A stretch of DNA of 43,339 nt from a virus: positions 1-43,339 of the IMG/VR virus record IMGVR_UViG_3300014720_000060; one strand, written 5' to 3'. The notes under the pieces are model-generated. The model searched no databases and was not told where the DNA came from. It saw only the letters and a program-made list of their open reading frames with translations. Shown piece by piece: positions 1-43,339 of this stretch. The translations under genes were made by a program, and so were the position numbers. Numbering within the stretch: position 1 is the stretch's first letter; the number at the start of each line of letters is the position of its first letter.

Positions 1-469
1 ATGTTTTAACAAGATAATCATAGGAATTCAAAATGGAAATCTGATCCGCAAAATTTCCCTCTGGATCCGGACTTGCAACTTGAAACGCCATGGGATTTTC
101 CGGATCTCCAATCACCATGTTACCAATGTTGTACATGCTGTTGATGCTGGTGTTGCGAACATCGTAACGGAAATTGAAATCCGGGGTCAAACTGAACAAT
201 GTATCCAGACGCAATCCTTTTCCTTCATCATAAAGTGCGCTATCAAACACAACATATTCTTCGGTATAACCTGCGAACTTGCTGAACATTTCCACGGCAA
301 TCGCTATGTTTTCATAAAGTTGGTCCTGATGAATTTCCACATTAACAAGAGGTGCTCCCAACTGACGGCTGATACGAATGCCCAGATCATTGAATGCCTG
401 GATCCGGCTATTCAGATTTGTGCTGTAAAACGTGCTGACGTTTTGTGTGACTGTACAACTTAGGCTCAT
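1..469 (-). CDS. Virion structural protein, partial (C-terminus beyond window)
   Basis: Open reading frame on the minus strand from ATG at 469 running off the left edge, with 156 codons visible and no stop. The product starts MSLSCTVTQN and contains a soluble helical segment around residues 45-75 (QLYENIAIAVEMFSKFAG) of a style I associate with conserved but unassigned virion proteins of marine T4-like phages. The ATG follows the stop of the preceding gene by one base (TAATATG), so the two are probably translated from one transcript. A plus-strand frame also stays open here but is antisense. Function is not assignable. Its place at the end of the tail and adhesin block suggests a particle component. 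Confidence 0.7.
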   Translation of the reverse strand, partial: MSLSCTVTQNVSTFYSTNLNSRIQAFNDLGIRISRQLGAPLVNVEIHQDQLYENIAIAVEMFSKFAGYTEEYVVFDSALYDEGKGLRLDTLFSLTPDFNFRYDVRNTSINSMYNIGNMVIGDPENPMAFQVASPDPEGNFADQISILNSYDYLVKT

Positions 470-470
470 A

Positions 471-1094
471 TTAATTGTTGCTGGTTATGGAAACAATGAT
501 GGTGGATTGGTTGGCGGTCAGACCAGTAAACATTACGTAAAGAGCATTTACCCGTTCATGCAGGGCGGATACTGCCGCCTGCACAGAAGCATAATTCAGA
601 TCTAACGCCTGTATTCTGTCCTGATAAAAAACATTTGGAGAAAGAATGTTGCCAAATCCAACCGATGAAAGGAATGAGGTATAATTTGCACTGTTGGCCA
701 CAAGATTTGCATATGCTTCCGCCCAATATGCACTGTCAGCTTTGACCGTTGTATAAACTGAAGACCAGCTTCCGGAAAGTGTATTAACTGTTATATAAGT
801 GCTTTGCCAATTGGAACTGAAAGATAAAACATGAGTATAAACACTTTCCCAATCGGAACTGTTTGTTTGAACTGTGGTGTAAACGCTGACCCAATAACCG
901 CTATTGGCTTGAAGTGTTAAATATGCACTATACCAGTTTTCACTTGTGCCTTGATCTTGAGTGTAAAAAATTCCCTGAAATTTGGAATTGGGTCCGGCAA
1001 CAGGATCGGTTCCACTTTCCAATATGCCCGGAGTGGGATTGGTATGGTGGGTGGAACGATGAAGCTTTCCGTGAAAAGGATAATTGCCAGCCAT
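471..1094 (-). CDS. Probable fibre protein with seven 14-residue Trp repeats
   Basis: A 207-residue protein. From residue 54 to 138 it is built of exact 14-residue units, each opening with Trp (54, 68, 82, 96, 110, 124) or finally Tyr138, with Tyr at +4, Val/Leu at +7 and Ser/Asn at +11. That 4-3-4-3 spacing is a heptad pattern, so the region should form a long coiled coil, as in phage fibres. The N-terminus (MAGNYPFHGKLHR) is short and polar and the C-terminal 60 residues are non-repetitive. It has its own late promoter octamer 5 bases before the ATG. A role in a tail fibre or whisker is inference; no catalytic motif is seen. Confidence 0.75.
   Translation of the reverse strand: MAGNYPFHGKLHRSTHHTNPTPGILESGTDPVAGPNSKFQGIFYTQDQGTSENWYSAYLTLQANSGYWVSVYTTVQTNSSDWESVYTHVLSFSSNWQSTYITVNTLSGSWSSVYTTVKADSAYWAEAYANLVANSANYTSFLSSVGFGNILSPNVFYQDRIQALDLNYASVQAAVSALHERVNALYVMFTGLTANQSTIIVSITSNN
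690..940 (-). repeat. Tandem 42-bp coding repeats (14-residue units)
   Basis: The coding region for residues 54-138 of the fibre-like protein is a tandem array with a 42-base period. Conservation is at amino-acid level (W-x3-Y-x2-V-x3-S) and only partial at DNA level, so it is an old duplication array. Confidence 0.8.
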
Positions 1095-1099
1095 ATATT

Positions 1100-1107
1100 T
1101 ATTTATA
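1100..1107 (-). promoter_or_regulatory. T4-type late promoter TATAAATA
   Basis: Exact T4 late consensus on the minus strand, 5 bases before the ATG at 1094. With T4 spacing the transcript would begin at the A of the start codon. Confidence 0.7.
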
Positions 1108-1120
1108 AATTAATTGCATA

Positions 1121-2893
1121 TTATGTGCAGAGGATGCCGATTATAAATGCACCATCTCCAACACCTATCATATCAGCACCGGCGTCTATGGTAATAATAT
1201 TGCAATCTGTTTTGAATATTGGTATTGGCAGGGGCGTATCACCTTGAATCACATCAAGAATAGCTAATTGTTGCAAATATAATTTATATAAACACCTGTT
1301 TATCACATCACTTTGATAATTTTCATTATTTCCAATAAAATTATCACAGTTAATGTTTAGTGCCGGACCTGATAAAAACGAATCGTCCATATAGATATTT
1401 TTTACAAATCTATAACTTTCATAAATGTCTTGATTTGTCATTTGAATGTCCACAGCAGAAAGTGGAAGAAATGGATCCAGATCAAACTTGAATCTTTGCC
1501 GCGCCTGATTCAAAAGAATGTAATTGTTGTTGATAAGTTTGCTTATGCTTTTATTGAAAACAAAACTTTGAGAATATTCGTCATCCTCCACGTGAATTTG
1601 TTGTGAAGAAAATATTTCAAAATCATAAGAGTAAAGCATATTGTTTGTGGTATTTGGCTCCAAAAATCTAAAAAACTGACCTCCCGAAATATTTGTACCC
1701 AATGTTGTGGACGAAAACAACAATATATCATCCACATTCTCGTTTAAATAAAGATCCAAAGCCTGCAAACTATAATTAAAAATGTTGTCCTTTGTTAAAT
1801 TATATTTTCCAATTTTTGTTGTGGGTCTTGAAAAATATTTTTTATACAAGGATTTGTTTGTTAAAATATAAAAAATATTCGAATTTTCCTGACTAAACAC
1901 ATATTTTATTGCATATTCACCAAAAATTGTTTCCTCTGAAAAATCTATTATTTTGTAGGAAGAATTTGATATATCAACTATGATAATCTTGTTTTCTTTG
2001 GAAAGAAGGAATATTTCGGTTATGTTCGTGGATTGATTTTTGTGAAGTTTGATGTCAACAATCGTATATGTGGAAAAAAGTTTTTTTAACGTTAATGAAT
2101 ATCTCCAATTAAGTTGGCTATCGAAAAACTTTAAAGAGGAATTTCCGCTGTCCATGACCACCAATGTGGAAAGATACAAATCGGCAGCATAAGGATTATT
2201 AAATTCGTTGTTGTCGTAACGTCCTCCCTGACCGCCTATGATTTTTTTTAGATATCGTTTATTGAGTTTTACATTTTCTCCTCCAATAAAACCTTCAACA
2301 TCATATAATATAATTTCATTGTTAACAGCATCAACAACATAAAGATCGTTTTGATTCAAAATCAAATCGGTTATGTTTCCGTTCCTCAATTGTGTCTGCT
2401 CATCCACATAAATGCTGGAAAGCAAAATATTGAAAGTTGTATAGTCTTTATTAAATTTTGAGAAAAATATTGTTTGCCCCTGGGAAGCTATCAAAATTCT
2501 ATTTTCATTGTCTGAGGTGGGAACCACAACAAAATCACGTATACCATCCAGTGCAGAAAGACCCACGTTTAAAAACGATGCACCACTGGTGTTTGGCGTC
2601 GTTGTTAAATTCCATTTGATTTGATTTTGTCCGGAAGGAACCCCCAACCAATTTGTATAGGAATACGGTATTTGATTTGTGAGAATTTTGGTTCGAGAAT
2701 AAAGATATAAAAGATTTTTGTACAAATAATCCAAACGCAAATTCAAAGCACCTGAAACGCTCAATTCATTGACGGGAATTTGAATTTTATCAAACTGATA
2801 AGGCAAGTTGACAAAATCCCCCACCACTCGATCAAAAATTAAATTTTCTTCCTGAAATGATTGGGAAATATTTTTCACAAATTTTCTCTCCAT
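1121..2893 (-). CDS. Large virion protein with NHL-type beta-propeller
   Basis: A 590-residue protein. Residues about 100-350 contain NHL-like strands; the clearest reads NNPYAADLYLSTLVVMDSGN followed by SSLKFF, the usual pattern of a propeller blade. Another blade is DLYVVDAVNNEIILYDVEG. The last 50 residues are rich in hydrophobic and Gly residues (GADMIGVGDGAFIIG). The ATG at 2893 overlaps the end of the preceding gene by 19 bases, implying coupled translation. It sits in the array of giant proteins after the baseplate genes, so a baseplate-periphery or receptor-binding role is likely but inferred. No enzyme motif is visible. Confidence 0.7.
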   Translation of the reverse strand: MERKFVKNISQSFQEENLIFDRVVGDFVNLPYQFDKIQIPVNELSVSGALNLRLDYLYKNLLYLYSRTKILTNQIPYSYTNWLGVPSGQNQIKWNLTTTPNTSGASFLNVGLSALDGIRDFVVVPTSDNENRILIASQGQTIFFSKFNKDYTTFNILLSSIYVDEQTQLRNGNITDLILNQNDLYVVDAVNNEIILYDVEGFIGGENVKLNKRYLKKIIGGQGGRYDNNEFNNPYAADLYLSTLVVMDSGNSSLKFFDSQLNWRYSLTLKKLFSTYTIVDIKLHKNQSTNITEIFLLSKENKIIIVDISNSSYKIIDFSEETIFGEYAIKYVFSQENSNIFYILTNKSLYKKYFSRPTTKIGKYNLTKDNIFNYSLQALDLYLNENVDDILLFSSTTLGTNISGGQFFRFLEPNTTNNMLYSYDFEIFSSQQIHVEDDEYSQSFVFNKSISKLINNNYILLNQARQRFKFDLDPFLPLSAVDIQMTNQDIYESYRFVKNIYMDDSFLSGPALNINCDNFIGNNENYQSDVINRCLYKLYLQQLAILDVIQGDTPLPIPIFKTDCNIITIDAGADMIGVGDGAFIIGILCT

Positions 2894-5800
2894 ACCAAAT
2901 CTTTAATTTCAGTCATGTACGGAAGATTGTTCAACAATATGGTATTTAATTGCTGTTGCACATAGGCTCGTGCAGTTGAGTCTGTTATTCTGGAATTGTT
3001 TATGGAAATGTTTATTGCTGGAGATTTGTGATAAGGTACTCTTTGACGGAAAAACTTGTCAATTGTGTCTGTATAATTTCTATTTTCCGAAGGGAGATTG
3101 AATAACAGGGGCTGAATGTTTTTAGAATATTTTTGAATTAATCTTATGGTATAATAATCCAAAGCTTTCGTGAAGAAAAACACATCACGAATATCCATGT
3201 TTTTGACTGTGAATGCATTTTCTATTTTTAATTTATCATACAAATTAATTCCGGCAAAATATTGAGTGGTTCCATATGTAAAAGGTTCACTGATAATTTC
3301 ACTTAATGTGTATTTTCCGGGGCTGAAGGTTTTTGATGTCGCGATTTGACCATCCACAAATAAAACACAATTTCCTTTTACAGAATCAAATGATAAGGCA
3401 AACTGATGATAACCAAAATTTAATTGGTTTATGTCAAAAGAAAGGTTTAATTCCTCTGAAGATTCGGACGGATACACATTCGGAAGATTGATTCTTATGG
3501 TCAACCCATTTTTGGGATATGTTTGGTTTATAATTTCATGATTATAAACTGAATTTGTGGTGGGAACAGTAAAACAAGCGGAAACAGGATAATCCAATGT
3601 AATTACGTTTTCATTTGCTTCAAATGTTTTTGTGTCTATCAAAGCCACTGATCCTGTTGTGTTGGTTGTTGAACATATGGCATAAACTGTGGAAATATTT
3701 TCTCCTGCCACGTAAGTTGAACAATAATCACTGGCAATTACATTTTGAGCACTTACGGGTAATTTAAATGAATTGATAACGAATCCGGCAGAATTGTGGA
3801 CATAACAGGTTGAATTGTTATCGAATATAAAAAAGTTCAAATCATTATCAATTGTAAATGTAGTTATGGCCCCGCTACTATTGTAAATGCGGGTTTCAAT
3901 ATTATTGCTAGAAACGTTCCATTCTTTTATTTCTCCGTTTGAATTGTAAAAAATTCTAACTTGGTCACGTATTTCTGAATCGCCCCCATCCAATATATAA
4001 ATCGCATTTCCTATTTTTTTCAAAGATTTGGCACTTACCATGGGAGTTGTGGAATATTGTTTAACCAGATCATTATAATCAAATTTTTCTGTTTTTCGGT
4101 TGTAAGAAACAAAGTCACCCACTGGTGATACCAAGAAATATGTGCTTGTTGCATCGGAAAAATGCGATATAGTTGATGAAAGGGGATTGTACTGGGAACT
4201 GTCTGTAATTGTGTTTTGAGAATTTATTTGAAAAAGTTCGCCTGAATTGTCCAAAACAAAATAATCATCCAGACTTTCAATTTGAACAAGGTCTAAAATG
4301 GGCTTGTTAAATTCTATTGTGTCTATTAAACTCCATTCTGAATTGTAAATTTTTACTTTGTTTCCGTCAATAGTCCGAACAAAAGGGGTCACTGCCCGGT
4401 CAGAATAAATTCCTATGCCGGTATTTTTGTAATTACCAACGATTTCATGTCCAAATGGCACACGAAAATCTTTGCTTCCTATTGTAAAGAAAAATGTGAA
4501 TCGATTATCAAAATTTTTACTATTAATTGTTTCATTTATCGCATACACATTTCCCAAAAATTTATAAACACCGTTTGAAGGAGCCAACACAGTGCCGTTT
4601 GTTTGCAAATATTGATCGATTCCATTAAAAAGAACTGAAGAATCGTTTTTATTTATATATTCATCAATATCCTGTTTTCCTATTCTATAATACGCATAAA
4701 GAGTATAAGGTTCAAACGTTAATTGACTTTTTATATCAAAAATTTCTGACGGAACATTCAATTGTTTTGTTATACAATCATAATAACTTTCATATGCAAA
4801 AACATCATTGGCCGAAAAAGCCAATTGCCGTGTTGTTTTATTCGGTAAAAAATATCGATCATACCAGACAGGACGTGTATTGGGATTTGAAGAACCGCTC
4901 AACCATGAGCAAAGCCAGGTACCGTTAATTTCCCCCCGAGGATTCCCCTGATTTGACGTATTTTTATAATCTGCATTTTTTTTCCATATTTTATCGGAAA
5001 ATTCAGGAGTATTTGAATAAACCGCCCCGGATTCGGCTAATTTTGAATCATTGATGTTGATGAAATTATATTCACCCATATCCAAAGATGTATGGAAGTA
5101 AGTCAATCTTCCCGGTTCAAACCTGTATTCGTTTATTTTGCTTTGGTAATTCTGAGAAAATTTTAGATTTCCCTTTTCCTGAAATGATCCTGTGTTTAAA
5201 GATACATATTTTCTAAGTTCTTTATTTTCACCGTATGAAACATTCTCAGATTGGGGAGTTAAGTTGTTTTTTTCTGTTATAAAATTATAAGGAATTCGTT
5301 CAGAGGATATGTTGTTAAATTCACTATGAAATATGACTTGGTTTTTTATTATTTCTGATTGCGAACAATCCACATTTAAATTGTTCGTATCAAATTGTTT
5401 TGTATATGAAAACCATCTGGATGAAAGAGAATCCAAAAGATTAAATTTTATTGGCAAAATATTAAATGTATTCTGCGGGGTTAATTGAACATCACTTCCT
5501 GTCAAAGGAACAAATCCTAAAGAGGAACTTTCCCTTACTAATGTATAAACATTGTTGTTTTTTCTGTAAAACAAAGCCATGCAATTGTTGGTTGCATCTA
5601 AAATGTATTCGAAAGCCTGATGATACAGGCTGTTTGTGTTGTAAATGTCAGTTGTGGATGAAAGCAGATAAACACGATTGGTAAGAAAATTTACATTTAA
5701 ATAATATCTTACATTGTAATATTCGTGTGAAACTCTGCAAAGATTGTTTGGCAAGAAATCTACTTCAAAATAATAATTGGAATTTTTTCCTCCGAAAAAA

Positions 5801-6156
5801 TTATTTGTGGTTATATCCATATAATTGGATGAAACTATCGGTGATATGGCCCAAAAACGTTGCGCCGTGTCTTTTACGCTGGCCAAACCATTGCTGATAG
5901 TAGTGACAAAACCGTTTCCAGTTTGATTTGGATTTGTTAATGAAAATTCTTTTAAAAATCCAATTGAAGATGTTAAAGCAATCGTGGAATAATTATTATT
6001 TTTTTGGTCAAATGTTTTTGAAAACAATTCAGGATATACGAAATTTATGCAAGAATCACTGAATATTCTTTGTTGATGGGTTTGTAAATCATTGTCCTGA
6101 ACATAAAAAACTTCCATGTTCGACCAATTATTGTCATCAAATGATTTTACAGGCAT
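2875..6156 (-). CDS. Giant virion protein with LamG/concanavalin-like C-terminal domain
   Basis: A 1093-residue protein. I place the start at ATG 6156 (MPVKSFDDNN) and not at the upstream in-frame ATG at 6189, because a late promoter octamer lies 5 bases before 6156 and the upstream gene ends at 6168. Near the C-terminus (about 890-1030) a stretch of beta-strands with LSFDSVKGNCVLFVDGQIA and later VKNMDIRDVFFFTKALD is typical of LamG/concanavalin-like lectin folds. The middle has repeated short strands resembling a propeller. Such domains bind sugars in phage adhesins, so a host-recognition role is plausible. Asn and Ser are very frequent, as in its neighbours. Confidence 0.7.
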   Translation of the reverse strand: MPVKSFDDNNWSNMEVFYVQDNDLQTHQQRIFSDSCINFVYPELFSKTFDQKNNNYSTIALTSSIGFLKEFSLTNPNQTGNGFVTTISNGLASVKDTAQRFWAISPIVSSNYMDITTNNFFGGKNSNYYFEVDFLPNNLCRVSHEYYNVRYYLNVNFLTNRVYLLSSTTDIYNTNSLYHQAFEYILDATNNCMALFYRKNNNVYTLVRESSSLGFVPLTGSDVQLTPQNTFNILPIKFNLLDSLSSRWFSYTKQFDTNNLNVDCSQSEIIKNQVIFHSEFNNISSERIPYNFITEKNNLTPQSENVSYGENKELRKYVSLNTGSFQEKGNLKFSQNYQSKINEYRFEPGRLTYFHTSLDMGEYNFININDSKLAESGAVYSNTPEFSDKIWKKNADYKNTSNQGNPRGEINGTWLCSWLSGSSNPNTRPVWYDRYFLPNKTTRQLAFSANDVFAYESYYDCITKQLNVPSEIFDIKSQLTFEPYTLYAYYRIGKQDIDEYINKNDSSVLFNGIDQYLQTNGTVLAPSNGVYKFLGNVYAINETINSKNFDNRFTFFFTIGSKDFRVPFGHEIVGNYKNTGIGIYSDRAVTPFVRTIDGNKVKIYNSEWSLIDTIEFNKPILDLVQIESLDDYFVLDNSGELFQINSQNTITDSSQYNPLSSTISHFSDATSTYFLVSPVGDFVSYNRKTEKFDYNDLVKQYSTTPMVSAKSLKKIGNAIYILDGGDSEIRDQVRIFYNSNGEIKEWNVSSNNIETRIYNSSGAITTFTIDNDLNFFIFDNNSTCYVHNSAGFVINSFKLPVSAQNVIASDYCSTYVAGENISTVYAICSTTNTTGSVALIDTKTFEANENVITLDYPVSACFTVPTTNSVYNHEIINQTYPKNGLTIRINLPNVYPSESSEELNLSFDINQLNFGYHQFALSFDSVKGNCVLFVDGQIATSKTFSPGKYTLSEIISEPFTYGTTQYFAGINLYDKLKIENAFTVKNMDIRDVFFFTKALDYYTIRLIQKYSKNIQPLLFNLPSENRNYTDTIDKFFRQRVPYHKSPAINISINNSRITDSTARAYVQQQLNTILLNNLPYMTEIKDLVWRENL

Positions 6157-6161
6157 AAAAA

Positions 6162-6169
6162 TATTTATT
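6162..6169 (-). promoter_or_regulatory. Late promoter octamer AATAAATA
   Basis: Minus strand, 5 bases (TTTTT) before the ATG at 6156. It overlaps the stop codon of the preceding gene and decides the start of the 1093-residue protein. Confidence 0.65.
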
Positions 6170-7052
6170 AATATATCGGGGCAACACAACTTATTGGAAC
6201 CAAATAAGTTGGATTGAATACATTAACACCTATCAATAGTTCATTGTTTAAAATTGTTATTAATGCACAATAAGCACTCAAAGGAGGTATGACCGGATAA
6301 ATTGGCTCGGAAGTTATGGCAGGTAAAATTGTAATTGCAAATTCAAGGGGGGGAAGTTCCGGTCTTATTATAGGAGGTGCGTTGAACAGATAATCACCGG
6401 TTCCTAAAACTCCGTAATGGACATTTAACATGTTATATCCTTGAAGCGTCAACAAATAATTTCTTGCATCATCCAACAATTGATAATTTAAAATTTTATA
6501 ATCCAAAACAGGATCTATGATACTGGGTTGTGTGCAACTTAAATGAATAACAAAAACATCAACATAAAAATTTTCCCGATAACAACTGATACTTGCACTG
6601 TATGATTCCAAAAAGTTTTTAGTCGTTTCATATGTTCCCGACACGCTTTTTATTGTGGTTAATGTCGGATTAACCAAATTAACGTTTGTTTCTACTAAAT
6701 TATTATTTAAATTTGAAGAAACCTTTTGTATTTTATAAAAGGTTTGTTGAACACCTGATAAAGAATATGTAATGATAATAGGGGCTATAAAAAGAAATTC
6801 ATTTTGTTCGTGCCGACGAATAACTATATTTTCTGAAGCAGAAAATGTTGATGTGTTTGTATAATCATTTACAGGAAGCGCTGAAAGCGGGGGATACGCG
6901 CTCAATGATGCAAACGTGCCGGAACAAAGAGTGTTTGTATATGTAAACCCATAGCCAAAAATAGGATCTTGGTAAACATACCCGTCAATTGTGCCGTAAC
7001 TGACGAAATTTTCGTCGGCTGTAAGATAAATTATTGCCGTATTATATTTCAT
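6168..7052 (-). CDS. Virion protein with Pro-rich PLSAYCA C-terminal module
   Basis: A 294-residue protein. The start is taken as the ATG at 7052, which overlaps the stop of the previous gene as ATGA; a TTG 30 bases upstream is less likely. The body is beta-rich and Thr/Ser-rich. The last 60 residues are Pro-rich and contain PPLSAYCALITI, then a Phe-x2-x-Tyr-x2-Pro tail. The same module ends the upstream neighbour, and the two genes share a 20-base exact DNA repeat there, so they look partly duplicated. No known domain is recognised. A structural role is inferred from position and size. Confidence 0.65.
   Translation of the reverse strand: MKYNTAIIYLTADENFVSYGTIDGYVYQDPIFGYGFTYTNTLCSGTFASLSAYPPLSALPVNDYTNTSTFSASENIVIRRHEQNEFLFIAPIIITYSLSGVQQTFYKIQKVSSNLNNNLVETNVNLVNPTLTTIKSVSGTYETTKNFLESYSASISCYRENFYVDVFVIHLSCTQPSIIDPVLDYKILNYQLLDDARNYLLTLQGYNMLNVHYGVLGTGDYLFNAPPIIRPELPPLEFAITILPAITSEPIYPVIPPLSAYCALITILNNELLIGVNVFNPTYLVPISCVAPIY
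6265..6284. repeat. 20-bp direct repeat, copy 1
   Basis: GCACAATAAGCACTCAAAGG, identical to 7155-7174. It encodes the conserved LSAYCA core on the minus strand in two adjacent virion genes. Confidence 0.85.
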
Positions 7053-9010
7053 ATTATGGGAACTCCCGTCAACGGTGGGCAATAAATCGGACTCAGAATA
7101 TCAAAACCATTTATGGAATAAAGAGGAATGCTGCTGTTAACAATTTCAACCATTGCACAATAAGCACTCAAAGGTAGGATTGGAGGCTTGGGACATTGAA
7201 TGGTTAATACATATCCGCTTAAATCTATTTTTCTTATATATGAAACCGATAGAGGCGTGAGCAATTGAATTGCACAAGGAGGAATAACGGGAGGTGGAAC
7301 ATATGCCGGATCACAAGTTAAATTAAAAATGCTTATTCCGTTTGTGGAACGGGCCGCCAGAATATTTCCCTTGATGTCTATATGAGTTCCCAAATAAACA
7401 TTTGGTGTGAGCGATATGGGGGGATATGTCTTTGAAAAACTCAAAGATTCGTTGGATTGAGAGTAATTATAAATATCAATCAATCCGGCATTATTGTTTA
7501 AAGATACGCTATTTCCTGGTCTTGTTACTGCAAAAATATTGTTATAAATAGTAAGAGCAGCTCCAAAATTTGCATTAAAATTATCACCGGAAGACAGTTG
7601 CAATGTATATGACCATAAATTTGTTGATGGGTTTTTTGTAAAGATAAAAACCGCCCCGTCGGATGTATAAGAACATGTTTTGTATGGTGAACTAATCGCA
7701 GCAAAATAATCTCCAATTGCTATAGAGTATCCAAATCCTTCCAAAGCATTCGATATTCCTGAAAGATAAAAAACACTTGAATAATTTGATAAGGAATCGG
7801 ACCTTTCAAAAATTTCTGCTGACCCATCTATGTACGAAACTATTCCTTTATCATTTTTAAATTTTATGTTTGTGGGAACAGATGAAAGACCTGTTATTCT
7901 GGAATTATAGTTCCAATCATAGTTGTTTCTTTTGTAAATTTCAACAGAAGAAAGAGTGGATAAATAGAGATAGTCCCCATCCAAACTTCCGTGCATTCCA
8001 AATCCTGAAACATTTGTGGAATAAACCGTGTATTCCTTTACAACGTTTCTGCCTAAATTTCTGTAAATATCTACAGAATTGTTTAAGGTGTTTCTTACAA
8101 GAAGATTATCAATTGAATTGTCTAAAAAGTTTTCAACCGTTGATAAATTATAAACAATGGTTTGTCTAAAATCAAAAGGAGCAGTTATGGATGTGGTTAA
8201 AATGTAATTGGAGAACGATTTATTTCCCGCAATTTCTGAAAACAAATTATTGGAACCCAAGAATAATTTTCTTGTTTGTCCTACACTAAAAACATTTGTT
8301 TTTATAAATTGCAAACATGTTGCTAAATTTGAATCTAGAATGTTGTCGGCAATTTTATTTTCAAATCCATAACAATCAAATTCTTTTGTTTTAAAAACAG
8401 TTGTATTGTCATTTGAAACAAAATTACACGCAACTCGATAAGCGGTGTTTTTTCTTTTGTTGATGTATGTTTCAGCAATGGTAATGAAATTATCAGGAGA
8501 TTGCATTTTTTGAACCTTAATTTTTCGACCGTGATCTGTTAAAACAACACGGATTGTTTGATAGATTGCATTTTCTTCTGTTGTGTATCCTTGACCCAAA
8601 ACTATGTTTGACAAAGAAGAAAGATTTTCTGTTACCGTCAAAAGAGAATAACCATTCGCTTCCGGGCCCCTTATTGCTACCGTGTTCGGATTGTTTTTAA
8701 AATCCCCGTCAGTTTTTCCTTCTCCTTTTTTAGAAAAATTTCCTGTTATGTCCAATCCTATTCCCAAATATCCACCCTTTAAACCTTCATAATTGGATTG
8801 AGAAAATACAGGAGATCCTGTATATGGCGCATATCCCAGAGAACCTGAAGGGCCGCCACCATAGGGTGAAATCAGAGAGTCTTCATAAAAAACCATGCTG
8901 ATCCCACCAGAACATGAGGAAACCGGATTGAATACAGAAAAGGTCAATGAAGCCGCTATGTCATGACGGCTATCAAAAGGGGTTTCGTTATATATTCTGT
9001 TGAATTGCAT
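7049..9010 (-). CDS. Virion protein with FG-GAP/propeller repeats
   Basis: A 653-residue protein. Residues about 330-560 form propeller-like repeats of the FG-GAP type, for example GFGYSIAIGDYFAAISSPY followed by GAVFIFTKN, then NFGAALTIYNNIFAVTRPG followed by GLIDIYNY. These are recurring blades that read 'feature name, value, sensor style strand'. The N-terminal third contains a Gly/Ser-rich segment (residues about 33-65). The C-terminus carries Pro-rich PPCAIQLL and PLSAYCAMVEI modules shared with the next gene. A late promoter octamer lies 6 bases before the ATG. The likely role is tail or baseplate adhesin; the ligand is unknown. Confidence 0.7.
   Translation of the reverse strand: MQFNRIYNETPFDSRHDIAASLTFSVFNPVSSCSGGISMVFYEDSLISPYGGGPSGSLGYAPYTGSPVFSQSNYEGLKGGYLGIGLDITGNFSKKGEGKTDGDFKNNPNTVAIRGPEANGYSLLTVTENLSSLSNIVLGQGYTTEENAIYQTIRVVLTDHGRKIKVQKMQSPDNFITIAETYINKRKNTAYRVACNFVSNDNTTVFKTKEFDCYGFENKIADNILDSNLATCLQFIKTNVFSVGQTRKLFLGSNNLFSEIAGNKSFSNYILTTSITAPFDFRQTIVYNLSTVENFLDNSIDNLLVRNTLNNSVDIYRNLGRNVVKEYTVYSTNVSGFGMHGSLDGDYLYLSTLSSVEIYKRNNYDWNYNSRITGLSSVPTNIKFKNDKGIVSYIDGSAEIFERSDSLSNYSSVFYLSGISNALEGFGYSIAIGDYFAAISSPYKTCSYTSDGAVFIFTKNPSTNLWSYTLQLSSGDNFNANFGAALTIYNNIFAVTRPGNSVSLNNNAGLIDIYNYSQSNESLSFSKTYPPISLTPNVYLGTHIDIKGNILAARSTNGISIFNLTCDPAYVPPPVIPPCAIQLLTPLSVSYIRKIDLSGYVLTIQCPKPPILPLSAYCAMVEIVNSSIPLYSINGFDILSPIYCPPLTGVPII
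7155..7174. repeat. 20-bp direct repeat, copy 2
   Basis: Identical to 6265-6284. It marks the PLSAYCA module near the C-terminus of the 653-residue protein. Confidence 0.85.
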
Positions 9011-9016
9011 ATAAAT

Positions 9017-9024
9017 TATTTAAT
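9017..9024 (-). promoter_or_regulatory. Late promoter octamer ATTAAATA
   Basis: Minus strand, 6 bases before the ATG at 9010. Confidence 0.6.
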
Positions 9025-9039
9025 TGTTAAATTCTTTTG

Positions 9040-11829
9040 TCATCTGGGATCTATGTAAATAACATGTTGTCCGCTGGCCACGTATGTGATCGAAAAAACA
9101 TTCGATCCATCTTGAGCGGTTATGGAATCGTTAATCGTTGTAAAATAATGCTGATTGTTGCCGGAAAAGTCATATACCAAAGTTCCATATACATCTCTCA
9201 AATTAAGATTTTTATTGCCAGCAGTTATGGCAAAAACATTTGTAAGCGTGGAATCGCATAAAACAAACGAAGAAACCGTCGAACTAATCGTCAAAGGTTC
9301 TGTGGCCGCGTAATAATAATTATAATAATTTGAAGAGGAGGTGGTGCACACCAAACTGTTGAAATTTTTTTGATTTCCCACTATTGAAGAATAAAATGAA
9401 GAATGTCGGACTGTTTGTTTCTTGATAATATCATTATAATTTCTGTCATAAATAAACCCACAAGGTTTAAGAACCAAAAATTGGTCTAAACTTAATCCTT
9501 TGAATGCCCGCTTGAATTTGTAATTTTGAAGCAAAGGAACGCCATTATTATTGTAACTTTTTACCAGTATTCCTAAAATTTGGGATTCATGATGAACATT
9601 TAAAAGACTTCTGTCATTGTAAGTTGAATTGTAATTTTCAAAACTTAAATTCACCGCAAATGAACTTAATGATCGGATATTCTCAAATTCCGGATAAAAA
9701 TTTGAGAATTTTAAGTCCTGTATGTCTGCCACTAAAATTTTAGGATAAAGGATTTTTTCACTTTTGGCAGAATTTGTTTCAAACAAAGTTAAAAAATTTA
9801 AATATATTTTTTTGTATTCATCATCGTACCAAAAATTGGAATAATTCTCTAAAGAAGAATTTTCCGTGTATTTTTTATAGTAAGTCTCTTTGGTATAAAT
9901 GGAATTGAAGGAGTTTGTTTCGAAATCAAAATTAATCTTATCCAAAACGACATAATTGGGTGTTTCTAAAATTATTGTGTTGAAAATTAAATCCATATCC
10001 AACAAATAATTTTGCAGTTCTGTTCTAACAACTGCTGGATATTTTATAAAAATTCCGCTTAATGCTGTGCTTAATGGTAAAACATTGGTATCATTATATA
10101 AACGAACATAAACTTGTCCGATTTGTAAATTTTGTTTTTCATACAAAGAGCTTAAAGCTGTTATATTTGTGGAAAAAATATCCGTGGCAGATGGGTATTG
10201 CAAAGACGTAGAAACCGCTGAATAGCTATCTGTCAAAGAATTTTTAAATAAACCATAATGATTTCCAAAAATATCAGTTTTATATTTGCTTAAAATACCT
10301 TTATTATATAAAAGATATTTTTTACGTTCATCTAAAGGATAAAAATCATCCCCCAAAAAATCAAAAACATCTTTATTTCTCCAAATTATACGATCATTCC
10401 AAAAATCTTGATAATCGGTTATTCTGGAAATTCCCTCATCGCTATCTTCTGATATTTCTGTTTTTGTTGTATAAGGATAAAATTTGTGTATTTTAGGATC
10501 AGAATAAATTCTTCCAAAAGCATAATCATTTGACCAATCGTATCTGTTCCATTGAACATCAACAGAATAATCTATTCCGCTAAGAGATTGATCATACAAA
10601 GAAAGTCCGGATGCATTTGCGCCCACCTCTGGATCAGGAATCAGTATCACTTCACCTGAAGATAATTGTCTTGAAAAAGAATATTCTTTTTTATATGTAT
10701 TCCAAAACAAAAGACCTAAATTGTCTTTAGTAAAGAAATTGCCCAAATATTTTTCACGCTGGGCCCGCACTATTTCCGGAACATGTGCAATTGTGGGAAA
10801 GCGTCTATTAAGAATATTTTGATGGGGAAAATCCGGAATCAACACATATCCGCTTAAAGGATCCAAAAGATATTGTCCGGTCAATGCCAATAGTTTATTT
10901 CCCAAGTTTTTTTGATAAAGTTTTTGATATTGAAAAACATTTGTGTTTGTGGGTTTAGAATTATTATCATAATCTTTAAAGTCTCTTCCGTCCAAATATG
11001 AATAATTTGTGGTTGAAAGCTGAAAATTAATTGTAAAATTGGTGGTGCCTAGTTCTTTTATAAAGAAAGGATAAGATTCAATGGCATTGATGATTGCTTC
11101 CTGTAAATTGTATACAGGTGTATTGTCAATTTTAGTTGCATCCATCCCAAAAAATTCTATACGCTCGGGGTCTTGAACCCCATATGTTTGATATTTCGAT
11201 CCCGGCTGAATATCATAATAATATTGTTGATTGTCGTAAGCATCATTAATCTGAATGTGAAGATCAGGTAAAACCGACGATAGGGGCGGAAGATTTACGC
11301 CGAGGGGTTCGAATTCATTGGTTTGTAGTATTAATACAATTGCTTTTTTAACAATTGTTTCGACCCCAAAATCACTTCCTTTTAAATTTGATCTTAAAAC
11401 TCCTGTGGAAAGCGTGTCTCGTTTTTGAGCATAATATTGGCATATTTTTTTTATTTTTCTTGTGAAAAAAGGAATGGCAACATCCAAAGATTGATTATCT
11501 TCAAAATTTAGATTTGATAAAAATCTACGTTCATCAGAAGAAGAATATTTTAAGCTTATTTCTTTTAACAAATTTATATATTGCAGCCGAACAAAAGCCG
11601 TCTTATCTGAGCTTTTTACGTTTTTATAATCAAACCAATCATTAAGATATTTGTTATAACTGGTGATATAAGACGATGTATCTGTGCTGGATATTTTCAG
11701 ATTTTTAAGCCATTCAATTAATGAGTACGCTGATGTAAAATCTCCCGGTACCCCTGAATAATCCGGATCTAGCACGGAATTATTAGGAATATATTTTTCT
11801 AAATTTGAAAATGTGTAATCGGTTGCCAT
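9040..11829 (-). CDS. Giant virion protein, probable baseplate wedge or periphery
   Basis: A 929-residue protein. The start is set at ATG 11829 (MATDYTFSNL) because the upstream in-frame ATG lies inside the end of the preceding gene and a GGAGC element and the recurring TTATATGGC start context precede 11829. The first 200 residues are helical and charged (ERRFLSNLNFED, then FFTRKIKKICQYYAQKRDTL), quite unlike the beta-rich rest. In T4, gp7 and gp8 follow gp6; this gene lies second after the gp6-like gene and is of gp7-like length, but I see no decisive sequence match. Baseplate association is inferred from position. Confidence 0.65.
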   Translation of the reverse strand: MATDYTFSNLEKYIPNNSVLDPDYSGVPGDFTSAYSLIEWLKNLKISSTDTSSYITSYNKYLNDWFDYKNVKSSDKTAFVRLQYINLLKEISLKYSSSDERRFLSNLNFEDNQSLDVAIPFFTRKIKKICQYYAQKRDTLSTGVLRSNLKGSDFGVETIVKKAIVLILQTNEFEPLGVNLPPLSSVLPDLHIQINDAYDNQQYYYDIQPGSKYQTYGVQDPERIEFFGMDATKIDNTPVYNLQEAIINAIESYPFFIKELGTTNFTINFQLSTTNYSYLDGRDFKDYDNNSKPTNTNVFQYQKLYQKNLGNKLLALTGQYLLDPLSGYVLIPDFPHQNILNRRFPTIAHVPEIVRAQREKYLGNFFTKDNLGLLFWNTYKKEYSFSRQLSSGEVILIPDPEVGANASGLSLYDQSLSGIDYSVDVQWNRYDWSNDYAFGRIYSDPKIHKFYPYTTKTEISEDSDEGISRITDYQDFWNDRIIWRNKDVFDFLGDDFYPLDERKKYLLYNKGILSKYKTDIFGNHYGLFKNSLTDSYSAVSTSLQYPSATDIFSTNITALSSLYEKQNLQIGQVYVRLYNDTNVLPLSTALSGIFIKYPAVVRTELQNYLLDMDLIFNTIILETPNYVVLDKINFDFETNSFNSIYTKETYYKKYTENSSLENYSNFWYDDEYKKIYLNFLTLFETNSAKSEKILYPKILVADIQDLKFSNFYPEFENIRSLSSFAVNLSFENYNSTYNDRSLLNVHHESQILGILVKSYNNNGVPLLQNYKFKRAFKGLSLDQFLVLKPCGFIYDRNYNDIIKKQTVRHSSFYSSIVGNQKNFNSLVCTTSSSNYYNYYYAATEPLTISSTVSSFVLCDSTLTNVFAITAGNKNLNLRDVYGTLVYDFSGNNQHYFTTINDSITAQDGSNVFSITYVASGQHVIYIDPR

Positions 11830-11833
11830 ATAA

Positions 11834-14800
11834 TTAATTAGCTCCACTCAATAGTCCCAGTCCCAGGGAAAGTTGATAATTTATCATATTGTCAACGATG
11901 TTATTTGAATCGAACCACTCTGAATAAGCACTAGTGGTCTTCAAAATTGTTGTTTTGGCATCGGTCCAATCAATCAAATTGTTATAAAATAAATTGTTTG
12001 TTCCATCATTATAGGAATAAACATCGTAATATCTTGAAACTTCAGTTCCCACAACATCGTCTCCCACAACAAGGGGCCATCCCCATGACGGATTTACATC
12101 ACTCAAATGTACCAGTTGTGTCGATCCAGATAAAAATGAATTGGTCAACACGCCGTAATTTGTCAGTATTCCATCCGAATACACTTCACCAAATCTTTCA
12201 TACAACACAACCTTTCCTGATGTTGGCACCGTGGATGTAAACCAACTTAATTTCGATCCAAGATTTTTTCCATAATTTGGATTGGATATGGTTTGTTTTT
12301 TATCATAATTCGAAGAAAACTCGTTTATTGAACCTCTGAAATAAGAAAGTTTAGTTGAAAAAAGATTAATCAATCTTTGCAAATCCGGGGGAAATGGAAA
12401 ATTGTAATTTTCCAAATCAATTCCTATGATTGATTCCATGCTTTGTAATGCTGTTAGTTCATCCGCGTCCAAATCGGAATTGTTCAAAACAAAGTTTGAT
12501 ATTTTTTCATAGATTCTTTTCCCCAAAGAATTGATTTTGCTTTTGTTGTTTCCCACTATTTGACCCAAAAATTGGTCAAATAAAACGTGTTTATTAAGTA
12601 AAGATTCCTGCAAAACATATGATTTTATATTTTCAATTGCATTGAAATCTTCATTTATTTTGGAAATTCCGTACGCTCCGCTGACAGGGTATATGTTAAA
12701 TGTGCTGCTTTGTCCTGTGAGTGTTCTTGTTCTGGTATTGTAAAAGTATTTGTTAATCCAGCGCATACCTGTCCAATCTCCATATGCTCTGAGATTACAT
12801 GGATTAACATCATCAGTATTAATACGATTAACATCAACAGTATTCAGAACCGTAAATTCATTTAAAGGGTACAAATAAATTTTTTTATCAAAATTATGAA
12901 TAACCCATAAAATATTTTCAGTATCACATGCAATTCCTTCAATACTTTGATATTCGGTGGTTAAATTAGTCCCACTTCCGACGGAAAATGTTGTTGCGTC
13001 TGCCCCTGTTTTTACCCGAAGAATGTCTTGTTTGTTATACAAAGCATAAATATTTTGATCTTTATCAACCGCTAAAGGACCCAAACCACTGTATCCACTC
13101 AAAGGATAATTGGAATTTAAATTTCCTGTATTTGATTCGTATTTGTATAAAAAGTCGTTTCGGTTTGTGATGCTGGAGTTGTTTTTCAGATAAGTCATCA
13201 CAGTCATGTAAAGATTGTTGTCCCTGTCAATTAATAATTGTTGAGGACTAAACAATGTGGGAAATTCTTTGGCTGCCAAGAAATTTCCATTTGGATCAAA
13301 TTTTATCAAATATCCTTTTAATGGATTGGAATAAGTCACCCAAATGTTGCTATCAAGATCGGTTTCAATACAAGTGGGAAGAACGGTGTTTTCGTTTGCG
13401 TACAATCCGCTTAATGCAGGTGTGTTATATTCAAAAAATATTTCAACAGGAACTCCCAGATAAGAATTAATGGGACCGGCACTAAACGTGTTTAATATTG
13501 AAAAGTTTGCATCAGGATATCGGGGGAACGCCTCTGAATCCACATATCCGGTATCTCTTTGAATTCGTATGCATGAACCGGAAGTGTATAATGTAACCCA
13601 AGCATTTGCTTGGCCATCCAACGCTATTGAAGATGGGGTAGCGCCCGATACGGTTCCTTGATAATTATAATAAACAATATTGCCCGTAGCATCTATTCTT
13701 GGTGCATTTGAAAGATCAATATTAAACAGTATTTCTCCAGTTTTCTTTAGCTTATAAACACGATCCCTGTCAGAATCTGCAAACCAAATCGCATCGTCTT
13801 CCGACGGACTTACGGCTATTGCGAATGGATTTTTTAAAACCCCGGAAAAAATAGTAGGAGAAGTGCTATTTGCCGTTAATTGAAGTGAAATGGTGTCACC
13901 ACATGCATCATAATTTCTGAATTTATTGTATCGATAAATGTTTGAAGCAATTGCTTGATTGGAAGTTATGGATATAGAATATGAATCCAACCCCTGACCA
14001 ATCCAACTATAAGGTGAATCTTTAGCAAAAAATGGGGGATCTGTCACTGTAACAGAAGCGGTAAGTGCCACATTTTCCAAGGCATAAGGACTTTTAAAAT
14101 ATCCAGCATAAAATCCTCCGGTTCTTGTTATGTTTTTTACATTGTTATTTTTATAAAATTCTACATCATTGATAACCTTTTGGGAACAAACTGAAATTAA
14201 ATTGCATGACAGATCAAAATCTTGAGAAGTGTTATTAAAAGTCAAAAGAGGATATTGTTTTGTGCTATAATTTTGAGAATCTTTTAGTTTTACAAAAAAT
14301 GAAATTGGATAATTTTGCCATTTGATTTTGTTGATATAAAAAGAATCGTCCACATATCCCTCTCCATCGATTCCATTTGATGTTATGGATAAAATTTGTG
14401 CAGGATTATAACGATTTTTTATGGGAATAACCAATGAAGAAAAATTAAAATAAGAAAGATTTGAAAAATTTTCAGTATAATTTAAATTTGGAGTTTCATT
14501 CCTTGAAGCAAATTTTGAAGTGTCCAATGAAGCAAACAAAAATATTGGAGCTTCGGATGTGAAAGTTTTCGGATATTGATCAACATAATAAACTGTGGTC
14601 GTGCCGCTTGTTCCAGCCAAAGTGCTTCCTTCATATGGAAATGTTGTTTCGACAATTTGGTTATTGGAAACATAAACATAAATTGGATCGGCCGTGGTTG
14701 AGGCTGAACTTAAAATTCCAAATCTATTATCTGCTTTTTGAACAAAAAAGAAATAAGCCTGTAAATGTGCCCAAGGATCTTTTAAATAGTTATCAATTTG

Positions 14801-15277
14801 TAAATAATCTGATCTGCTTCCACTTGCATAAAAATTAATTGTATATCCGGTGGCAGAAATCGATGGAAAAGATTGCCAAGAATTAAACCTATTTATTTTT
14901 ATGGCATCGGAAACTTGTCCGCTTTGAACTGATGAAATTTTTTCATCATCCAAATATGTGGATTGTATATAATCTCCTATGTAATTAAAAGCGGTTATTT
15001 GAAAGGTCTGACATGCCTGAACTGCATTTCCGCCACTTGTATATGCATAAAAAGTAACATCATACACACCAGGCCAAGTATAATGGTGGGCAGTACTAAG
15101 ACTTGTTGAAATGGTTCCGTCCCCAAAATTCCAAAATCCTTTTTTGTCACTTACAAGTAAATTATTGGAAGATAATGACGCTACAAAAGTTAGAGGAGTG
15201 ACATCAAGGGTGTATGTGCTCAAAACTTCCAAGCCGGTAAAGTTTTTTACACTTATATTGATATAGGTGCATGTCAT
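11834..15277 (-). CDS. Giant virion protein with PKD domain and NHL propeller
   Basis: A 1147-residue protein directly after the gp6-like gene. Residues about 30-95 form a PKD domain: FWNFGDGTISTS, then HHYTWPGVYDVTFYA, with the canonical W-x-F-G-D-G and H-x-Y-x3-G-x-Y-x-V motifs. Residues about 490-800 form an NHL/Vgb-like propeller (SPSEDDAIWFADSDRDRVYK; LDSNIWVTYSNPLKGYLIKF; IDRDNNLYM; VDKDQNIYALY; CDTENILWVIHN). The C-terminal 300 residues are helical then beta (GKVVLYERFGEVYSDG). PKD and NHL domains mediate protein or glycan contacts. A baseplate spoke or adhesin role is inferred; enzymatic lyase activity is not supported. Confidence 0.75.
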   Translation of the reverse strand: MTCTYINISVKNFTGLEVLSTYTLDVTPLTFVASLSSNNLLVSDKKGFWNFGDGTISTSLSTAHHYTWPGVYDVTFYAYTSGGNAVQACQTFQITAFNYIGDYIQSTYLDDEKISSVQSGQVSDAIKINRFNSWQSFPSISATGYTINFYASGSRSDYLQIDNYLKDPWAHLQAYFFFVQKADNRFGILSSASTTADPIYVYVSNNQIVETTFPYEGSTLAGTSGTTTVYYVDQYPKTFTSEAPIFLFASLDTSKFASRNETPNLNYTENFSNLSYFNFSSLVIPIKNRYNPAQILSITSNGIDGEGYVDDSFYINKIKWQNYPISFFVKLKDSQNYSTKQYPLLTFNNTSQDFDLSCNLISVCSQKVINDVEFYKNNNVKNITRTGGFYAGYFKSPYALENVALTASVTVTDPPFFAKDSPYSWIGQGLDSYSISITSNQAIASNIYRYNKFRNYDACGDTISLQLTANSTSPTIFSGVLKNPFAIAVSPSEDDAIWFADSDRDRVYKLKKTGEILFNIDLSNAPRIDATGNIVYYNYQGTVSGATPSSIALDGQANAWVTLYTSGSCIRIQRDTGYVDSEAFPRYPDANFSILNTFSAGPINSYLGVPVEIFFEYNTPALSGLYANENTVLPTCIETDLDSNIWVTYSNPLKGYLIKFDPNGNFLAAKEFPTLFSPQQLLIDRDNNLYMTVMTYLKNNSSITNRNDFLYKYESNTGNLNSNYPLSGYSGLGPLAVDKDQNIYALYNKQDILRVKTGADATTFSVGSGTNLTTEYQSIEGIACDTENILWVIHNFDKKIYLYPLNEFTVLNTVDVNRINTDDVNPCNLRAYGDWTGMRWINKYFYNTRTRTLTGQSSTFNIYPVSGAYGISKINEDFNAIENIKSYVLQESLLNKHVLFDQFLGQIVGNNKSKINSLGKRIYEKISNFVLNNSDLDADELTALQSMESIIGIDLENYNFPFPPDLQRLINLFSTKLSYFRGSINEFSSNYDKKQTISNPNYGKNLGSKLSWFTSTVPTSGKVVLYERFGEVYSDGILTNYGVLTNSFLSGSTQLVHLSDVNPSWGWPLVVGDDVVGTEVSRYYDVYSYNDGTNNLFYNNLIDWTDAKTTILKTTSAYSEWFDSNNIVDNMINYQLSLGLGLLSGAN

Positions 15278-15285
15278 ATGCCATG

Positions 15286-17118
15286 TTAAACGGTTTCAAC
15301 AACAATTTCTATTCTTTCCAAGAAATTGTCTCTGTCGTAAAGATACGGGAACTGAAAATATTCCATATTTATATTTTGGGTTGAAACATGAATATCTTCT
15401 TTGCTGTACACACTATTCCAGTAAAGAAGACTGATTCCGTCTGCTTCTATCGTACGACCATCTTCTGCAATTCTTTTAGTATAAAAACTTTTGACACCGT
15501 TTATCTCTGCCACAGAATTATTGAGAGTAGTTAAATCAATTGTTTGGTGTAGTTTTGCATTATTAGGATCAAAATAATTTTCAAATATTTTTGTGACCAC
15601 GCTTTTGATTTCATCATCATTTACCCGTGAATCAAATTTTTTAACAATTATAAGTTTTGTTTGTTTATAAATGTCTTTATCTAATGTTTCGACAGGAAGT
15701 GATATTCCCAAGTTAAATGCCATATAAACTGGATCGGAATATATCACCTCAGAAGAAGTCAATTTTATAGGATCTATAAAAGACTCTATGTATTGTTTTA
15801 GGGCGTCTGTCACAAAATTATTGTTTACTTTAACAGAGTTTGCTTTTTGAAGCTTGGGAACAAGATAACAATAGATGTTGTTGAAATTGCATGTGTCTGC
15901 AAAAGTTACTTGATTGTATAAAACTCTGCTTTCGAGTGAAGGATATTTTAGCCCCAGATTATAAAGATATTTTATGTGTCCGTTCAAATATTCTTTGTTG
16001 TTAACAACCTGAACATCATGAACAATATTTTTGAATGTGTTGGTTATATAACCTTTAAAATCATTTGTTGTAATCAAACGATATTGCCGTTTGAATGTGT
16101 TGGGGGCATTTTCCCGAATGTTATCAACAGTTTCAGGTTCCCCAAATTTTGTTGAAGGGTCTGAATTTGTAAATGTGAGAAAAGCAAACTGACCAGGTGT
16201 CATATATGTTATATTTTTAGTGTCATTTGTAACCGTAGTATAATTGGAACTGCTGTATTGAAATAACCCGTTTCCGTCTATGGTTCCAACTCCAACTTCT
16301 CCCGGGGTTCCATCGCTTTGCAAATAATAAACCAAAACCTCATCTCCACTTTTTAGCTTTTTTCCAGTTACATCATCTCCAAATTTTATTTCATATTTTC
16401 CATTTTCATTGAAACGAAGTTCATAAATTTCATCTTGATTTTCATAAAGGAAAAGATTGGGAACTTGTGACCATAACGACCATTGTTGGGTTATTTTATC
16501 TTTTACATACACATTCATGGTAAAATGATCAACAAACGGAGAATTTCCATTTTGATCAACCAAAATTACTCGTAGAATTTCAAAAGGTTCTCCTATTGCG
16601 GTATAGATGGGATATTCAACAAATCTTCCTTGATAAAGAAGATTATTTTTTGACAATTGTTCCAGTGAAACCCCACCATCTTCTGTTTTTGTGAATGTCA
16701 CATCTTCTTTAAACGCGTATTGAACACCGTTAATAATAAAATATGAATATCTTGGAATTGTGTATGTTCCTGTCGGAAGATTTTCACTGGTAATTGTATT
16801 AAACGAAAGCAAACTTGTTTGATAGCCTATGGGTTTATAATCTATCAGTTTAACAATCCGATTCATGTTTTCATACAGTTGTGCCTGAGAAAACAAGCTT
16901 TCCGATGATGTTTTGTTGAGATAAAACAAAAGAACATGATAGCTATATGCAATCACGTCCAGGAAACTGTTGAAATTGCTGCCTTCAAAAATCTGGTCTG
17001 TGAACACACCACCCCGGTTAAGCTGATCAAGCATCAAGCTCTTTAAACTTTGGGCATCAAACGCAGCATATGCATTTTGCTGCAATGGAAAGTCTGTTTT
17101 TGAAATTTCGTTTGCCAT
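15286..17118 (-). CDS. Baseplate wedge protein, gp6/J-like
   Basis: A 610-residue protein, near the 660 residues of T4 gp6. The middle part carries the baseplate-J family signature: a segment of the form EIYELRFNENGKYEIKFGDD followed by a Gly-Lys and GDEVLVYYLQSDGTPGEVG, then an RQYRLITTNDFKGY helix entry. Downstream of gp25 in transcription order, as T4 wedge genes cluster. gp6 forms the iris-like ring joining the wedges around the hub. The ATG follows the gp25 stop by two bases (TAATTATGG). The N-terminal region QSLKSLMLDQLNRG is the usual helical start of this family. Confidence 0.85.
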   Translation of the reverse strand: MANEISKTDFPLQQNAYAAFDAQSLKSLMLDQLNRGGVFTDQIFEGSNFNSFLDVIAYSYHVLLFYLNKTSSESLFSQAQLYENMNRIVKLIDYKPIGYQTSLLSFNTITSENLPTGTYTIPRYSYFIINGVQYAFKEDVTFTKTEDGGVSLEQLSKNNLLYQGRFVEYPIYTAIGEPFEILRVILVDQNGNSPFVDHFTMNVYVKDKITQQWSLWSQVPNLFLYENQDEIYELRFNENGKYEIKFGDDVTGKKLKSGDEVLVYYLQSDGTPGEVGVGTIDGNGLFQYSSSNYTTVTNDTKNITYMTPGQFAFLTFTNSDPSTKFGEPETVDNIRENAPNTFKRQYRLITTNDFKGYITNTFKNIVHDVQVVNNKEYLNGHIKYLYNLGLKYPSLESRVLYNQVTFADTCNFNNIYCYLVPKLQKANSVKVNNNFVTDALKQYIESFIDPIKLTSSEVIYSDPVYMAFNLGISLPVETLDKDIYKQTKLIIVKKFDSRVNDDEIKSVVTKIFENYFDPNNAKLHQTIDLTTLNNSVAEINGVKSFYTKRIAEDGRTIEADGISLLYWNSVYSKEDIHVSTQNINMEYFQFPYLYDRDNFLERIEIVVETV

Positions 17119-17120
17119 AA

Positions 17121-17594
17121 TTAGATGAAGTAGAATCCGCTATCTTTTAAAACTCCCTTAATACTTACGTTGGAAAGATTAAGAGAAGGCACATTTATCC
17201 GCATGTTTATTGTATACTGATTTTGATCGTAATCTACATTCACATTAATATTTAAAATGGTAACCCTCGGTTCAAACAATTCGGTGCCTTCAAAAATAAC
17301 TTTACCGATCAGTCGGGCATTTGCTTCACTCAGATTTGTGAAAACAAATTGCATAAGATTCAAACCATACACAGGGTTTAGAATTTTTTGACCAGGTAAT
17401 GTTGTAAACAAATTGAAAAGACTGTTTTTTATTGCATCCAAATCATAGTCACTTTTTAAATCCTTGATTTCCAGCTTTTTATCTAATTCAGTACCACGGG
17501 TGTAATTCTTTTCTAAATCAAAATGAATATCTTTGTAAACATGGTCGTCTACCTTGGGTGGTTGCTGCAGAAAGGATAGGTTTATGGCGGCCAT
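17121..17594 (-). CDS. Baseplate wedge protein, gp25-like
   Basis: A 157-residue protein of the gp25/IraD-like family, somewhat longer than T4 gp25 (132 residues). The signature is the segment DAIKNSLFNLFTTLPGQK, then NPVYGLNLMQFVF, then a FEPRVTILNINV strand. The conserved EPR is where the family usually has an ExR/EPR core. gp25 nucleates wedge assembly and the sheath baseplate interface in contractile machines, including type VI secretion (TssE). Placed directly before the gp6-like gene. A late promoter octamer lies 10 bases before the ATG. Confidence 0.9.
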   Translation of the reverse strand: MAAINLSFLQQPPKVDDHVYKDIHFDLEKNYTRGTELDKKLEIKDLKSDYDLDAIKNSLFNLFTTLPGQKILNPVYGLNLMQFVFTNLSEANARLIGKVIFEGTELFEPRVTILNINVNVDYDQNQYTINMRINVPSLNLSNVSIKGVLKDSGFYFI

Positions 17595-17604
17595 ATTTTA
17601 TAAA

Positions 17605-17612
17605 TATTTAAT
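17605..17612 (-). promoter_or_regulatory. Late promoter octamer ATTAAATA (10-base spacing)
   Basis: Minus strand, 10 bases before the gp25-like ATG at 17594; this spacing would leave a leader of about five bases. Confidence 0.5.
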
Positions 17613-17631
17613 ATAAAAGTTTGTTTTTAAA

Positions 17632-17639
17632 GGTAAATA
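17632..17639 (+). promoter_or_regulatory. Late promoter octamer GGTAAATA
   Basis: Plus strand, 6 bases before the ATG at 17646, divergent from the gp25 promoter. It gives the isolated plus-strand gene its own start. Confidence 0.6.
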
Positions 17640-17645
17640 TTCAAG

Positions 17646-18257
17646 ATGAGAAAATTCACAGGTTTGTACGAATCATTCATAAGCCGTTACACCCGTGGCG
17701 GATTCCTGACTGGAGATATTGTCAAATTCAAAGACGGTGCCCTGAAGAATGAATGGTTCCAAAAACAGGGTGGGGCTATTCTAGAAAAAGCCAAACAGTT
17801 TGCGGATAGTGGTCTTTTGATGCGGGTGAGTGCCGTAAAAACCAATCGTCCCAGCGTTCAGCCCGGTTTTGTGGAAGCAAACAACGCGGATGACTTTTAT
17901 TGTGATGTCACGCTGGAACTGGCCCCCGGACTTTACAAAGATTTCCTGACTCTTCCTGCTTCCATTCTGGAATACAAGGATTATTACCCCAATCTTCCGG
18001 AAGTTCCTGAAAGTTTGAAGCGTCCTAACAACAGCAACATCAAGCCGGAAGAAATTGAAGAAGAAAAGCAAAAGGGTGCCACCTATTTGAATCCGACCTA
18101 TCAAACTTCACAGACCGACAAGGGTAACGGCAAAAATACACCTTCTGAAATTGAGCTTAAAAACTCAAATGTTAAGATTCCTTCCAAACCTGCTGAAGGT
18201 TCCAAGAATCCCAGCGTTGCTTCGTACACTTACAACTATCTTCCTAAGAACCAATAA
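17646..18257 (+). CDS. Unknown phage protein, conserved style
   Basis: A 203-residue protein on the strand opposite to its neighbours. It begins MRKFTGLYESFI, a short amphipathic peptide also seen in outline at the start of two other plus-strand genes. Residues 15-110 are a compact folded region (FLTGDIVKFKDG; MRVSAVKTNRPSVQPGF; DFYCDVTLELAPGLYKDFLT); residues 115-203 are low-complexity and polar. The coding sequence is more GC-rich than the giant genes, suggesting good expression. Not recognised as a named family. It ends in a 14-base convergent overlap with the clamp-loader gene. Confidence 0.75.
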   Translation: MRKFTGLYESFISRYTRGGFLTGDIVKFKDGALKNEWFQKQGGAILEKAKQFADSGLLMRVSAVKTNRPSVQPGFVEANNADDFYCDVTLELAPGLYKDFLTLPASILEYKDYYPNLPEVPESLKRPNNSNIKPEEIEEEKQKGATYLNPTYQTSQTDKGNGKNTPSEIELKNSNVKIPSKPAEGSKNPSVASYTYNYLPKNQ

Positions 18258-19179
18258 CCTCCTGTAGTTTACAAATACAGGCAGAAAAGTTGATTTCTTG
18301 ATCCAGAACCTGTTTGCACCTGTACAAATGCTCTGATATTTCCAAAAAACACTTCTTTTTCTTTTCATTATCCATATCTGAATAAAAAATAACTTCGCAT
18401 ATTTTCTTTAAAAGATCCGGATAATCGGCATTAAATGCTTTTTCATTTTCTATAATATATTTTCTTACAGATACAAAATCTTCTTTTGAAAGTTTGTTTA
18501 ATATATTGGCTGCCACACTTTCAAGATTTTGAACATTATCATTCAAATTGATGGAAAGATCCAAGGATGTCTGCAATTCAAATATGATTTTGCGTATGTC
18601 CGGATAAAAAGCTTTTACTTTGTTTGAAATTATTGCTTTGTTTTTATCATTAATTTCAATTTTTTCGTTCTTAAGAATATTGATGCACCGTTCCAAACAG
18701 TTTTTTATGGGAGGATTGTAAACGTTTATTTCTTGTACTCGACTTCGAATAGGTTCGATTACCCTGCTAATATCATTACAGGTAAAAATAAACCGGTTTG
18801 TTTCAGAATATTCCTCCAACATGTTGCGAAGTGCCCGCATCGCATCCGCCGTAAATCCATCAAATTCGTCCAGTATCACAATCTGAATGGATCCGTTGCT
18901 GGGCATGAGCTGCAGAAAATTTTTGATTTCATCCCGAACCGTGTCAATTCCCCGTGTGTCCGAAGCATTGATATAAAGATAATCACAACCAAGTTCTTTT
19001 ACTATGATTTTGGCCAAGGATGTTTTTCCCATTCCTTGTTTTCCATAAAGTAAAAGATGTGGAATGGTTTTCTTTTGCAGACAATTTTTTACAAATTCCC
19101 GGGTTTTATTGTCCAAAATGATCTCATCAAGGGTTTTTGGTCGATATTTTTCAACCCATAGGTTATTTGCAATATTCAT
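18244..19179 (-). CDS. Sliding-clamp loader ATPase, gp44-like
   Basis: A 311-residue AAA+ protein (T4 gp44 has 319). It shows the clamp-loader N-terminus WVEKYRPKTLDEI, Walker A GKQGMGKTS (46-54), Walker B VILDEFD (101-107), sensor-1 TCN (133-135) and a serine-arginine finger SRV (146-148, where SRC is usual). gp44 with gp62 loads the gp45 clamp; in T4 that clamp also activates late promoters, which fits the many late octamers here. It sits alone between baseplate genes rather than with replication genes, and no gp62 or gp45 is in the window. ATG at 19179 without an obvious Shine-Dalgarno. Confidence 0.93.
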   Translation of the reverse strand: MNIANNLWVEKYRPKTLDEIILDNKTREFVKNCLQKKTIPHLLLYGKQGMGKTSLAKIIVKELGCDYLYINASDTRGIDTVRDEIKNFLQLMPSNGSIQIVILDEFDGFTADAMRALRNMLEEYSETNRFIFTCNDISRVIEPIRSRVQEINVYNPPIKNCLERCINILKNEKIEINDKNKAIISNKVKAFYPDIRKIIFELQTSLDLSINLNDNVQNLESVAANILNKLSKEDFVSVRKYIIENEKAFNADYPDLLKKICEVIFYSDMDNEKKKKCFLEISEHLYRCKQVLDQEINFSACICKLQEVIGS

Positions 19180-19186
19180 GATTGAC

Positions 19187-19194
19187 CGTAAATA
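19187..19194 (+). promoter_or_regulatory. Late promoter octamer CGTAAATA
   Basis: Plus strand, 8 bases before the ATG at 19203, inside the short divergent gap with the clamp-loader gene. Confidence 0.5.
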
Positions 19195-19202
19195 TATATG
19201 AT

Positions 19203-19664
19203 ATGGATCAAAAGGTTAAAGTCAAGAATTTATTGGATCAATTAAAGGAAGTTCAGGCACTTTCTGAGACACCTCGCAGCCCGGAAACAAGATTGGACAA
19301 AGGGGAGGTTGAAGATTTTGTCATACAACAATCGGCCAGATTGATAAAAGAAACCAACGAACTGATCCTTTCCATGAAGGATTATATAGCTCACAGTCCT
19401 GAAAGCAAAGAGATATTGGCAATATCTGAACTTATCAAAGCCAGTACTGCCGCGATAGACACCCTCAACAAAATTAATCTGGCCGAAAAGAAAGACAAAA
19501 CTGCCAAGGAAATAAAGCTCTTGGACATAGCTTCCAAAAAGGAACTTAAAAACACAAACGATGAAAATCGTGTTACTTTCACACGGGAAGAAATTTTAAA
19601 GCAATTGATGCGATCTTCGGTCGGTATAGAAAGTGTTACCCTGGAAGCTAAGAAATCGGAATAG
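19203..19664 (+). CDS. Putative small terminase subunit, gp16-like
   Basis: A 153-residue helical protein starting MDQKVKVKNLL. The ATG at 19203 is preferred over a TTG at 19182 because a late octamer lies just upstream. The core (about residues 35-105) is a long helical hairpin: VEDFVIQQSARLIKETNELI, a turn with SPESKEILAISELIKAS, then IDTLNKINLAEKKDK. Length and this central helical pattern resemble T4 gp16 (164 residues), which oligomerises and regulates gp17. The match is by pattern, not identity, and the gene is 17 kb from the terminase gene, so this is tentative. It overlaps the next gene end to end by 17 bases. Confidence 0.45.
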   Translation: MDQKVKVKNLLDQLKEVQALSETPRSPETRLDKGEVEDFVIQQSARLIKETNELILSMKDYIAHSPESKEILAISELIKASTAAIDTLNKINLAEKKDKTAKEIKLLDIASKKELKNTNDENRVTFTREEILKQLMRSSVGIESVTLEAKKSE

Positions 19665-20502
19665 TGTCTAAAGCAGCTTTGTTTGTGTAGGATGTTAAAA
19701 TGTCGGCGGCACGGCTTTTTAATTTTGTTTGATATTGCACTTGACCCTCCACAAGAGTCGTGACAATTGTTGGAGGTATAACCTGAACATTTGTGGATCT
19801 GCTATTGGGATTATAATTGGAATAAAATTCCGTAACTTTGAAAAAATCCTTAAAATCCTGTCGGAGTTTTTGTGTAAGATCATTAACTACTTTCATCATT
19901 CTTTGATAATGACCATAGTCCGGTATTAAATTTTGACCATGAGAAAGTGTATTTTCCGAAACCTTTTCTTGTATATTAAAACCGGCATAGCGAAACAAAC
20001 TGTTAGCTGCTTTTGAAAAAGCCGAATTTACTATTTTTGCGTTGTTACTCAGCTGATTTTCCAGTCCAGCCCCATAAATTGAAGGTACCGGAAGATTTTT
20101 CATATCCCGATCCGAAAGAAGCTGGGTCGAATTGTTGGCGTAATTGCTCATTCTTGCCAACGACCCCACGCAATCGGACTGACCCCGGGAATAAATTGAA
20201 TCACCGCCCATTTCAAATTTTACTTTGTCTTTTACCTCAGAAAGAGATGTGTTGTATTGTTTCAACCAATGTGCCGCAAAATCAGCATCTAAATTGGATA
20301 TGTCTAATTTTTTAAAAAAATTTGTTTTTGCTGTTATTGGGTCATTCGCATAATCTGTTTTGTTCCATTCAAGAAAAAGATCCAGTTCTTTTGTGCGATT
20401 GCCAATAAAATCCAGGTAGTTTGAAGCAGACTGATAAAATTCTTTTTTAAAGAAAAGCTGGGCCGATACCATTTCCGGATCAATTGTTTTTATGTTGTTC
20501 AT
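19648..20502 (-). CDS. Unknown protein in the baseplate-hub cluster
   Basis: A 284-residue protein, mostly helical, with no recognised family. It starts with ATG overlapping the stop of the gp27-like gene (ATGA), so it is translationally coupled to the hub gene and probably belongs to hub or tail assembly. Central region contains SRGQSDCVGSLARMSNYANN. No catalytic motif of lysozyme or peptidase was found. A hub or assembly role is inferred from context only. Confidence 0.65.
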   Translation of the reverse strand: MNNIKTIDPEMVSAQLFFKKEFYQSASNYLDFIGNRTKELDLFLEWNKTDYANDPITAKTNFFKKLDISNLDADFAAHWLKQYNTSLSEVKDKVKFEMGGDSIYSRGQSDCVGSLARMSNYANNSTQLLSDRDMKNLPVPSIYGAGLENQLSNNAKIVNSAFSKAANSLFRYAGFNIQEKVSENTLSHGQNLIPDYGHYQRMMKVVNDLTQKLRQDFKDFFKVTEFYSNYNPNSRSTNVQVIPPTIVTTLVEGQVQYQTKLKSRAADILTSYTNKAALDTIPIS

Positions 20503-22109
20503 AGTGTTTTGGCGGTGAATTTAGGATCCTTATAATTGTATGTTTTGACGGCAAAAATTTCATTAAAATATTTTTGATCCACAAACACATGCTCACATCG
20601 AATTATCAGATATATGCCTAAATTTTTGTCATCAAAATAGTTGTCCGGAACAGTATTATGCCGCTGTATGCTGATGAATTGACCAGCTTGACGGCTGGTA
20701 ACACCTTTGGTTCTAAACTTGATACAATTGTTCAGAAACAATGAAGAATAAAGTATTTCATTGCGCCCAAATGAATATCTTTGTGTTTGACTCTCGCTGC
20801 TGATGGTAAAAACATTTTTGATGTTTTGTTGTTTGGTTCTGTATTGATTCAGGGACAGATTAGATGCGGGTGCATTGCCCCCGGATCCTTTTAGATTACG
20901 CACGTAGTTGTCATAATAAGTTTTAGATGCAGTATCCAAACTATTGTTTTCAAAATCTATTCTGAAGGTATTTGTGTTTGAATTATGGCTATGAACCAGG
21001 TGTGAAACCAATTCGTTTTGGGAATCTTTTCCGGAAATATTTGTGAATTCATAACGATTTAAAATGCTGGAATCATTATAACTTACCATGTTTCCGGCAA
21101 AATCAGGAATACGGTTTTGAACATCTGATACAGCAGAATCATCCATCGGCATTCCCAAAAAGAAACTTTCAACAAGCCCCGGACCTGAAGACTCAGATAA
21201 ACCAAACTGAGAAAGAGCGGGAGAGTTAAAGAAAGCAGATTTAAATAAATCTTTAAAACTTTCCAGTTTCCATTCATCGGTATATCTTTCTATACGAAGA
21301 TAGCAATTATCATAATCTGATTCCGGAGAACTTACGTGGTAGCTCAAAAGATAGTTAAGATCATCAATCGCTTTGAATTGTGCAGGGCTACTGTAAAAAA
21401 TAGAACTTCCTCCTATGTCCCATTTTTGTGAAAATTTAGGACTATAACCCTCTTCTGGATTGAATGTTTTTTTAATTAAATTTTGGATGGCATTTCCTGT
21501 ATCAATCCCACGTCCTTGATTATTCAGACGAATAATATCCTTTTCTTCAACATAATCAGAAGTTGTGAAATATACTTCTTTTTCTGTCATGATTTGATAA
21601 GAAAAATCATGAAAATACAGCTTTTTGTATTTTTCGTTTAGCTTATCGCCCCGAATATCTTCTGTATCGTAAATGGTAAAAACAAATCGAAGATTAAAAA
21701 CTTTCTGATCTTTTTCATTTATATTCCCTTTTTTTATGGTTCCGGGAGAAACTTCCGGCATGATATCCACAATCAAAAAGTCACGGGCGTCTCCCCGATA
21801 CCGATATCCTTTGGATCCTGTTCCTCGCTGTGTTCCATCCATTAAAGAAGGTGTTGAATAAAAATTGGATTGAAGAGAATTTAAAGATTCAATAACATCA
21901 AATTTATTGTCATATATCAAGTAACCTCTGTGATAAAAAAGGTCTAGGTTGTCCTCCAAAAATAATGTTTTTATTGCAGACTGTTTTATGCGGACCACAT
22001 CCAAATCTGGATTAAACAATAATATATTATATTTGTATAAAATATCATTGATTTGAACAACCTGATCATCATAATTTTGCAGGTTGGTAATAGGCAACGG
22101 CAAACTCAT
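20499..22109 (-). CDS. Putative baseplate hub protein, gp27-like
   Basis: A 536-residue protein. The C-terminal part has hub-like strands: ILYSSLFLNNCIKFRTKGV, SRQAGQFISIQ, then NLGIYLIIRCEHVFVDQKYF, the 'cup' pattern (remove limits, then a folded return strand with xHxF) common in gp27/gpD-type hubs. T4 gp27 has 391 residues, so this is larger, with an N-terminal extension. Position between the gp53-like gene and the wedge genes supports a baseplate role. ATG overlaps the previous stop (ATGA). No lysozyme domain of the gp5 type is present here. Confidence 0.5.
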   Translation of the reverse strand: MSLPLPITNLQNYDDQVVQINDILYKYNILLFNPDLDVVRIKQSAIKTLFLEDNLDLFYHRGYLIYDNKFDVIESLNSLQSNFYSTPSLMDGTQRGTGSKGYRYRGDARDFLIVDIMPEVSPGTIKKGNINEKDQKVFNLRFVFTIYDTEDIRGDKLNEKYKKLYFHDFSYQIMTEKEVYFTTSDYVEEKDIIRLNNQGRGIDTGNAIQNLIKKTFNPEEGYSPKFSQKWDIGGSSIFYSSPAQFKAIDDLNYLLSYHVSSPESDYDNCYLRIERYTDEWKLESFKDLFKSAFFNSPALSQFGLSESSGPGLVESFFLGMPMDDSAVSDVQNRIPDFAGNMVSYNDSSILNRYEFTNISGKDSQNELVSHLVHSHNSNTNTFRIDFENNSLDTASKTYYDNYVRNLKGSGGNAPASNLSLNQYRTKQQNIKNVFTISSESQTQRYSFGRNEILYSSLFLNNCIKFRTKGVTSRQAGQFISIQRHNTVPDNYFDDKNLGIYLIIRCEHVFVDQKYFNEIFAVKTYNYKDPKFTAKTL

Positions 22110-22477
22110 AAATTAACGTTTTTTTGAATTATGTTTAGTATGGTTGCTAGATAGTTTCTTCTTATAACTTTTAATTCGGTTCCCGGTTCTGCAAATTTTA
22201 TAGGATTGATGATTTTATTTACAAGACATATGAACCACCACAAGTCTATTGTTCCATATTGTTCATAACTAATAGTTGTCCAAGGAACACGTCGATTTAT
22301 TTTTATTATATAAAAAAACTGCTTATCAATACTTTCAGGCACAACAATATTGTTTAAAATATTATAAAAATAAATGGAGTTACTGTCTTTATATAATTTA
22401 AAAATATTTTCATACCGGGATGGATTCAAAGGATCCAAATCAGGTATATCATTTTGTTGTTGGCCCAGATCAATCAT
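22106..22477 (-). CDS. Baseplate protein, gp53/LysM-like
   Basis: A 123-residue protein. It has the motif PWTTISYEQYGTIDLWWFIC, then NKIINPIKFAEPGTELKVIR: the tyrosine/tryptophan-rich 'YGxxxxWWxI...N.I.NPF....G..L.I' pattern of small baseplate proteins of the gp53 and LysM-like tail type. It probably links wedges or binds at the hub. A clear Shine-Dalgarno AGGAGGT precedes the ATG, formed by the last codons of the upstream gene. Confidence 0.65.
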   Translation of the reverse strand: MIDLGQQQNDIPDLDPLNPSRYENIFKLYKDSNSIYFYNILNNIVVPESIDKQFFYIIKINRRVPWTTISYEQYGTIDLWWFICLVNKIINPIKFAEPGTELKVIRRNYLATILNIIQKNVNL

Positions 22478-22479
22478 GA

Positions 22480-23712
22480 TTATATACCTCCTGTTGAGGT
22501 TACAGTAACAGGATCCGCATTAAGGGATGTGTATAAAAAATTACGAGTTTCTGCCACAAGTCCCTTGAGTGTTATTTGCACAGTGTATCCGTCCGGAATG
22601 ATTGTATTCACTTTGTTTTGACCTTGGCCCAAGCTGCTTTCATCCTTGAAAGTTATTTCCATGGGTCGGCGTGATCCCACAAATTGAACTTCCAAACGAC
22701 TGACGTACGCATATGGCATATATTTGTGACCCGGCAATGAAACTTCATAAATTACCGGAGGTTCAATCAAGTCCCGGGTAAAACGTATGGGTCGATTTTG
22801 GTAAACCAAAAGATAAATCAACTGCCAATTTCTAATAACATCCTTGTATGTAGCGTGTCCTGTGTTTAAAAGAGGAAATGCCACGGTAATTTCATCTCCG
22901 CTGTCTTGAAATTGATAAAATTTTGGTTTTTCAATATATGTACCGGGTTCCATGATATTCATTGTACCTGATACATCTTCTGCAATTTTTCTTGAACCTT
23001 CCACAAGAGAAGCAGCTCCTAATGCTGTGACACCTTCCCCTATGCCACCCACATTTTGGTCACCAAAATCGTTGGCTACTCCATTTTGATAATCCTCAAA
23101 ATAAGGGAATGTATATTCCCATCCGGTTGGTTCGGTTATGTAAAGTCCTTCATAAACACGTAAAACACTTCTGGCCCCATCAGATCGAGGAAGACTAAAC
23201 AATCCTTCGCCTCCTAAAAAATTTCCAAATTTTTCTTTGGCTGCACCAATGGTGGCACCAAGCTTATCTATGGTGCTTCCTACTGGACCTGACTGAAGAA
23301 AATTTTGAACTTTTTGTAATTGTTCGCTTATTCTTCCTTGTGCTGCGGCATCTACCGATCTTCCAGCCCGTTGAATTAATCCGGTTTTATCAAATAAACC
23401 TATGGTCATGGAATTATAAGCAGCTTGGGCTATGAGTGCGTTGGTTTTAAGACGTTTTTCACTCAAGGATATGTAAGGAACTTCTTGTCTTTTTGTCAAA
23501 GGAGTATGAGTCCAATAAAAACCGTTGATAACATCCACTGGAAACTTGTCTCCCACACGCAATCTTTGAGTGGATCCCGGAGCAATCGAAGAACTTACCG
23601 AATATCCGGCCCCAACCAAAACAGGAGGAGCGGAATCACCGGTTGTGTCCCGACCCTCAAAATTAATAGGGTTATCAGAAAACTTCCATATATCTCCTAC
23701 AAAGCTTGACAT
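22480..23712 (-). CDS. Putative baseplate-tail tube junction protein (gp48/gp54 role)
   Basis: A 410-residue protein between the tape measure and gp53-like genes. The C-terminal half has strong structural-protein signatures: VYEGLYITEPTGWEYTFPYF, then AFPLLNTGHATYKDVIRNWQ, IYEVSLPGHKYMPYAYVSRL and a final IPDGYTVQITLKGLVAETRN, an arrangement of a tube-like domain that ends in a 'GY-x-V-x-I-T-L-x-x-L' strand. In T4 gp48 and gp54 cap the hub and start tube assembly. The N-terminal half contains a helical low-complexity insert (130-180). The specific assignment is inference from context. Confidence 0.5.
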   Translation of the reverse strand: MSSFVGDIWKFSDNPINFEGRDTTGDSAPPVLVGAGYSVSSSIAPGSTQRLRVGDKFPVDVINGFYWTHTPLTKRQEVPYISLSEKRLKTNALIAQAAYNSMTIGLFDKTGLIQRAGRSVDAAAQGRISEQLQKVQNFLQSGPVGSTIDKLGATIGAAKEKFGNFLGGEGLFSLPRSDGARSVLRVYEGLYITEPTGWEYTFPYFEDYQNGVANDFGDQNVGGIGEGVTALGAASLVEGSRKIAEDVSGTMNIMEPGTYIEKPKFYQFQDSGDEITVAFPLLNTGHATYKDVIRNWQLIYLLVYQNRPIRFTRDLIEPPVIYEVSLPGHKYMPYAYVSRLEVQFVGSRRPMEITFKDESSLGQGQNKVNTIIPDGYTVQITLKGLVAETRNFLYTSLNADPVTVTSTGGI

Positions 23713-23714
23713 GA

Positions 23715-25478
23715 TTAATCACTTTCCCGGTGATATCTTCTCAGGTCAGACACCGATGTTGATTGTGGAAAACTATTCATGGAATTTTGAGTCACCACAT
23801 TGTTTACTATGTTTCTATTATTTGCCATTTGTTCCATCAGCATGTCAAATTTTTGATTAAGATTTTTAAATTCCCTCAATTGATCCACTGCTATTTTATT
23901 GTTTACATTTCCTGTTTTGTTCAGTGTTTCCACTTGGTCCCCAAACATGGAAAATGCTTCACTGGTATTGTCTTCTTGCGTTGAAAAAAGATCTTCAATA
24001 TTTGCAGAAGCAACATTATTTTTTCCTGTAATATCGGTCATTTTGGGAGTTGAGGTAACGGTAGGAGCCGGTCCTGATATTTCAGCCACAGTTGATTCAG
24101 TTGCGATGGCTTTTAGTTCATCAGCAACTTTTTTCATGAATGGTATTTTTGAAATTTTTTCGGCAAGAGACTTTATTCCTTCTAAAATCATGCTAAAAAA
24201 ACTTTTAATGTAACCAAAAACTTTGGAAACAATAGAACCTATTCCTTTCATCAAGGGAATTGCATATTCAAAAACTTTTTTGAAAGCCACAAATGCAAGA
24301 TAAACTGGACCACCCAAAGCTTTGAATAAAAAGTTTAGGATGGGGCTTAATTTTCCGTCCACTGAGCTGAAAAAATCTTTTAACCCTCCAAAAATTTTTC
24401 CTATTCTTTTGAATATTGCTTCCCTGAATTTACCAAGATCAAATTTATCAAAAAATTCCATTATTTTTTGTCCTAATTCTTTATTGAACCATCCTACGAT
24501 CCAACCTACAATCTTACCGGGTATGGAAATAAGAATGGAAAGAAGTTGGTCTTGTATGGCTTGCAGCCCCTGCAACCATTTTCCTTCCCGAAAAGGTTTA
24601 AATATAGCTTCTATCCGATCCCGGATGGTTTCAAATTTAAAAAGATCCAATCCAAAAATTTCAAAAAAATCAAAAAAGTTCAAAATTCCTTGTGTAAATC
24701 CCGTGATTATTTTTTGAAGAAAAGATTTGTCGCTCAATTTAGGATCGGTAAATGCTTGAACTAATCCAACAACAACTTCAAAAAGAGCCATAATTGGCCC
24801 CAAAAGTTTTCCAAACAATCTACCTACTTTAGTTCCTACTTGAAAAATTTTAAAAACAACTCTTATGCTATCTTCAAAAAATGCAAAAAATCTGGGAAAT
24901 TTTGTTGCTATAAGTAAGGGCCCTTTTCCGGCTTCAAAAATACGAAACAACCTTCCTATGGTTTCAAAAAATTTAGATATGGGACCTAATATAACTTTAG
25001 GTACTTTTGCCTTTAAACCTTCAAATATTCCTCCAATAAGTTTACCCAATTTTGTTTCACCAAAAAATGTTTTTATACCTTTGAAAATTTTTATGATTTC
25101 AGCAATTGCACCGGCAACAACACCTCCCACCAAAGCAAGTCCAGCCAATATCATTTTTAACCATTTGTTGGAACTCTCTTGAATTTTTTCAAAAGTAGGA
25201 GAAAGAACAAGATCTTCTACTTGTTTGGTTTTAAATTCGGGACGACCTACTTTTTCCTCTCCTTTGGGAAACACGATATCTTTTATGGATTTGGCAAGAA
25301 TTTTGGACATGGTTTCCCACCGGCGCTTTTCCGTGGTGGAAAGTGTTGAGGAAAGCTTATCGTCCTCGCCTATGATGGTATCTTCTTTTCCTTCCTCTTT
25401 TCCCTGGGTGAAGGAAGCCAGTCTATCTACAGTTTCAGAAAGAGTTTTTAAGAGATTGATCGTCTCATCACTTGTCAT
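23715..25478 (-). CDS. Tail tape measure protein
   Basis: A 587-residue protein, almost the length of T4 gp29 (590). It is dominated by long hydrophobic and amphipathic helices rich in Phe, Lys, Gly and Ile from residue 105 to 440; around residues 108-128 (MILAGLALVGGVVAGAIAE) lies a membrane-like segment. N-terminal 80 residues and C-terminal 130 residues are polar. Tape measures set tail length and enter the cell envelope during DNA delivery. Its neighbours are chaperone-like proteins upstream and baseplate proteins downstream, as expected. A late octamer lies 6 bases before the ATG. Confidence 0.8.
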   Translation of the reverse strand: MTSDETINLLKTLSETVDRLASFTQGKEEGKEDTIIGEDDKLSSTLSTTEKRRWETMSKILAKSIKDIVFPKGEEKVGRPEFKTKQVEDLVLSPTFEKIQESSNKWLKMILAGLALVGGVVAGAIAEIIKIFKGIKTFFGETKLGKLIGGIFEGLKAKVPKVILGPISKFFETIGRLFRIFEAGKGPLLIATKFPRFFAFFEDSIRVVFKIFQVGTKVGRLFGKLLGPIMALFEVVVGLVQAFTDPKLSDKSFLQKIITGFTQGILNFFDFFEIFGLDLFKFETIRDRIEAIFKPFREGKWLQGLQAIQDQLLSILISIPGKIVGWIVGWFNKELGQKIMEFFDKFDLGKFREAIFKRIGKIFGGLKDFFSSVDGKLSPILNFLFKALGGPVYLAFVAFKKVFEYAIPLMKGIGSIVSKVFGYIKSFFSMILEGIKSLAEKISKIPFMKKVADELKAIATESTVAEISGPAPTVTSTPKMTDITGKNNVASANIEDLFSTQEDNTSEAFSMFGDQVETLNKTGNVNNKIAVDQLREFKNLNQKFDMLMEQMANNRNIVNNVVTQNSMNSFPQSTSVSDLRRYHRESD

Positions 25479-25484
25479 CCAAAA

Positions 25485-25492
25485 TATTTAGT
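25485..25492 (-). promoter_or_regulatory. Late promoter octamer ACTAAATA
   Basis: Minus strand, 6 bases (TTTTGG) before the tape measure ATG at 25478. Confidence 0.6.
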
Positions 25493-25505
25493 AAAAAAAT
25501 ACTTT

Positions 25506-26282
25506 TTAGACGTTGGAGAAGAAACTCGTATCTAGATTCAAATCAACAGTTTGCTCACCTATCTTCTGGCTGGTTATATTATTTTCTAAATTTTTGATAT
25601 TTGAAATAAATCCCAGTATTTTCTGAACAAGCGAAGCCGTAAGACTTTCCACTGTGCGGATGTTCTGGGCTATAGTCTGTCCTTTAAGATCCAAAACTAT
25701 TGGTTCTTTTTCAGTAAGTTCGATGGTTGTTATGTATTTGGCCAGTTCCAGTATGTAAATTTCACTCAGAAGCTTTTGAATCTTGGAATCGTTCTCAAAT
25801 TCAGCAGAACGATACTTCAGATAAGAATCCAGAATTTTGTTTTCCTCCTCAATCGAAGGAACACTGCAATTCACGGTTATGGGACCTTGAGTAAATGTTT
25901 CTTTATATTTTATTTCTGTGTTTTTGTCAAAATTATCCAGTATTTTTTGAAGATTTACCTCTATGGTTTCACCATCCTTATCAACTTTTTGAACGGGGCC
26001 AAACGAATGTACTCGAAGAGCCATGATGATCAGGGCCCGATCACTCACAAGTAAGCTTTTGTCCTCGCTATTCTCCAAAAGAATGTTGTTGATCACCTTT
26101 GGATACAGAAATGCAGCCTTGGAACCGGATGCAGCCGCTTCAATAAGATCCTTTTGTTGCTTTGCAGTGAGCGGTGTGAACTTGCCAGTTTCTTTTTTGC
26201 TCAGAATATAACAGTCCGCTTTATCTGACGCTGAATATTCCTTTAATTTGCTTAAAACCTTGTCTAAATTCAATTCTGCCAT
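25506..26282 (-). CDS. Baseplate hub or tail assembly protein, gp26-like
   Basis: A 258-residue protein just upstream of the tape measure. The pattern GKFTPLTAKQQKDLIEAAAS, then FLYPKVINNILLEN and LLVSDRALIIMALRVHSFG matches the layout of the T4 baseplate protein family (gp26): a 'fixed' loop, helix, and a 'reader' helix ending in ALR-x-x-S. A role as hub part or tape measure chaperone is likely. Start MAELNL has the recurrent TTAATTATATGGC context; no late octamer is present. Confidence 0.55.
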   Translation of the reverse strand: MAELNLDKVLSKLKEYSASDKADCYILSKKETGKFTPLTAKQQKDLIEAAASGSKAAFLYPKVINNILLENSEDKSLLVSDRALIIMALRVHSFGPVQKVDKDGETIEVNLQKILDNFDKNTEIKYKETFTQGPITVNCSVPSIEEENKILDSYLKYRSAEFENDSKIQKLLSEIYILELAKYITTIELTEKEPIVLDLKGQTIAQNIRTVESLTASLVQKILGFISNIKNLENNITSQKIGEQTVDLNLDTSFFSNV

Positions 26283-26303
26283 ATAATTAATTAACCCAGA
26301 GTT

Positions 26304-27155
26304 TTATTTTTCAATACCATTTTTCTTTTGCATCTCTTCTATGGTATCTAATTCTTTTTTATATAAATTCAAGTGCAGTTCTGCCTCAATTATTGTCATA
26401 TTTTTAAGATCAGACAAGGAAAAGCGCAGTCTTCTTATCAAAATATACTCCAATTCATAGATGCTCATCAGGTCATAATTGAAAATTGACACAAGATATT
26501 GTACAAGAGATTCATTGTAAGGATTTAATTTTATATTTTTAAAATCTTTTATGTCCATGTCCTCAAAGAGACACGTATTTTCAAAAATTTTAACTATTTT
26601 TTGTGTAAATTTTATAATTTCCCCGGAAAAGCTGGCATCCAAACTCTGCAGTACCCTGTCCTTGTCATAAGGAGTCAGTTCAGAGAAGTTTATGTTGTCT
26701 TTGCCTATCTTCAGGGTGCGAATATTACGGCTTATAACGTCAAAATTCTCGTCCGGAAGCAGATTGTGAGGCAATCCCATGCATAATTCCAGATTTTTGT
26801 TACAAACATACTGATCATCACATTCTTTTATCAGGGATGAAAAGTTTAAAATGTGATTTATGTTGTGTTTGTAAACAACTGGATCGCCCTTTTCATTTCG
26901 ACCCTCCAATTTTACAGTATCCCCGTAACAATAAGAACGTAACTGACAAAGAATGGCCAACATGTCCAACACGTGATAACTTTTGGGTTCCACTGCAAGA
27001 GTGTTTACAAGGTTTTCCACACACTTGGAAAACCCAACCACATCGTTGTTTTTGATGTATTTGCTTATGGTTTTGCTTGTTTGGAAATCAATTTCTCGGA
27101 AATACTCGTACTTTCCTGTTGAAGGTATGAGCACCTTGCAAAGAAAACTTTTCAT
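26304..27155 (-). CDS. Putative tail assembly chaperone
   Basis: A 283-residue soluble helical protein. It begins with a strand-loop MKSFLCKVLIPSTGKYEYF and ends with a helix pair YELEYILIRRLRFSLSDL then MTIIEAELHLNLYKKELD, a layout common in chaperones that act just ahead of the tape measure gene. It also resembles the gp26 family in outline, so it could be a paralogue of the next gene. Start ATG two bases after the upstream stop. No direct family match can be claimed. Confidence 0.5.
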   Translation of the reverse strand: MKSFLCKVLIPSTGKYEYFREIDFQTSKTISKYIKNNDVVGFSKCVENLVNTLAVEPKSYHVLDMLAILCQLRSYCYGDTVKLEGRNEKGDPVVYKHNINHILNFSSLIKECDDQYVCNKNLELCMGLPHNLLPDENFDVISRNIRTLKIGKDNINFSELTPYDKDRVLQSLDASFSGEIIKFTQKIVKIFENTCLFEDMDIKDFKNIKLNPYNESLVQYLVSIFNYDLMSIYELEYILIRRLRFSLSDLKNMTIIEAELHLNLYKKELDTIEEMQKKNGIEK

Positions 27156-27157
27156 AA

Positions 27158-28081
27158 TTAAAAGAATCCAGCTATATTGGTGGGTAGATTCCCTGTAGTG
27201 AAGCTGTTGCCCTGTTGGAACGGTGAAACATTCGGAATTGTTCCTGTGCTGATGCGATTAATGATGTTGGGCAGGGCCAAATAAAGATTGGAATGCACGG
27301 TATAATTTGTATAAGTCCAAAAAGTTTGATATTTTTCATATTCAGTGTCGGGAGAATAGCTTAAACTTTGATCGCTCAGTCCAACCGGAACGCAATTGTA
27401 AAAAGTCCATACTTTACGAGGTATTTGGCTTATTCTTTGGTATGATCTTGTGTATTGAAGAATAGTTATTGTTGATTTTATATTTCTCAGATCGTTTTCC
27501 CCGCCCTGCCGCGCCACAAAACCATAATGACTGGCCAAAATCACCCAGGGACGAATCACCATGTCCATGAAAGAAGTGTTGGTTTCCCGAAATTCTATGA
27601 CCAACGGCAAGCCAGTATAATCCGTTCGGTTGCCAGCCAATACCCCAGGAATAAATCCTCGGTTATTTTTTATGGCCAAACTTTGAACATCGAACTTTTC
27701 GTTGGGGATATTCACACCTTGTGCAAAAAGACAGCCAATAACCTTTTGATAAAAGTAGCTGGTGAGGATTCCTTTGGGTTGCGACACATCCCATCCTTTT
27801 CGAGCACCGTCAGTGTACTCCAAGTTTTGTATGATATCACTGGAAATGGCCCGGGGATAAGGATCAATCAAAACAACCCATTGGCTGTTCATGGGTATGG
27901 AACTGAACCAACTTTCCATTTGCACAAGAAAATATTCCTGTGCGCTGATCAGGGGAACACCGGGTATGTTGAATCCAAAAAGACTGCTTATCTGGGGCGC
28001 GAAAAGAGGATTTTGTCCGTTGGCAAGACCCCGGACATTGTCACTCAAGCCACGAATGGCGTCTGTTATGGGATTATTAAT
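27158..28081 (-). CDS. Tail tube-fold protein or tube initiator, unusual start
   Basis: About 307 residues if read from ATT at 28081, 296 from TTG at 28048. It has a tube-like pattern: WVVLIDPYPRAISSDI, then GLPLVIEFRETNTSFMDMVI, RPWVILASHYGF and VWTFYNCVPVGLSDQSLSYS. This recalls the gp19 family and T4 gp54, the tube initiator, and it lies just after the tube gene. The upstream reading NNPITDAIRGLSDN looks like genuine coding sequence, but no ATG or GTG is in frame. A strong Shine-Dalgarno (GGGGAGG, 28090-28096) lies 8 bases before the ATT; an ATG at 28086 is in another frame and stops after six codons. The start needs checking. Confidence 0.65.
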   Translation of the reverse strand: MNNPITDAIRGLSDNVRGLANGQNPLFAPQISSLFGFNIPGVPLISAQEYFLVQMESWFSSIPMNSQWVVLIDPYPRAISSDIIQNLEYTDGARKGWDVSQPKGILTSYFYQKVIGCLFAQGVNIPNEKFDVQSLAIKNNRGFIPGVLAGNRTDYTGLPLVIEFRETNTSFMDMVIRPWVILASHYGFVARQGGENDLRNIKSTITILQYTRSYQRISQIPRKVWTFYNCVPVGLSDQSLSYSPDTEYEKYQTFWTYTNYTVHSNLYLALPNIINRISTGTIPNVSPFQQGNSFTTGNLPTNIAGFF

Positions 28082-28092
28082 ATCATTATCCT

Positions 28093-28109
28093 CCCCTAAT
28101 ATTTAGGGG
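28093..28109 (-). promoter_or_regulatory. Hairpin with late octamer masking Shine-Dalgarno
   Basis: Perfect 7-bp stem with a 3-base loop (CCCCTAA, ATA, TTAGGGG). The 5' arm and loop contain CCTAAATA (28100-28107) and the 3' arm supplies most of the GGGGAGG ribosome-binding site. In read-through transcripts the site would be paired; in a transcript begun at this promoter the 5' arm would be absent. Confidence 0.5.
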
Positions 28110-28115
28110 ATGGTA

Positions 28116-28667
28116 TTAGCTTTGAAAGGTGCGGCGGAAGTACTGATAAGCAACTGTCATTGTGAAGGTCACAAATTCACCACCGTTGGTGATATCATAT
28201 TCCAGCGGGCCGAGGGTACGAGGAGATACCCCGACCAGCTGGTATTGTGCAACGCGGTTCAGCTGGTTGTCCAACTGAACAAGATCAATGACGGATGTTT
28301 GCTTGGCAGCAAAATAGTTGCCGGTGCTGGTGACATCATCAAACACGTCCCGTGTCCAATTCTGAAATTTTTGATAAAGTTGTGTCTTTTGATCGCAATA
28401 GAATTCCATGCTGTAAGCTTCACTGCCGGTGTATTTGGCACTGCCCGGGATGTGGAAATCCAACCCCATATAAGGAACAGTCACTTCAGTGATTTCACGG
28501 CCGGGAAGTGTTGCGGTGCGAACATAAACCAGATCATCTTCGTTATAGACTTGGCTGCTGCTGTCGCCCGGATTGATGTTGATTACGCGGAAATTAAATT
28601 TACGAGCGAAATCGCGTTCAGTTACTACCCGGTAGAAATTTTGAATTGTCTGTTGTGTATCGGCCAT
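28116..28667 (-). CDS. Tail tube protein, gp19-like
   Basis: A 183-residue protein of the T4 gp19 family (163 in T4). Signatures are RDFARKFNFRVININPGD, then YVRTATLPGREITEVTVPY, MGLDFHIPGSAKYTGSEAY and a FQNWTRDVFDD helix. The final strands are VAQYQLVGVSPRTLGP and FVTFTMTVAYQYFRRTF. The tube is the inner channel of the contractile tail. Codon use is noticeably more GC-rich than the adhesin genes, as expected for a very abundant protein. A late octamer lies 6 bases before the ATG. A second gp19-like gene at 33297-33866 makes it a paralogue pair. Confidence 0.85.
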   Translation of the reverse strand: MADTQQTIQNFYRVVTERDFARKFNFRVININPGDSSSQVYNEDDLVYVRTATLPGREITEVTVPYMGLDFHIPGSAKYTGSEAYSMEFYCDQKTQLYQKFQNWTRDVFDDVTSTGNYFAAKQTSVIDLVQLDNQLNRVAQYQLVGVSPRTLGPLEYDITNGGEFVTFTMTVAYQYFRRTFQS

Positions 28668-28673
28668 ATAATA

Positions 28674-28681
28674 TATTTATT
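28674..28681 (-). promoter_or_regulatory. Late promoter octamer AATAAATA
   Basis: Minus strand, 6 bases before the tail tube ATG at 28667, inside the 9-base gap and the end of the upstream gene. Confidence 0.65.
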
Positions 28682-29075
28682 CCAAAGTTAACAAATACTT
28701 TAATTTATTTAGATCTGCAACGATTTCTTCCACAATGTTTTGGGCATCGGTATCGATTGGATTCAAAATCGGACACTCTTTATTTGTAAAAACTCCTATG
28801 TATTGGTTTATTTTTGTCAAAATATTTTCAACTGAATAAGGTTCCAATGTCAAATTCAAGGGACGATATTCAAAGTTGCGATAACGGCCCAGAAGCGTTT
28901 CCACCAGTTTATCAAAGCTTTTTCCCAGGTCCTTTCCGATCTTGTCGAAAGCTTCATGTTGAGCAAAACTGAATGTTTGCCAGTGAAAAAGCTTTAGTTG
29001 GGCACTGCATTCCAGGGCCGCATGAATAATAACTGTGGGATCATATCCAGCCTGTATTTTAATGATCTTTATCAC
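28677..29075 (-). CDS. DUF5856-like ferritin-fold helical protein
   Basis: A 132-residue protein. It shows QLKLFHWQTFSFAQHEAFDK followed by SFDKLVETLLGRYRNF, the helical pattern (FHWQT ... AxHxA ... DKLVE) of the small Dps/ferritin-like DUF5856 family found in phages. The start is GTG at 29075, supported by the late octamer 5 bases upstream. Whether it binds metal is unknown. Its location between the sheath and the tube, after an inserted endonuclease gene, suggests it was originally adjacent to the sheath gene. Confidence 0.65.
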   Translation of the reverse strand: MIKIIKIQAGYDPTVIIHAALECSAQLKLFHWQTFSFAQHEAFDKIGKDLGKSFDKLVETLLGRYRNFEYRPLNLTLEPYSVENILTKINQYIGVFTNKECPILNPIDTDAQNIVEEIVADLNKLKYLLTLE

Positions 29076-29076
29076 G

Positions 29077-30819
29077 TTAGTATTTAGGGTAGGATTTGTA
29101 AAATACCATGTTTCCGCAGTCCCAAACCCGGCGATAATTGTTTTTAAACATGTTTATGCTTTCGGAAAGACTGGGATCAAAACCTTCTTTTAATATATTT
29201 TGCAAATTTTTCTTTTGGGCACGATATCTTTTTATTATGCGATTGGCTTTGAAATAGAAATAATTGGGTTCTGAACAATGGTTTAAAACAAATCCCAGTT
29301 TATTGTAAAGATTACCATCACTTCGGCGCAAATCTGCATATGAAACGATGCCCCGGGGATGATAGATTTGCTCAAAGAAACTGAGAAGTTTACTGGCTCC
29401 ACCAACAATGCTGGTGTCTTTTTTATTACAAAAACGAATCAGTTCATAATCCATGTCCTGTTTTTTGGTGAACCGGGGTTTGTTGAATGTCATGACCCCC
29501 ACCAATTCATCATTATGATACAACCCCAATGCAATTTTGGCGTGATCGATTCCCTGAATATGGTTGTGAAACAGGAAATCGTTTTTGGTTGAACAATTTA
29601 TTTCACGAATCTGGCAGTTTCTTGCAAAAATTTTATTGGAAAGACCCAATGCATTTTTAATAATGCTTTTCCATATGGTTTTTGATTGTTCCCGTTCCCA
29701 TTCGTGCGAAAAAATATGATAGATTCTTATGTTATGGTTCTTGAAAAGAAGGGTTTTTTCATAAAGTTTGTTTTTTTCCTTGCTTTCAAGGTCGGCATTT
29801 GAAGGAAAACAGGTCCCGAACGAATGCCAAATAAGACCGTGATATTCAAATGCTATTCCCCTTTCCGGCAAATAGATGTCCAGTTCTTTTCCTTCCAGCA
29901 AAAAGTTTTCAACCACTTCTCCCGGGTAAATGCTGCGTATATACTCGGCTATTTCCTTTTCCTGACGACTGCTGTTGGGATCACCATAACAAAAATGACA
30001 AAAAACATTTTGCCATTTGCCGTCGCTCAGATCTTTTTCCATAAAATTACCACATTCTCGGCATTTTAATTGTATTTTGGATTGATTGGCAGTTTTAAAT
30101 TCTTCATTTTTGCATAACTCAAAATTTTGTTTTTGAACTTCATTTTGGACATACCCCAGCCAGTTTGAATTGTAATTGTGTCGGTATCCCACATTAATGT
30201 TTTCATAAGTTGCAAGTTGGTCCGGATTGTACTTGTTGGTTACTAACCCGTTAAGATCGTGCAACACATGGTAAAATCTTTCACTCCAGTTCAGATTCTC
30301 TGATGTTTGCAAGTATGCCGTACGCTCTAACACTGAACAAAGAACATCCCTGTTTTGTTTCAGATCGTTTGTATAAACAAGATTGGCTCTTTTTTCATTT
30401 ATCCGTTTTTGTATCCACGTTTTAAGATCTGGATTCGAAATGGTTAGATAATTTTTGTTGTTATAATCCTGAAGAAAATTTGATACGCACTGTTGGTAAT
30501 TCTGTTTCTTGGTTTTGCTGCTGCTTTTCCAAGGTTTTACCTTTCTTGCGCATGTTTGGCTGCAGAATTGTTCGTAACCGTCCTGAAATGTTCGGAATCG
30601 GACATATTTTTGATGGCATCCATCGCACTTTACTGGCTGGTTAATGTCGTTTAAAATGCAATATATGCGTTCAGAAACCGATCCATTTATGTTTTTTGTT
30701 TGATCCAGGATAATTTGATAAGATTGGCTTTTCTGAAATCCGTCCCGGCGTATGATGGCCGTGTTTATTTTGCCAGTTTTTGTGAACAAATTATTTTTTA
30801 TATAATCTTTTATCTGCAT
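29077..30819 (-). CDS. Free-standing homing endonuclease, Vsr-like nuclease with Zn fingers (Hef-type)
   Basis: A 580-residue protein inserted between the sheath gene and the DUF5856-like gene. It has two zinc-binding clusters (C65/C68/C86/C90 and C253/C256/C274/C277), then a PD-(D/E)xK, Vsr-like nuclease core at about 284-335: SRQEKEIAEYI, LDIYLPERGIAFEYHGLIWH, with acids near E287, D314 and E325. A C-terminal GNAT-like or DUF7487-like region spans about 400-560 (LVGVMTFNKPRF; YELIRFC; YADLRRSDG; KLGFVLNH). Such proteins are mobile genes of phages. Its ATG follows a long hairpin without a clear ribosome-binding site, so expression is probably weak or controlled. Confidence 0.8.
   Translation of the reverse strand: MQIKDYIKNNLFTKTGKINTAIIRRDGFQKSQSYQIILDQTKNINGSVSERIYCILNDINQPVKCDGCHQKYVRFRTFQDGYEQFCSQTCARKVKPWKSSSKTKKQNYQQCVSNFLQDYNNKNYLTISNPDLKTWIQKRINEKRANLVYTNDLKQNRDVLCSVLERTAYLQTSENLNWSERFYHVLHDLNGLVTNKYNPDQLATYENINVGYRHNYNSNWLGYVQNEVQKQNFELCKNEEFKTANQSKIQLKCRECGNFMEKDLSDGKWQNVFCHFCYGDPNSSRQEKEIAEYIRSIYPGEVVENFLLEGKELDIYLPERGIAFEYHGLIWHSFGTCFPSNADLESKEKNKLYEKTLLFKNHNIRIYHIFSHEWEREQSKTIWKSIIKNALGLSNKIFARNCQIREINCSTKNDFLFHNHIQGIDHAKIALGLYHNDELVGVMTFNKPRFTKKQDMDYELIRFCNKKDTSIVGGASKLLSFFEQIYHPRGIVSYADLRRSDGNLYNKLGFVLNHCSEPNYFYFKANRIIKRYRAQKKNLQNILKEGFDPSLSESINMFKNNYRRVWDCGNMVFYKSYPKY
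29081..29088 (-). promoter_or_regulatory. Late promoter octamer CCTAAATA
   Basis: Minus strand, 5 bases before the GTG at 29075. It lies within the last codons of the upstream homing endonuclease gene and supports the GTG start. Confidence 0.6.
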
Positions 30820-30820
30820 A

Positions 30821-30861
30821 AAAATAACTTACCAATACTTATCATATTGGCAAGTTATTTT
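30821..30861 (-). terminator. 17-bp hairpin after sheath gene, abutting the endonuclease start
   Basis: Two 17-base arms (30821-30837 and 30845-30861) with a 7-base loop, TGATAAG on the minus strand. All pairs match in minus-strand RNA if one G-U wobble is allowed, and on the plus strand that position would be A-C, so the structure is meant for minus-strand RNA. The 3' arm ends in TTATTTTT, then ATG of the homing endonuclease. It likely terminates sheath transcripts and limits the endonuclease. Confidence 0.7.
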
Positions 30862-30885
30862 ATTACAGATTATTGATTAATCGTA

Positions 30886-33255
30886 TTAGGAAACCAGCTC
30901 TTGGAAGTCTTGTCCGGTCCTTGTGGCATAGAAGTTAACAAGGATGAACTCGGCTGCCCTCACAGGTTTGATGTATATGTCCACGACCAATTCATTTTGA
31001 TCTATGATCTCTGGCGTATTATTCCTTTCGTCACAGATGATCAAGTAGTCGTACACACCCTGTGTATTCTTGGCCAATTCGAATATGGGTGTCAGAACGT
31101 TTATGACTTGCGTTCTTGTGAACAACGTATTCGGTTCGAACAAGAAGAACTTGACGGTGTTCCTTGTGGCCACTTCCAGGTACAAGAACAGTCGGCGCAC
31201 GTTGATACGATCAAACGCGCTGGGTTTCTTGAGCAGGGTCTTTTGACCGAAGATCACAAAACCTTCTGCCGGGAAGAATGCCACCGGATTCAAATTGATC
31301 TTATAGAGTTGATCCCGGTGTTTCTGGGTCGGATAGATCGGAAGATCGTTAACACCCAGCAACACACCGCGTGTGAATCCGGCCGGGGCGAACCACGGTT
31401 GGAAATTATCGTCGGTGTTGGCCATGGCTGCACCGGCAAATCCGGAGAACGGCACCCACGTTTGTTTGCCCAGACCATCATCAAATACCTTGGGGAAGGT
31501 GGCATAGGTACAGGCGTAGCTGCTGTTCAGAAGACTGTACAGATGGCGGAGCGGCCAGTAAATGTGTTGATTGAAGTTCTTGGTTTCGTCATCCAGAACC
31601 TTGCTGTTTTCACCTTGCACAAAGATGTTGCGCAGAGGATCCGCAACAAATATATGATCTTTGCGAACGTTTTGGGCAAAATTGGTGTATACACTGGCAA
31701 CCGTGTTGTAATTTTCACGGATATCCAGGGCATTGCCTTCCAATGCTTCGTTGTTTGTCTTGAAGAATCCACTCATGTCCAGAGGAATGGTGTCGTCAAA
31801 CACGTTGGCCCCGCTCAGAACAGCCTTGTTGTATTGAGCAGCGGCAAAAACTGTGCCCAATCCACCTTCCAAGCTTATGCTCAGATTGTAAAGATCAGGA
31901 TTTTCCAGAAGTGTGAACACACGTTCCAGTTTTGTGGGAACGCTGCCAATCAGCTTTTGGGTTGCCACGGTGGTGTCAAATGCACCGAAGCTGTAGAGAG
32001 CGTCTGCCCTGCGAATGATTCCTTGGTTTAGTATTCCGGAAACAATGCCGCTGGGAGCACCCACGCGGGTTTCATAGGTTTGTTGGGTGTCAACAAATCC
32101 CTCACTGTTGTAAGGAATGGCCAAATTAGGATTCAGCAAACGAACCTTTTTGTCAGGATTGCCACCACTGTTTAACCAGGTGGTGGTGTTGCGGTTTGTG
32201 ATGAAAGGATTGATGAACACAGTCATGTTGGGACTGTCATCTTCGCGTGTGCCCAGATAGAAGGTTACGGGCGGACCGCCTGCTTCACTGTTGATTTGAC
32301 GCCAGTAATCCAAACTTCCGGTGTAGCTTTCGGAAAGGATATAATCCAGTGTGATGACATCCGGAGCAAACACGCTTTGACGCAGTTTGAACAAGCCAAC
32401 GATGAGGGTATCGTCGAATTGGCGAGTGCTGATGTCGAAAGTGGGAACATTTTCCATCACTTCGCTGACGCTGTTGCCCAGACCAAATTGTGTGGCGCTC
32501 AGAGGGAAGTTTAGACGAGTGCGAGGAACATTCAGGAAGTTATAGGTGCTTCCCGCCTTGGAATCGATGCTGGCAACCCGGCTAATACCGTCAAATTGAG
32601 TGGCCGGATTCAGGTTGGTGTTATCGATCATTCCCAGATAATAACCTTCAAATTTGTCATTGATACTGGTTTGAGCCTTGTTCAAGACGATCATACCGGC
32701 ATTAGCAAGTTGTGTCAGTTTGCTGGCCCCTGTGCTGGTAAAGCTGAATTGTGTCGGTTCGTTTTTCCAATCTGTGAAAGCCTCGCCATTCAGTATGCTT
32801 TGATATTCCTGGGAATTCAGCTCAATCTGCGTGGGTTGACCCAGAAAATAGGTGTGAGCAGCGGATAGTCCGTTGCCTGTTTTGGCGGAAACAAGTTGGT
32901 CCCCACTGAAATAAGCACCTTTATATGATGTTACAGGAAATACCAGGGCAGAATAAGAATCGGTAAATCCAACACCACTGCCGCTACCATAAGGCATGCG
33001 GCTGACAAGCACTTCGGCTTGGCTTTGGAACATGGCTTTAACAGTGTGGTAAAAATAACGTTCTGCCGCATTGGTGGGCTTGCCATAAATTTGTTCAAAT
33101 TCACTCAGACTTGTGGGTTGAAGAATTTCGTCGATGGGACCTTGAGGAGCAAAACCAGGAATCAAAACCGTTGTGGGAACGTTAATTACCGGCCGCAAGG
33201 AAAGGTCGATTTCGTTAATTTCAACACCAGGACTCTGAATTGTACGCTTTGGCAT
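30886..33255 (-). CDS. Tail sheath protein, gp18-like
   Basis: A 789-residue protein (T4 gp18 has 659). The N-terminus RTIQSPGVEINEIDLSLRP is the standard sheath start, followed by VLIPGFAPQGPIDEIL. The C-terminal domain has RRLFLYLEVATRNTVKFFLF, then NELVVDIYIKPVRAAEFILV and NFYATRTG, the strongly conserved end of contractile sheath proteins. Codon use is GC-rich, as expected for the most abundant tail protein. Two exact TATAAATA boxes precede it: one 6 bases before the ATG, one 38 bases before. A long hairpin follows the stop. Confidence 0.95.
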   Translation of the reverse strand: MPKRTIQSPGVEINEIDLSLRPVINVPTTVLIPGFAPQGPIDEILQPTSLSEFEQIYGKPTNAAERYFYHTVKAMFQSQAEVLVSRMPYGSGSGVGFTDSYSALVFPVTSYKGAYFSGDQLVSAKTGNGLSAAHTYFLGQPTQIELNSQEYQSILNGEAFTDWKNEPTQFSFTSTGASKLTQLANAGMIVLNKAQTSINDKFEGYYLGMIDNTNLNPATQFDGISRVASIDSKAGSTYNFLNVPRTRLNFPLSATQFGLGNSVSEVMENVPTFDISTRQFDDTLIVGLFKLRQSVFAPDVITLDYILSESYTGSLDYWRQINSEAGGPPVTFYLGTREDDSPNMTVFINPFITNRNTTTWLNSGGNPDKKVRLLNPNLAIPYNSEGFVDTQQTYETRVGAPSGIVSGILNQGIIRRADALYSFGAFDTTVATQKLIGSVPTKLERVFTLLENPDLYNLSISLEGGLGTVFAAAQYNKAVLSGANVFDDTIPLDMSGFFKTNNEALEGNALDIRENYNTVASVYTNFAQNVRKDHIFVADPLRNIFVQGENSKVLDDETKNFNQHIYWPLRHLYSLLNSSYACTYATFPKVFDDGLGKQTWVPFSGFAGAAMANTDDNFQPWFAPAGFTRGVLLGVNDLPIYPTQKHRDQLYKINLNPVAFFPAEGFVIFGQKTLLKKPSAFDRINVRRLFLYLEVATRNTVKFFLFEPNTLFTRTQVINVLTPIFELAKNTQGVYDYLIICDERNNTPEIIDQNELVVDIYIKPVRAAEFILVNFYATRTGQDFQELVS

Positions 33256-33261
33256 ATAAAT

Positions 33262-33269
33262 TATTTATA
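33262..33269 (-). promoter_or_regulatory. Late promoter TATAAATA (proximal, sheath)
   Basis: Exact consensus on the minus strand, 6 bases before the sheath ATG at 33255. Confidence 0.75.
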
Positions 33270-33293
33270 TTTTTTGGGAACTTTTTTTGCCTT

Positions 33294-33301
33294 TATTTAT
33301 A
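33294..33301 (-). promoter_or_regulatory. Late promoter TATAAATA (distal, sheath)
   Basis: Exact consensus on the minus strand, 38 bases before the sheath ATG and overlapping the stop of the upstream gene. A transcript from here would carry a leader of about 33 bases including an A-rich GGCAAAAAAAG stretch. Confidence 0.55.
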
Positions 33302-33866
33302 TCAAAGTTGCATGGAACTGAAAGAAACTAAAGGTGAAGGCACTTTCAGCTTCACTGCTGTCCCTGTAATTGTAATTAATTCCCCCTAATTCAACAGGTA
33401 TGGCTCCGGTATAATCAAACTTTATTTTGTTATTATTATATTCATCCAAACCATAAACTGTTATGGTTGTGCTATAATCCCCTAATTTTGGATCATTGTT
33501 CAGATTTCTGGCATTGGGTATGCCCACTTTATCGTCATTAAGCATTTTCAACCAACTATATATGAACCAATAATTATTGAATAAATTATCCACAGTGAAA
33601 TTAACTGCCACATTTTCATAACTGGGCCGTTCATAACTGGTCACTTTCATGACTTGACCAGCATATTTGGTTTCCACTTCAGGAACCTTGATGGTAGGAA
33701 CCACCATGCCATAAACTGAAAATTGAAAAGATTGCAGGTTAACTCCCCGGTTGTTTCGTTCATATTGGTTCAGATAAGGTTTCAAAATATCCGGAGGTGT
33801 GACCACCATGATAAATTTGTCGCGACGTGTCTTGTTGAGCATCGCCTGATCGTAAAAAGCTGCCAT
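33297..33866 (-). CDS. Second gp19-family tube-like protein
   Basis: A 189-residue protein between terminase and sheath. Signatures of the gp19 tube family: FQFSVYGMVVPTIKVPEVET, then YAGQVMKVTSYERPSYENVA, and VNFTVDNLFNNYWFIYSWL. The ending YRDSSEAESAFTFSFFQFHA is the usual tube C-terminal strand. The ATG at 33866 (MAAFYDQ) is preferred over 33890 because of the late octamer 5 bases upstream; the longer form would overlap the terminase end. In T4 the order is 17-18-19-20, so a tube-like gene before the sheath is unusual. It could be the main tube or a completion or terminator protein. Confidence 0.75.
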   Translation of the reverse strand: MAAFYDQAMLNKTRRDKFIMVVTPPDILKPYLNQYERNNRGVNLQSFQFSVYGMVVPTIKVPEVETKYAGQVMKVTSYERPSYENVAVNFTVDNLFNNYWFIYSWLKMLNDDKVGIPNARNLNNDPKLGDYSTTITVYGLDEYNNNKIKFDYTGAIPVELGGINYNYRDSSEAESAFTFSFFQFHATLI

Positions 33867-33871
33867 AGTAT

Positions 33872-33879
33872 TATTTAAA
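33872..33879 (-). promoter_or_regulatory. Late promoter octamer TTTAAATA
   Basis: Minus strand, 5 bases before ATG 33866. It contains the terminase stop codon TAA. Confidence 0.6.
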
Positions 33880-35053
33880 GAACCTTCCAACCTTCTTTTT
33901 CTAAATATTCCATTTCCACGTCCCGTTCATCCCGGTCGGAATTTGAAAACATTACGGGCATGCTGGGCATTTGATCTTCCCGCCCGCCAAATTGATATGT
34001 TATATTTTCATTCCGTTTGAATGGGGTGATGCTGCTGGGTCGATTATTGGTGTCTCGGCCCGTCACTTCAAAATATTTTTCCACCAATTCATCATTCAAA
34101 ATAAGCAGGGCCATGGCCATGCTCATGACACAATCATCAAAATTATTCGCACCTTTTCGGGCGGCCCATGTTCCGTTGGGATAGCGGGTGAAATTTTTCA
34201 GTTCATCCAATGTGGTCATGTCCCGGAAAACAATTGCCCGAAGTTCATTGATCCAATATCGCATGTTGATCACTGCCTGATATTTTGTGTTTGTGTTGGT
34301 GAAAATTCCGGGCTTTTCAAAAGTTTTGCCGTGGGAATAGCTGATGATTGGGTCATAATTATAATTTTCAAAAAGGGCATCCACCACTTGTGCTCCGCAA
34401 TTGTTCCGTTCAATTAACAAGGGAGGATTGCCCCATTGACCCAATATTTCCAATAATTTTGTTGTGAAATTATAAGGGGTGATGGTGTTGTCCCGGAAAC
34501 ATGCCACCTGCCTTATTGCACTCAGGTCGGCCAGGTCAAATATCTGCACCACACTGCTGGCCTGTCCTACCCCTTCGGCCACGTCCACGCCTGCCACATA
34601 CACCCCGTTTTTCATGGGCTGTTCCCATATCTTGTATTTGCCTTCGTCAAAAATGAAAAGAGGACTGCTGCAGGAACTTTTATATTTTTCATAATCGTCC
34701 CCATTCAGGGCAGATTCTCCCTCCTGAAGAAAACAATTGTGTACATGAAAATCATTTGCAAAATATGTGCTTCCACCGTCTACGTTCATCAAATCATAAA
34801 CATCTTCATTTCCGTCATTTATGATTTCTTTTATTTTTTCTTTTTTGTTGTTTTTTAACTCTAAATAATCTTCTATTTTAAAATTTTTTGCAATTATTAT
34901 TTTTCCATCTACAACAAAAGGATGGTCGTGTGTTACTCTGATTTGATTATTTTCAGTTATAAATTTTAATATGGGTTTATGAAGTTTTCGGACACCCTTA
35001 AAACCCATATAACCGTTAGGTGTTAAAACTTTATATTGTTTATTAGTTTTCAT
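33875..35053 (-). CDS. Large terminase C-half fused to intein C fragment
   Basis: A 392-residue protein starting at ATG 35053 (MKTNKQYKVL). Residues 1-106 are a split-intein C fragment with block B THDHPF (41-46), an ISxNxD-like middle and terminal VHN (104-106). Residue 107 is Cys+1 and starts the terminase nuclease half (286 residues): VAGVDVAEG (first Asp), LLIERNNCGAQ (Glu) and NNFDDCVMSMAMALL (Asp), the RNase H-like DNA-cutting domain of gp17. The ATG overlaps the end of the endonuclease gene by 11 bases, so it is coupled to it. Alone it cannot be a motor; it needs trans-splicing to the upstream half. Confidence 0.9.
   Translation of the reverse strand: MKTNKQYKVLTPNGYMGFKGVRKLHKPILKFITENNQIRVTHDHPFVVDGKIIIAKNFKIEDYLELKNNKKEKIKEIINDGNEDVYDLMNVDGGSTYFANDFHVHNCFLQEGESALNGDDYEKYKSSCSSPLFIFDEGKYKIWEQPMKNGVYVAGVDVAEGVGQASSVVQIFDLADLSAIRQVACFRDNTITPYNFTTKLLEILGQWGNPPLLIERNNCGAQVVDALFENYNYDPIISYSHGKTFEKPGIFTNTNTKYQAVINMRYWINELRAIVFRDMTTLDELKNFTRYPNGTWAARKGANNFDDCVMSMAMALLILNDELVEKYFEVTGRDTNNRPSSITPFKRNENITYQFGGREDQMPSMPVMFSNSDRDERDVEMEYLEKEGWKVL
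34736..35053 (-). other. Split-intein C fragment (106 residues)
   Basis: It has the block B T-x-x-H motif at 41-44, block F-like strand VYDLMNV, and block G HVHN ending at Asn106, followed by Cys+1 of the extein (34733-34735). Its start, MKTNKQYKVLTPNGYMGFKG, resembles the AceL-TerL intein C fragment, which is also about 104 residues long and begins before block B. That is an atypical, very N-terminal split point. Confidence 0.88.
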
Positions 35054-35948
35054 CGTCCCATATAATTTTAAAATCACACTTTAAATGATTTTGTATTTCT
35101 TTTTGTCTGATTAAATCTCTTTCTTTTGTGGACTCTCTTTTGTGATGTTTTTCGTAAACTTCATAAATCGTGTTTGTTTCATGACAATAACCATCCGGAT
35201 AATAACCAATAACTGTAAAAAAACGATCTATAATACAATTATCCAGTTGTTCTTGTTTATCTAACAATTCCTTTTCTCTTTTGCCTATGCAATGAAATTT
35301 AGTATCCGTTCTGCTCATTCTTTTTTGATATGCAATCCGTCCGCCTAATTGTCTTCGTTTTTTTCTTTCAGGATCCATGTTTCTAACAATTCTTTCATCA
35401 TAATATTTCTTTTCCCAATTTTCACCATAAAGATACTTAAAATGATTTGGAGAATTGGCACTTAATGTGCACCCCGGTGTTTTACAATAAGATTTTTTTC
35501 TTATTTGTTTTAAAATAGGATCAAACGTGATGTATTTTCCACATCTGCAATATTGTTCTCGAATCAAATTAAAATTATACTTTCCGGCTATTAGCAATCT
35601 GAACGTAAAATAAAAATTGGAATTTCTGCAATTATTTTTATAAAAATCTGTATAAAAATACAAAGCTTTATACAAATGAGGATTTTCTTTTAACATTGTT
35701 CGATTTTTAGCTTTTCCAAAATATTTTGTATAATTATATTCTTTATCATTTAAAATTTTAGACACTTCTTCTTTTGAATAAATTATAGGTAAAGAATCTA
35801 ACTGTTGTGTTTGTTTTTTATAAAATTTTTCAACAATTTCTCTTTGGTATTGCCCCGGTCTTCCTTTTCTTTTGAAAATAAAGTCTTTGTTTTTTGTCGA
35901 TTTACAATTGTTTATACAATTGTTCAATTGTAATTGTTGATGGTTCAC
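35043..35948 (-). CDS. Vsr-like (EDxHD-type) homing endonuclease inside the split terminase
   Basis: A 301-residue protein lying between the two intein halves, overlapping the upstream one by 47 bases and the downstream one by 11. A zinc-like cluster (C134/C136 ... C155/C160) sits in the middle. The C-terminal 80 residues are a Vsr-like nuclease: GKREKELLD (E225), YPDGYCHETNTIYEVYEKHH (D252, H268, H269) and KERDLIRQKEI (D278). This matches the endonuclease class found with fractured genes and split inteins. The start is GTG at 35948, preceded 6 bases upstream by a late octamer embedded in the intein-coding sequence. It probably targets the uninterrupted terminase gene. Confidence 0.82.
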   Translation of the reverse strand: MNHQQLQLNNCINNCKSTKNKDFIFKRKGRPGQYQREIVEKFYKKQTQQLDSLPIIYSKEEVSKILNDKEYNYTKYFGKAKNRTMLKENPHLYKALYFYTDFYKNNCRNSNFYFTFRLLIAGKYNFNLIREQYCRCGKYITFDPILKQIRKKSYCKTPGCTLSANSPNHFKYLYGENWEKKYYDERIVRNMDPERKKRRQLGGRIAYQKRMSRTDTKFHCIGKREKELLDKQEQLDNCIIDRFFTVIGYYPDGYCHETNTIYEVYEKHHKRESTKERDLIRQKEIQNHLKCDFKIIWDDEN

Positions 35949-36795
35949 CCTTACTATTTAGTATTTCAAGAACAGTTTCTTTTGCTATACAATTGCCAAA
36001 TTCCTGGTCGAAAAGTTCCCGGCTGCCCAGACTTTTGATGGTATCATTTTTCCACTTTTCGTCCCGACCCGGCACCTCAATCCAATCCACCCGCTCGGTT
36101 TTCCAGTTGTTTTTGCCCTCCAATCCATCCGTGTATAATTGGTAAAAAAGATTGCCGGTTCCGTTCGGTGTGCTGGCCACAAAGATTTTGCTTTTTTTAC
36201 TGGAGGAGATAATCGGATACACGGCCGACCAGAAAGTATCCACCATGTTGTTGTCAATATGAGCCAACTCGTCAATAACCAATACATTGACGGAACTGCC
36301 TCGGCCTGCATCAGATGATGTGGTGCTGATGCTGATACGGCTTCCGTTGGCCAAACCCATGGCGGTTTTACCATATTCAGACACTCCCGGTTTCAGATAA
36401 TTGGGAAGATTTTCATAAGCAAGCCGCACCCGGGCAAAAATTTCCTTGGCAGTTTCCTCTTTGTTTGCCACCAAAAGAATTCTTTGATCTTCATTAAAGC
36501 ATGCCAGCCAAAGACAGTAAATTGTCATGACGGTTGTTTTTCCTGCCTGACGACTGGACAGTAAACACACGAATCGATTGTCCCGCAAGCTGCGCAAAAT
36601 TCTTTTTTGATAAGGATGCAGTTTGATTTTGATGCGACCCACATCCAGATTCACGATATAAAAATGGTTTTCGGCAAAATGCAGAATGTTTTGTTTGCAC
36701 TTGGAAACTTCCTTGATCATCTCGGCGGAATATTCAAATTCAGCCTGGGAAGTGGGAAGATTTGGATTACCCAAATATCTATCATTTGGTTTCAT
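35902..36795 (-). CDS. Large terminase N-half (ATPase) fused to intein N fragment
   Basis: A 297-residue protein. Residues 1-268 are the gp17 ATPase domain: Walker A SSRQAGKTT (80-88), Walker B VLVIDELAH (171-179, catalytic Glu176) and coupling motif ASTPNGTGN (207-215). The extein stops at FDQEFGN (268) and Cys269 begins the 29-residue intein N fragment, which ends at a TAA stop. T4 gp17 has 610 residues; joining this half to the 286-residue C half gives 554. The ATG lies 23 bases from the divergent gene at 36819. Splicing must join FGN to CFLQ. Confidence 0.93.
   Translation of the reverse strand: MKPNDRYLGNPNLPTSQAEFEYSAEMIKEVSKCKQNILHFAENHFYIVNLDVGRIKIKLHPYQKRILRSLRDNRFVCLLSSRQAGKTTVMTIYCLWLACFNEDQRILLVANKEETAKEIFARVRLAYENLPNYLKPGVSEYGKTAMGLANGSRISISTTSSDAGRGSSVNVLVIDELAHIDNNMVDTFWSAVYPIISSSKKSKIFVASTPNGTGNLFYQLYTDGLEGKNNWKTERVDWIEVPGRDEKWKNDTIKSLGSRELFDQEFGNCIAKETVLEILNSKGEPSTITIEQLYKQL
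35905..35930. repeat. Cluster of CAATTG palindromes at the intein break
   Basis: CAATTG occurs at 35905, 35917 and 35925, at the end of the intein N fragment and the start of the endonuclease gene. The same hexamer lies at both splice junctions (35990-35995 and 34734-34739), in the context CAATTGT. Confidence 0.6.
35955..35962 (-). promoter_or_regulatory. Late octamer ACTAAATA within intein-coding sequence
   Basis: Minus strand, 6 bases before the endonuclease GTG at 35948. It encodes part of the intein residues ILNS while matching the spacing seen at other genes. Confidence 0.5.
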
Positions 36796-36799
36796 TCTG

Positions 36800-36807
36800 T
36801 ATAAATA
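36800..36807 (+). promoter_or_regulatory. Late promoter TATAAATA
   Basis: Exact consensus on the plus strand, 11 bases before ATG 36819, in the 23-base divergent gap between terminase and the plus-strand genes. Confidence 0.6.
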
Positions 36808-36818
36808 CTTAACAGCGT

Positions 36819-37424
36819 ATGAGCCAAAACAATAAATATATAAAGAAATACGGTATGCCTAAAAGTCGCGTAAAAACACTGGAAGAGATCGGAGCAGTCT
36901 ATCACAAGATGCTTCTGGAAACCCCTGTGGTTCAACAGGAAACAGTTATTGAAGAGAAGAAACAAAAGAAATTGGCAGATCCCAAAGCCAAATTTGGCAC
37001 CAAACCTGGCAAAGGCGGCGTTCAAGCTTTCGAACAAGTGAAAGATAAAAAGCCTGTTTTGGAACCAAAATTGAAGAATTTTGCACATAAAGACAGTGGT
37101 CCGGATCTGAAACAGCTTCGGGAACCAATCGACCCTAAAGTGAAGAAATTTACCAAAGATAACTACTTCCAACCAGAACAACTTAGCAGTGCAAATGAAA
37201 GTGTTGTTAACACAAAGAATGTGGAACTTATTGCAGACGAATTAAAGAAGGAAAACAAGAATGAAGCATATGAACGTCTTTGTGAATACAAGACACTCTG
37301 GGGCAAAGATAATTTTGTAAACCTTCTCACAGTGGCAGCCGTCAATGGCCATACCGAAGCCCTTGAAGAATTTTTCAGTTTTGTAAATAAAAATACAAAA
37401 AATAGAAAGGATAACAATAAATAA
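36819..37424 (+). CDS. Unknown lysine-rich phage protein
   Basis: A 201-residue protein starting MSQNNKYIKK; an ATG at 36855 (MPKSRVKTLEE) is a possible alternative start. Residues 20-130 are Lys/Glu/Pro-rich and look disordered (EEKKQKKLADPKAKFGTKPG). Residues 140-190 are a helical domain (ELIADELKKENKNEAYERL; NLLTVAAVNGHTEALEEFF). No family is recognised. It is followed 5 bases later by the acidic-protein gene with its own late octamer. Position next to the terminase suggests packaging or head assembly, but that is context only. Confidence 0.7.
   Translation: MSQNNKYIKKYGMPKSRVKTLEEIGAVYHKMLLETPVVQQETVIEEKKQKKLADPKAKFGTKPGKGGVQAFEQVKDKKPVLEPKLKNFAHKDSGPDLKQLREPIDPKVKKFTKDNYFQPEQLSSANESVVNTKNVELIADELKKENKNEAYERLCEYKTLWGKDNFVNLLTVAAVNGHTEALEEFFSFVNKNTKNRKDNNK
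37416..37423 (+). promoter_or_regulatory. Late promoter octamer AATAAATA
   Basis: Plus strand, 6 bases before ATG 37430, overlapping the stop of the upstream gene. Confidence 0.65.
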
Positions 37425-37429
37425 ATTAT

Positions 37430-38059
37430 ATGAGTAACTTCGACAAACTATACGAAGCCGTGATGTCCGAGGACGACGTTGAACTTGGTATCACCGGTGA
37501 TCAATCTGGCGCAGCTGAAGTCGCCCCAGCCGCCACCGGTGAAGAACAAGAGCTGACTCCCAAGGAGCATCTCTCCAAGGCAATCGAGCTTCTGCAAAAG
37601 CTACAAAGCCTCGATCTTATCCCCGACGAAGCCGGTGGTGAGGAAGATGCTGAAGCAGCTTCCGACGAAGATTACGAAGCAGCAGCTTCTGACGAAGACG
37701 CCGAAGAAGGCGAAGACGAAAGCGAAGATGAGGATTCCGAAGAAATCGCCACTGAAGAAGTGGAAGCCGAAGATATCGGACATGCCCTCGTCAATGCTAA
37801 AAAGGGTCAGGAACTCACAAAAGTTTCCTCTGGCAGCAACAAAGTTGCCAGCACAGTTTCCTCTCTTGCCAAGGGTGGCAAGGGTGGTGACGCCAAAGTA
37901 ACTGACAAGGTTGGCACCGACGGCGAAAAGGGCCACGCACTTGTCGGCAGTGGTGTCAAAGGTGGCGCTCCCACGAGCACAAAGGGCAAATCCAACGTCG
38001 TGTCCAGCGTGATCAAGGGTGGTGGAAAAGGCGATCAAGACCTGTTCCAGTCCAACTGA
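37430..38059 (+). CDS. Highly acidic, probably abundant head or scaffold-like protein
   Basis: A 209-residue protein. Starts MSNFDKLYEAVM. Residues 65-118 are extremely acidic (runs such as EDAEEGEDESEDEDSEE). The C-terminal 90 residues carry a repeated Gly/Lys/Ser unit: GHALVNAKKGQ ... SSLAKGGKGGD and GHALVGSGVKG ... SSVIKGGGKGD. GC-rich codon use, distinct from flanking genes, plus its own late octamer and a strong terminator all point to high late expression. Acidic prohead core proteins of T4 (gp67, gp68) are shorter. A scaffold or internal head role is inference; its basic/acidic split could also suit DNA or enzyme packing. Confidence 0.75.
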   Translation: MSNFDKLYEAVMSEDDVELGITGDQSGAAEVAPAATGEEQELTPKEHLSKAIELLQKLQSLDLIPDEAGGEEDAEAASDEDYEAAASDEDAEEGEDESEDEDSEEIATEEVEAEDIGHALVNAKKGQELTKVSSGSNKVASTVSSLAKGGKGGDAKVTDKVGTDGEKGHALVGSGVKGGAPTSTKGKSNVVSSVIKGGGKGDQDLFQSN

Positions 38060-38076
38060 TTAAAAAAAATATAAAG

Positions 38077-38110
38077 AAAACCCCCGTTGATAAGACGGGG
38101 GTTTTTTTTT
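38077..38110 (+). terminator. Rho-independent terminator
   Basis: AAAACCCCCGT, loop TGATAAG, ACGGGGGTTTT and further T residues. It follows the acidic-protein gene. The loop is identical to the one in the hairpin at 30821-30861. Confidence 0.95.
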
Positions 38111-38111
38111 G

Positions 38112-38119
38112 ACTAAATA
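38112..38119 (+). promoter_or_regulatory. Late promoter octamer ACTAAATA
   Basis: Plus strand, 5 bases before ATG 38125, directly behind the terminator T-tract, so the gene downstream has its own start. Confidence 0.65.
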
Positions 38120-38124
38120 CATAT

Positions 38125-39168
38125 ATGCCGTTTGAATATCACAAAACCCTTAACGAGAAATTTTGGAAAAATGATAAATTTGACAAAAATACTCGAAACA
38201 AACTTGTGGATATTGCCTTGGCTTTTTATGGCAATTTAAACACAAAAGCCCCATTGGAAGATATTCAAATAACCGGAAGCATAACCAATTACAACTATAC
38301 CAAAAAAAGCGATTTGGATCTGCATTTGCGACTGGATTTCAACAAAGCAAATCCGGACAAGGATCTGGTTTTCATGGCTTTTGACGGGGAAGCTTATAAA
38401 TGGCGGCTCAAACATGACATAACAATCAAGGATCATCCAATTGAAATATTCGTGGAAGATATCAGCATACAACCCCATAAAACCAAAAGCATTTATAGCA
38501 TTTTAAAGAATACCTGGATCAAAAAGCCCGTGTTTGATCCTCCCCAGGTTGATGAACAAAATGTGGATAAAAAATATAATTTTTTCCGAAACGAAATAGA
38601 TTTTTTAATAAAAGAAAAAGATAAAACCTCAGACAAACCCAAGCTAAAATCAATTCTTCGTCGTGCAAAAAATATTAAGACAAAACTGGCTGAAGCCCGA
38701 AGAGAATGCATGAAAGATGAAGCTGGCTTTGATTTTTGTGTGGAAAATCTGGTTTTCAAAAAATTACGGGATGCCGGATATTTGGATAAATTAAATGATT
38801 TGAAGGTGGAAACTTTTGACAAAATATTTAATGAACAAACGTGGAACAGCGGTCTTCAAACCATGTTCATGAGCGACTTGATGGGCAAAGAAAAGAAAAA
38901 AAAGGATCCGCGCCATATGAAACCTTTTGTTCGGGATCCTGGAATGCGTAAGCATGTGCAGACTGTTCCCAACATGCATAAAAATTTGGATAAATTTCCC
39001 GAGGTAGGAATGTTGAAAAAAACAAAAGGACGCAGAATCATAAGTGAACCCCGGGCCATGCAGATAGCAAATTTTTATAATATACAATTGAGTGAAAAAC
39101 CATCCAAGCTGGGAAGATCCCCTGTAAGTATTAGAAAACAAGGCAACATTTATGTACTGGAGAGCTAA
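38125..39168 (+). CDS. Nucleotidyltransferase-fold phage protein
   Basis: A 347-residue protein. Residues 49-70 give the minimal nucleotidyltransferase signature, ITGSITNYNYTKKSDLDLHL: Gly51-Ser52 and the paired Asp63/Asp65 of the DNA polymerase beta superfamily. A third acid is likely at the IEIFVED segment (107-112). This NTase type is frequent in marine T4-like phages; its substrate is not known to me. The C-terminal 100 residues are basic (MGKEKKKKDPRHMKPF), which may bind nucleic acid. The stop overlaps the next ATG (TAATG), so it is coupled to the neck gene. Confidence 0.75.
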   Translation: MPFEYHKTLNEKFWKNDKFDKNTRNKLVDIALAFYGNLNTKAPLEDIQITGSITNYNYTKKSDLDLHLRLDFNKANPDKDLVFMAFDGEAYKWRLKHDITIKDHPIEIFVEDISIQPHKTKSIYSILKNTWIKKPVFDPPQVDEQNVDKKYNFFRNEIDFLIKEKDKTSDKPKLKSILRRAKNIKTKLAEARRECMKDEAGFDFCVENLVFKKLRDAGYLDKLNDLKVETFDKIFNEQTWNSGLQTMFMSDLMGKEKKKKDPRHMKPFVRDPGMRKHVQTVPNMHKNLDKFPEVGMLKKTKGRRIISEPRAMQIANFYNIQLSEKPSKLGRSPVSIRKQGNIYVLES

Positions 39169-39935
39169 TGAGCATTGATCGTTATGTGGGTCCTGGATGC
39201 GTGTCGGTATATCCGTTCACATATACCCCCAGTGTGCTTCGGTTTACCGACAAAGAAAACAATGAATGCGAACGAGAAGTGATCGGGGACCAGATGCGGG
39301 AAATTATAGATCTTTATGGTCAAAAAGTAGCTTATTGGCAAAATCCTTACAGCACACTCAGTGCCGACAACATTTACGGGGAAGATCCCACCCGTAATTG
39401 GCCCCAACCTCAATACATTACCATGGGTATCAAACTGGATGAAGATAACCTTACCCTGAATAAATTCGGTTTTGATGCGCAGGATTACATGACAGCCATG
39501 GTGCACATCAGCAGCTTTTACGCGACATTCGGATCCGGTCAGGAACCAAAAAGCGGGGACATTCTTAAATTAACAGAATATGGTAGTGACCGTCCCGGGG
39601 ATCGAGATGGTAAACTGTTTGAAGTCACACAAAGATTAGACAGTGAAAACAGCAGCATCAATCCGTTGGCCGGTCATTATGTGTGGCTTCTCAAGCTGAA
39701 GCGGTTTGATTATAGTGAGGAAGTGGATCTTCCGAATGAAAAAGGCAATCTTCAGGTCATGGATAACACAGGGTATGGCACACTTTCCGCCACGGTTAGC
39801 GGGGTACAACCCAGCAAACCTCGTCCAGCCACACTGGATGGAAGTGCACAGGAAATTACCAAGAAGTTTGTGTTTGATTATTCAGAAACGGGTAATGATA
39901 GCGTATATGGCACTTATGACGTGCACAACGACTGA
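39168..39935 (+). CDS. Neck protein, gp14-like
   Basis: A 255-residue protein, the same length as T4 gp14 (256). It shares the layout QMREIIDLYGQKVAYW, NIYGEDPTRNW, a MTAMVHISSFYATFG strand, GQEPKSGDILKL, then KLFEVTQRL and GHYVWLLKLKRFDYSEE. gp14 with gp13 forms the neck that closes the filled head and joins it to the tail. It ends in a 22-base convergent overlap with the next minus-strand gene, with no terminator. Confidence 0.7.
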   Translation: MSIDRYVGPGCVSVYPFTYTPSVLRFTDKENNECEREVIGDQMREIIDLYGQKVAYWQNPYSTLSADNIYGEDPTRNWPQPQYITMGIKLDEDNLTLNKFGFDAQDYMTAMVHISSFYATFGSGQEPKSGDILKLTEYGSDRPGDRDGKLFEVTQRLDSENSSINPLAGHYVWLLKLKRFDYSEEVDLPNEKGNLQVMDNTGYGTLSATVSGVQPSKPRPATLDGSAQEITKKFVFDYSETGNDSVYGTYDVHND

Positions 39936-40570
39936 TTCCGTTCACTAATTTCTTCCTCTTCTTCCTCAGTTTGTTCCAAGTGCTCCAAGCTTCGCTTTTT
40001 CTTCAATATGTGCATGTTGGCAGACTTGGTATCAATTCCAAATTCATGGTGATTCACCTCATCCATCATGGTTTCAAAACGGCTATCCATGTATTTTTGC
40101 ATGGCAATTGGTTGTACCCAAAAATCATCTGACATGTTCACATTCATTTCTTCGCATTTTTTCTCAATCAAATCAATTGATTCAATCAAACAAAGCCACC
40201 GGGCAAATTCAGCTTTTTTCATGTCCACACGGGCCGGACGGTTGTTAAGTGTCATTTCCAATGAAATTTGATTATGGGTCTTTTTGGGATCGTGAGAACT
40301 GTTGATCAGGATGGTTTCTTTTAAAATTTTATATTCCTTCTTGTTCAGATTCAGTTGGGCCATGCGTCCCAGAAAAACCATGGGAAGAGCAAACATCTGG
40401 CCCGAGGTGGAATTATTGGCTTGCTTCCCAATCACATTCTGAATGTCATACCATTCATCGCTGGTCATTTCCACCCGGGCAGCACGACCTTGCAGATCCA
40501 AATCCAGAATGATGTTTTGAGGGTTATTGATTTCGGGGTTGAGATTGATCGTGGATGTATTGTTGAACAT
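39914..40570 (-). CDS. Unknown protein with three internal repeats
   Basis: A 218-residue protein starting at ATG 40570 (MFNNTSTINL); an ATG 36 bases upstream lies deeper inside the overlapping gene. Three similar units are visible: ILDLDLQGRAARVEMTSDEW (21-40), LPMVFLGRMAQLNLNKKEY (62-80) and ISLEMTLNNRPARVDMKKAE (102-121). Each has a strand, Arg-Ala turn, strand and helix. The C-terminus has a run of Glu. No family is recognised. It overlaps the end of the upstream gene by 47 bases, so the two are translated together. Confidence 0.65.
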   Translation of the reverse strand: MFNNTSTINLNPEINNPQNIILDLDLQGRAARVEMTSDEWYDIQNVIGKQANNSTSGQMFALPMVFLGRMAQLNLNKKEYKILKETILINSSHDPKKTHNQISLEMTLNNRPARVDMKKAEFARWLCLIESIDLIEKKCEEMNVNMSDDFWVQPIAMQKYMDSRFETMMDEVNHHEFGIDTKSANMHILKKKRSLEHLEQTEEEEEEISERNQSLCTS

Positions 40571-40961
40571 ATGCAGCCAAAATACAAAAAAGAAGAGGAA
40601 CGTCAAGTTTTATCTTCAGTTCGCTCATAATGCTGAATCCAGCCGATACGGATTCATAGATTTTGTGCACCACAAAACTTTTTCGATCCAGTCCCTCGGG
40701 ATTTTTTATGCTGAGTTTTTTATATTCCTGAAAAATTTCATCAAAAAAGTCCATGATGATGCGTTCCGAATCATTCAAATTCTTCTTTTTAGTCCGAAAT
40801 ATTTTATATAAATTATAATAATCTGGTCCTTTTTTTATGAAAAAATTACACAGTTCTTCATCAAAATCCTGCATCCAGTTTTCATTTTTTACAGATGAAA
40901 GCGGAACAACACTGCTGCTGGTCACACTTTTGGCTATTTGAAAAAGAAGGTTGTTATTCAT
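40524..40961 (-). CDS. Unknown small phage protein
   Basis: A 145-residue protein, MNNNLLFQIA. Mostly helical and charged (FDEELCNFFIKKGPDYYNLY; RIIMDFFDEIFQEYKKL), with a hydrophobic helix near the end (LKIKLDVPLLFCILAAYVQQ) that might insert in a membrane. The ATG overlaps the stop of the upstream membrane-protein gene (GATGAATAA). Not recognised. Confidence 0.6.
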   Translation of the reverse strand: MNNNLLFQIAKSVTSSSVVPLSSVKNENWMQDFDEELCNFFIKKGPDYYNLYKIFRTKKKNLNDSERIIMDFFDEIFQEYKKLSIKNPEGLDRKSFVVHKIYESVSAGFSIMSELKIKLDVPLLFCILAAYVQQYIHDQSQPRNQ

Positions 40962-41373
40962 CTTTAAGATTCAGGGGCAGGGCATCCAAGGATTGAGTGA
41001 CCACTGGTTCGGTGTTGAGTGCTGTGTCCAATTTCACATAAACTGAAACCTTCTTTTCGCATTTTGGACAATCGTAAACAGTGCCTTCTTGCAGATCGAT
41101 TGGAACAAAGCATTTGTGTTTATCCATGCAAGGACAGGTGAGTTCAAATCCCCGTTTGTTGTATTCCTTTTCCAGTTCCAGATCCACCTGCTTTAAACGA
41201 AGTCCATATCGAACAATTGCAAATTTTCTAAATCCAAAATCAATTGCATATTGCAAACCCACGGAAAAAACCGTGGCAAAGAAATAGGGCCAAAACCCGG
41301 AAACACCCAATGAATACAGGATGCCACAGGCGGCAAATGGAAGACTTAAAAATAAGGTTATTCTAAACAGAAT
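40954..41373 (-). CDS. Small membrane protein with zinc-ribbon, unusual start
   Basis: About 139 residues if read from ATT at 41373, 118 from the TTG at 41310. The reading from ATT adds the hydrophobic segment ILFRITLFLSLPFAACGILY, which together with FWPYFFATVFSVGLQYAIDF makes two membrane helices, so the longer form is preferred. A zinc-ribbon follows: CPCMDKHKC, then CPKC. No ATG or GTG is in frame upstream; GAGGG lies 5 bases before the ATT, and CTG at 41370 is another option. The upstream gene ends at 41375. Function unknown; it may anchor a protein at the envelope. Confidence 0.55.
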   Translation of the reverse strand: MLFRITLFLSLPFAACGILYSLGVSGFWPYFFATVFSVGLQYAIDFGFRKFAIVRYGLRLKQVDLELEKEYNKRGFELTCPCMDKHKCFVPIDLQEGTVYDCPKCEKKVSVYVKLDTALNTEPVVTQSLDALPLNLKDE

Positions 41374-41374
41374 T

Positions 41375-41734
41375 TTATCCCTCTAAAATTTTATTTAGAG
41401 GGTCTACTGTTTCTTCAAGTATCTTTTGAGCTTTTTGTATCTTTTCTATGACCTGTTCCAACTGTTGCAACTTTTCTTTCTTGTTGCCAATCAATGGGTT
41501 ATTTTTGCTCATTTCACAGATCATTTTGCTGTTGCTTAGTTTTGTGAAATTATCGGCTAAACTTTCAAAAATCCGGTCCAAAGGGTAAGGTAGGGTTTTG
41601 GGAGCCAAAGTTGCACCTTCCGGGCTGAATTTTTTTACCAAATCGTCTACTGTAAGTGTTTGTCCTTTAAGCTCCCGGGTGGCTATTCCAGATACCCAGC
41701 GGTTATAAATCATCTGAGTATCTTCATTAAACAT
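41375..41734 (-). CDS. Unknown small helical protein
   Basis: A 119-residue protein starting at ATG 41734 (MFNEDTQMIYNRWVSG). A longer open frame extends upstream to 42052, but that part is antisense to the plus-strand gene and the true start is marked by a late octamer. The C-terminal 50 residues are a coiled coil (KKEKLQQLEQVIEKIQKAQK). No family is recognised. Confidence 0.65.
   Translation of the reverse strand: MFNEDTQMIYNRWVSGIATRELKGQTLTVDDLVKKFSPEGATLAPKTLPYPLDRIFESLADNFTKLSNSKMICEMSKNNPLIGNKKEKLQQLEQVIEKIQKAQKILEETVDPLNKILEG
41379..41402 (-). promoter_or_regulatory. Hairpin with late octamer masking Shine-Dalgarno
   Basis: A 9-bp perfect stem (CCCTCTAAA / TTTAGAGGG) with a 6-base loop. 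On the minus strand the 5' arm and loop contain TCTAAATA (41392-41399) and the 3' arm contains GAGGG, the likely ribosome-binding site of the membrane-protein gene. It lies in the last codons of the coiled-coil gene. Confidence 0.5.
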
Positions 41735-41742
41735 ATATAAAT

Positions 41743-41750
41743 TATTTATC
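41743..41750 (-). promoter_or_regulatory. Late promoter octamer GATAAATA
   Basis: Minus strand, 8 bases before ATG 41734, in a 34-base divergent intergenic region. Confidence 0.5.
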
Positions 41751-41755
41751 CTTAT

Positions 41756-41763
41756 AATAAATA
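41756..41763 (+). promoter_or_regulatory. Late promoter octamer AATAAATA
   Basis: Plus strand, 5 bases before ATG 41769. With the minus-strand octamer at 41743 it forms a compact bidirectional promoter. Confidence 0.65.
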
Positions 41764-41768
41764 ATAAT

Positions 41769-42209
41769 ATGGCAGTATTCTCCAAATATTTTGCAAATAT
41801 TATAAACGAAAAAGACGAAAAAGATGCGGTTTCTGATTTGGCCGCACCTGAAGCTGCTCCTGTTGAAACAGATCGGACCAGCATGGAAGCGGAACTGGAC
41901 AAAGACACACAACCCAGTGAGTTTGATGTGCAAGCTGTCACTCGGGAACAAATGGCTGCCCGCAAAACAAACGCTGCCCAAGCCATCGAACTGCAAAGCT
42001 GGGTGAAAAATATCGACAAGTTTCTGGAATATCTGAACAGCCCCGACACCAATTCAGTTCAAACACAGCTTCATGTGGCTCCTTGCGACACTCTTTTTGA
42101 AAAGGTTGCCAAGAGCGAAACCAAAAAGATTGCCCGGGTTTGCGTGGAACTTAGCGGTTTGAGCGAACGTCTCAAGGCATATCTGATCAGCAGCAAGAGC
42201 GAGAAATAA
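41769..42209 (+). CDS. Unknown plus-strand phage protein
   Basis: A 146-residue protein, MAVFSKYFANIINEKDE. Residues 20-55 are acidic, Ala/Pro-rich and probably disordered; residues 60-146 are a helical domain (AIELQSWVKNIDKFLEYLN; VAKSETKKIARVCVELSGL). The start recalls the F-x2-L/Y-Y/F peptide of two other plus-strand genes. Codon use is GC-rich. Its stop is immediately followed by the convergent primase stop with no spacer or terminator. Not recognised. Confidence 0.7.
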   Translation: MAVFSKYFANIINEKDEKDAVSDLAAPEAAPVETDRTSMEAELDKDTQPSEFDVQAVTREQMAARKTNAAQAIELQSWVKNIDKFLEYLNSPDTNSVQTQLHVAPCDTLFEKVAKSETKKIARVCVELSGLSERLKAYLISSKSEK

Positions 42210-43175
42210 TCAGATCTGCATTTGCAGTCGGGCTTTGGGTCCTTCAAAACTGTTTTTCAAAACAAAGTCTGTTTCCACTCCGTTCGTTTTCTGGTCCACA
42301 CACATCTCGTTAAAATCTTTGTAAGGTATTGTTTTTGGCCAAACAAACACTTTTTGTTTGCTTTCTATCAGTTGCTTCATTTTTTTATGGGCAGTTTCAT
42401 CCCTATTTTGGTTGTCCAACACCCAAATTTTGGTGTGAAGAGGGAAATTCTTAAGCTGATCCTCCTGCTTTTCCGTAAGACTGTTTCGGCTTTTGTTGAT
42501 TCCGCTCACAGCCACACCGTTTTTACAAAAACAAGCATCAATAGGACCTTCAAATATGAAAACGTAGGGAAACTCAGACACCCGATCCACGTTAAAAAGA
42601 CTTCTGTCTCCTCCGCTTTTGCTAAGATAATTGGGCAATTCTGATTGGTCGGACGGCAATTTTCGACTTTGATAATACGCGATTTTTCCGTCCAGATCAT
42701 AGAATGGGATAATCAATCTGTTTTTATGGGTGTAATCAACCGAGCTAAACCAAAATGTTTTAGGTTTGTTTACTGCCGAATGCAATCGGCGTTCACATAC
42801 ATATCTTACACATTCCTTGAAATGATGGTTTTTCATGTTTTTAAACACCTGAGTGGTATCAAAAATATTCACAGAATCTTTGGGAAGTATTTCAGGTTCG
42901 ACCGGTTTTTCCTCTACTATCAGACGAGTATTCACAAAATCTTTATTGCCCATCGGCTTGCCGGTAAGATCGTAATATAATTTATATAATTTGGCACTGT
43001 ATCCGCAATTGAAACAATAACAGCTGTTTGTTTTATTGTAAAAATAAAACCTTTTTCGCTTCAGCCAGGAATCACCTTCCCGGCAGATGGGACAGCAGCC
43101 ATTATATGTTTGATTATATTTATTATAATATAATTTGGCCAAATGACTGCTCAAAAACGAATGAACATCAATCAT
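42210..43175 (-). CDS. DNA primase, gp61-like
   Basis: A 321-residue protein (T4 gp61 has 342). The N-terminal zinc finger shows CPIC (28-31) and CFNC (54-57). A Toprim-like core follows: FIFEGPIDACF with Glu209 and an acidic loop WVLDNQNRDE (251-260). Between them is IPFYDLDGKIAYYQSRKL, the usual start of the catalytic domain. gp61 makes RNA primers for lagging-strand synthesis with the gp41 helicase. No late octamer precedes the ATG at 43175, consistent with early or middle expression. Confidence 0.9.
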   Translation of the reverse strand: MIDVHSFLSSHLAKLYYNKYNQTYNGCCPICREGDSWLKRKRFYFYNKTNSCYCFNCGYSAKLYKLYYDLTGKPMGNKDFVNTRLIVEEKPVEPEILPKDSVNIFDTTQVFKNMKNHHFKECVRYVCERRLHSAVNKPKTFWFSSVDYTHKNRLIIPFYDLDGKIAYYQSRKLPSDQSELPNYLSKSGGDRSLFNVDRVSEFPYVFIFEGPIDACFCKNGVAVSGINKSRNSLTEKQEDQLKNFPLHTKIWVLDNQNRDETAHKKMKQLIESKQKVFVWPKTIPYKDFNEMCVDQKTNGVETDFVLKNSFEGPKARLQMQI

Positions 43176-43216
43176 TCGTTGTATTTTAACATTTAAATTA
43201 AAATATCAATTATAAA

Positions 43217-43339
43217 TTATCGTGTTGCGTATGGGTTGGGCCCCAGAACTTCCGGCCAGAAATTTCGAATTTCCTGTGTTGTATTTCCGGGAATTTCAAT
43301 CAATGTGATGTCCCGCAAAACCTGTTTCTTTTGAACAAT
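43217..43339 (-). CDS. Partial gene, C-terminal 40 residues
   Basis: Open minus-strand frame entering from the right edge and ending at TAA 43217-43219. The visible end reads RNFWPEVLGPNPYATR. It lies 41 bases upstream of the primase start in transcription order. Too short to assign. Confidence 0.6.
   Translation of the reverse strand: MVQKKQVLRDITLIEIPGNTTQEIRNFWPEVLGPNPYATR

What the first reader, a model, noticed from the sequence alone, without database searches (positions are those of the whole stretch)
33875..36795. Atypically split intein breaks the large terminase gene around a homing endonuclease
Seen directly: the ATPase half ends in a 29-residue intein fragment beginning with Cys; the nuclease half starts with a 106-residue fragment containing THDHPF and ending VHN before Cys. 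A 301-residue endonuclease gene lies between and overlaps both. All splicing residues are intact. Established: AceL-TerL type inteins are split at the same unusual N-terminal position, within terminase genes, and fractured genes with split inteins often carry such endonucleases. Inference: packaging-competent terminase (554 residues) forms only by trans-splicing, so DNA packaging depends on meeting of two separately made proteins. The C fragment aligns well with the AceL-TerL C fragment from memory, yet differs at most positions, so it should be a new member.
Basis: partly seen in the sequence, partly recalled or inferred. Interest (0 to 1): 0.92.

Follow-up and report, generated by a model that had tools for sequence, protein, structure and literature searches.

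The report
Terminase gene split by mobile intein
A phage's DNA-packaging motor gene is cut in two by a mobile element, a split intein with its own DNA-cutting enzyme; the two protein halves are predicted to find each other and weld into one working protein, which makes this a new member of a small known class with unusually clear signs of recent spread.

Summary
Confirmed. terL (minus strand) is two genes. The N-half is 268 extein residues plus a 29-aa IntN. The C-half is a 106-aa IntC plus 286 extein residues. A 301-aa endonuclease gene overlaps both. IntC matches the solved atypically split intein Cat (6dsl_B, E=8e-11, 38% identity); IntN aligns end to end with CatN (38%). All splicing residues are present, and 268+286=554 aa equals the uninterrupted terminase of a near-identical relative. 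I found dozens of similar split terL inteins in viral contigs. The window differs from Cat in site: most insert before codon 268 (QEFx^CEF, as in Cat), the window and five others one codon later (GN^CF, no Glu at +2). Five of those six inteins form a supported clade, yet their terminases are scattered among intein-free lineages. The nearest relative is intein-free, the cassette is AT-rich (27% vs 44% GC), and a ~0.6-kb divergent tract centred on the site looks like co-conversion during homing. The endonuclease is an unannotated Vsr/DUF559-like family found mostly in this slot (62 of 82 loci). Splicing and cleavage are inferred, not shown. New member of a known kind.

The parts
35992..36795 (-). 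TerL N-extein, 268 aa ATPase part (Walker A SSRQAGKTT at residue 80, Walker B VIDELAHID at 173)
   Evidence: Pfam Terminase_6N 5.1e-18, PHROG terminase large subunit 4.6e-57; 97.8% identical to uninterrupted TerL of L025
35902..35991 (-). IntN, 29 aa, begins Cys1; stop codon included
   Evidence: colinear with CatN of 6dsl, 11/29 identical; homologues at the same place in L096, L097, L181, L249
35043..35948 (-). companion endonuclease, 301 aa, GTG start; N-terminal helical part, Cys4 zinc-ribbon-like part (C134, C136, C155, C160), C-terminal Vsr/DUF559-like nuclease with invariant D252, E263, E266, H269, D278
   Evidence: 42-sequence family alignment; AlphaFold2 pLDDT 90; Foldseek PDB rank 1 1vsr, rank 4 3r3p_B I-Bth0305I, not significant; viral library hits to homing endonuclease/DUF559 models
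34736..35053 (-). IntC, 106 aa, ATG start, ends HVHN
   Evidence: CatC 6dsl_B E=8.1e-11; PT-HINT 3.4e-4 and Intein_splicing 0.011, both below cut-off
33875..34735 (-). TerL C-extein, 286 aa nuclease part plus stop; first residue Cys+1 replaces Glu269 of intein-free relatives
   Evidence: PDB 3c6a 6.4e-13 and T4 gp17 3cpe/3ezk; 99.0% identical to L025
34536..36391 (-). cassette plus the flanks (about 400 bp of the N-extein side and 200 bp of the C-extein side) that diverge from the nearest intein-free relative: inferred co-conversion tract
   Evidence: 65 mismatches in 599 bp of these flanks against 62 in 3599 bp of the surrounding block; lowest identity centred within about 110 bp of the site

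Best explanation
This is a mobile, atypically split intein of the AceL/GOS/Cat TerL type carrying its own homing endonuclease. Shown from sequence: the gene fracture, a complete two-part HINT intein with all splicing residues, and overlapping gene order. Inferred: the two terminase halves are translated separately, IntN docks into IntC, Cys1 and Cys+1 carry out class-1 splicing with Asn106 cyclisation, and a 554-aa terminase results with Cys in place of Glu269. Inferred from comparative data: the endonuclease cuts intein-free terL at the GN/EF site in co-infecting phages, and repair copies the whole cassette plus a few hundred bp of flank.
For: Homology to a solved atypically split intein. Same layout in L096 and L097 and many related split terL inteins. 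Purifying selection on IntC and EN: pN 0.08-0.30 against pS 0.73-0.86. Nearest relative L025/L002 is intein-free. Cassette 27% GC in 44% GC flanks. Co-conversion-like tract, Fisher p=1e-23, bounds chosen after inspection, and lowest identity close to the site. Site-B intein-bearing terminases fall in separate places on the TerL tree (6 changes for 6 rows), while 5 of the 6 inteins form a clade, 99/98. EN relatives lie in the same slot in 62 of 82 loci.
Against: No experiment, proteomic or read data. The IntN match alone is weak (E=0.64). Cat has Glu at +2 (6dsl ^CE) while this intein has Phe, so its splicing efficiency cannot be assumed. The structural match of EN to Vsr and I-Bth0305I is below significance (E 0.6-1.0). 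The donor phage is not sampled. Parts of the TerL tree are affected by long branches.
Confidence: 0.9

Rival explanations
1. The intein is dead and the two halves act as a two-subunit terminase without being joined.
For: No splicing data; unusual +2 residue compared with Cat.
Against: All splicing residues present in the window and in L096/L097; strong purifying selection on IntC; in L249 the EN has decayed while IntN and IntC are open and intact, which points to a retained splicing need.
Confidence: 0.05
2. The interruption is removed at RNA level (group I or II intron with an endonuclease), as reported for terL of phage ICP1 (PMC10448857).
For: Endonuclease genes beside or inside spliced terL transcripts are known.
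Against: No Rfam family in the window; both ends of the interruption encode an in-frame intein aligned with a solved one; the C-half has its own start codon.
Confidence: 0.02
3. Assembly artefact or chimera of two phages.
For: Abrupt GC change at the cassette borders.
Against: Precise codon-level insertion, and the same three-gene architecture in independent contigs L096, L097 and L181.
Confidence: 0.02
4. The split intein has been co-opted to time packaging (conditional splicing), beyond being a selfish element.
For: Split inteins persist after endonuclease loss in L115 and L249.
Against: Near-identical relatives do without it; patchy distribution and recent acquisition fit a selfish element.
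Confidence: 0.06

Closest known systems
Cat (consensus atypically split TerL intein, PDB 6dsl; designed from GOS-TerL and AceL-TerL according to PMC11766414)
   Same: short IntN (29 vs 30 aa), long IntC (106 vs about 104 aa), terminase host gene in its parents, Cys+1, same split position, 38% identity in both fragments
   Different: Cat structure keeps EFE^...^CE exteins; the window has GN^...^CF, one codon further on and without Glu+2
AceL-TerL and GOS-TerL natural split inteins
   Same: IntN of 25 and 37 aa split after the first helix (PMC13014065, PMC11766414); TerL host gene
   Different: sequences not held here, so no direct comparison; GOS-TerL uses Ser1, the window uses Cys1
[quoted passage not shown] 2009, cited in PMC13014065 and PMC10448857; the paper itself could not be read)
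   Same: split intein flanking a free endonuclease gene; from my own knowledge those endonucleases are Vsr-like
   Different: this endonuclease passes no Pfam or NCBIfam cut-off and has no significant PHROG match; the split is near the N-terminus of the intein
I-Bth0305I (EDxHD homing endonuclease, PDB 3r3p) and Vsr (1vsr)
   Same: best endonuclease neighbours by fold of the C-terminal domain in the PDB; invariant acidic and His residues
   Different: Foldseek E 0.6-1.0; 14-16% identity; different N-terminal parts
Contiguous TerL mini-inteins L070, L072, L073, L112, L117, L119, L121
   Same: homologous intein in the same host gene
   Different: one polypeptide, no endonuclease, inserted before Cys268

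Membership tests
Intein (HINT, class 1) | Cys/Ser1, block-B TxxH, block-F Asp, C-terminal His-Asn, Cys/Ser/Thr+1 | tested here: met
   C1, T41, H44, D87, H105, N106, C+1
Intein (HINT, class 1) | homology to a solved HINT domain | tested here: met
   6dsl_B E=8.1e-11 over residues 4-103
Atypically split TerL intein (AceL/GOS/Cat) | natural split leaving IntN of about 25-37 aa after the first helix | tested here: met
   IntN 29 aa, ends at the same place as CatN
Atypically split TerL intein (AceL/GOS/Cat) | host gene is the large terminase | tested here: met
Atypically split TerL intein (AceL/GOS/Cat) | same insertion codon and Glu+2 as Cat (a common trait, not treated here as defining) | tested here: not met
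   Cat EFE^/^CE; window GN^/^CF
Atypically split TerL intein (AceL/GOS/Cat) | protein trans-splicing activity | not testable with these tools
   needs expression of the two halves
Fractured gene (split intein flanking an endonuclease) | endonuclease ORF between the split-intein halves | tested here: met
   repeated in L096, L097, L181
Vsr-like / EDxHD homing endonuclease | Vsr-like catalytic fold with conserved acidic and His residues | tested here: inconclusive
   pLDDT 90 model; 1vsr and 3r3p_B among the best PDB matches but E 0.6-1.0; weak DUF559 in one family member (E 0.04) and in L116 (0.021)
Homing element | intein-free alleles, horizontal spread, co-conversion | tested here: met
Homing element | site-specific cleavage of the intein-free allele | not testable with these tools
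   needs purified enzyme

The most novel reading that the evidence does not exclude
The window, L096, L097, L181 and L249 form a distinct lineage of atypically split TerL inteins that has moved its insertion point one codon downstream of the Cat-type site, into terminases that lack the ancestral Cys268. It brings its own Cys+1, which overwrites residue 269, and splices without Glu+2. It spreads with a terL-dedicated Vsr-like endonuclease and may leave a Cys269 scar when lost precisely (L013, L014).
Probability: 0.55. Interest if true: 0.65.

Novelty: new member of a known kind. Interest (0 to 1): 0.55.

Why it matters
Short-IntN split inteins are sought for protein labelling; a lineage that tolerates Phe at +2 would widen the usable extein sequences if it splices. 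For evolution, one insertion region in one gene shows every stage in related phages (empty, Cys without intein, split with endonuclease, split with decayed or deleted endonuclease, fused contiguous intein). That makes the origin, spread and loss of split inteins directly testable.

Tried and rejected
Pfam, NCBIfam and PHROG did not annotate the endonuclease. PDB sequence searches with its 3-, 8- and 42-row profiles found nothing relevant. A 3-sequence AlphaFold2 model was useless (pLDDT 37) and was replaced by the 42-sequence model. Pseudoalteromonas phage XG4 looked as if it held IntN (hit to residue 297), but its terL is continuous. The scan of bacterial/archaeal genomes for the C-half found no relative. 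RNA intron rejected: no Rfam match. A test against the whole aligned region did not single out the junction (36-42% of windows are as low), because other parts of the contig are more diverged; the tract stands out only inside its high-identity block. Several primary papers (Bachmann 2015, Stevens 2018, Dassa 2009) were not held.

Full report
Observation. Three overlapping minus-strand ORFs occupy 33875-36795. The first (35902-36795) encodes 268 residues of a T4-type terminase ATPase domain followed by 29 residues starting with Cys. The second (35043-35948) encodes 301 residues. The third (ATG at 35053, stop at 33875) encodes 106 residues ending HVHN and then 286 residues of terminase nuclease domain. 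Pfam, PHROG and PDB searches identify both terminase parts. 268+286 gives 554, exactly the length of the uninterrupted terminase in contig IMGVR_UViG_3300020179_000026 (L025), to which the parts are 97.8% and 99.0% identical.

It is an intein. The 106-aa piece matches the C fragment of the solved consensus atypically split intein Cat (6dsl_B, E=8.1e-11), and the 29-aa piece aligns end to end with CatN (E=0.64 alone; 11/29 identical). Cys1, block-B Thr41/His44, Asp87, His105, Asn106 and Cys+1 are all present. The split position and fragment sizes (29+106) match Cat (30+104, PMC11766414). The general Pfam intein models see IntC only weakly (PT-HINT 3.4e-4, Intein_splicing 0.011, both under their cut-offs).

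It is not unique. A search with IntC profiles brought 80 viral loci; reading the junctions gave 71 distinct records, many of them split TerL inteins with a short IntN. L096 and L097 have the same three-gene cassette at the same codon, with 65-66% IntC and 55-56% EN identity. L181 and L249 are further members.

Insertion point. In Cat, the L073 group and most others the intein sits before Cys268 of the terminase (QEFx^C-E-F). In the window, L096, L097, L181, L249 and L106 it sits one codon later (QE[FY]xN^C-F), and the +1 Cys replaces the residue found in intein-free relatives, Glu in the window's own relatives (GAA to TGT). Five of these six form a clade on the IntC tree (99/98); L106 falls elsewhere and may be an independent case or misplaced. 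Two intein-free lineages close to the window (L013/L024 and L014/L016) have Cys at exactly this position without an intein. A scar of precise intein loss is a plausible reading, not shown.

Mobility. On a terminase tree the six site-B alleles need six changes, as many as there are rows, each lying apart from the others among intein-free lineages; their inteins nevertheless cluster. The nearest relative of the window is intein-free. The cassette is 27% GC in 44% GC terminase DNA. Within a 4.2-kb block that is about 98% identical to L025, the 400 bp upstream and 200 bp downstream of the insertion carry 65 mismatches in 599 bp against 62 in 3599 bp elsewhere (Fisher p=1e-23), with six amino-acid changes over about 233 codons nearby; the lowest-identity 300-800 bp windows are centred within about 110 bp of the site. 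The tract bounds were chosen after inspection. I read this as co-conversion from an unsampled related donor.

The endonuclease. No curated model names it. Its relatives lie between IntN and IntC of split TerL inteins in 62 of 82 loci (some loci share a contig); most of the others share only the C-terminal domain. Forty-two sequences share invariant D252, Y254, N259, E263, E266, H269, D278, R281 and C291 and a near-invariant Cys4 cluster. The AlphaFold2 model from that alignment has pLDDT 90; its best PDB neighbour is Vsr (1vsr), and the homing endonuclease I-Bth0305I is fourth (E 0.6-1.0, not significant). Phage DUF559 and homing-endonuclease models appear in the viral library. I therefore call it Vsr-like with moderate confidence. 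IntC and EN are both under strong purifying selection (pN 0.08-0.30, pS 0.73-0.86), so the cassette has been functional over the divergence of these phages.

Life cycle. Related loci show the stages: EN present (L114), EN deleted to a 69-bp gap with the split kept (L115), EN decayed to an 86-aa remnant with the split kept (L249), and a fused contiguous intein without EN (L073, L112, L117, L119, L121). The direction is inferred: loss of EN followed by fusion is simplest for L114/L115/L073, but fusion could also be ancestral.

How it most likely works. Separately made halves associate through IntN and IntC, splice by the class-1 route, and give one 554-aa terminase; the endonuclease spreads the cassette to intein-free relatives. 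Splicing, cleavage and dependence of packaging on splicing are not shown here. The kind of system is known (AceL/GOS/Cat TerL inteins; fractured genes), so I file this as a new member, with a one-codon site shift as the feature most likely to be new. I could not compare it with the natural AceL and GOS sequences, which are not held.

Noticed in passing
L104:1977-7077: A terminase gene apparently broken into four ORFs by three split inteins (TerL 5-86, 87-173, about 178-267 and the C-part), with a Vsr-like endonuclease ORF between two of them and a LAGLIDADG domain inside the third; the full protein would need three trans-splicing events.
   Followed up: partly
L126:2298-5671 and L129:463-3057: Terminases in four (L126) and three (L129) pieces, with intein-like fragments at further sites within the ATPase part as well as at the site studied here.
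   Followed up: partly
L097:2933-4900: The N-half of this split terminase also carries a contiguous intein with a LAGLIDADG domain inside Walker A, so this terminase would need cis- and trans-splicing.
   Followed up: partly
L013/L024 and L014/L016/L029/L030, terL codon 269: Intein-free terminases with Cys at exactly the +1 position where other relatives have Glu; a possible scar of intein loss.
   Followed up: partly
L115:1350-1640, L249:4700-5600: Split inteins whose endonuclease is deleted (69-bp gap) or decayed (86-aa remnant with frameshifts) while IntN and IntC stay open.
   Followed up: partly
window 29077-30819 (-): A 580-aa HNH/homing endonuclease ORF (PHROG 3339, 4e-93) after the tail sheath gene is a second insertion: in L002/L025 the same place holds about 50 bp.
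   Followed up: partly
L110, L130, L166, L177 between IntN and IntC: The same slot holds unrelated nucleases or unknowns in other phages: a NUMOD3-bearing, GIY-YIG-like protein, a DUF7487 protein, and MTES_1575/DUF559 proteins.
   Followed up: partly
L106:4905-7281: Site-B insertion (GN^CF) in a distant terminase whose intein does not group with the other site-B inteins; possible independent shift.
   Followed up: no
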